This document shows, in pieces, positions 1 to 32,029 of a stretch of 32,029 nt of DNA (its first letter is position 1; each line of letters opens with the position of its first letter). The stretch comes from Actinomycetota bacterium (GTDB lineage Bacteria > Actinomycetota > Thermoleophilia > RBG-16-64-13): assembly GCA_012514635.1 (NCBI GenBank), contig JAAYZX010000114.1, positions 1-32,029 of the forward strand, read 5' to 3'. A program made the translations under genes and the position numbers. The notes under the pieces were generated by a model, which was given only the letters and a program-made list of their open reading frames with translations, searched no databases and had not been told where the DNA came from.

Positions 1-2
1 CC

Positions 3-3000
3 GCCACCGTCACTTGGAGCGGCTCGCCGAGCGCAGGGTTGAGTGGCAGTGCCACGGTGGGTGTGGGGTACACCCCCATCACCAAGTCCGGCTCGGCTGA
101 TCCTTCCACCCGCCAAGTCACTTGGACCGTTGGCGTGGGCCCGAGGGGGCAGAGTATCCCCAACCCCACTGTCTACGATCTGATTGTTTACGGCCAGAGC
201 ATCAATTTGAGCGGCGTGAACGGGATCCCGACCGGCATCGCCAGCGGCGATCTGACACCGCGCTATGGCCAGAAGTACGTCGACAGCTCTTTCGTGGGCT
301 CCGGTCTCACGTTCGAATTGATCCCTATCACGGACACGGCCACCTCCGAGCGCGTGGCCGATCTGCTCAAGATCACCGAGTTCCCGCAGGCCGGCTGGAG
401 CAGCTTCACCTTCAAGACCCTGGTGCTGGATCCGGACATCTTCGCCGGCAACAAGCAGCAGAATGTCTACAACACCACTACTTTGTTCAGCGGCACCACG
501 AAACTGAATCATGCGACCGCCGAGGCTCCATACACCAGCACCATGCTGGCCAAAGAGATGTTGAAGCGTGGGTACGTCTCTAATCCGGCGGCCGGAGTGA
601 ACGACTTCACCACCACGGCGGCCGACGGCTTCGACTACGTGGACCACTCGGTTATTTTCCGTCTGGCCGTCAACGCCGATGGCCTGGACCTGACCGGGCT
701 GGACGGATCGAAAATGGGCACGGCCCACGTGACCGACACCCTGCCCGCGGGTTGGGAGTTCGTGGATATCGTTCCCGGGTCCAAGTATATGATTTTCGAG
801 GGCACCAAGTCCGGCAGTAGCGTCAACGCTACGGGTAGCCCGTTGGATTCGGTCCTGGGCCTTTCTACTTCCTTCGTTGGGAACAAAGCCTCTTTCCAGT
901 TCACAACGCTCGACAAACCCTACGTGATCCTGGTGAAGGCCAGGCCCACGGATCCCAAACTCGCCGAGTATTTTGGCGGCAACAAGACAACCACCGAGCG
1001 CAATAACGTGTCCCTGTACACGGCCAACTGGACACCGGGAGTGTCCACACACCAAGACGTGAGCATCAAGAGCACGTTGGTGGATAAGAGCCGTAAGCTT
1101 CTGGAAGATGGCGTGGTGCGGTGGACGATTGAGTACCGGCCGTACGATGTCACTCCTGACGGGGCAAGACGGTTGGAAGACACGTTGCCGGTTGGCGTTG
1201 ATCTGCGCACCGATTCCAGCGGCAATCTGATCTTGTCGGATGGCAACATCACGGCGCAGGAGTTGGTTCTGCAGCCCAACGGCACCTATGCGGACGGTAC
1301 GGAGTTGGATCTGATCAACGCGGACCCCGGTGTCTCTCCGTCGTATGACAGCCAGACGCGCGTTCTCACCCTTCGCATCCCCGATCCGACCAAGGCTTAC
1401 CGCTTCACTTACCTGACCGATATAACCGCAGAAAGTGGCACGGTCAAGAACACCGTGACCCTGTGGGGAGAGACGGCAGTGGCGGGAGCCACGTCCGAGC
1501 CTTATCAGATAACCGACCGTGACGGTAGCGCCAGCCTGCAAAGGAACGGCTGGATCGAGATAACCAAGCGCGTGGGTAGCGCGGACGGCGCCCCCCTTTC
1601 CGGGGTCAGGTTCACCGTCCTCGCACTGGACGGGGAGACGATTATCAGGACCGGCTTCACCGGTGCAGACGGCAAGCTCAGGTTGAAGGTCATTCCCGAC
1701 GGTACCTACATTCTCCGGGAGACAACTCCTGCAGGGTACAGTCCGGAGAAGGTGGACCGCACCCTGACGGTTGCCACCGTCGATGGTACGGTCAACGTAA
1801 CCCTTGACGGGAAGCCCGGCAACTACCACACGGTGCTGAACTACCTTGAAGGCACCGTCGGCGATCTGACCATCAGCAAGGTGGTGGCAGGGAACGGGGC
1901 AGACCCGTCCAAGCAGTTTGAGTTCACAGTCACTTTCGTGTTCCCCGAGGGCTTCAACGGTGACCCCAACGCCAGCTTCACCTATTACGGCACCGGGGTG
2001 CCCAATGGCAGCATCGCCAGCGGAGGCACCATCGCTCTGGCCCATGGGCAGAGTATCAACATAGTGGGCCTGCCCAAGGGCACCACGTACACGGTGACCG
2101 AGCGCGACTACACCTCCGACAATTACTCCACCACCGTTACCGGAGGCACGGGCTCGATCGTGGCTGACGAGACGCAGGTGGCGGCTTTCACCAACACTCG
2201 GAACGAGGGCGACCTCACCATTGTCAAAACGGTGGGAGGGAACGCCGGAGATACGATCCAGAAGTTCATCTTCACCGTCACCTTCACCGGCGACTCGAAT
2301 GATGCGTACTCCTATGTGGGCAATGGCGTGCCTGACGGCACACTCAGAAGCGGGGGCACCATCGCCTTGGCCCACGGTCAAAGCATCACCTTCGTCCACC
2401 TGCCCGAGAACCTGGGCTACACGGTGACCGAAAGTGATTACTCCGGCTACGGTTATGTCACTACTAGTAGAGGCGGTACCGGTACCATCGTCGCGAAGGC
2501 CACGCAGACGGCGGCCTTCACCAACACCCGCAATGTGACTCCGTCCGAACCGGAGGAGAAGAACGGCGACCTCACCATCACCAAGACGGTGACCGGCACC
2601 GCCGGCAGTCGGACCAAGCAGTTCATCTTCACCGTGACCTTCGACGCAGCTCCTGACACGGCCTTCCGCTATATCGGCGAAGGCGTGACCGGAGGAACTA
2701 TAAAGAGCGGGGGCACCATCGCTCTGGCCCACGGGCAAAGCATCACCATCGTGGGCCTGCCTGAAGGCACTCGGTACACGGTGACCGAAGGCGATTACTC
2801 TCAGGATGGGTACGTCACCAGTAGCAGGGGAGCCGGCGGCACAATCGTTGCCGGGACCACGCAGACGGCGTCCTTCACCAACGCCCACAAGGTGACCCCG
2901 CCCGAACCAGAGGACAAGACCGGTGACCTCACCATCACCAAGACGGTGGGCGGCAACGCGGCGAGCATCGTCAAGCAGTTCACCTTCACGGTGACCTTTG

Positions 3001-3785
3001 ACGGTGATCAGAATGCGGAGTACGCCTACACAGGTCATGGTGTGCCCAACGGCACGCTGAAGAGCGGTGACAGCATCACTTTGGCCCACGGACAGAGCAT
3101 CACTTTCAAGAACCTGCCCGAAGGCCTGAAGTACACAGTGACCGAAGCCGACTATTCCGAAGACGGCTACGTCACCAGCAGCACAGGAAGTGCCGGCACT
3201 ATCGCGGCCGAGCAAACTCAGGTGGCAGCCTTCACCAACACGCGTAACGTGACGCCGCCCGATCCCGAAGAGCACATCGGTAACCTCACCATCACCAAGA
3301 CGGTGGCCGGAAGCGCCGCCAGCACCACCAAGCAGTTCACCTTCACGGTGACCTGGAGCGGTGGTCAGGGCGCCTATCCGTATGTGGGTCACGGTGTGCC
3401 CGGTGGCACCATCAGAAGCGGTGACAGCATCACCTTGGCCCACGGGCAAAGCATCACCATCGTGGGCCTGCCTGTGGACGTCACATATCAAGTGACCGAG
3501 GATGAAGCAGACCAAGATGGTTATGTCACTACTGTCACTGGAGCGGCGGGCACCATCGTTGAAGCAGGTCAGACGGCCGCTTTCGTGAACACCAAAACCG
3601 GCCAACCCACTGAAGAGGGCGGTGGGGGCATCACGCCCGGCGACGGTACCGGCGGTGGCACAACACCTAAGACTGGAGACAGCAACTCGAGCACAATTTG
3701 GTTCATCGGCTTGGGTGGCTGCGCGCTCTTGCTGTTAATACTCATAGGCTTGAGGGTAGGCCTGAGAGGTAGAGAAACCAAATAA
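3..3785 (+). CDS. Sortase-anchored, repeat-rich surface protein (5' end outside window)
   Basis: This is the C-terminal part of a large cell-wall protein. The frame is open to the first base of the window, so the TTG at 39 is probably not the true start. Numbering from 39: residues 1-500 form beta-rich adhesin-like modules with repeated 'DTLPAG' style segments; residues about 504-600 form a SpaA/Cna_B prealbumin-like domain ('GWIEITKRVG', 'LRETTPAGY'); residues about 608-1187 are five homologous modules each starting 'GDLTI.K.V' and ending 'AAFTNTRN'. A Gly/Thr-rich stretch precedes a sorting signal: TPKTG (1209-1213), a hydrophobic helix, and the basic tail RVGLRGRETK. The L of LPXTG is T here. 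The class B sortase just downstream is the likely partner enzyme. A role in adhesion or as a pilus-like fibre is inferred from the architecture only. Confidence 0.88.
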   Translation, partial: ATVTWSGSPSAGLSGSATVGVGYTPITKSGSADPSTRQVTWTVGVGPRGQSIPNPTVYDLIVYGQSINLSGVNGIPTGIASGDLTPRYGQKYVDSSFVGSGLTFELIPITDTATSERVADLLKITEFPQAGWSSFTFKTLVLDPDIFAGNKQQNVYNTTTLFSGTTKLNHATAEAPYTSTMLAKEMLKRGYVSNPAAGVNDFTTTAADGFDYVDHSVIFRLAVNADGLDLTGLDGSKMGTAHVTDTLPAGWEFVDIVPGSKYMIFEGTKSGSSVNATGSPLDSVLGLSTSFVGNKASFQFTTLDKPYVILVKARPTDPKLAEYFGGNKTTTERNNVSLYTANWTPGVSTHQDVSIKSTLVDKSRKLLEDGVVRWTIEYRPYDVTPDGARRLEDTLPVGVDLRTDSSGNLILSDGNITAQELVLQPNGTYADGTELDLINADPGVSPSYDSQTRVLTLRIPDPTKAYRFTYLTDITAESGTVKNTVTLWGETAVAGATSEPYQITDRDGSASLQRNGWIEITKRVGSADGAPLSGVRFTVLALDGETIIRTGFTGADGKLRLKVIPDGTYILRETTPAGYSPEKVDRTLTVATVDGTVNVTLDGKPGNYHTVLNYLEGTVGDLTISKVVAGNGADPSKQFEFTVTFVFPEGFNGDPNASFTYYGTGVPNGSIASGGTIALAHGQSINIVGLPKGTTYTVTERDYTSDNYSTTVTGGTGSIVADETQVAAFTNTRNEGDLTIVKTVGGNAGDTIQKFIFTVTFTGDSNDAYSYVGNGVPDGTLRSGGTIALAHGQSITFVHLPENLGYTVTESDYSGYGYVTTSRGGTGTIVAKATQTAAFTNTRNVTPSEPEEKNGDLTITKTVTGTAGSRTKQFIFTVTFDAAPDTAFRYIGEGVTGGTIKSGGTIALAHGQSITIVGLPEGTRYTVTEGDYSQDGYVTSSRGAGGTIVAGTTQTASFTNAHKVTPPEPEDKTGDLTITKTVGGNAASIVKQFTFTVTFDGDQNAEYAYTGHGVPNGTLKSGDSITLAHGQSITFKNLPEGLKYTVTEADYSEDGYVTSSTGSAGTIAAEQTQVAAFTNTRNVTPPDPEEHIGNLTITKTVAGSAASTTKQFTFTVTWSGGQGAYPYVGHGVPGGTIRSGDSITLAHGQSITIVGLPVDVTYQVTEDEADQDGYVTTVTGAAGTIVEAGQTAAFVNTKTGQPTEEGGGGITPGDGTGGGTTPKTGDSNSSTIWFIGLGGCALLLLILIGLRVGLRGRETK
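1860..3600 (+). repeat. Five tandem ~119-codon repeats in the surface protein
   Basis: The module starts, at the GDL/GNL codon triplet, fall at 1860, 2208, 2565, 2922 and 3279. The last three intervals are exactly 357 bases each and the first is 348. Each module carries 'TFTVTF', 'SGGTIALAHGQSI' (or SGDSITLAHGQSI), 'YTVTE' and 'TAAFTNT' segments in the same order, joined by linkers of the type 'VTPPEPEDK'. The fixed period points to expansion by unequal recombination, so copy number may differ between strains or be misassembled from short reads. Confidence 0.9.
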
Positions 3786-3808
3786 ACTACCGACTGGTAG
3801 CGAATTGA

Positions 3809-3853
3809 GCCTGTGGGGCTGGCGCCGGCGCCGGCCCCACAGGCGTCTTCTTT
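3809..3853 (+). terminator. Strong hairpin between surface protein and sortase genes
   Basis: The 11-base arms GCCTGTGGGGC (3809-3819) and GCCCCACAGGC (3834-3844) pair perfectly. The loop itself holds the self-complementary GGCGCCGGCGCC (3821-3832). A modest T-rich stretch (GTCTTCTTT) follows. It lies between the surface protein stop and the sortase ATG at 3869, so it is either a full terminator or a partial one that lowers sortase expression relative to its substrate. Confidence 0.7.
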
Positions 3854-3868
3854 GATGAGGACATCGTC

Positions 3869-4684
3869 ATGAATGAGCGCGACAAGAAAGGCGGAGCTCA
3901 CGCTTCGCGAAAATACACCGTGCTCTATGTTCTGATGGTGCTGTGCGTGGTGGGCATGGCGGTATTCGCCTGGCTGCTGATTCGCGATGATCGAGAATAC
4001 TCCCGAGGCGACGCCACCTACAAAGACATCCGTTCTGCCATATTTGCCGCGGAGCCCAAATACAAGGAAGAGGGCGAAGACGGGACAGGCGAGGGCGGCG
4101 CCGCGATTGGAGCGGATTCAGAATCGTCGATAGACTTCCGCGCCCTCCTGGAGCTCAACGCAGATATTGTCGGCTGGATAGTAGGTGGGGAGACCATTGA
4201 TTATCCGATAGTACAGGGCGCCGACAACCATTATTACCTGTCCCATCTGGCAAATCATGAGCGCAACAGATTGGGGTCTATCTTCATGGACCAAGACAAC
4301 CAACGCGACTTTTCTGATCGGGTTACGGTGCTGTATGGGCACAATATGAAAGACGGCTCCATGTTTGCGGCCCTCACCAAATACAACTCGCAAAGCTACT
4401 ACGATCGCTTCCCTGCCATGGCGTTACATCTGCCCAAAGGTGATTATGAAGTTGAGCTGTTCGCAGGAAAACTCATGGATGGCAACGATGAATCGGCCTG
4501 CTTCGGACTCATCGACGAAGAGGGGTTCCAGAGCTGGATTGACGGTCTGAGGAGGGCATCCACGTTCCAGAGTGCCGGTGTGGTGACGCCTGAGGATCGC
4601 ATCGTGGTCATGTGCACTTGTTCGTATGTGGACGACAACGCTCGGTACGCCGTGTTCGGTAGGCTGGTACCCGCGGGCGATTGA
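3869..4684 (+). CDS. Class B sortase
   Basis: This is a membrane-bound transpeptidase of 271 residues that cleaves sorting signals and joins proteins to the cell wall. A short cytoplasmic basic N-terminus precedes one transmembrane helix (about residues 16-38), so the catalytic domain faces outward. The class B hallmarks are 'GWI.G..IDYPIVQG' (about 102-117) and 'YYLSH' (122-126). The catalytic triad is visible: H158 in YGHNM, C251 in CTCSY and R259 in NARYAVFGRL. It follows the TPKTG-type surface protein by 83 bases on the same strand, so that protein is its probable substrate. The ATG at 3869 has a TGAGGA element about 10 bases upstream. The exact signal it recognises cannot be proven from sequence. 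Confidence 0.93.
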   Translation: MNERDKKGGAHASRKYTVLYVLMVLCVVGMAVFAWLLIRDDREYSRGDATYKDIRSAIFAAEPKYKEEGEDGTGEGGAAIGADSESSIDFRALLELNADIVGWIVGGETIDYPIVQGADNHYYLSHLANHERNRLGSIFMDQDNQRDFSDRVTVLYGHNMKDGSMFAALTKYNSQSYYDRFPAMALHLPKGDYEVELFAGKLMDGNDESACFGLIDEEGFQSWIDGLRRASTFQSAGVVTPEDRIVVMCTCSYVDDNARYAVFGRLVPAGD

Positions 4685-4725
4685 CAATCGCGCCGACGGC
4701 TACGGAGCCGCCCGGTGATGAGGAT

Positions 4726-4758
4726 GGCGGGCCGGATTCGGCCCGCCGCAGTCATGCT
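4726..4758. terminator. Hairpin between convergent sortase and catalase genes
   Basis: The 9-base arms GGCGGGCCG (4726-4734) and CGGCCCGCC (4739-4747) flank a 4-base loop, followed on the plus strand by a short T-rich stretch (GCTATTTCT). It sits in the convergent gap, so it can end the sortase transcript and perhaps the catalase transcript too. Confidence 0.65.
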
Positions 4759-4799
4759 ATTTCTACCAACGCCGAATCGCTACCGTTGGCTCCTCGGTG

Positions 4800-6254
4800 T
4801 CACTTAATCTCACCCATATCGATGCCCAGGGCTTTGGCCACTCCTTCGCCGTAGGCGGGATCGGCTTTGAGGCAGTTGCCGATATGGCGGATCTTGATTT
4901 CCTTGGGTGCGTCTCCCATGGCACGGGCGGTATTGTCGAAGAGGGCCTGCTGTTGTTCGGCGTTCATCAGGCGGAAGAGCAGTCCCGGTTGTGTGTAGTA
5001 GTCTTCGTCCTGCGGGTAGCGGTCCGCGGCCCCGTCCAACGCCAGCGGAGGCTCTCTTAGCTCGGGAGAGTCCTCCCATTCGCCATAGCTGTTGGGATCG
5101 TAGCCGGGTGTGCTGCCCTGGTTGCCGTCGACCCGCATGGTGCCGTCGCGGTGGTAGATGTTGACCGGGCAGCGTGGGGCATTGACTGGGATCTGGTGTA
5201 GGTTCACCCCCAAGCGGTAGCGCTGGGCGTCCCCGTAGGAGAATAGCCGGCCCTGCAGCATCTTGTCCGGCGAGAAGCCGATGCCGGGCACCACGTTGAC
5301 GGGGTTGAAGGCCGCCTGCTCCACTTCGGCGAAGTAGTTTTCGGGGTTCCGGTTGAGCTCGAGAACGCCGACCTCCATGAGTGGGTAGTCCTTGTGATAC
5401 CAGACTTTGGTCAGGTCGAACGGGCTGTACGGCATCTTGGCCGCGTCCTTCTCGGGCATGATCTGGATGAACATCTTCCAGCGTGGGAAGTCCTTACGTT
5501 CGATGGCATCGTAGAGGTCGCGTTGGTGAGTCTCACGGTCGTTGCCGACCAGCGCCTCGGCCTCGGCGTCGGTCAGGTTCTTGATGCCCTGCTGGGTAAG
5601 GATGTGGAACTTGACCCAGAAGCGCTCGTTCTTGGCGTTGATGAGGCTGAAGGTGTGGCTTCCGAACATGTGCATGTGACGGTAGCTCGCGGGGATTCCC
5701 CGGTCACTCATGGTGATGGTGACCTGGTGCAGGGCCTCGGGCAACGAGGTCCAGAAGTCCCAGTTGTTCTTGGCGCTGCGCAGGTTGGTGCGCGGATCGC
5801 GCTTGACCGCGCGGTTGAGTCCCGGGAAGCGCAGGGGGTCGCGCAGGAAGAAGACCGGCGTGTTGTTGCCGACCAGATCCCAGTTGCCCTCTTCTGTGTA
5901 GAACTTGATGGCGGTGCCGCGGATATCGCGTTCGGCGTCGGCGGCGCCGCGCTCACCGGCCACCGTTGAGAAACGCACGAAGAGGTCGGTCTTCTTGCCG
6001 ATCTCAGAGAAGATCTTGGCTTTACTGTACTGGGTGATGTCGTGGGTTACCGTGAAGGTACCGTAGGCGCCGGACCCTTTGGCGTGCATGCGGCGTTCGG
6101 GGATCACTTCGCGATCGAAGTGGGCCAGTTTCTCCAAGAACCAGACGTCCTGGAGCAGTTGCGGGCCGTGCGGCCCTGCGGTCAGTGCATTTTGATTGTC
6201 GGGAACCGGTGCGCCTGCTGCGGTAGTTATTCGCTTTTTGTCTTGTTCGGTCAT
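4800..6254 (-). CDS. katA: Heme catalase, small-subunit type
   Basis: It breaks hydrogen peroxide down to water and oxygen in the cytoplasm. The 484-residue length fits small-subunit monofunctional catalases. The distal residues are H57 in '[12 protein letters not shown]' and N131 in '[13 protein letters not shown]'; the proximal heme ligand is Y340 in '[15 protein letters not shown]'. '[19 protein letters not shown]' is also a family signature. The start is ATG at 6254 with AAGGAG six bases upstream. An 8-base palindrome GAACGTTC lies at 6267-6274, just before the ribosome site; I saw no classical PerR box. With the hemerythrin-like protein and the flavoproteins in this window, it suggests an organism that meets oxygen even if it ferments. 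Confidence 0.97.
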
Positions 6255-6298
6255 AGTGTTCTCCTTGAACGTTCGAAATTGTATGAAGGCAACGACGA

Positions 6299-6946
6299 TT
6301 ATTCGGTCGCGGCGACGCGATCCTCTGGATATGAGTTCCCATCAGAGAGGCTCTTCATGTATTTAGCATAGTCGGCCATGTGGGCCAAGGCACGACACGC
6401 CCGCAAGGGTGAGAGGAATGTGACAAGATCGTAGCGCGGGCTGGGTTCGGTGTCCGGGATGATCAGCGGATTTATGTCTATGTCTATCTCCGTAATCTCT
6501 GGACGTTCGAGCGCTAGGCGGGAAAGTGCCAGTACGATATCGGTCAGAGCTTCCAAGTCGATTGCAGGGAGACCGCGGAACATGCCGACCAGCAACTCGC
6601 GTTGTCCAGCGATCATCTCTTCCTCGTTACGGAGGTTGACATGGACGAGGCCCGCCTCGGTCTTGTGGGGGATCTCCGGTTCAATGGCTTTGAGAACAAC
6701 CGGAAAGCCGAGCTCAACAGCCGCATCCGATGTGGCGCTATCAGCTGTGGTGCAGCGCCATGGCGCGAACGGTACGTTGTAAGAAGCCAGCAGTTCCCGC
6801 GCCTTCGCCTCGTTAATGGATGTGTGTTGGCGTTCCGTCGTTTCCGGTCCCCCACTGTTCCAGTGCCTGGTCGCGGCCGTCAAGTCTGACGCTGGGTGTG
6901 ATGATAATACCATCGTCAGATTGCTTCGAGCGAAGATGGGGAACAA
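6299..6946 (-). pseudogene. Deletion-fusion remnant of NDP-forming acyl-CoA synthetase genes
   Basis: The reading frame starts like the ATP-grasp (beta) part of an ADP-forming acyl-CoA synthetase: 'EAKARELLASYNVPFAPW', 'GFPVVLKAIEPEIPHKTEAG'. At 'NLRNEEEMIAGQRELLVGMF' it jumps straight to the end of the same domain ('RGLPAIDLEALTDI', 'INPLI'), so roughly 100 residues of the domain core are missing. It then continues with 'SPLRACRALAHMADYAKYM', which resembles the end of the CoA-binding/ligase (alpha) part. The simplest reading is two deletions in a beta-alpha gene pair. The TTG at 6946 and the ATG at 6913 lack a convincing ribosome site. A new functional small protein cannot be excluded, but the enzyme activity should be lost. 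It ends 44 bases before the catalase start. Confidence 0.7.
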
Positions 6947-7023
6947 GCGGTACCGAAGATTCGGGATACTACGCTAGGGTTCACCATTGCTCAATATCCT
7001 ATCCGTATCGAGGAGGGGGAGAA

Positions 7024-7590
7024 GTGGCCAAGAAAGAGATCGGAAGCGATGTGTTCTTGCCTATGCCGGTGGTGCTGGTAGGCGCCGATGTGGGTAGTAA
7101 ACCAAACTTCATGGCGGCCGGTTGGGTGACGCGTGTGAATATCGAGCCGCCGATGGTGGCTGTGGCCCTCACGGCCGGCCGATACACAGTTAAGGGTATC
7201 GAAGAACATGGGACGTTCAGCCTCTGCCTCCCCTCCAAGGACCTGGTAGAAAAGGCCGACTATTGTGGTCTGGTATCGGGTAAAGAGGTGGACAAGTCCG
7301 CAGTGTTTGAGGTCCAGTACGGAAAACTGGAGACTGCGCCCATGGCGGTGGAGTGCTCGGTGTGTATGGAGTGCCGCGTGGTGCAGGTTGTGACTCTGGG
7401 CAGTGACGCCATCTATGTGGGAGAAATCGTTGCCGCCTACGCCGACGAGGATGTGCTGGTGCAGGATGCTCTCGACGTTCAACGGATGGGCCTCTTCTTC
7501 CTCACCATGCCGGACAACAAGTACCGGCTCATGGGAGAAGAGTTTGCGGAAGCGTTTTCCATTGGCAAGAATGTCGGGGAACGGGACTGA
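7024..7590 (+). CDS. Flavin reductase-like (flavoredoxin-type) FMN-binding protein
   Basis: The 188-residue protein has the split-barrel flavin reductase fold: 'DVFLPMPVVLVGADVGSKPN', then 'NIEPPMVAVALTAGRYT' and 'HGTFSLCLPS'. Family members bind FMN and pass electrons between NAD(P)H or ferredoxin-type donors and acceptors; the partner here is unknown. The GTG at 7024 is chosen because a strong GGAGGGGGAG lies just upstream; the open frame reaches back to 6820 but that part is not family-like. Cysteines in 'ECSVCMECRV' could be redox active or simply structural. It converges with the FMN reductase gene 20 bases away. Confidence 0.85.
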   Translation: MAKKEIGSDVFLPMPVVLVGADVGSKPNFMAAGWVTRVNIEPPMVAVALTAGRYTVKGIEEHGTFSLCLPSKDLVEKADYCGLVSGKEVDKSAVFEVQYGKLETAPMAVECSVCMECRVVQVVTLGSDAIYVGEIVAAYADEDVLVQDALDVQRMGLFFLTMPDNKYRLMGEEFAEAFSIGKNVGERD

Positions 7591-7610
7591 CGGGGCCCGC
7601 CGGGCGCTCT

Positions 7611-8183
7611 CTATTTCCGCTGATCGCATAGGCGGTGTGTCCACTCCACGAGGGCATCAACCATCCGGCGCACTCTTTTCTGGGTGGCTTCGTCGGTGAC
7701 GTTGCCGTCCTCATCACACACCTTGGCGGCTTGTGAGACATAGAGTTCAGGCTTGATCATGACGTAACAGCCTGTTGCAGCCAGAACCGGCCGAATGGCG
7801 TGTTGAGCGCGGGCTGTGCCCATCCTGCCGGTAGATGCGCCCATGATGGCCACCGGTTTTTCCAGCAGAACGCTGGTAACGAAAGGTCGCGATGCCCAGT
7901 CGATAGCGTTCTTCACAGTGCCGGAGAAAGAGTAGTTGTGTTCGGGGATGGCGAGGAGTAGGGCATCGGCGCGGCGGATGGCCTCTTTGAAGGCGCGCAC
8001 CTCCGGTGTGTCGTCGTGGTCTTCGAGATCCATATTGTAGGGAGGAATGACCGATAGATCGAAGATCTCCATGGAAACTCCCTGCGGCAGGTCGGCGGCG
8101 GCGGCCCGCAGTAGGCCGCGGTTGTACGATTCGCGCCGGAGGCTGCCGGCAAAACCCAAGATGTGTAATTTATGGTCAGGCAT
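7611..8183 (-). CDS. NADPH-dependent FMN reductase / chromate-reductase-like flavoprotein
   Basis: This is a flavodoxin-fold reductase of about 190 residues. The N-terminal 'HILGFAGSLRRESYNRGLL' is the FMN phosphate-binding loop, followed by 'AIPEHNYSFSGTVKNAIDW' (the PEYN-like flavin ring loop, with H replacing Y) and 'VAIMGASTGRMGTARAQ'. The family reduces FMN, quinones, chromate or azo dyes using NAD(P)H. The start is uncertain: ATG 8183 puts the flavin loop at the normal distance, while ATG 8222 or 8231 would add 13-16 residues with no homology I recognise; none has a strong ribosome site. It is divergent from the cyclase-family gene. Confidence 0.85.
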   Translation of the reverse strand: MPDHKLHILGFAGSLRRESYNRGLLRAAAADLPQGVSMEIFDLSVIPPYNMDLEDHDDTPEVRAFKEAIRRADALLLAIPEHNYSFSGTVKNAIDWASRPFVTSVLLEKPVAIMGASTGRMGTARAQHAIRPVLAATGCYVMIKPELYVSQAAKVCDEDGNVTDEATQKRVRRMVDALVEWTHRLCDQRK

Positions 8184-8316
8184 GACGTGTCTCGCTTGTC
8201 GGTAGACAGGTGTTGTTGCCATGGTGCCCATGGTCGGTGGGGCGCAAACTCAACAAGAGCCCGTTCAGTGCGGGGCCGCCTGCCGGTTGGGCCCGGCGGG
8301 AGCGAAAGGATTGCGT

Positions 8317-8991
8317 ATGGTGCGCATCGTTGATCTTACAAACCCGCTTTCGGCGGAGACTCCCGTCCATCCTCTCGATACTCCTGTGACGATATCGTTC
8401 CCACTGAATCATGCTAAACACGACATGGCGCTCAGCTCTCTGCGCTTGTCTTCACACGCCGGCACACATATGGATGCACCGCTGCATATGCTGGCGGACG
8501 GATCGTCGTTAGACGCATATCCGGTTTCGCGCTTTGTGGGTACGGCTGTGGTGCTGGACGTGCGCGGGCGGGGAAAGGCGCTGACGATCGAGATCGTGGC
8601 CGAGGCGGCCGATGCCGCCGGCGGACTGCAACCCGGGGATTTTGCACTGGTCTGGTCCGGTTGGGATGCGCATTACGGAGCTTCCGATATGTACGAACAT
8701 CCCTATCTCACGGCCGAAGCCGCAGTCTATCTGCGGGATCAGAGCGTGTCTTTGGTGGGGGCCGACTTCACCAGTATGGATTCATCCTCCGGGACGAACG
8801 AGGGGATGACTCTGAAGGAGATGGACTTGTCGGCTCACAAGGTGCTCATGACCGCAGATATCTTGATCGTGGAGAATCTCAGAGGGTTGGAACAGATAGT
8901 GGGCGGCAGGACCCCATGTGTGATCCTGCCGCTGCCCACCGTGGGTGTTGAAGGTTCGCCGGTGCGGGCGATCGCCTGGGTGGAAGACTAA
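8317..8991 (+). CDS. Cyclase-family metal hydrolase (kynurenine formamidase-like)
   Basis: The 224-residue protein belongs to the cyclase/arylformamidase family of metal-dependent amidohydrolases. The metal motif is clear: H47, H51, D53 and H57 in 'HAGTHMDAPLHMLADG'. 'GDFALVWSGWDAHYG' and 'LVGADFTSMD' are also typical. Members cleave N-formylkynurenine, isatin or other cyclic amides, so the substrate here is not fixed. The ATG at 8317 is chosen for AAAGGA six bases upstream; the frame is open to 8221 without family similarity. Tryptophanase lies far away in the window, so a link with tryptophan breakdown is possible but weak. Confidence 0.85.
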   Translation: MVRIVDLTNPLSAETPVHPLDTPVTISFPLNHAKHDMALSSLRLSSHAGTHMDAPLHMLADGSSLDAYPVSRFVGTAVVLDVRGRGKALTIEIVAEAADAAGGLQPGDFALVWSGWDAHYGASDMYEHPYLTAEAAVYLRDQSVSLVGADFTSMDSSSGTNEGMTLKEMDLSAHKVLMTADILIVENLRGLEQIVGGRTPCVILPLPTVGVEGSPVRAIAWVED

Positions 8992-9024
8992 AAAGAAGTG
9001 CGTTGCTCCGTCATGGATGTGCGA

Positions 9025-9894
9025 TCAAGAGGGGGTCGCAGGCGGGGGGAAGTGCAACACAGACCCTGCATTCATGGGAATGTAGTGTTCTGGGAAGGCG
9101 GCCTGTAGCAAGAATGCCTCCCTGGGGCCTGTGCAATGGCATGCCGCCAACATGGATAGGGACAACGAGCCGAGGCATTCGATAGTGGCCTTCATCCGCT
9201 CGGGGGTGACTGCCCGGAGGTGGGTTCCGCCGATCACGCCGGTGATGGGGAGCCCGCGCTCCTGGGAATGCACAAGGCGGATGGTATTGATCACTCCGGC
9301 GTGCGCACACCCCAGCACTATGAGTATTCCCGCCTCCGTCTCCACCCACACGGCCATGTCATCCACAACCGGGTCCGGCTGCGTGAGGGCGGGATCCAAC
9401 GATCCTGCTCCGCCTGGGCCTTCGGTAGTCTCCAGGCGCGGAATTGCTCCCGTAGCCCAGAGCCCCGGAACGATCTCTGTGGGCGTCTCGATGAAACGAA
9501 GGTCGGCTGTTTTGAGCGCGGCGCGGGCGGCGGCCGGGATACCGATATCTCGTACTTCCGAAGGGCCTACCGTAATATCCTCGGCCTTCCCGTATCGGTT
9601 TTGAAGTGCGCCGGGGTGGAGATAGACGGGTGGTTTGGGCAGGAGAGGAAGTACTTCTGCCAGCCCACCGGTGTGGTCATAGTGCCCGTGTGACAGCACA
9701 ACAGCATCGGCCGTATGTAAGTCGATGCCCATCTCGTGGGCGTTGTGAACACAGGATTTGGTGGCTCCGGTATCAAAGAGAACACGATTGTGTCCCGTGT
9801 CGATCCATACGCTCAGCCCCCACTCACCCCAGATCCCGGCTCTTCCGGCCGTGTTTTCGCTAAGAACGGTCAGTTTGGCAGCTTCGGCAGCCAT
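9025..9894 (-). CDS. Metallo-beta-lactamase-fold hydrolase (dihydropterin synthase-like branch)
   Basis: This 289-residue cytoplasmic protein carries the metal motif HxHxDH at H69, H71, D73, H74 ('LSHGHYDHTGG'), a further H in 'VLGCAHAGVINTI', and a late 'GGTHL' histidine. The order matches the MBL subgroup named after 7,8-dihydropterin-6-methyl-4-(beta-D-ribofuranosyl)-aminobenzene-5'-phosphate synthase, whose members are often of unknown function. The start ATG 9894 follows AAAGGA by about 8 bases; the frame opens at 9930. It lies 60 bases downstream of the MFS transporter on the same strand, so they may be cotranscribed. Confidence 0.85.
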   Translation of the reverse strand: MAAEAAKLTVLSENTAGRAGIWGEWGLSVWIDTGHNRVLFDTGATKSCVHNAHEMGIDLHTADAVVLSHGHYDHTGGLAEVLPLLPKPPVYLHPGALQNRYGKAEDITVGPSEVRDIGIPAAARAALKTADLRFIETPTEIVPGLWATGAIPRLETTEGPGGAGSLDPALTQPDPVVDDMAVWVETEAGILIVLGCAHAGVINTIRLVHSQERGLPITGVIGGTHLRAVTPERMKATIECLGSLSLSMLAACHCTGPREAFLLQAAFPEHYIPMNAGSVLHFPPPATPS

Positions 9895-9954
9895 ATCTGG
9901 TTCCTTTCGGTCGGCCTTGTTCAGTAACATAAGTACCCAGAAATGCCTTTGTGT

Positions 9955-11256
9955 TCACGCGTGGTGTGCAAGGTCGGATTCGTAGTGGCGGGCTTCACGG
10001 ATGAAGAGTGTGCACACCACTGCCAGCAGAGATGCAACTGCCGAGATGATGAAAGCCAGGTTATATCCGCCGGTCTGGTCGTATATCACGCCGCCTAAAT
10101 AGGCCCACAGTCCGCCGCCTACGTGGTGTACTGTGGTTATGAATCCAGAGATAACGCCGATGTGCGCAAAGCCGTAGAGCCTGCCGGCCAGGGTGGTAGT
10201 TAATGGGGCGGTCACAAGAAGTGTGAAGCCCAGACCCAAAGCAAAGATCCAGAAGAACGTCTCGTTTTTGACGTACACAATGACGACGAAAAGTACTACC
10301 CTCACCGCAAATGATGCGGCAATAGGGATCTTGTTACCAATGCGATCCGACGCCGGCCCGGCGATCAGGATGCCTCCGAGACTGAGCAGCCCCAGCCAGG
10401 CCAGCATGGCGGCGCCGGTGGTCTCGGGTAGGCCGTAGTCGGTCACCATGGGCACCAGGTGGGTCGTCAACAGGAAGTCACCTGCGCCGCAGATGAGCAT
10501 GGCCAGTGAGAACAGCCACAATGAGGGCGTGCGCATGGCCTGACGCAGGTTGAGGTCGTCGGTGGGATGGGCGGTGCTCACCATGGGCCCGTTGGACGTG
10601 GGGGGCGGGACGCGGGGAGAGGTCACGTTGCCGTTCGGCATAATTCCGAGCTGGTCCGGGTCGCCTCTTAGGAAGACGAATGTGAGAATGGTGTTGACGA
10701 CGAAAGCTGCACCCGCCATCCACAGACTCGTTTGCCGCCACCCCACGCTCAGCATCATGTCGGTGAATAAAGGCACCAGAACGAATTGACCGAGACAGTT
10801 GCCTCCCATGGCCAGGCTGATGACCAGACCGCGGCGTTGCTGGAACCACTTGCTTATGATGGCTCCGTAGAGGGGGACGGTGGTGCCACCACACGCCGCC
10901 CCAATGACGACTCCGTATAGCATTAGAAACTGCCATAAGGAAGTCATGATCGCCATCAGCGCATAACCGACGGCGAACAACACTGTGGAGACGAAGATGA
11001 CCCATTTTGGCCCGTAGCGATCGTAGAGACGGCCTGTTACGATCACGGCCACAGCATATACGGCCATGTTGAGGAAAACGGCTGCCGAAACATTGCTTCG
11101 GCTCCAGGCAAAATCCGCGATCAGTGGTTTTATCATCACACCAATGAAGAAGCGGATCCCGGCGTTTAAGAAGAGAATGAGAAACGAAGCTGCGAGCACG
11201 TACCAACCGAAGTAGATGCGCGGACGCCTCCCGGAAGCTTCTGATGTTGGAAGCAT
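9955..11256 (-). CDS. MFS transporter, oxalate/formate antiporter-like
   Basis: This 433-residue integral membrane protein has about twelve hydrophobic helices. The N-terminus 'RIYFGWYVLAASFLILF' and the loop 'GRLYDRYGPKWVIFVS' after helix 2 fit the oxalate:formate antiporter / monocarboxylate branch. 'YGAIISKWFQQRRGLVISLA' is the equivalent of the family's conserved KWF-R-R-G-A loop between helices 4 and 5. A hydrophilic stretch (about residues 195-225) forms the central loop. The cargo is probably a small carboxylate but cannot be named. The ATG at 11256 has AAGGAG just upstream; the frame remains open far beyond but that part overlaps the next gene. It is followed by the MBL-fold protein on the same strand. 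Confidence 0.88.
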   Translation of the reverse strand: MLPTSEASGRRPRIYFGWYVLAASFLILFLNAGIRFFIGVMIKPLIADFAWSRSNVSAAVFLNMAVYAVAVIVTGRLYDRYGPKWVIFVSTVLFAVGYALMAIMTSLWQFLMLYGVVIGAACGGTTVPLYGAIISKWFQQRRGLVISLAMGGNCLGQFVLVPLFTDMMLSVGWRQTSLWMAGAAFVVNTILTFVFLRGDPDQLGIMPNGNVTSPRVPPPTSNGPMVSTAHPTDDLNLRQAMRTPSLWLFSLAMLICGAGDFLLTTHLVPMVTDYGLPETTGAAMLAWLGLLSLGGILIAGPASDRIGNKIPIAASFAVRVVLFVVIVYVKNETFFWIFALGLGFTLLVTAPLTTTLAGRLYGFAHIGVISGFITTVHHVGGGLWAYLGGVIYDQTGGYNLAFIISAVASLLAVVCTLFIREARHYESDLAHHA

Positions 11257-11279
11257 CACTCTCCTTCTTGGTCGGATTG

Positions 11280-11346
11280 CGAAGCATTGTAACGCTTCGA
11301 ATGGGTGCTGTGCATGGTTACGGCTGAGGCGGGCTAGGCCGTAACC
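11280..11346. other. Two inverted repeats between GDT1-type gene and MFS gene
   Basis: One pair is CGAAGC (11280-11285) / GCTTCG (11294-11299). The other has 9-base arms GGTTACGGC (11316-11324) and GCCGTAACC (11338-11346) and overlaps the GDT1-type stop codon. Neither has a clear T-tract on the minus strand, so they may be weak terminators or mRNA-stabilising stems between the two genes. Confidence 0.45.
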
Positions 11347-11915
11347 AACGCCTCTACCAGAGTCCACACTCCAAAAGCCATGAAGAGTGCGGCAGACAGG
11401 CGTTTCAACCAACGTTCCGGTAGGCGACGTCCCACCCATACACCCAGAGCGATCGCTATGCCATTGGCGACCAACATGCCCAGAGTGGCTCCCAGCCACA
11501 CCAGGAAGAACGAATCGAAACGTGCGGCCAGGGAGAATGTGGCCAACTGTGTTTTGTCGCCCAGTTCGGCGATGAAAAAAGCGCCGGCTACGGTGAGGGC
11601 CGGCCACAGCCGTCGTTGGGGTTGATTGCAGGAATCTTCGGTTGTTTCGGGCTTTTCGCGTGCCAATAAGGTCCATAGGCCGAAGCCGAGGAAAAGGATA
11701 CCTGCCGCCAACTTCATCGCCGTCATGGGGATGAGATGGCCGGCCACGGAACCAAGCGTCACCGCCAGCGCGTTGAGAGCGGCGATAGACACTCCCACAC
11801 CTACGATAACGTCACGAAGCCGGTAGCGGCAGGCCAGTGAGATGGTGAGGACCTGCGTCTTGTCCGCCATCTCGGCCAGCGCCACGAGGACCAGGGACGT
11901 GAAGAGCGGAGTCAT
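11334..11915 (-). CDS. TMEM165/GDT1-family (UPF0016) cation transporter
   Basis: This 193-residue membrane protein is made of two homologous halves. Each half carries the family's acidic motif: 'ALAEMADKTQVLTISLA' near the N-terminus and 'FFIAELGDKTQLATFSLA' in the second half (the canonical form is E-x-G-D-K/R-T/S). The first copy has A in place of G. About six helices are visible. Bacterial members export Mn2+ and eukaryotic ones move Mn2+/Ca2+, so manganese or calcium transport is the likely role. It lies 30 bases after the LCP gene on the same strand, so the two may be cotranscribed. Confidence 0.92.
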   Translation of the reverse strand: MTPLFTSLVLVALAEMADKTQVLTISLACRYRLRDVIVGVGVSIAALNALAVTLGSVAGHLIPMTAMKLAAGILFLGFGLWTLLAREKPETTEDSCNQPQRRLWPALTVAGAFFIAELGDKTQLATFSLAARFDSFFLVWLGATLGMLVANGIAIALGVWVGRRLPERWLKRLSAALFMAFGVWTLVEALVTA

Positions 11916-11945
11916 GCAGCGATCATAGCGGATGAAGCGCGACTT

Positions 11946-13763
11946 CTAGAGTTTGCAGATACAAGATTGGGCGACGCCGAGCAGTTCGTCCGTGCTGAGC
12001 ACTGAGGCCAGTGTGTTGGACACCCACCACAGAAGACCGTCCTTCTTCCACCACACGCGCTCGGGCTGAGCGTCGGGCCCCACTACCGTGAAGACAACGC
12101 CTTCCCGTACCACGCGGCGCCCGGGGGCAGCCGCGGGCGCCTCCCCAAAGCATGACACTGTAATGCCCATATACTGTTCCTGGTTGCGCAACTTGTAAGT
12201 CACATGCACGGTCATTTTGTCGCCGCCGTCGGAAGCGATGTAATAGACACGACTCCCCGCAAACGAGTAACCGGGGGGCAACCACCCCGGTGGCGCAAGA
12301 GAGAAGCCCGACTGGGTGGACAATAAGCGCCACCGAGCGGTCTCCAGGTCGGCCAAAGTGGCGACGGGATCCGGGGGCACAAAGTCCACTCCCGCAAGCA
12401 GAACAACTCGGTGGAGCGCATTGTCCTCCAGCATGCGGGGCACGCCCAGCGCCAGCCCGATGAGGCCGGCTTTGTGGGCCAGGGTTCTTTCCATCTGCGC
12501 CGGATAGACAAGTGCCGATTCGGCGCGGACCGTTGCAGTAGGCCCGGAGTTGACTACGCGGGCGCCGTGCCCCGACAGGAAGCGCGCGGCCGCAGTGAGA
12601 GAGTCGGGCCCGGCGCCCGCATCTTTGAATTCCACCGTGATGTCGGATAGGTCGAGAGTCATGTCCCGCGGCGGGAGCTCGGTGGTGGACGTAGATGTAG
12701 TGGTGGCGCCGGGGTCCAGAGGCGCGGTCAACAGGTCATCAACGGCGGCGCGTAACTGGGCTTCGGTAGAGACCACATATGCCACATCATCGATCATGCG
12801 GTCGGCCCCAATCAGAGAGACCTGTTTCACGCGGTCCATGTTCAGATGTGCTCCCCACCAGGCGAGTCGCAGGATGTCGTTGGGTCCCATGTCGGTAGTG
12901 AGGTGTTCCGTTAAGGCGTTCACTGCTCCGGGTAGTCGCAGGGCGGCATTCCACTTGAGGACCTGTTCCTTGGCCGCCCGCAGGAAGCGTTGTTGCCTCT
13001 GAATGCGGGCCCAGTCGTGGTCCCAATCGTGCCGGGTACGAACGTAGCGCAGAGCCGCATCTCCGTTGAGGAGCTGATAGCCGGGCTGGAGATCGATGGC
13101 CAGCAACACTTCCCCATCATCATAGTAGCGGCGGTCCACGTCCACATAGATACCGCCGAAATGATCTACCAACACTTGGAAGGTCTGGAGGTCGATTTTG
13201 GCGTAGTGGTCTATCTTGACGCCGGTCAGGTCTCGAATAGTGCGTATGGCCAGTGCATCTCCCCCCAGTGCATACGCGGCATTGAGTTTCTGGAAACCGT
13301 ACCCATCCAACCGTACACGTAGATCCCGGGGTAGGGAGAGGATGGAGACGAACCCGGCTTGGGAGTCGATGTGGGCCACCATCATGGTGTCGGAGCGGCC
13401 GTAGGTTTCGGAATCGTTATCCCGCTTGTCGGCTCCCAGCAGGAGTATGTTCATGGTCCGCGGCTTCTCGGGCACAGGGATATTGACGGTGTTTGGAGTA
13501 TTCGCGGGGCCGGTGCCGTCGGGTGAGGCACCGGTAGCGGTAACCGATTGATCGAGGTCGGGCAGCACTGCGCGCGACGATACGGGTTCGCGTAGCGCTT
13601 CGCGTGCCTCCTCTACACCGGGTCTGTTGCCGGCCTGTGAAAGCGTTGTGGCCAGCCACGCGTAGGTGCCGCCGATGCCGAGGAGCACAATCGCCACTAT
13701 CACGGCCGCGATAATGAGGATGATGCGTGCCGTTGGGGGACGCTTATCTCCCATATCTTTCAT
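11946..13763 (-). CDS. LytR-CpsA-Psr (LCP) phosphotransferase with extra C-terminal domains
   Basis: The family attaches teichoic acids, glycans or capsule polymers to peptidoglycan from lipid-linked precursors. A transmembrane helix (about residues 13-37) anchors it; the LCP domain (about 103-275) has 'NILLLGADKRD', 'SDTMMVAHID', 'SLPRDLRVRLDGYG' and 'KLNAAYALGG', including the conserved acidic and arginine residues. A linker 'TTTSTSTTE' leads to a LytR_C-like part (about 365-440). The last ~115 residues ('APPGWLPPGYSFAGSRVYY', 'VSCFGE', 'KKDGLLWWVSN') look like a DUF4367-type domain, an unusual addition at 605 residues total. The start is ATG 13763 or 13754; neither has a strong ribosome site. 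Confidence 0.9.
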   Translation of the reverse strand: MKDMGDKRPPTARIILIIAAVIVAIVLLGIGGTYAWLATTLSQAGNRPGVEEAREALREPVSSRAVLPDLDQSVTATGASPDGTGPANTPNTVNIPVPEKPRTMNILLLGADKRDNDSETYGRSDTMMVAHIDSQAGFVSILSLPRDLRVRLDGYGFQKLNAAYALGGDALAIRTIRDLTGVKIDHYAKIDLQTFQVLVDHFGGIYVDVDRRYYDDGEVLLAIDLQPGYQLLNGDAALRYVRTRHDWDHDWARIQRQQRFLRAAKEQVLKWNAALRLPGAVNALTEHLTTDMGPNDILRLAWWGAHLNMDRVKQVSLIGADRMIDDVAYVVSTEAQLRAAVDDLLTAPLDPGATTTSTSTTELPPRDMTLDLSDITVEFKDAGAGPDSLTAAARFLSGHGARVVNSGPTATVRAESALVYPAQMERTLAHKAGLIGLALGVPRMLEDNALHRVVLLAGVDFVPPDPVATLADLETARWRLLSTQSGFSLAPPGWLPPGYSFAGSRVYYIASDGGDKMTVHVTYKLRNQEQYMGITVSCFGEAPAAAPGRRVVREGVVFTVVGPDAQPERVWWKKDGLLWWVSNTLASVLSTDELLGVAQSCICKL

Positions 13764-13798
13764 CGTACACGAAAGCAGGGGGAACGATATCTATATTC

Positions 13799-13819
13799 CC
13801 TGACACTTACCTGACACTT
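13799..13819. repeat. Two tandem CCTGACACTT copies, 11-base period
   Basis: CCTGACACTT occurs at 13799-13808 and again at 13810-13819, one helical turn apart, in the divergent gap between the LCP and HtrA genes. This spacing is typical of direct-repeat regulator sites, but no regulator can be named. Confidence 0.45.
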
Positions 13820-13828
13820 TCTTGTGTG

Positions 13829-13960
13829 ATGGCTTACGAGGAACTCACTGGTGAACTGGCATACTTAACAGCGGACAGAGTGAGGAACGAAGTAAGATCG
13901 CGATATGCATGGGCGACACGGGCGGAGTATCGCCGAGGTGAGCTAGGGAGGTACGTATGA
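13829..13960 (+). CDS. Possible 43-residue leader ORF overlapping htrA start
   Basis: An ATG at 13829 opens a frame of 43 codons (begins MAYEELTGELAYL, ends RRGELGRYV) whose stop overlaps the HtrA start as ATGA. This arrangement is typical of translational coupling. No ribosome site is visible upstream and the peptide has no recognised family; it is rich in charged residues. It may be a regulatory leader or a chance frame in the HtrA leader. Confidence 0.3.
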   Translation: MAYEELTGELAYLTADRVRNEVRSRYAWATRAEYRRGELGRYV

Positions 13961-15105
13961 AACTTCGAAAGCATCTCGTTGCGCTGGTTGTGGTGGTGGC
14001 GTCTGCGATGGTGTTGCTCGGTGGATGTACTGTTGTGGACAACATTGGAGCTGAGGGAACCGCAATAACGACATCGACGGCCACTCTGTTGCTCCCAACA
14101 TCGCAGTCTACGTCCATATTACCCGGTCAAGAGACCGCAGAGGGACTGGGTCAGAGCCCGGCTGAAGCGGTGGCTGCTTTGGTGAGCCCCAGTGTGGTCA
14201 ACGTGCGGGTGTCCGGCATCACCTCCACGCCCTTCTGGGGCGACGAGCCGTACGAGGGGGTCGGATCCGGGGTCATCTTCACAGACGACGGCTACATCAT
14301 CACCAACGATCATGTTGTGAGCAATAACGGGCGTCCCTCGGACTCTATCGAAGTGACTTTCGCTACCGGTGAAGTGGTGCCCGCTACGATTGTGGGCAGG
14401 GACTCGTACACGGATATCGCGGTGATCAAGGTGAACAAAACCGGACTGCCGGTGGCCACGTTCGGGGCTACAGCAGACATACGGATAGGTGAGTACGCCA
14501 TTGCTATCGGCAGCCCCATGGACTACAGGAATTCAGTGACTCTGGGCATCGTCAGTGGCTTGGGGCGCACCATCGAGGGGAGCGGTGAAGTCTCACTGGT
14601 GGATCTGGTGCAGATAGACGCCGCCATCAGCCCGGGCAACTCAGGTGGAGCCGTTCTGAACGCTTCGGGGCGGGTGATTGGTATCGCCGTGGCTTATCTG
14701 CCTCCACAGCAAACGGGCGCTGAGAACATTGGTTTCGCCATACCTGCGGATACGGCGGCCTCTGTGGCACAGGAGCTGATTGACACCGGCTCGGCGCGAC
14801 ATCCCTATGTAGGTATCTACTATTTGTCGGTGACGTCATCTCTGCAGCGGCAGTACGGGCTGTCTCGTTCCGATGGCGTACTGGTCACCAGGGTCGGCTC
14901 GGGAACACCCGCCTACAAGGCCGGGTTTCAGCTTGGCGACATCATTGTCAACATGGACGGTAACGTAGTCTCCACGGAAGGCGACGTGGTCATGGCGTTG
15001 CGACCCAGAAAGGCCGGCGACACCATCGACGTGACCGTAGACCGCGACGGACAAGAACTCACGCTGCAGGTTACGCTCGTGGAGCGACCGGCGACGGTGG
15101 ACTGA
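13957..15105 (+). CDS. HtrA/DegP-type serine protease, predicted lipoprotein, one PDZ domain
   Basis: This 382-residue envelope protease degrades or senses misfolded exported proteins. The signal peptide ends in a lipobox, LLGGC with C24, so it is predicted to be a lipoprotein rather than the more usual transmembrane-anchored HtrA. A Ser/Thr-rich linker follows. The trypsin-like domain has H119 (TNDHVV), D153 (YTDIAVIKV) and S229 (SPGNSGGAVL). A single PDZ domain covers about residues 285-375 ('GVLVTRVGSGTPAYKAG', 'GDIIVNMDG'). GGGAGG sits just upstream of ATG 13957. It is transcribed divergently from the LCP gene, and both act in the envelope. Confidence 0.95.
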   Translation: MKLRKHLVALVVVVASAMVLLGGCTVVDNIGAEGTAITTSTATLLLPTSQSTSILPGQETAEGLGQSPAEAVAALVSPSVVNVRVSGITSTPFWGDEPYEGVGSGVIFTDDGYIITNDHVVSNNGRPSDSIEVTFATGEVVPATIVGRDSYTDIAVIKVNKTGLPVATFGATADIRIGEYAIAIGSPMDYRNSVTLGIVSGLGRTIEGSGEVSLVDLVQIDAAISPGNSGGAVLNASGRVIGIAVAYLPPQQTGAENIGFAIPADTAASVAQELIDTGSARHPYVGIYYLSVTSSLQRQYGLSRSDGVLVTRVGSGTPAYKAGFQLGDIIVNMDGNVVSTEGDVVMALRPRKAGDTIDVTVDRDGQELTLQVTLVERPATVD

Positions 15106-15169
15106 TAGTTATAGTCCCGCTCCAAGCGGCCTCCATCACCCGCCCGCCCGTCGGCGACTAAGACTAATT

Positions 15170-15193
15170 ATCGGTGGCTACTTACCCACCGAT
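15170..15193. terminator. Hairpin between convergent htrA-like and UDG-like genes
   Basis: The 8-base arms ATCGGTGG (15170-15177) and CCACCGAT (15186-15193) flank an 8-base loop. On the minus strand the stem is followed by the AT-rich AATTAGTCTTAG, so it fits termination of the UDG-like gene best; it may act in both directions. Confidence 0.6.
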
Positions 15194-15194
15194 G

Positions 15195-15851
15195 TCAGAG
15201 CTGGGCCAGTGCTTCTCGTCCCCGCCAGGGATCGAAGACACCCAGAGTCTCGGCCAGCCCGTGAAACTCGAGCAGAAACTCATCTCGGGCCCGGCGGAAC
15301 GCGTCTTCGTCGGGTGCCTGGATAATGGAATGCAAATCAACGGTTACGATCACCTTGGGCGCGAAACCGGGATGGAAGACTTTGCCCCGTTCGCGGGGGA
15401 GATCGACTCGCTGCCCGAGAACTGCCTGTGCCGCCGCCTCGCCCAGACACACCACCACTTCCGGCTTGACGACGGCCATCTCGGCCTGGAGCCAGCGGCG
15501 GCACACCGCCGTGTCCTTCTCGTCTACCGCGTGAGGCGAGAAGTGCTTGAGCGCGCACGTGATATAGACATCGAGCCTGCCGATGCCGGTCATCTTGAGG
15601 CAGTGGTCGATTATCTCCTGTTCGGGACCGGCCAGCGGAGAACCGGCTGCGTCCTCAGCCGAGGTGGGCGCCCCGAGCACCACCATCAGTCTGGCCGATG
15701 CGGGACCCGAGCCGGTGACGATGTGTGGGGTGCACGCCCCTCTGGGGCACTCATTGCACGCCGCCGCGCAATCCTGCACAAGATTGAGCAGGCTTTCGGG
15801 GTAGAAGCTACCGGGGTTGGCGATGAGCTCTCTGAGTTCTGCGTAATCCAT
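15195..15851 (-). CDS. Divergent family 4/UdgX-like uracil-DNA glycosylase superfamily protein
   Basis: This 218-residue protein follows the layout of Fe-S uracil-DNA glycosylases: N-terminal CxxC (C32, C35 in 'ACNECPRGAC'), 'AEDAAGSPLAG', 'VYITCALKHF', 'CRRWLQAEMAVVKPEVVVCL' and 'RGKVF'. Several key positions differ. The usual GE-x-PG motif is 'LGAPT' (60-63 region), the uracil-binding Asn of 'YITN' is C99, and the terminal HPS is reduced to H174-S175. 'LKHF' recalls UdgX, but the UdgX 'RRIH' insertion is absent. It may bind DNA or act on another base rather than remove uracil by the standard mechanism. It lies alone between htrA-like and lipoprotein genes. Confidence 0.75.
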   Translation of the reverse strand: MDYAELRELIANPGSFYPESLLNLVQDCAAACNECPRGACTPHIVTGSGPASARLMVVLGAPTSAEDAAGSPLAGPEQEIIDHCLKMTGIGRLDVYITCALKHFSPHAVDEKDTAVCRRWLQAEMAVVKPEVVVCLGEAAAQAVLGQRVDLPRERGKVFHPGFAPKVIVTVDLHSIIQAPDEDAFRRARDEFLLEFHGLAETLGVFDPWRGREALAQL

Positions 15852-15969
15852 AGCAGTATAAAATCATACACTAACGACGCGTGTGGGCGCGAAAGGTCTT
15901 ATAAGGTGATAGATTGCCACAGATAATCGATCTGCCGGCTCCTTGGGGAGCGAGCGGAAGGGTGGGAAG

Positions 15970-16056
15970 TTGAAGCGCCTGCTGCTGCTTTTGGTGATAT
16001 TGCTACTCATTATAGTGATGATCACAGCTACCGGTTGCCAATTCGGCGGCCTCTGA
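15970..16056 (+). CDS. Tiny lipoprotein-like ORF (28 residues)
   Basis: A TTG start at 15970 is preceded by GGAAGGG with about 7 bases spacing. The product is almost only a signal peptide: basic start MKR, a run of Leu/Ile/Val, and a lipobox-like ATGC with C23, then QFGGL. It resembles entericidin-type mini-lipoproteins in layout only. No family is recognised. It faces away from the UDG-like gene with a 118-base gap. Confidence 0.45.
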   Translation: MKRLLLLLVILLLIIVMITATGCQFGGL

Positions 16057-16160
16057 TGAGCATAGACCCGCCGTGAGTGGGTGAGCGAATCGAAGAGGTA
16101 CCGGGGGCGCGCTGTGGTCTAGAGTGGGGCCCGCCTGTGGTCGAGCCCGTACGGGGCCAT

Positions 16161-16379
16161 CTACCAGTCCGGTTCCATGGGCCGGCTGGGTAGCTCCAGG
16201 TCTGTGTCGTGGCAGCGGACCACGCGCTTCTCTTCCAGGATGAGTATCTCCACCACCCGGCCTGTGTTGTCCATCCAGGGTGGGGAGAGCACGCGGCATG
16301 CCCGGCGCCGGCCACTGTGCCGGAACACGAGCTCATCTCCTACGCGGAAGGAGCGTCCTGCCCAGTATCCGGTGATCAT
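16161..16379 (-). CDS. Hypothetical 72-residue basic beta-rich protein downstream of tex
   Basis: The ATG at 16379 has GGGAGG five bases upstream, which makes it a better start than 16421 in the same frame (that one would overlap the Tex end by 17 bases). It starts MITGYWAGRSFRVGDELVF and has alternating hydrophobic and charged residues of a small SH3-like barrel. There is no signal peptide or known domain. The position 25 bases after tex on the same strand suggests cotranscription. Confidence 0.6.
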   Translation of the reverse strand: MITGYWAGRSFRVGDELVFRHSGRRRACRVLSPPWMDNTGRVVEILILEEKRVVRCHDTDLELPSRPMEPDW

Positions 16380-16404
16380 CCGCGCCTCCCTTCCCTCTAT
16401 CTCG

Positions 16405-18861
16405 TCAGCGGGTCTCCGCATCGCCGGCGAGCCCGCGCATCGACAGGGAGATCCTTCGTCGCTTCAGATCTACCTCCAGAACCGATACCTCCACGCGCTG
16501 TCCCACTTTGACCACCTCGGCCGGATCGCGCACGAAGCGGTCGGCCAGTTTGCTCACGTGCACCAGACCGTCTTGGTGCACGCCCACGTCCACGAACGCC
16601 CCGAATTTGGTCACATTGGTGACGATGCCCGGCAACCGCATGCCGGGCTCCAAGTCCTCGAGCTTCTCGATGCCGGGTGCGAAGGAGAAGGCCTCGAAGC
16701 GCTCGCGGGGGTCGCGGCCGGGACGGGCCAACTCGGCCAGGATGTCGGTGAGGGTGGGTAGGCCGATGGTGTCGGTCGCGTAGCGATTGAGGTCGATTTG
16801 GGCGCGCAGCGCAGACTCCCGCAGGAGGTCGGGGACGGTGTGGCCCAGGTCGCGGGCCATGGCCTGCACCACCGGGTAGCTCTCGGGGTGGACGGCGCCG
16901 GCGTCAAGGGGGTTGGAGGCGTCGTGGATGCGCAGGAAGCCGGCGGCCTGTTCGAAAGCCTTGGGGCCGAGACGGGGGACCTTACGTAGCTCGGCGCGGG
17001 AGCGGAAGGGACCGTTGGCGATGCGATGGGCCACGATGTTGGCGGCCAACTGCGGACCCAACCCCGACACATAGGAGAGTAGTTGCCGGCTGGCGAGGTT
17101 CACCTCCACACCTACGGAGTTGACGCAACTCATGACTACATCGTCGAGGGCGTGACGGAGGGCGGGTTGGTCAACATCATGCTGATATTGGCCCACGCCG
17201 ATGGATTTGGGGTCGATCTTGACCAGCTCGGAGAGGGGGTCTTGCAGGCGCCGGCCGATGGAGACGGCGCCGCGCACGGTCACGTCGTGATCGGGGAACT
17301 CCTCGCGGGCGGCGTCGGAGGCGGAGTAGATGGAGGCCCCGCTCTCGTTCACCATGACGACGACCACGGACGACGGCAGATCCAGGGTGCGCAGGAAGGT
17401 CTCGGTCTCACGGCCGGCGGTGCCGTTGCCCACAGCGACGGCCTCGATGCCGTACGCGCTCACCAGCTGGAGAACGCGTTCACCCGCGGCCGTCCGCAAT
17501 CGTTCCGATTGGTGGGGGAAGATGGTGTCGTGTTCCAACAGGTTCCCTTGGGCATCGAGGGCCGCCAGCTTGCAGCCGGTACGGAAGCCCGGGTCCACGG
17601 CCAGGACGGCCTTCTGTCCCAGAGGGGGCGCCAGCAGCAGCTCGCGTACGTTGGCGGCGAAAACGCGGATGGCCTCTTCGTCGGCGCGGCGTTTGAGTTC
17701 CACGCGGGCTTCCGTCTCCAGTGACGGTCCCAGTAGACGCCGGTAGGAGTCTTCGGTTGCCAGCCGTACCTGCTCTGAAGCGGGACCGCGGCCGGTTACA
17801 AACTGCTGTTCCAGTAGTGGCAGCGCTTCCTCCTCGGGTGGCTCCACTCTCAGCACCAGGAAACCCTCCTTCTCGCCGCGCAGCATGGCCAGCACACGGT
17901 GCGAGGGCGCGGTGGAGGCGGGCTCCTGCCAGTCGAAGTAGTCGCGGAACTTGACACCCTCCTCTTCTTTGCCCCTACCCACGTGCGACACCATGGCCCC
18001 ACGGTGGGAAAACAGAAGACGCAGGCGGGCGCGGGCCGCGGCGTCCTCGTTGACCCACTCGGCTATGATGTCGCGCGCCCCGGCCAGTGCGTCCTCGGCG
18101 GTGGGGACACCACGCTCCGCGTCCACGAAAGCGGCGGCGGCGGCCAACAGTTCGGCCGGGGTGGCGGTGGGCCGGGTGGGTAGGGAGTCGGGAGATGAGG
18201 TCGGTCCCGCCGTGGCGGTGCCTGGGACGGAGGCCGCCGTTGGAATGGCGTCTGGTACTTGGCTCGTGGCCTCCTCGGCCGATGGGCCTGCGACTGTATC
18301 CTGCGCAAACAGCCGGCGCGCCAATGGTTCCAGACCCCTCTCGCGTGCGATGGTAGCGCGGGTGCGTCGTTTGGGTCGGAAGGGTAGGTAAAGGTCCTCT
18401 ACTTCGGAGAGAGTGCCGGCGCCCTCCAGGGCGGCGCGGAGGTCTTCAGTGAGCAGTTCGCGTTCGGTCAGGGAGCGGAGCACGGCCTCGCGACGTTTGT
18501 CGAGTTCGGCGAGCCGTCCCAGGCGGTCGCGTACGGCGGCGACGGATACTTCATCCAGCGACCCTGTGGCCTCCTTGCGGTAGCGGGCGATGAAGGGGAC
18601 GGTGGCCCCGGTGGCCAACAGGTCGGCGGCGGCCGCCACCTGATGGGGCCGGACACCCAGCTCCGTGGCAATAGTGCGGTAATAGATTTCGGTGGGAGAT
18701 CGGAGGTCGGTTGATGTCGCCGAGCCTGCCGTCGGAGTCGAGCCTGTCGCTGGGGCTGCTGATTCTGTCGACGCCGACTTAGACCTCGTCGCCTTCGGTG
18801 CTGCGGGTGATCCCGCTACACCGTTCCCGATCTTTGTGTCGCCTCTGCCCGCTGCCCCCAC
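16405..18861 (-). CDS. tex: Tex, RNA-binding transcription accessory protein with S1 domain
   Basis: Tex is a conserved cytoplasmic nucleic acid-binding protein linked to transcription and RNA turnover. In order: Tex N-terminal helical region ('ATVPFIARYRKEATGSLDE'), YqgF-like RNase H fold ('VLAVDPGFRTGCKLAALD'), helix-hairpin-helix ('SGLGPQLAANIVAHR', 'KVPRLGPKAFEQAAGFLRI') and C-terminal S1 domain ('GIVTNVTKFGAFVDVGVHQD'). GTG 18861 is chosen for the GGAAGGAG five bases upstream; the frame opens at a TTG at 18891. Two additions are unusual: a ~55-residue Ala/Ser/Thr-rich N-terminal tail and a low-complexity Pro/Thr/Ser/Ala insert of ~50 residues (about 187-236), making 818 residues instead of the usual ~720-780. 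Confidence 0.95.
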   Translation of the reverse strand: MGAAGRGDTKIGNGVAGSPAAPKATRSKSASTESAAPATGSTPTAGSATSTDLRSPTEIYYRTIATELGVRPHQVAAAADLLATGATVPFIARYRKEATGSLDEVSVAAVRDRLGRLAELDKRREAVLRSLTERELLTEDLRAALEGAGTLSEVEDLYLPFRPKRRTRATIARERGLEPLARRLFAQDTVAGPSAEEATSQVPDAIPTAASVPGTATAGPTSSPDSLPTRPTATPAELLAAAAAFVDAERGVPTAEDALAGARDIIAEWVNEDAAARARLRLLFSHRGAMVSHVGRGKEEEGVKFRDYFDWQEPASTAPSHRVLAMLRGEKEGFLVLRVEPPEEEALPLLEQQFVTGRGPASEQVRLATEDSYRRLLGPSLETEARVELKRRADEEAIRVFAANVRELLLAPPLGQKAVLAVDPGFRTGCKLAALDAQGNLLEHDTIFPHQSERLRTAAGERVLQLVSAYGIEAVAVGNGTAGRETETFLRTLDLPSSVVVVMVNESGASIYSASDAAREEFPDHDVTVRGAVSIGRRLQDPLSELVKIDPKSIGVGQYQHDVDQPALRHALDDVVMSCVNSVGVEVNLASRQLLSYVSGLGPQLAANIVAHRIANGPFRSRAELRKVPRLGPKAFEQAAGFLRIHDASNPLDAGAVHPESYPVVQAMARDLGHTVPDLLRESALRAQIDLNRYATDTIGLPTLTDILAELARPGRDPRERFEAFSFAPGIEKLEDLEPGMRLPGIVTNVTKFGAFVDVGVHQDGLVHVSKLADRFVRDPAEVVKVGQRVEVSVLEVDLKRRRISLSMRGLAGDAETR

Positions 18862-18975
18862 GCCGCTCCTTCCCTCGACCGTCGCACGCAAAGGATACGC
18901 GATGGAGGGCGATGTGGGGGAACAGATCAGATGCTGCGGCGGGAGTAGTCCCGTGGCGTCCGCCTGTGCGGAAGC

Positions 18976-19428
18976 TTAATCCACGTTCAGGCTCTTCCGC
19001 ACAAACTCGCCGACGAGTACGGCCGCAGGGTAGGTGACCTCTTCCTCGGCTTGGGCGTGCAGCGTCAGGGCTTGGGCGAATTCGACGTACTCCTCCTTAC
19101 CGGACTCGGTGGCCGCTGCGGATAGCTCGGCGAGCGCGGCCACTATCTCTTTGTGCTCGGCCAGCATGTTATCGAGCTCGGCCTTCAGCCGATCGGTCAG
19201 GGCGAGCACACTACTCATCTCCGGAGTCACCTGCCCCCGGGCCAGTTCCCCTAGTAGCCCGAGCGGAGGCAGGGCGTATTCCTCTTCCTTCACGAAGTGG
19301 GGATGCAGCAGTTCGGCTACGGTCACGGCAGCGGCGCCGAGCGCGCCGCTCTCCTTGGTCGCGCGCCGCAGCGTGTCGTGTAGGGCATCGTGCTCCACTT
19401 TGAGCGCGCGCGGAGTCTCTAAGCGCAT
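18976..19428 (-). CDS. Hemerythrin-like HHE-domain protein
   Basis: The 150-residue, all-helical protein carries the spaced histidines and acids of the HHE cation-binding domain: 'KVEHDALHDTLRRA', 'LLHPHFVKEEEYALPPLG', 'MLAEHKEIVAALAEL' and 'LTLHAQAEEEVTYPAA'. Such proteins bind a di-iron centre and are used for oxygen, NO or iron handling. A clear GGAGG lies six bases before ATG 19428. It lies 114 bases upstream of tex on the same strand. Confidence 0.88.
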   Translation of the reverse strand: MRLETPRALKVEHDALHDTLRRATKESGALGAAAVTVAELLHPHFVKEEEYALPPLGLLGELARGQVTPEMSSVLALTDRLKAELDNMLAEHKEIVAALAELSAAATESGKEEYVEFAQALTLHAQAEEEVTYPAAVLVGEFVRKSLNVD

Positions 19429-19543
19429 AGCAAACCTCCAACGGCTTCAGCGCGTGATGCGATGTGGATGGATAGTTAGATACGTTTTGGTACCCAGGTT
19501 GGGGGTTTCGTCACACCCGGGCGTAGCGTCGTAGGGGCCCGCC

Positions 19544-19559
19544 GCCGGCCGCGGCCGGC
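19544..19559. other. GC-only 16-base palindrome after the CARF remnant
   Basis: GCCGGCCGCGGCCGGC is perfectly self-complementary and lies 5 bases downstream of the CARF remnant's stop on the minus strand. It could serve as a terminator stem, though no T-tract follows. Confidence 0.4.
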
Positions 19560-19564
19560 CCTGT

Positions 19565-20101
19565 CTACACGAACAGCCGCCGGTACCTCGTGTGGCAGTA
19601 GGCGGCTAGGTCCGCTGCGAAGGCGTTGATTATCTCGTCTGCATAGAACATGCCTAGTGTATTCATACAGCTCTGTAGGCTCTTGAAGCTCCCCACCAGA
19701 TTGAAGATCACGTGTGAGTTTGGGCTCCGGTAGGGGGACAGTTCCCGGCGTCGCCAATCCACAAGTCGAGACATGCCTCCGGAGAAAGCTTGGTAACTTT
19801 TAGTTGTTAGCCCGGTGAACGACGGTTGCAGGACGTTGTTAAACCCGAGTTGCTCCAGGATTGAGGCCAGCAGATCGGAGCAGGTGGCGTCCAGGTACGT
19901 GTCGGTGGCGACGAGGTAGTGAGTATCGAACGCACGGCGTTCGGGCGAGAAGAGACGCCGCTCGTAGAGTGACAACAAACCGTTTAGCTCGACACTCATC
20001 TTCATGAGCAAATTCAAGTTGACCACCGCGGCGGCGCTGGTAACCTGATTTGTTAGGGCAGAGACTTTATTTCGGACCGGCGCATATAGCTCACAGGAAG
20101 G
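19565..20101 (-). pseudogene. CARF-domain protein remnant (CRISPR ancillary, TIGR02619-like)
   Basis: The reading frame shows core elements of the CARF family linked to type III CRISPR signalling. Numbering from the GTG at 20026: 'KMSVELNGLLSL' (about 9-20), the 'TDT' signature in 'YLVATDTYLDATCSDLL' (37-53), 'FTGLTTKSYQAFSGGMSRLV' (70-89) and 'IFNLVGSFKSLQSCMNTLG' (107-125, standing for the family's N-x-TGGFK). The first beta strand with its G-T-S-L loop is absent, TGG is VGS, and the C-terminus turns into unrelated 'AAYCHTRYRRLFV'. The frame is open to 20101, then meets a stop. No effector domain follows. It looks like a broken gene; a short stand-alone CARF cannot be excluded. Confidence 0.65.
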
Positions 20102-20183
20102 TCAATGGCACCAGAGCTTCAGTGATCGTCTCTTCGTCCATTGCGGGAGGCCGGCGGTCTTCGCCGGCAACAGGATTCTCCAT
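20091..20183 (-). CDS. 30-residue ORF, possible frameshifted start of the CARF gene
   Basis: The ATG at 20183 follows AAGGGAGAA at ideal spacing and a good promoter. The frame runs 30 codons (starts MENPVAGEDRRPPAMDE) to a TGA at 20091, where it overlaps the open frame of the CARF remnant in another register. This suggests that a frameshift split an original longer gene, although the peptide itself is not like a known CARF N-terminus. Confidence 0.4.
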   Translation of the reverse strand: MENPVAGEDRRPPAMDEETITEALVPLTFL

Positions 20184-20223
20184 GCTTCTCCCTTGCGCGC
20201 GCCGTAGAACCCTTCAGGTATAG

Positions 20224-20252
20224 ATTCTAACGATTGCGTGGATGTAGAACAA
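20224..20252 (-). promoter_or_regulatory. Promoter for the CARF remnant
   Basis: On the minus strand, TTGTTC (20247-20252) and TAGAAT (20224-20229) are separated by 17 bases. The predicted start point near 20217 lies about 35 bases before the ATG at 20183, which has its own ribosome site, so the control region looks intact even though the coding part is broken. Confidence 0.55.
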
Positions 20253-20674
20253 AGGGGTTGCGTATAATATATATTACAAGCTAATCTGGAATGTAACGAA
20301 AAACGCCCCCCTTGGGCTGTGTGCTGACATAAGGTAACGTGGGGAGCCGTGGGCTCGGCTGGTTTAAGTCATTCTAACGTCGTACAAGACGCCAAAAGTA
20401 TAGAATGCAAAGACGAACGATCGCGCAAACCTCCTCAATGTCGATACGGATCGCGACACACAGCTGTGACACGAAGACAGATGTGGCCCAGTCGGATGGG
20501 GTCGGATGTGGCGGTGCGGGTATCTACGGAACGCAGGGACCGCTCGTTGTACTTCTACACCTACCCCAAACGACGTGAGCAGATATCCTATATATAACAA
20601 GATCGTCGAAGTGGGCACCGGGGTATAGGAGCGCTCTATTGGCTATGCGGGAATTGATCGACCCTCTGTGGCTG

Positions 20675-20686
20675 TGATAGCTATCA
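20675..20686. promoter_or_regulatory. Perfect 12-base palindrome, candidate operator of fakB operon
   Basis: TGATAGCTATCA is self-complementary and lies 70 bases before the first DegV/FakB start. The half TATCAAA (20682-20688) recalls lipid-gene operators of the FabT type, but this is only a resemblance. A possible -35 (TTGATC, 20654-20659) lies just upstream, so a bound protein would cover the promoter. Confidence 0.45.
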
Positions 20687-20727
20687 AAGGCTACGTCATT
20701 GGGGCGTTGTGCGCGCACCCAGGAGTA

Positions 20728-20750
20728 AGCCCCGTGCCGGCAAGGGGGCT
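20728..20750 (+). promoter_or_regulatory. Hairpin masking the ribosome site of the first DegV/FakB gene
   Basis: AGCCCC (20728-20733) pairs with GGGGCT (20745-20750). The right arm is the only purine-rich ribosome site before the TTG start at 20756. The stem would hide it, which suggests low basal translation or a switch. Confidence 0.45.
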
Positions 20751-20755
20751 GCAGT

Positions 20756-21613
20756 TTGAATCTTGACCGACACAATACGGCCATCGTTGTCGATTCAACC
20801 GCGGACCTGCCGCTCGATCTTGCGGAAGACTCCAACGTGACCATGATTCCGCTCACCGTGTATTTCGGCGAGGAGGCGTTTCTCGATTGGGTGCAGCTCA
20901 AGCCTTCGGATTTCTTCCAGAGGCTGGCTGCGGCTCCGCAGCTGCCCAAGACGTCGCAGCCTCCGGTGGGCGAATTCGTACAAGTTTTCAGAACACTGCG
21001 TGAGCGATACGCTCGGGTGTATTCCATTCATCTGAGCAGTAAGTTAAGCGGCACATATGAGAGTGCGCGGATCGCCGCACTCGAGGTGGACGGCGTGAGG
21101 GTGATTGATTCCAAATATGCAACCGGCGGGCTGGCCCTCCTCATCGACCGATTGGTAGAGCGGCTGGATCGCGGAACCCCGGAGAAGGAGTTCGACGCCT
21201 ATATCGCCCGCTACCTCAGGGAGGCCACCTTCATTTTCATTCCCGACACTCTCGATTACCTGCACAAAGGCGGGCGCATTGGAAGGGCATCGCACCTGAT
21301 CGGTACTATGCTGAGCATCAAGCCGGTGCTCATCATTGAGGACGGCATGGTGGCCGTACACAAGAAGGCGCGCGGTGCACGGCACGCGCTGACCATCATG
21401 CGCGAATGTCTGTTGGAGCGAACACTTCCTTGGCGTGATACGTATGTGGGTCTTACGCACTCGTTCAACGAGTCGCTGCTGGAACAGGTCAGGAATATGG
21501 TGTTAGATGCGCCGGACAGAATCGTACACCTGCGTGGAACTAGTATCGTGGGGTCTGTGATTGGGACATACGCAGGGCCGGGCGCGGTAGGGATAGGTTT
21601 CATTCAGGAGTAG
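20756..21613 (+). CDS. DegV-family fatty-acid-binding protein (FakB-like), first copy
   Basis: The 285-residue cytoplasmic protein binds a fatty acid and, in the FakAB system, presents it to the kinase FakA. The family pattern is clear: 'IVVDSTADLPLDLAEDSNV', 'PLTVYFGEE', 'LPKTSQPPVGEFV', 'YSIHLSSKLSGTYESA', 'DTLDYLHKGGRIGRAS' and 'IKPVLIIEDGMV'. One key position is altered: the final 'GTHxGPG' histidine, which helps hold the fatty acid carboxylate, is Y in 'IGTYAGPGAVGIGF'. A TTG start at 20756 follows a GGGGG site, partly folded into a hairpin. Its stop overlaps the next gene's GTG by one base, so translation is coupled. Confidence 0.92.
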   Translation: MNLDRHNTAIVVDSTADLPLDLAEDSNVTMIPLTVYFGEEAFLDWVQLKPSDFFQRLAAAPQLPKTSQPPVGEFVQVFRTLRERYARVYSIHLSSKLSGTYESARIAALEVDGVRVIDSKYATGGLALLIDRLVERLDRGTPEKEFDAYIARYLREATFIFIPDTLDYLHKGGRIGRASHLIGTMLSIKPVLIIEDGMVAVHKKARGARHALTIMRECLLERTLPWRDTYVGLTHSFNESLLEQVRNMVLDAPDRIVHLRGTSIVGSVIGTYAGPGAVGIGFIQE

Positions 21614-22509
21614 TGGACGAAAAGGCGGGGGGCGCGGGTGTGCCGGGAACGGTAGTCATTACTGATTCGGCCTCCAACATACCGCAACGGTTACGCGACG
21701 GACTACCTCTGAGCGTGGTTCCCATCACCCTCATATTGGACGGCGTTGACTATGGTGATGACGTGGATATGTCGGCGGCCGAGTTCTATGCACGCCAGGC
21801 GGCCGACCCCGATGCACAATACTCCACGTCCTGCCTTTCTGCCGGCCAAGCTCTGGCCGCTTATCGAGCGGTGGCGGAGTCGGCCGACGGTATAGTCTCG
21901 GTACACACAGGCAGTGGACTTAGCGGGTCTTTCGCCGCCGCCTGCCAGGCGGCGGATCTGATGGCCTCCGAGGGATCCATCCCAATAGAGTTGGTCGATA
22001 CCGGCACGGTAAGCATGGCCTGTGGGTTCTGCGTATTGGCCGCCGCTCGTGCAGCACGGAGTGGTGCGTCTGTGGTGGAGGCTGCGGAAGCAGCGCGCAG
22101 GACGGTTGATCGGGTCAAAATGTTTGTAGTGGTCAAAACTCTACGGGGTGTAGCTCAGAGTGGCAGAGTGCCCTCAGTTGTGGGTTACTTTCTAGCCCGC
22201 ATCCCCATCTCTCCCGTGCTGCAGATCGGGAATGGCGGCGTGAAATTGGTGCGACCCGAACGGACATATAGCCGCTCCATTGCGCACCTGATTAAGACTT
22301 TGTCGCGCGAGATCGGCGAGGACCCCGTGGATTTGGCGGTGATGCATGCGGCTGCGCCGGAGGAAGCAGTGGAGCTGGGCCGGTTGCTCAGCTCCCGACA
22401 CCAATGTCGACAGGTAACCATCACGGAGTTTACTCCTGCCATGGGAGCCCACACCGGCCAGGGTCTACTAGGCGCGGCGTTCTGTCCCGCGGAGTTGAGG
22501 ACGCTGTGA
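21613..22509 (+). CDS. DegV-family fatty-acid-binding protein (FakB-like), second copy
   Basis: This is a paralogue of the upstream gene (298 residues) with low similarity to it. Motifs: 'VVITDSASNIPQRLRDGLPL', 'VPITLILDGVDYGDDVDM', 'STSCLSAGQALAAY', 'VSVHTGSGLSGSFAAACQAA' and 'GVAQSGRVP'. Unlike the first copy it keeps the carboxylate-binding histidine in 'GAHTGQGLLGAAF'. The two may carry different acyl chains, as FakB1 and FakB2 do. GTG at 21613 overlaps the upstream stop with AGGAG close by; the stop overlaps the plsY start as GTGA. Confidence 0.9.
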   Translation: MDEKAGGAGVPGTVVITDSASNIPQRLRDGLPLSVVPITLILDGVDYGDDVDMSAAEFYARQAADPDAQYSTSCLSAGQALAAYRAVAESADGIVSVHTGSGLSGSFAAACQAADLMASEGSIPIELVDTGTVSMACGFCVLAAARAARSGASVVEAAEAARRTVDRVKMFVVVKTLRGVAQSGRVPSVVGYFLARIPISPVLQIGNGGVKLVRPERTYSRSIAHLIKTLSREIGEDPVDLAVMHAAAPEEAVELGRLLSSRHQCRQVTITEFTPAMGAHTGQGLLGAAFCPAELRTL

Positions 22510-23180
22510 ATTGGGCCGTTCTCTGGGTGGCACCGGTGGCTTATCTGGTGGGCTCGTTCCCCACGGCCTACGTTGTGGCTCGGCAGAGAACCGGTGTCGA
22601 TATCCGCACGGTGGGGAGCGGAAACGTGGGCGGATCGAACATGCGGGCTTTGCAGGGGACTTGGGCCACAGTATTTGTGGGCGTGATTGATATCTTTAAA
22701 GGGTTGCTCCCCGTGTGGCTGACCGTCAGGCTGGGTCTGGGGGCGCATGCAATGTATGTGGCGGCCGTGGCGGTGGTTGTGGGTCATGACTGGTCGGTCT
22801 GGCTTGGACTCCAGGGCGGCCGGGGTGGCGCGTCGTCGCTGGGGACGCTTCTCGTCCTCTATCCGTACGGTTTTCTTTGGATTGTAGGGTTCCTGACTAT
22901 AGGAAAGATAACCCAAACGGTAGCGATACTTCATTTATGCGGCGCCGCCGCCCTGCCCCTGGTGGCGTGGTTGCTGGGGCAGTCTGGAGGGCTGTTGGCG
23001 ACGCTGATCGTTTTGGCGCTCCTCATGGTGGTGAAGCGTCTGGAGGCAAATCAGTGCTTCCGGGTGCCGGCGGATAGAGAGGGGGGCGCCCCGCATGGGC
23101 TTCACGTGGGGACGACGAAGAAGGTGTATCTGAACCGGCTGTTTCTTGACCGCGATTACCGGGAGATATCGAACTCCTGA
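22506..23180 (+). CDS. plsY: Acyl-phosphate:glycerol-3-phosphate acyltransferase PlsY
   Basis: This integral membrane enzyme transfers an acyl group from acyl phosphate to sn-glycerol-3-phosphate, the first step of phospholipid synthesis. The 224-residue length and helices fit. Motifs: 'GSFPTAYVVAR', 'VGSGNVGGSNMRALQG' (phosphate loop, usually GNPGATN/GNIGATN), 'DIFKGLLPVWL' and 'GHDWSVWLGLQGGRGGASSLG' (usually GGKG; R replaces K). The C-terminal 'VKRLEANQCFRVPAD' part extends beyond the core. GTG 22506 overlaps the upstream stop as GTGA and has GAGG upstream. Its position after two FakB-like genes links it to acyl phosphate made from bound fatty acids. Confidence 0.92.
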   Translation: MNWAVLWVAPVAYLVGSFPTAYVVARQRTGVDIRTVGSGNVGGSNMRALQGTWATVFVGVIDIFKGLLPVWLTVRLGLGAHAMYVAAVAVVVGHDWSVWLGLQGGRGGASSLGTLLVLYPYGFLWIVGFLTIGKITQTVAILHLCGAAALPLVAWLLGQSGGLLATLIVLALLMVVKRLEANQCFRVPADREGGAPHGLHVGTTKKVYLNRLFLDRDYREISNS

Positions 23181-23205
23181 TCGCTTGTGACCGCTCCTGA
23201 TCGCT
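23174..23205. repeat. 12-base direct repeat spanning the plsY stop
   Basis: CTCCTGATCGCT occurs at 23174-23185 and 23194-23205, 20 bases apart. The first copy contains the plsY stop codon. It is likely a small slippage duplication at the convergent junction; no hairpin terminator is visible here. Confidence 0.5.
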
Positions 23206-23210
23206 ATCGA

Positions 23211-24395
23211 TTATTTGAGGAACTCGGTTCCGCAAAAATCGCGATTCAGATCGAAGCCTTTGAGTATAATTTCATCCTCTGCAGTTGTTTTGCCGCTTAC
23301 TTCCCGAGCGATGGTTTCAGCCAAGCCGGGACCCAGCATGAATCCCTGCCCGCACATGCCGGCCACGTGAAACAGCCCTTCCACCGCGCAGTCCCAACCC
23401 ACCACAGGAGAGGCGTCGGGTGTCATAGGGTAGAGCCCGCGCCATGTGCGCCGTACGCGCAGGTTTCTGAGTCGAGGTAGGAGCTCTACCAAGCGGGTGG
23501 CCACCTGAGGAAGAAAGGTGGATGTCTCCCGGCGATCCGCCTTCAGTATGGGGGGTTCCGGTGTGATACAGAAAACCACTTGTCCGCGGGCGCTCTGGTA
23601 GAAATAGAAATTCTTGGATCCTTCAGCGGGGCGGATATCCACCACCATGCAGCTGAACAAGCGTGCGACCGGCTCGGTGATACCGGCTTCATGCGCTTCG
23701 GCCACTACGGGAAGACCGACACCTGAGCGGGCACAGAGGTCTTGTGCGGTGGCCCCTGCGGCGTTGATAACAACGCCGCAGGGGATGGTTTCGCCGGCGG
23801 CCGTGCGCACGGCGTGCGCACGGCCGCCGGCTACAATCACCCTGTCCACCGTTTCATTGAAGCGAAAATGGGCCCCCAGCGCACATGCCCGTCGATAAAA
23901 TGCATTGGTGCACAGGAGCGGCGAAGCCGAGCCGTCATCCGGTGAGTAGTGTCCGCCTAGAAGGCCCTCCGTTGCTATTCCAGGGACCAGCTCGCCGACG
24001 GATGCCGTATCTATAAAGTCTACCTTGAGTCCGTACTTCCGCTGTATAGGAAGCAGACTTAGAAGGGCTTGGCGGTCCTGCTCTCGGTACACGGGAAACA
24101 GGTAGCCGCCTTTCAGCCACTCCAGGTCGTCGCCGTGGGTCTGCTGCCATGTCGATACGATCCGCAGTGAGCGGAGACACGCCGTGATCTTGGCCGGATC
24201 AGAATGGGTTGCCCGGATGCCTCCAATAGCCGCTTTGTTTTCGCCTTGACCGGGCGAAGGGCGTCCGTCCAATACCAGTGTTTTGACGCCCATGCCGGAG
24301 AGTGCCATGGCTGTGGGTACGCCCAGCGATCCTGCGCCCACTATCACAACATCGTAGCTGCGGTTGCGAAGGGTAGATTTGCGGGGGGTGCTCAT
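23211..24395 (-). CDS. DAO-type FAD-dependent dehydrogenase subunit (SoxB/HcnC/proline dehydrogenase beta-like)
   Basis: This 394-residue flavoprotein oxidises an amine or amino acid. The FAD-binding Rossmann loop is 'VVIVGAGSLGVPTAMALSG' near residue 15. 'NKAAIGGIRATHSDPAKI', 'VVINAAGATAQDL' and the C-terminal 'MTPDASPVVGWDCAVEGLFH' / 'AGMCGQGFMLGPGLAE' are typical of the DAO family. Its ATG overlaps the stop of the upstream 698-residue Fe-S flavoprotein (ATGA), so the two are very probably subunits of one complex like HcnBC or archaeal proline dehydrogenase. The substrate (glycine, sarcosine, proline or another) cannot be fixed from sequence. Confidence 0.88.
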   Translation of the reverse strand: MSTPRKSTLRNRSYDVVIVGAGSLGVPTAMALSGMGVKTLVLDGRPSPGQGENKAAIGGIRATHSDPAKITACLRSLRIVSTWQQTHGDDLEWLKGGYLFPVYREQDRQALLSLLPIQRKYGLKVDFIDTASVGELVPGIATEGLLGGHYSPDDGSASPLLCTNAFYRRACALGAHFRFNETVDRVIVAGGRAHAVRTAAGETIPCGVVINAAGATAQDLCARSGVGLPVVAEAHEAGITEPVARLFSCMVVDIRPAEGSKNFYFYQSARGQVVFCITPEPPILKADRRETSTFLPQVATRLVELLPRLRNLRVRRTWRGLYPMTPDASPVVGWDCAVEGLFHVAGMCGQGFMLGPGLAETIAREVSGKTTAEDEIILKGFDLNRDFCGTEFLK

Positions 24396-26488
24396 GACCG
24401 GACCTTCTTTTCACCGGCAAGCGCTCCGAGAGATACCTCCACAAACAGTGGGCGCTCCGTGAGTGGAGTGAAATCGGTTGGAGGCACACCCTCCTGTCGC
24501 AATATGTCCTCCAGGAGCGGGCGGCACGTCTTGCCACCGCACGATCCCATGCCCGTACGGGTGAGGGCCTTGAGCTGGTTGAGGTCTCTGACGCCGGCTC
24601 GTATGGCGTCTCTGATCTCAGTTTCTGTGACACGCTCGCAGCGACAGATTATGGTTTGAGCTGCTGCGGCCACCGCAGCGGCGATGGCCGCAGCAGGGGA
24701 CGTCATTGGACGGAATCCCGCAGCCCGCCAAGCGATATCGCGGGGCAGGCGGAACTGCACTAAGGCGGTGGCCGGGTAGGCCCGCGAGGGCTTCAGCAAC
24801 TTTATGATTGGATAGACACCCAACTCTTCACCTTGACGGTCTACCACTATTACTTCAGTGTCTATCGTCAGTTCCGTATGGGGCAGTTCGTACGGTACGG
24901 TAACGGTGGGATGGTGGTAATCGGTTCGCGAGTCTACCAAGGTTATCGCCAGCCCGGGACACACGCGGACACAATTCAGGCAGGCCTTGCAGGATTCCGG
25001 CTTGAAGAGATAGGGCACACCAGTTATGAGGTCGCCCTCGGTGGCTACCGCCCCCTCGGGGCACACGGATGTGCACGGATTGCACGGGATTTCTTCTAAG
25101 CAGTGGAAAACGGGCTCTACGAGCGCCTTCTGGGCGGGGGGCGATTGGGCATGAGTGGGTCCCGGCTTGGAGCGCAGTACGGCCAACTTGGATATCCAGT
25201 CCGAGGACGACGATGGTGCGGACCCATGTTGCAGAGCGGCGGCGATGGTTTGTCCCGCCAAGCGCCCGTCAATCATAGCGGCGGAGGCCTCCGCGATCTC
25301 AGCGGCGTCTCCGGCGGAATACACTGGGATACCGGCCTCCTGCGCTTTATGATAGAACTCGTCCACCCTATTGAGACCTACGGCAATGAGAACGGTGTCG
25401 ACGGCCCACTCTTGTTCGCTTCCAGGTATCACGGCGCCTTCTTCGTCCACTGCTCCGATAGTCGCCTGCTCTACGTGGCCGTTGCCCACGGCCTTCAGAA
25501 TAGTGTGACGGGTGAGGATGGGTACGTCCAAGCGACGCAGCTTGTCGGCGTGCACCGCGTAACCTCCCACGTTGGGTGCAAACTCCACCACAGCGGCAAC
25601 CTCCACGCCCGCCTGCAGAGCGTGATACGCAGCGATGAGCCCTACATTGCCAGCGCCCACCACCAGCAGACGGCGGGAGCAGAGCACCAGATCGCGGTTG
25701 ACCAAAGTTTGAAAGGCTCCTGCTCCAAACACTCCGGGCAGGGTGTTGCCGGGGAAGGCCAGCATGCGCTCGCGAGCGCCGGTGGCGACCAGCAGGCGGC
25801 GAGGGCGCACTTGATGGTATCGAGAGTGTCCGGGTAGGCCGCCACCCGTTACCAGCCCCACCACGCCATCCGAATAGACGGCTACCGCCGTGGTGTCTAG
25901 ACACACGTCAACCGAAGGCAGGGCGGCCACCTCGGCCTCCATGATCTTTGCGATCTGGTAGCCGCGCATACCGGCGCGAGAGTCTTCCTCCGAGCCGAAG
26001 AATTTGTGGGTCTGCAACACAAGCTTGCCGCCCAGCATGTTCTTGTCGTCTACCAGCAGCGTCTCCACCCCGGTGGAACCCAATTCGATGGCGGCCGCCA
26101 TACCGGCAGGACCGCCGCCGATTATGAGGACCCCGACATCACGCACCGGGAGCTCTGCGAACTGGGGTGGGGAGTCGTCTCTGGGTAGTGAAGGTAGGTC
26201 GTTGACGGGGGACAGGTTCATTCCCTGTTTCAACGGAGTCATGCATCCCTTCACCGGCACGTCGTCGGCCATGACCAGGCACGCCGAACACTGGCCGTTG
26301 GCGCAGAAGAGGCTCTCCGGGCTTCCGTCCTTGGAGTGTCGCCCAAAGCAATCAATACCTGCGGCCACAAGTGCAGAGGTGACGGTATCGCCGGCGAAGC
26401 CGGTCAGCAGGCGGCCGTGCCACGTGAAGGAGATGGTCTCCCGCGTCGGCACCGCCAGAACCGGATGGTTCCGTATTCTGTTGGTCAT
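24392..26488 (-). CDS. Multidomain Fe-S/FAD oxidoreductase, HcnA-HcnB/PDH alpha-like fusion
   Basis: The 698-residue subunit joins four electron-transfer modules. (1) An N-terminal HcnA-like [2Fe-2S] domain (about residues 1-95) with 'FCANGQCSACLVMADD' and 'KGCMTPLKQG'. (2) A FAD/NAD(P) oxidoreductase core: 'VGVLIIGGGPAGMAAAIELG' and 'RRLLVVGAGNVGLIAAYHAL'. (3) A ferredoxin segment 'IPCNPCTSVCPEGAV' and 'CKACLNCVRVCPGLAI', whose first half lacks one of the usual Cys. (4) A BFD-like [2Fe-2S] domain with 'IICRCERVTETEI' and 'GMGSCGGKTCRP'. It likely accepts electrons from the DAO subunit and passes them to NAD(P), ferredoxin or a quinone. Start ATG 26488 or TTG 26494. It is divergent from a flavodoxin-type gene pair. 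Confidence 0.9.
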   Translation of the reverse strand: MTNRIRNHPVLAVPTRETISFTWHGRLLTGFAGDTVTSALVAAGIDCFGRHSKDGSPESLFCANGQCSACLVMADDVPVKGCMTPLKQGMNLSPVNDLPSLPRDDSPPQFAELPVRDVGVLIIGGGPAGMAAAIELGSTGVETLLVDDKNMLGGKLVLQTHKFFGSEEDSRAGMRGYQIAKIMEAEVAALPSVDVCLDTTAVAVYSDGVVGLVTGGGLPGHSRYHQVRPRRLLVATGARERMLAFPGNTLPGVFGAGAFQTLVNRDLVLCSRRLLVVGAGNVGLIAAYHALQAGVEVAAVVEFAPNVGGYAVHADKLRRLDVPILTRHTILKAVGNGHVEQATIGAVDEEGAVIPGSEQEWAVDTVLIAVGLNRVDEFYHKAQEAGIPVYSAGDAAEIAEASAAMIDGRLAGQTIAAALQHGSAPSSSSDWISKLAVLRSKPGPTHAQSPPAQKALVEPVFHCLEEIPCNPCTSVCPEGAVATEGDLITGVPYLFKPESCKACLNCVRVCPGLAITLVDSRTDYHHPTVTVPYELPHTELTIDTEVIVVDRQGEELGVYPIIKLLKPSRAYPATALVQFRLPRDIAWRAAGFRPMTSPAAAIAAAVAAAAQTIICRCERVTETEIRDAIRAGVRDLNQLKALTRTGMGSCGGKTCRPLLEDILRQEGVPPTDFTPLTERPLFVEVSLGALAGEKKVRS

Positions 26489-26524
26489 GAGCAAACTTTC
26501 GGTGCGTTTTGCCGTAATGAGGAG

Positions 26525-26579
26525 GATACCAGTATCAGCGGGGTGATCGCTTGCGGGCTTCCTTTAACCCTGCGAAAAT
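26525..26579 (+). promoter_or_regulatory. Promoter and short palindrome in divergent gap
   Basis: TTGCGG (26551-26556) and GAAAAT (26574-26579) lie 17 bases apart, placing the predicted start point at or next to the ATG at 26586, which has no ribosome site. This suggests a leaderless transcript. Upstream, GATAC CA GTATC (26525-26536) is an inverted repeat that could regulate both divergent genes. Confidence 0.45.
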
Positions 26580-26585
26580 CAAAGC

Positions 26586-27161
26586 ATGAATGCTCTTGTG
26601 CTCTCGGCTCTGGGTGTGGATCCGGTATACGGACCGGAAGTCGCGGCGGTTCTTGAGGAGACACTGAGTGCTCGAGGGTACGGCATATGCGTGGTGGATG
26701 TGTTGACTGCGGATGTGCAGGCTTGTCGAGGATGCGGAAGCTGCGGACTCAAGACGCCGGGCAGGTGCGTGCTGGATGATGATGTGCAGGTTGTCTACAG
26801 GCAGATGGCCCAGTGCGACCTACTCGTGTTCGCCACGCCCATCACGTTCGGGTCCCATCGTTCGGAGCTGAAGCGCGTGCTGGATCGTTTCCAACCCCTC
26901 ATGGTGCCCTTCTACGTACTGCGTGATGGGGAGATGAACTTCCGGCCACGCTATTCACGCCGCCCCTTTCTTTTAGGAGTCGGTATCCTGCCGGTTTCCG
27001 ATCCAGAACAGGATGAAGCCTACCGTTTCCTGATCTCCCGTAATGCATCGAACATTGGCGCTCCCGACTGGTCGGTGGTGGTAGCGGTGTCTGGTGAGTC
27101 GCCGGATATAGTGCACCAAGAGATCGATTCGGCGGTGGAGGCGTGGGGGTGTGCCGTGTGA
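26586..27161 (+). CDS. Iron-sulfur flavoprotein / flavodoxin-fold NAD(P)H-dependent oxidoreductase
   Basis: This 191-residue protein has the flavodoxin-like FMN-binding fold. The cysteine cluster 'CRGCGSCGLKTPGRCVLDDD' resembles iron-sulfur flavoproteins and the 'multimeric flavodoxin WrbA' group, where it binds a [4Fe-4S] cluster or acts as a redox site; 'LLVFATPITFGSHRSELKRV' is the FMN loop. It starts directly with ATG after a good -10, so it may be leaderless. Its stop overlaps the next gene as GTGA. Being divergent from the Fe-S/FAD dehydrogenase, it may take electrons from that complex. Confidence 0.85.
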   Translation: MNALVLSALGVDPVYGPEVAAVLEETLSARGYGICVVDVLTADVQACRGCGSCGLKTPGRCVLDDDVQVVYRQMAQCDLLVFATPITFGSHRSELKRVLDRFQPLMVPFYVLRDGEMNFRPRYSRRPFLLGVGILPVSDPEQDEAYRFLISRNASNIGAPDWSVVVAVSGESPDIVHQEIDSAVEAWGCAV

Positions 27162-27877
27162 CCAACTTGCTCTTGATAGACGGGAGCCCCCGGGCGAGGT
27201 CCAATACCGGCTCCATCGTGACGTACCTTGCCGGACGCTTGAAAGATCTACGGGCCACAGTAGATGTGTTTCACGTGACCTCGCGAGGGCCATCTGACGA
27301 AGAGGTGTGCCGGTTGCCGGCCATCATCCGTAATTGTGATGCCGTGGTCTTGGCGACGCCGGTCTACTTCGATGGTCTGCCGGCAGTGACCCACTCGCTG
27401 CTCGAGCGGGTGGCGGCGGTGTCTGTGGCGCTCAGCGTTGAACGTAGTGGGACGGATTGCGTCGGCGCCGCCGTGGTCGGTACCGGCGGAGTCGGACCCG
27501 TCTTCTACGGAGTGGTTCACTCCGGTTTTGTGGAGGCCGCTCAACGACGATCGGCTCTGTGGACACTGGAGCTCTTCGCGCGGGCTGTGGGCTGGTCGTG
27601 GCAAGGTGGAGTCAGTTTTGGTGGAACCTCTCCTATAGATGGGCGCCCTCTTGAGGAGGTAGGACGACTGGCAACGGTGGTGAGGGAAGGTTTAGAGTTG
27701 GCTGCACGGGAGATGATTACAGGTGGTCCTTTGTCTGCCGCAACATTGGCTGCCTGCGGGCGATCGCCTTTTGCCTTCCTGCCACGTAGTGTCGTTATCC
27801 GACTAATCAATGCTCGGACCCGGTCGATTGTGCGCCGGAACCGGATAGACGTGACTGCTCTTCCTTACGCCGACTGA
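27158..27877 (+). CDS. Flavodoxin-fold NAD(P)H reductase-like protein
   Basis: The 239-residue protein starts with a phosphate loop 'LLLIDGSPRARSNTGSIV' and has 'CDAVVLATPVYFDGLPAVTHS', both typical of NADPH-dependent FMN reductase family proteins. It has no cysteine cluster, unlike its upstream neighbour, and its C-terminal ~70 residues are basic and not recognised. GTG 27158 overlaps the upstream stop (GTGA), so I prefer it to the earlier GTG at 27143. The pair probably works together as paralogous electron-transfer proteins. Confidence 0.82.
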   Translation: MTNLLLIDGSPRARSNTGSIVTYLAGRLKDLRATVDVFHVTSRGPSDEEVCRLPAIIRNCDAVVLATPVYFDGLPAVTHSLLERVAAVSVALSVERSGTDCVGAAVVGTGGVGPVFYGVVHSGFVEAAQRRSALWTLELFARAVGWSWQGGVSFGGTSPIDGRPLEEVGRLATVVREGLELAAREMITGGPLSAATLAACGRSPFAFLPRSVVIRLINARTRSIVRRNRIDVTALPYAD

Positions 27878-27914
27878 TGAAAAACAGAGAGTTGCCTTAC
27901 AGGGAGTTGTCCAT

Positions 27915-28529
27915 ATGTTGAGACGCAAACCGCCGGTAATTCGCCCGGAACACACTGCACTGCTGGTAGTGGATATGCAGAAGGCGTTTTTGGAACCGAG
28001 CGGTGTCATGTATCTGCCCCAGGCGGTAGAGATAGTTTCGCAAGTAGCCCAAGTGGCGAGGGACTGCCGGGCCGCCGGCGTCAAAATCGTGTGGACACGA
28101 ATGAGTCACGAAGGCTTGGTGGGCGGTGCGTACCGTGAACTGTTCCCCCAGCATTTCAATTCCGACGGCTCTCCCCTGCTGCGCCGCGACACCCGCGACT
28201 ACCAGATCCTGGATGAACTCGATCCCCGACCTGAGGATCTCTATGTTGACAAGACCAGGTACTCGGCGTTTCTGGAGGGAGATCTGGCCGAGCGCTTGCG
28301 CGCCGCTGCGTGTGACACCACGGTGATCTGCGGGATTGCCACTAATGTGTGCTGTGAGTCTACGGCACGTGATGCGTTCTCATTGGGCTTTCGTCTGATT
28401 GTGCTGTCGGACGTTATGGCCACCGGTAGCCGTAAGGCACACGAGGCCACTCTGAAGACTCTGAGACTTGCGTTTGGTTGGGTTATGACCGGCGATCAGC
28501 TTCGGAAGGCGCTGGGGCTGACGGCGTGA
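27915..28529 (+). CDS. Isochorismatase-family cysteine amidohydrolase
   Basis: This is a 204-residue hydrolase with the Asp-Lys-Cys triad: D20 (LLVVDMQKAF), K113 (VDKTRYSAF) and C146 (ATNVCCEST), plus the family's cis-peptide region 'GIATN'. Members cleave nicotinamide, N-carbamoylsarcosine, ureidoacrylate or related amides. 'KTRYSAFLEGDLAERLRAA' is closest to the RutB/carbamoylsarcosinase branch. N-carbamoylsarcosine hydrolysis would yield sarcosine, which fits the nearby DAO-type dehydrogenase, but this link is inference. AGGGAG precedes the ATG by 8 bases. Confidence 0.88.
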   Translation: MLRRKPPVIRPEHTALLVVDMQKAFLEPSGVMYLPQAVEIVSQVAQVARDCRAAGVKIVWTRMSHEGLVGGAYRELFPQHFNSDGSPLLRRDTRDYQILDELDPRPEDLYVDKTRYSAFLEGDLAERLRAAACDTTVICGIATNVCCESTARDAFSLGFRLIVLSDVMATGSRKAHEATLKTLRLAFGWVMTGDQLRKALGLTA

Positions 28530-28533
28530 CGGT

Positions 28534-28563
28534 GTGCGGAGGCGGCCCGGGCCGCCTCCGCAC
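28534..28563. terminator. 30-base perfect palindrome between convergent genes
   Basis: The arms GTGCGGAGGCGGCCC (28534-28548) and GGGCCGCCTCCGCAC (28549-28563) are fully complementary with no spacer, so in RNA the central few bases form the loop. It lies exactly in the 42-base gap between the amidohydrolase and tryptophanase stops and should end both transcripts. Symmetry gives no clear T-tract on the plus strand. Confidence 0.8.
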
Positions 28564-28571
28564 CTCACCTC

Positions 28572-29963
28572 TTAGTCGGCAACCAGAGTGCCGCAAGCCG
28601 GCTCCATGCGGATGGTGAAGTGTCGCAGTACCGACGGCTCCTGCACGATACGCACACCACGGATACGTTCCTTGAGTGTGTTCACGTAGAGCAATACTTC
28701 GGCCAGATAATCTACGTGACTCTGGGTGTACATGCGGCGCGGGAATGCCAAGCGCACCAACTCCATGGCAGAAGGCTTCTCGCTGCCATCCGGTTGCTTT
28801 CCAAACATAACGGAGCCTATTTCCACCGAACGGATACCACCTTCTACGTAAAGCACCAGTCCAAGAGCCCATGCTGGATACTCGCTCTGAGGAATGTGGG
28901 GCAGCATGTTTTTGGCGTCAATATAGATGGCGTGACCACCGGGTGGTCGTACGATGGGGATGTCATTGTTGGTGAGGATGTCGCCAAGGTAGGCTACGGA
29001 GCGTGTGCGGTAGCGGAGGTAGTCCTCATCTAAAGCTTCGTGTAGGCCTACGGCTACGGCCTCCAGATCGTAGCCCGCCAGACCGCCGTAGGTGGGGAAA
29101 CCTTCAGTCAGGATGAGATTATTACGGCAGCGAACGGCAAGGTCGTGGTCGTTCATGGCCAGGAAGCCGCCGATATTTGCCATGCCGTCCTTCTTGGCGC
29201 TCATAGTGGCGCCATCGGTGTAGCTGAACATCTCTCGAGCTATCTCGAGCGGGGTCTTGTCGGCATAACCCTCTTCGCGTGTTTTGATGAACCAGGCGTT
29301 TTCCGCAAAACGACAGCAATCCAGGAAGAGCGGCACACCGCGGTCATGGCATATCTTGGATGCCGCCCGGATGTTGGCCATACTGACCGGTTGACCGCCG
29401 CCGGAGTTATTGGTCACCGTGATCATGGCCAGAGGTACCCGTCCTTGGTTTTCGTCGAGTACGCGGACGAGCGCGTCCAGGTCGATGTTGCCCTTGAAGG
29501 GTGCCTCCAGGTCGGGCTGGTGTGCTTCCGCGCAGGGTATATCCAGAGCGACGGCTGCCTGGTGCTCAGTATTGGCACGGGTGGTATCGAAGTGTGTGTT
29601 GTTGGGGACGATGTCTCCCGACTTCAGTACGGTGCCGAAAAGGATGCGCTCCGCCGCTCTTCCCTGGTGAGTGGGGATGATGTACTCAAAGCCGGTGATA
29701 TCTTGAACGGCCTTCTTGAAACGATAGAAGGAAGTGGCTCCTGCATACGACTCGTCACCCCGCATCATGGCCGACCATTGCGCCGAGGAGAGTGCACCGG
29801 TTCCCGAGTCGGTCAACAGGTCGATCAGAACGTCATCGGCCTTCAGGAGGAAGAGATTGTGGTGGGCATCGCGGAGGGCGGCCTCGCGGTCCCGGCGGGT
29901 AGTTTGACGGATGGGCTCAATCGTCTTGATCCGGAACGGTTCGATGATGGTCTTGAATTCCAT
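28572..29963 (-). CDS. tnaA: Tryptophanase (L-tryptophan indole-lyase)
   Basis: This PLP enzyme splits L-tryptophan into indole, pyruvate and ammonia. The 463-residue product has the beta-eliminating lyase layout: 'MRGDESYAGATSFYRFKKAV', 'PTHQGRAAERILFG', 'NNTHFDTTRAN', 'LDCCRFAENAWFIK' and the PLP lysine in 'TMSAKKDGMANIGG' (probably K258). The C-terminal 'EPSVLRHFTIR' carries H448 at the position typical of tryptophanase; tyrosine phenol-lyase has F there. ATG 29963 is chosen for GGGGAG upstream. No tnaC leader peptide or neighbouring tnaB permease was seen; the gap to the cyclophilin gene is only 74 bases. It gives the cell indole plus pyruvate for fermentation. Confidence 0.93.
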   Translation of the reverse strand: MEFKTIIEPFRIKTIEPIRQTTRRDREAALRDAHHNLFLLKADDVLIDLLTDSGTGALSSAQWSAMMRGDESYAGATSFYRFKKAVQDITGFEYIIPTHQGRAAERILFGTVLKSGDIVPNNTHFDTTRANTEHQAAVALDIPCAEAHQPDLEAPFKGNIDLDALVRVLDENQGRVPLAMITVTNNSGGGQPVSMANIRAASKICHDRGVPLFLDCCRFAENAWFIKTREEGYADKTPLEIAREMFSYTDGATMSAKKDGMANIGGFLAMNDHDLAVRCRNNLILTEGFPTYGGLAGYDLEAVAVGLHEALDEDYLRYRTRSVAYLGDILTNNDIPIVRPPGGHAIYIDAKNMLPHIPQSEYPAWALGLVLYVEGGIRSVEIGSVMFGKQPDGSEKPSAMELVRLAFPRRMYTQSHVDYLAEVLLYVNTLKERIRGVRIVQEPSVLRHFTIRMEPACGTLVAD

Positions 29964-30037
29964 GCGCTCCCCCTGTGATCCGGGATGGACGTCGTGGTTG
30001 TACCGCAACGGGGTTGGGATCTAACCACACATTTGAT

Positions 30038-30553
30038 CTATCGTGACACCGTGACGCTCTGGATAACTATTGGGCTTAGGGGAACGTCGGAATGCGGACC
30101 GCTTCTGCCGGTGGGTACGGCCGCAATGGTGTCCACCACGTCCATGCCCTCCACTACCTTACCGAAGACCGCGTAACCCCAGCCCTGAGGCGTCTGGGCC
30201 GTATGGTTGAGGAAGTCGTTGTCGGCCACATTGATGAAGAATTGGCATGTGGCGCTATGTGGGTCTGAGGTGCGGGCCATCGCGATGGTGCCTCGGTGGT
30301 TGTCTACGCCGTGAGCGGCTTCATTGCGAATAGGGTTGGCAGTGGGTTTTTGCTGCATATCAGCTGTGAATCCGCCCCCCTGAATCATGAAGCCGGGAAT
30401 CACGCGGTGGAATACGAGTTGATCGTAATGGCCGGAGTCTGCGTAGTGAAGGAAGTTGGCCGTGGTGTCGGGAGCCTGCGGGGCGAAGAGTTCCAAGGCG
30501 ATGTCGCCCATAGAGGTATGGAGGGTGACACGGGGGTTTTCCTGGTCTGTCAT
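30038..30553 (-). CDS. ppiB: Cyclophilin-type peptidyl-prolyl isomerase
   Basis: It speeds up proline isomerisation during protein folding. The 171-residue product is a single cyclophilin domain without signal peptide, so it is cytoplasmic. The active-site pattern is present: '[15 protein letters not shown]' (catalytic R), 'GTIAMART', '[18 protein letters not shown]' and '[15 protein letters not shown]'. AGGAG lies 10 bases before ATG 30553. It is followed on the same strand by tnaA and is divergent from the MarR gene. Confidence 0.95.
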
Positions 30554-30596
30554 GGTGTGAGTTCTCCTGGTAGGTAGATTTGTTTTGTCGCTCCGG

Positions 30597-30647
30597 TTGT
30601 AGGAGGTGGGGTGTGGCGGTATAGTTCAGCACGAAATGGTTTCGTGC
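30597..30647 (+). promoter_or_regulatory. MarR gene promoter with overlapping operator
   Basis: TTGTAG (30597-30602) and TATAGT (30620-30625) are 17 bases apart. Immediately after lies the inverted repeat GCACGAAA-TGG-TTTCGTGC (30629-30647, 8-base arms). It would cover the transcription start, so binding of the MarR protein could shut off its own operon. Confidence 0.65.
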
Positions 30648-30656
30648 AACACTGAT

Positions 30657-31124
30657 ATGAATGAGGTCGATCCTCTCAACCAGGACCTCTTTCGCTCCTT
30701 TCGCACCGCGTTTCTCCTCCATCAGCGCCTCATGGAGAAGGCTTTGGCCGATAGTGGGAGCCAACCGGCCGAGGCCATGTGCCTGTGTGCTTTGGCATCG
30801 CACGATGGTATCAGCCAGAGAGATCTAGCCGATAGGCTCCATCTCTCGCGGCCGCGGGTAACGCAGGTGCTACAGGAACTGGAGCGGGGCGACCTTGTGA
30901 TCAGGCAGGTCGACGATATAGATCAGCGGCTGACTCGTGTGCACCTCAGTCATGAGGGTAGGCACCGCTCCCGCGAGCTCCATCGCGTGTTCAAGGAGTT
31001 GCTGGATCGCACCATCGGGGAGATGCCCGCCGCAGAACGTGCGGAGCTGACGCGCCTCCTCGACAGCCTGGCGAGTCACACTGCTCGAGTTCTCGAGGAT
31101 GACGCGGAGGGAGCACGGCAGTGA
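30657..31124 (+). CDS. MarR-family transcriptional regulator
   Basis: This 155-residue winged-helix DNA-binding protein has 'ISQRDLADRLHLSRPRVTQV' as its helix-turn-helix and 'DDIDQRLTRVHLSHEGR' as the wing with the family D-x-R motif. It usually represses its own operon until a small ligand binds. The ATG at 30657 is chosen because starts at 30636 or 30606 would place coding sequence in the operator or promoter; none has a strong ribosome site. The stop overlaps the ABC gene start as GTGA, so the regulator and exporter are one operon. Confidence 0.92.
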   Translation: MNEVDPLNQDLFRSFRTAFLLHQRLMEKALADSGSQPAEAMCLCALASHDGISQRDLADRLHLSRPRVTQVLQELERGDLVIRQVDDIDQRLTRVHLSHEGRHRSRELHRVFKELLDRTIGEMPAAERAELTRLLDSLASHTARVLEDDAEGARQ

Positions 31125-32029
31125 AGAGATTGTTGCTGAACCACCTTCGACCATATCGGATACAGGCCGTCTTTGTGGTGTTGCTGGTACTGGTGCAGGC
31201 TCTTGCCAACCTATACCTTCCCGATCTGAACGCGCAGATCATCAACAATGGGGTCGCCCGCGGTGATACGGCGTATATCGCGCGCATGGGGGGATTCATG
31301 TTGGTGGTCTCGCTGGTGGTCGCGGTGTGCTCCATCTCCGCCGTGTATTTGAGTTCCAGGATCGCCATGGGTGTGGGCCGCGATATCCGGGGCACCCTCT
31401 TTCGCAAGGTGGAGAGCTTCTCGCAGGCGGAGGTCAATCGCTTCGGGACGCCGTCGCTCATCAACCGTAACACCAACGACGTTCAGCAGGTGCAGATGTT
31501 GGTGGCGGTGGGTCTGACCATGATGCTGATGGCGCCGATCATGGGTGTGGGCGGCGTGATCATGGCTCTGCGTCAAGATGTGCCGCTGTCGGCCTTGCTG
31601 GCCGTGGTTGTTCCGCTCATGCTGGTGGTGATTGTGTTCTTGGTGAGGCGGGCGGTACCTCTGTTCCGGACTATGCAGGTGAGGTTGGACCGTATCAACC
31701 AGGTTATGCGGGAAACTCTAGCCGGTATCCGAGTTATCAGGGCGTTTGTACGCACCCGCCACGAGGAGCAACGCTTTGAAGAGGCCAACCTCGCCCTAAT
31801 GGATACGGGCCTCCGGGTAACGAAGCTTTTCGCGATCATGATGCCCACCCTCTTCGGGATCATGAATTTGTCTACGGTTGCCATCATGTACTTTGGGGGT
31901 CAGCGGGTAGCCAGTGGGGAGATGCCCATTGGCAACCTGACGGCGTTCATCGCCTACGTCATGCAGATTCTCATCTCGGTCATGATGGCCACCATGATGA
32001 TGGCCATGGTGCCCCGTGCGGCGGCTTCG
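31121..32029 (+). CDS. ABC exporter permease half (type I exporter), runs off the window
   Basis: The GTG at 31121 opens a frame that continues past the end; 303 codons are visible. It starts 'VKRLLLNHLRPYRIQAVFVV' and shows the exporter membrane domain: 'DLNAQIINNGVARGDTAYIA' in the first external loop, 'GRDIRGTLFRKVESFSQAEV' (coupling helix), 'LINRNTNDVQQVQMLV', then 'MRETLAGIRVIRAFVRTRHE'. These are signatures of the LmrA/MsbA/BmrCD group that carries the ATPase on the same chain, so the nucleotide-binding domain should follow outside the window. With a MarR repressor it is probably a drug or lipid efflux pump, often a heterodimer with a second gene downstream. Confidence 0.92.
   Translation, partial: MKRLLLNHLRPYRIQAVFVVLLVLVQALANLYLPDLNAQIINNGVARGDTAYIARMGGFMLVVSLVVAVCSISAVYLSSRIAMGVGRDIRGTLFRKVESFSQAEVNRFGTPSLINRNTNDVQQVQMLVAVGLTMMLMAPIMGVGGVIMALRQDVPLSALLAVVVPLMLVVIVFLVRRAVPLFRTMQVRLDRINQVMRETLAGIRVIRAFVRTRHEEQRFEEANLALMDTGLRVTKLFAIMMPTLFGIMNLSTVAIMYFGGQRVASGEMPIGNLTAFIAYVMQILISVMMATMMMAMVPRAAAS

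Follow-up and report, generated by a model that had tools for sequence, protein, structure and literature searches.

In the fatty acid kinase (FAK) system, as outlined in one review (PMC10146087), FakB extracts fatty acid from the membrane for phosphorylation by FakA, and the resulting acyl phosphate is consumed by PlsY or PlsX. FakA and FakB of Bacillus subtilis have been described as forming a working coupled reaction with PlsY in vitro (PMC13400652), and it has been supposed that single FakBs may differ in their interaction with PlsY or PlsX (PMC12288450). The substrate site of PlsY has been set out for the Aquifex aeolicus enzyme, in which Ser35, Arg45, Lys104 and Asn180 clamp the phosphate of glycerol-3-phosphate (G3P), Ser142 and His177 contact its 2-hydroxyl group, and His92 and loop 3 serve the acyl phosphate; alanine mutants of the clamp are reported to lose more than 92% of activity (PMC5700162). 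PlsY has been treated as a single-function enzyme and the name G3P acyltransferase is given to its homologues by default, the record from Thermomicrobium roseum being one example. Here, we compare with these systems an operon in which FakB-like proteins are encoded beside a divergent PlsY, referred to below as R-type, and it is this PlsY revealed by the operon, more than the operon itself, that is of main interest.

The window, by which we mean the whole stretch of 32,029 nucleotides analysed, corresponds to contig C106 in a genome of 2.34 Mb with a completeness of 98%. The preliminary description had read two degV genes and plsY as one operon with overlaps of 1 and 4 bases, and the open reading frames, starts and overlaps are confirmed (Table 1). 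The GTG start of degV2 takes its first G from the final base of the degV1 TAG stop, and plausible Shine-Dalgarno runs can be read by eye 5' of degV1, degV2 and plsY (AGGGGG, AGGAG and GAGG, respectively). Because a leftward gene (19565-20026, minus strand) lies upstream, at a distance of about 730 bp, and a convergent FAD oxidoreductase gene lies downstream of plsY, the operon is taken to consist of these three genes alone. The isolated upstream gene encodes a short protein matching the CRISPR-associated Cas_APE2256 (58.8 bits). Neither Rfam matches nor tRNAs were found within the window, and a promoter/terminator scan of it gave no signal above that of shuffled sequences. Elsewhere in the window, positions 28572-30008 (minus strand) encode a protein of the tryptophanase/tyrosine phenol-lyase family (672.9 bits to NF009709).

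Table 1. Genes and overlaps of the operon, with positions in the window.
Feature	Position	Strand	Description
degV1	20756-21613	+	TTG start; ordinary-branch FakB-like protein, Pfam DegV 236 bits
degV2	21613-22509	+	GTG start; FakB-like, of the branch accompanying R-type PlsY, Pfam DegV 187.2 bits
plsY (R-type)	22506-23180	+	GTG start; Pfam G3P_acyltransf 117.8 bits, C-terminal RLxxDRD signature
degV1/degV2 stop/start overlap, 1 base (TAGTG)	21611-21615	+	Seen in the sequence
degV2/plsY overlap, 4 bases (GTGA)	22506-22509	+	Seen in the sequence; same overlap in genome G007

The kinase, which the preliminary description had found to be missing from the window, is encoded on contig C61, where it adjoins a third DegV gene and scores 522.6 bits against YloV/FakA (cut-off 396.1) and 131.7 bits against Dak2. 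Profile searches of the host genome returned three DegV proteins, one Dak2 protein, one PlsX, three PlsY-like proteins and one PF01553 acyltransferase in all. A canonical PlsY lies on contig C98 (TIGR00023, 167.3 bits), and the PF01553 acyltransferase about 2.4 kb from it is probably PlsC. Since FakA, PlsX, a canonical PlsY and this PlsC-like gene are all present elsewhere in the genome, the operon is an add-on and its plsY an extra copy.

The PlsY of the window is predicted to adopt the seven-helix (seven-transmembrane) PlsY fold, with an AlphaFold pLDDT of 91.2, and its model superposes on the Aquifex structure 5xj5 with a VIA-align Z of 25.4 and an rmsd of 2.0 over 184 residues. It had been taken for a normal PlsY, and this does not hold at the level of the substrate pocket, most of which is lost for G3P. 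Only Ser35 is kept among the six G3P-binding positions; the replacements, read from MAFFT columns in a gapless register, are R45A, K104R, S142H, H177R and N180A, and the phmmer register agrees with these columns as far as the phmmer alignment extends. An arginine stands one place before Aquifex position 45. At the acyl-phosphate site His92 is retained, Thr41 is replaced by serine and the loop reads GGRGGA. The R-type PlsY of G007 has the same residue states at the pocket positions. We considered matching RL to RL in motif 3, which would turn His177 into leucine and Asn180 into valine, and dropped this in favour of the gapless register; a five-sequence alignment prefers a 7-residue deletion spanning 177 and 180, and the histidine and asparagine are absent in either register.

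To place this protein, PlsY-like open reading frames were drawn from a named scan (75 loci), 60 relatives, 396 genomes of the window's phylum, a sample made up of the best matches among the matches listed, and 17 further genomes covered mostly through their loci. The resulting 281 loci gave 255 different frames, which divide into 137 canonical, 43 R-type and 68 other non-canonical PlsYs, along with five truncated frames and two that are not PlsY, both of which groups were dropped. Classes were assigned by alignment columns, with His177 and Asn180 marking a canonical protein and arginine at position 177 an R-type one by definition; the R-type assignment of row L279 is doubtful on account of a poorly fitting tail. 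Position 104 is arginine in 42 of the 43 R-type proteins as against 19 of the 137 canonical ones, and asparagine at position 180 is found in none of the 43. All 137 canonical proteins have Arg45, His92, His177 and Asn180, the last two of which define the class, and the acyl-phosphate His92 is retained in 30 of the 43 R-type proteins. An RLxxDR[DE]-like tail is present in 39/43 R-type proteins compared with 6/137 canonical ones. In a tree of 93 PlsY rows, 41 R-type rows and two of the other class fall on one side of a branch with an SH-aLRT support of 96, which is lost when the T. roseum PlsY is added; the R-type state requires two changes on the tree with the T. roseum protein and three without it.

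Several further observations were made amongst these proteins. The third PlsY of the host genome (L043:7509-8222, on contig C124) is R-type-like, with a GGRG loop and the tail RLWFDRE; it is flanked by an LPG_synthase_TM protein and glycosyltransferases and has a counterpart in G007 on C51 (L044), and its neighbours suggest that it may have a role in glycolipid synthesis. In another group of R-type PlsYs an MFS transporter gene follows 3' and often overlaps (L324:338-1753, L326:4045-5382, L327:6247-7662 and L328:6338-7744), and over the whole set an MFS gene lies within 400 bp of nine of the 43 R-type PlsYs, none of the 137 canonical and none of the 68 others. A lysophospholipid route for the MFS-linked proteins was considered and not adopted, the resemblance to the MFS part of Aas being weak (about 25-32 bits). 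Seven PF02660 matches, mostly non-canonical, were found in each of the genomes G061, G064 and G075 (two submitted under Dehalococcoidia and the third under Dehalococcoidales), two of those in G061 being short fragments. In a Dehalococcoidia MAG (L147/L083), a PlsY-like frame beside a DegV gene has one in-frame TAG, which could reflect a pseudogene, an assembly error or recoding.

The genomic linkage of PlsY with DegV is concentrated in the R-type class. Twelve of the 43 R-type PlsYs (at 11 loci) have a DegV gene within 300 bp, as against 4 of the 68 other non-canonical PlsYs and none of the 137 canonical ones. With the seven R-type rows that had served as profile seeds removed, three of which had DegV, the R-type count is 9/36. 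Where at least 900 bp was available on both sides, DegV stands beside 8/29 R-type compared with 0/118 canonical PlsYs (Fisher p = 9.6e-7), a value that overstates independence since the rows are related and the R-type proteins are essentially one branch. FakA is in the cluster at six of the 11 R-type DegV loci (G130, G169, G198, G325, G360 and G377). Gene orders vary, with degV-plsY overlapping in the window and G007, plsY-degV in G062 and G199, plsY-degV-plsY in G265, plsY-degV-fakA in G130, and fakA-degV tail to tail with plsY in G377, G325, G169, G360 and G198; two clusters around PlsYs of the other class read degV-plsY-degV (G061) and fakA-degV-plsY (G212). Altogether, the pairing is found in the phylum of the window in eight groups at family level, and outside it in a Chloroflexota MAG and in T. 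roseum, and a Dak2 protein was detected in 27 of 29 genomes checked, the two without being G343 and G063. The distribution is patchy at close range, with PlsY adjoining DegV in three of the 61 genomes of the close set by coordinate comparison (G000, G007 and G045), and the degV2-plsY pair in one of 17 other genomes of the window's family (G007). Of the 43 R-type PlsYs, 31 have no DegV within 300 bp, and nine have the MFS gene instead.

The proposal that carrier and acyltransferase are genetically coupled is thus borne out in part: the linkage recurs, with FakA in more than half of the R-type DegV loci, but the conserved unit is degV2-plsY only. The degV-degV-plsY arrangement, whose conservation in relatives the preliminary description had asked about, was rejected as the conserved unit, since in G007 degV1 lies 7 kb from degV2-plsY and degV1 belongs to a different, ordinary FakB branch; no degV1 counterpart was found beside plsY in any other surveyed genome. 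For the degV2-plsY pair itself, the same 4-base overlap in G007, a member of the same family, at 51% and 56% identity, argues that the arrangement does not reflect chance. Absence of FakA from the genome and confinement of the arrangement to this strain had been named beforehand as outcomes that would speak against the idea; FakA is present, and the degV2-plsY pair is not unique to the strain. In the portions of the open-access literature available to us, we recognised no described pairing of FakB/DegV and PlsY genes.

The two DegV proteins share 19% identity. Both pass the Pfam DegV cut-off of 27 bits, and neither reaches the 350-bit cut-off of the FakB1 equivalog NF038249, a model that covers a single FakB subtype (138.1 bits for degV1 and 98.8 for degV2). 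With 48% identity to the FakA-adjoining DegV on C61, and clustering in a 44-row DegV tree with relatives' DegVs that have no neighbouring PlsY, degV1 is, on sequence grounds, a member of the ordinary FakB branch and a paralogue of the C61 protein. In the same tree degV2 joins 11 other PlsY-linked DegVs in a 12-row set (support 98/96), and a larger PlsY-linked grouping of 15 has weaker support (90/86). Its identity to the DegVs linked to both R-type PlsY and FakA is 30-35% in G377, G325, G169, G360 and G198 and 26% in G130. The AlphaFold model of degV2 (pLDDT 91.0) matches FakB structures, with 4x9x as the top PDB match (Foldseek E 3.1e-27). In FakB1 the carboxylate is described as held by Ser171-His270-Thr62 together with Ser95, and the R173A mutant as inactive (PMC8892158). 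At the positions of T62, S95, S171, H270 and R173, degV2 has T, G, S, H and R and degV1 has T, S, G, Y and R; S. aureus 4x9x has G at 171, and the G007 equivalent of degV2 has alanine at the Ser95 position. The tyrosine at the His270 position is common to degV1, the FakA-linked DegV (L005:7593-8525) and the degV1 counterpart in G007.

A possible lead on the acceptor comes from T. roseum, whose genome paper, in the part available to us, reports a membrane with 1,2-diols in place of glycerolipids and the absence of plsB, leaves the details of diol synthesis unclarified and does not discuss PlsY (PMC2615216). It was the only directly relevant item in our literature search on PlsY-like or multiple PlsY proteins and diols. 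The organism lay outside the original sample and was reached through a protein search of plasmids, in which its megaplasmid alone gave a match over 80% or more of the query length. Here DAK2, 'glycerol-3-phosphate acyltransferase' and DegV genes are adjacent (TRD_RS11825-RS11815; L354:8281-11449), and the PlsY has GGRG, KRLEAN and LDRD and has lost the motif-1 GSGN. The nearest named relative of the window's genome is deposited as Gaiellales (Thermoleophilia), and diols have been reported in Thermoleophilum. Since an organism reported to bear diols and to lack plsB carries fakA, an R-type PlsY and degV together, long-chain 1,2-diols or their phosphates are the leading candidates for a non-glycerol acceptor of an R-type acyltransferase fed by fatty acid kinase, a speculative proposal that we regard as unlikely to hold in this specific form. 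The T. roseum cluster is a lead on the acceptor rather than proof of it.

Possible routes to phosphatidic acid were read from the other genes present. PlsX was found in 11 of 20 genomes checked, and the window's genome and G007 both have canonical PlsY and PlsX. Neither protein was found in the six genomes with fakA, degV and plsY together (G130, G169, G198, G325, G360 and G377), four of which (G169, G198, G325 and G377) have a PF01553 frame of 779-1084 aa, assigned as PlsB-sized by its length; no such frame was found in G360, which is 82% complete, and the longest PF01553 frame in G130 has 684 aa. From these gene contents, the R-type enzyme appears mostly to coexist with another route to G3P acylation in the genomes examined. 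In G062 (Chloroflexota) and G063 (Terrybacteria), where canonical PlsY and a PlsB-sized frame were not found, the R-type or other odd PlsY might itself be the G3P enzyme.

Taken together, we lean towards the view that degV2-plsY is an accessory lipid module in which acyl phosphate made by FAK is passed to the R-type acyltransferase, which probably acylates an acceptor other than ordinary G3P. Here, degV2 would act as a FakB-type carrier that picks up a fatty acid from the membrane, FakA from contig C61 would phosphorylate the bound fatty acid, and the neighbouring R-type PlsY would use the acyl phosphate and, with its acceptor pocket rebuilt, would probably acylate a different compound from G3P or one in addition to it. 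In most genomes examined another enzyme covers the housekeeping acylation of G3P, and degV1, as a second, ordinary FakB, has joined the operon in the window's genome. The enzymatic activity of the R-type PlsY, the handover and the acceptor are what we infer; the overlapping degV2-plsY genes fit a dedicated last-step pair, and a new acceptor is suggested because the pocket residues are replaced rather than decayed. The absence of a nearby DegV from 31 of the 43 R-type PlsYs tells against this reading. So does the rarity of the pair among the window's family relatives, which could instead point to chance neighbours or decaying duplicates; these we consider highly improbable, given that the pairing spans many groups, its gene order varies, the frames are intact and the models are confident.

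Following the model of the preliminary description, the R-type PlsY could also be an ordinary enzyme of G3P acylation that serves a route dedicated to exogenous fatty acids, its pocket rebuilt and still accepting G3P. Ser35 is kept, Arg44, Arg104, His142 and Arg177 could form a new phosphate clamp, FakA is in the genome, FakA/FakB and PlsY of B. subtilis are described as coupling in vitro (PMC13400652), and G062 and G063 lack the canonical enzyme. Five of six G3P-binding positions are changed, however, single changes of R45, N180 or H177 are reported nearly to abolish the activity of Aquifex PlsY (PMC5700162), and canonical PlsY is already present in the window's genome and G007, so that we regard this as possible and, on balance, unlikely. 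Retention of His92 in most R-type proteins alongside loss of the acceptor pocket would also suit a non-catalytic or hydrolytic relative, serving either as a membrane dock for the loading or unloading of acyl phosphate by FakB or as a phosphatase that adjusts the acyl-phosphate pool. A gene-linked carrier suits docking, and in T. roseum even the motif-1 GSGN is gone; the conservation of the new residues (K104R in 42/43 and an RLxxDR-type tail in 39/43) nevertheless suggests a new ligand site, which makes such a role quite unlikely in our estimation.

The FakB-linked R-type PlsY may thus represent an uncharacterised lipid-making module. If an accessory module is the correct reading, a widespread branch of PlsY has lost the G3P pocket and become linked to FAK genes, and acyl phosphate would supply a second acylation that has gone unrecognised; an acceptor that is a diol or lysolipid would open a way to study how non-glycerol or recycled membrane lipids are made.

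Compared with known systems, the R-type PlsY of the window resembles the Aquifex aeolicus enzyme (5xj5-5xj9) in its seven-helix fold, His92, Ser35 and GG[KR]G loop, and differs from it in the replacement of R45, K104, S142, H177 and N180, in an additional C-terminal RLxxDRD tail and in a TIGR00023 (PlsY) score of 102.3 bits, below the equivalog cut-off of 137.2 bits. The top NCBIfam match of the window, G007, L051 and L058 PlsYs is instead NF010993 (PRK14417, 'membrane protein'), a model with no assigned function; the likeness spans nearly the full length, C-terminus included, but at 117-182 bits against a cut-off of 249 bits these proteins are not members by the NCBI rule. The T. roseum cluster comprises the same three gene families, its PlsY being 36-38% and its DegV 34% identical, with KRLEAN and DRD common to its PlsY and that of the window; it differs in the order fakA(-) plsY(+) degV(+) and in the loss of PlsY motif 1. 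With the FakAB systems of S. aureus (FakA/FakB1/FakB2) and S. suis (FakA-FakB2, 7w7h) the locus shares the DegV fold, with 4x9x as best match, and a genomic FakA, whereas degV2 lacks a Ser95 equivalent; in the parts of the FakAB literature available to us FakB and PlsY are joined by metabolism, and a special PlsY linked to FakB by its gene is not described there.
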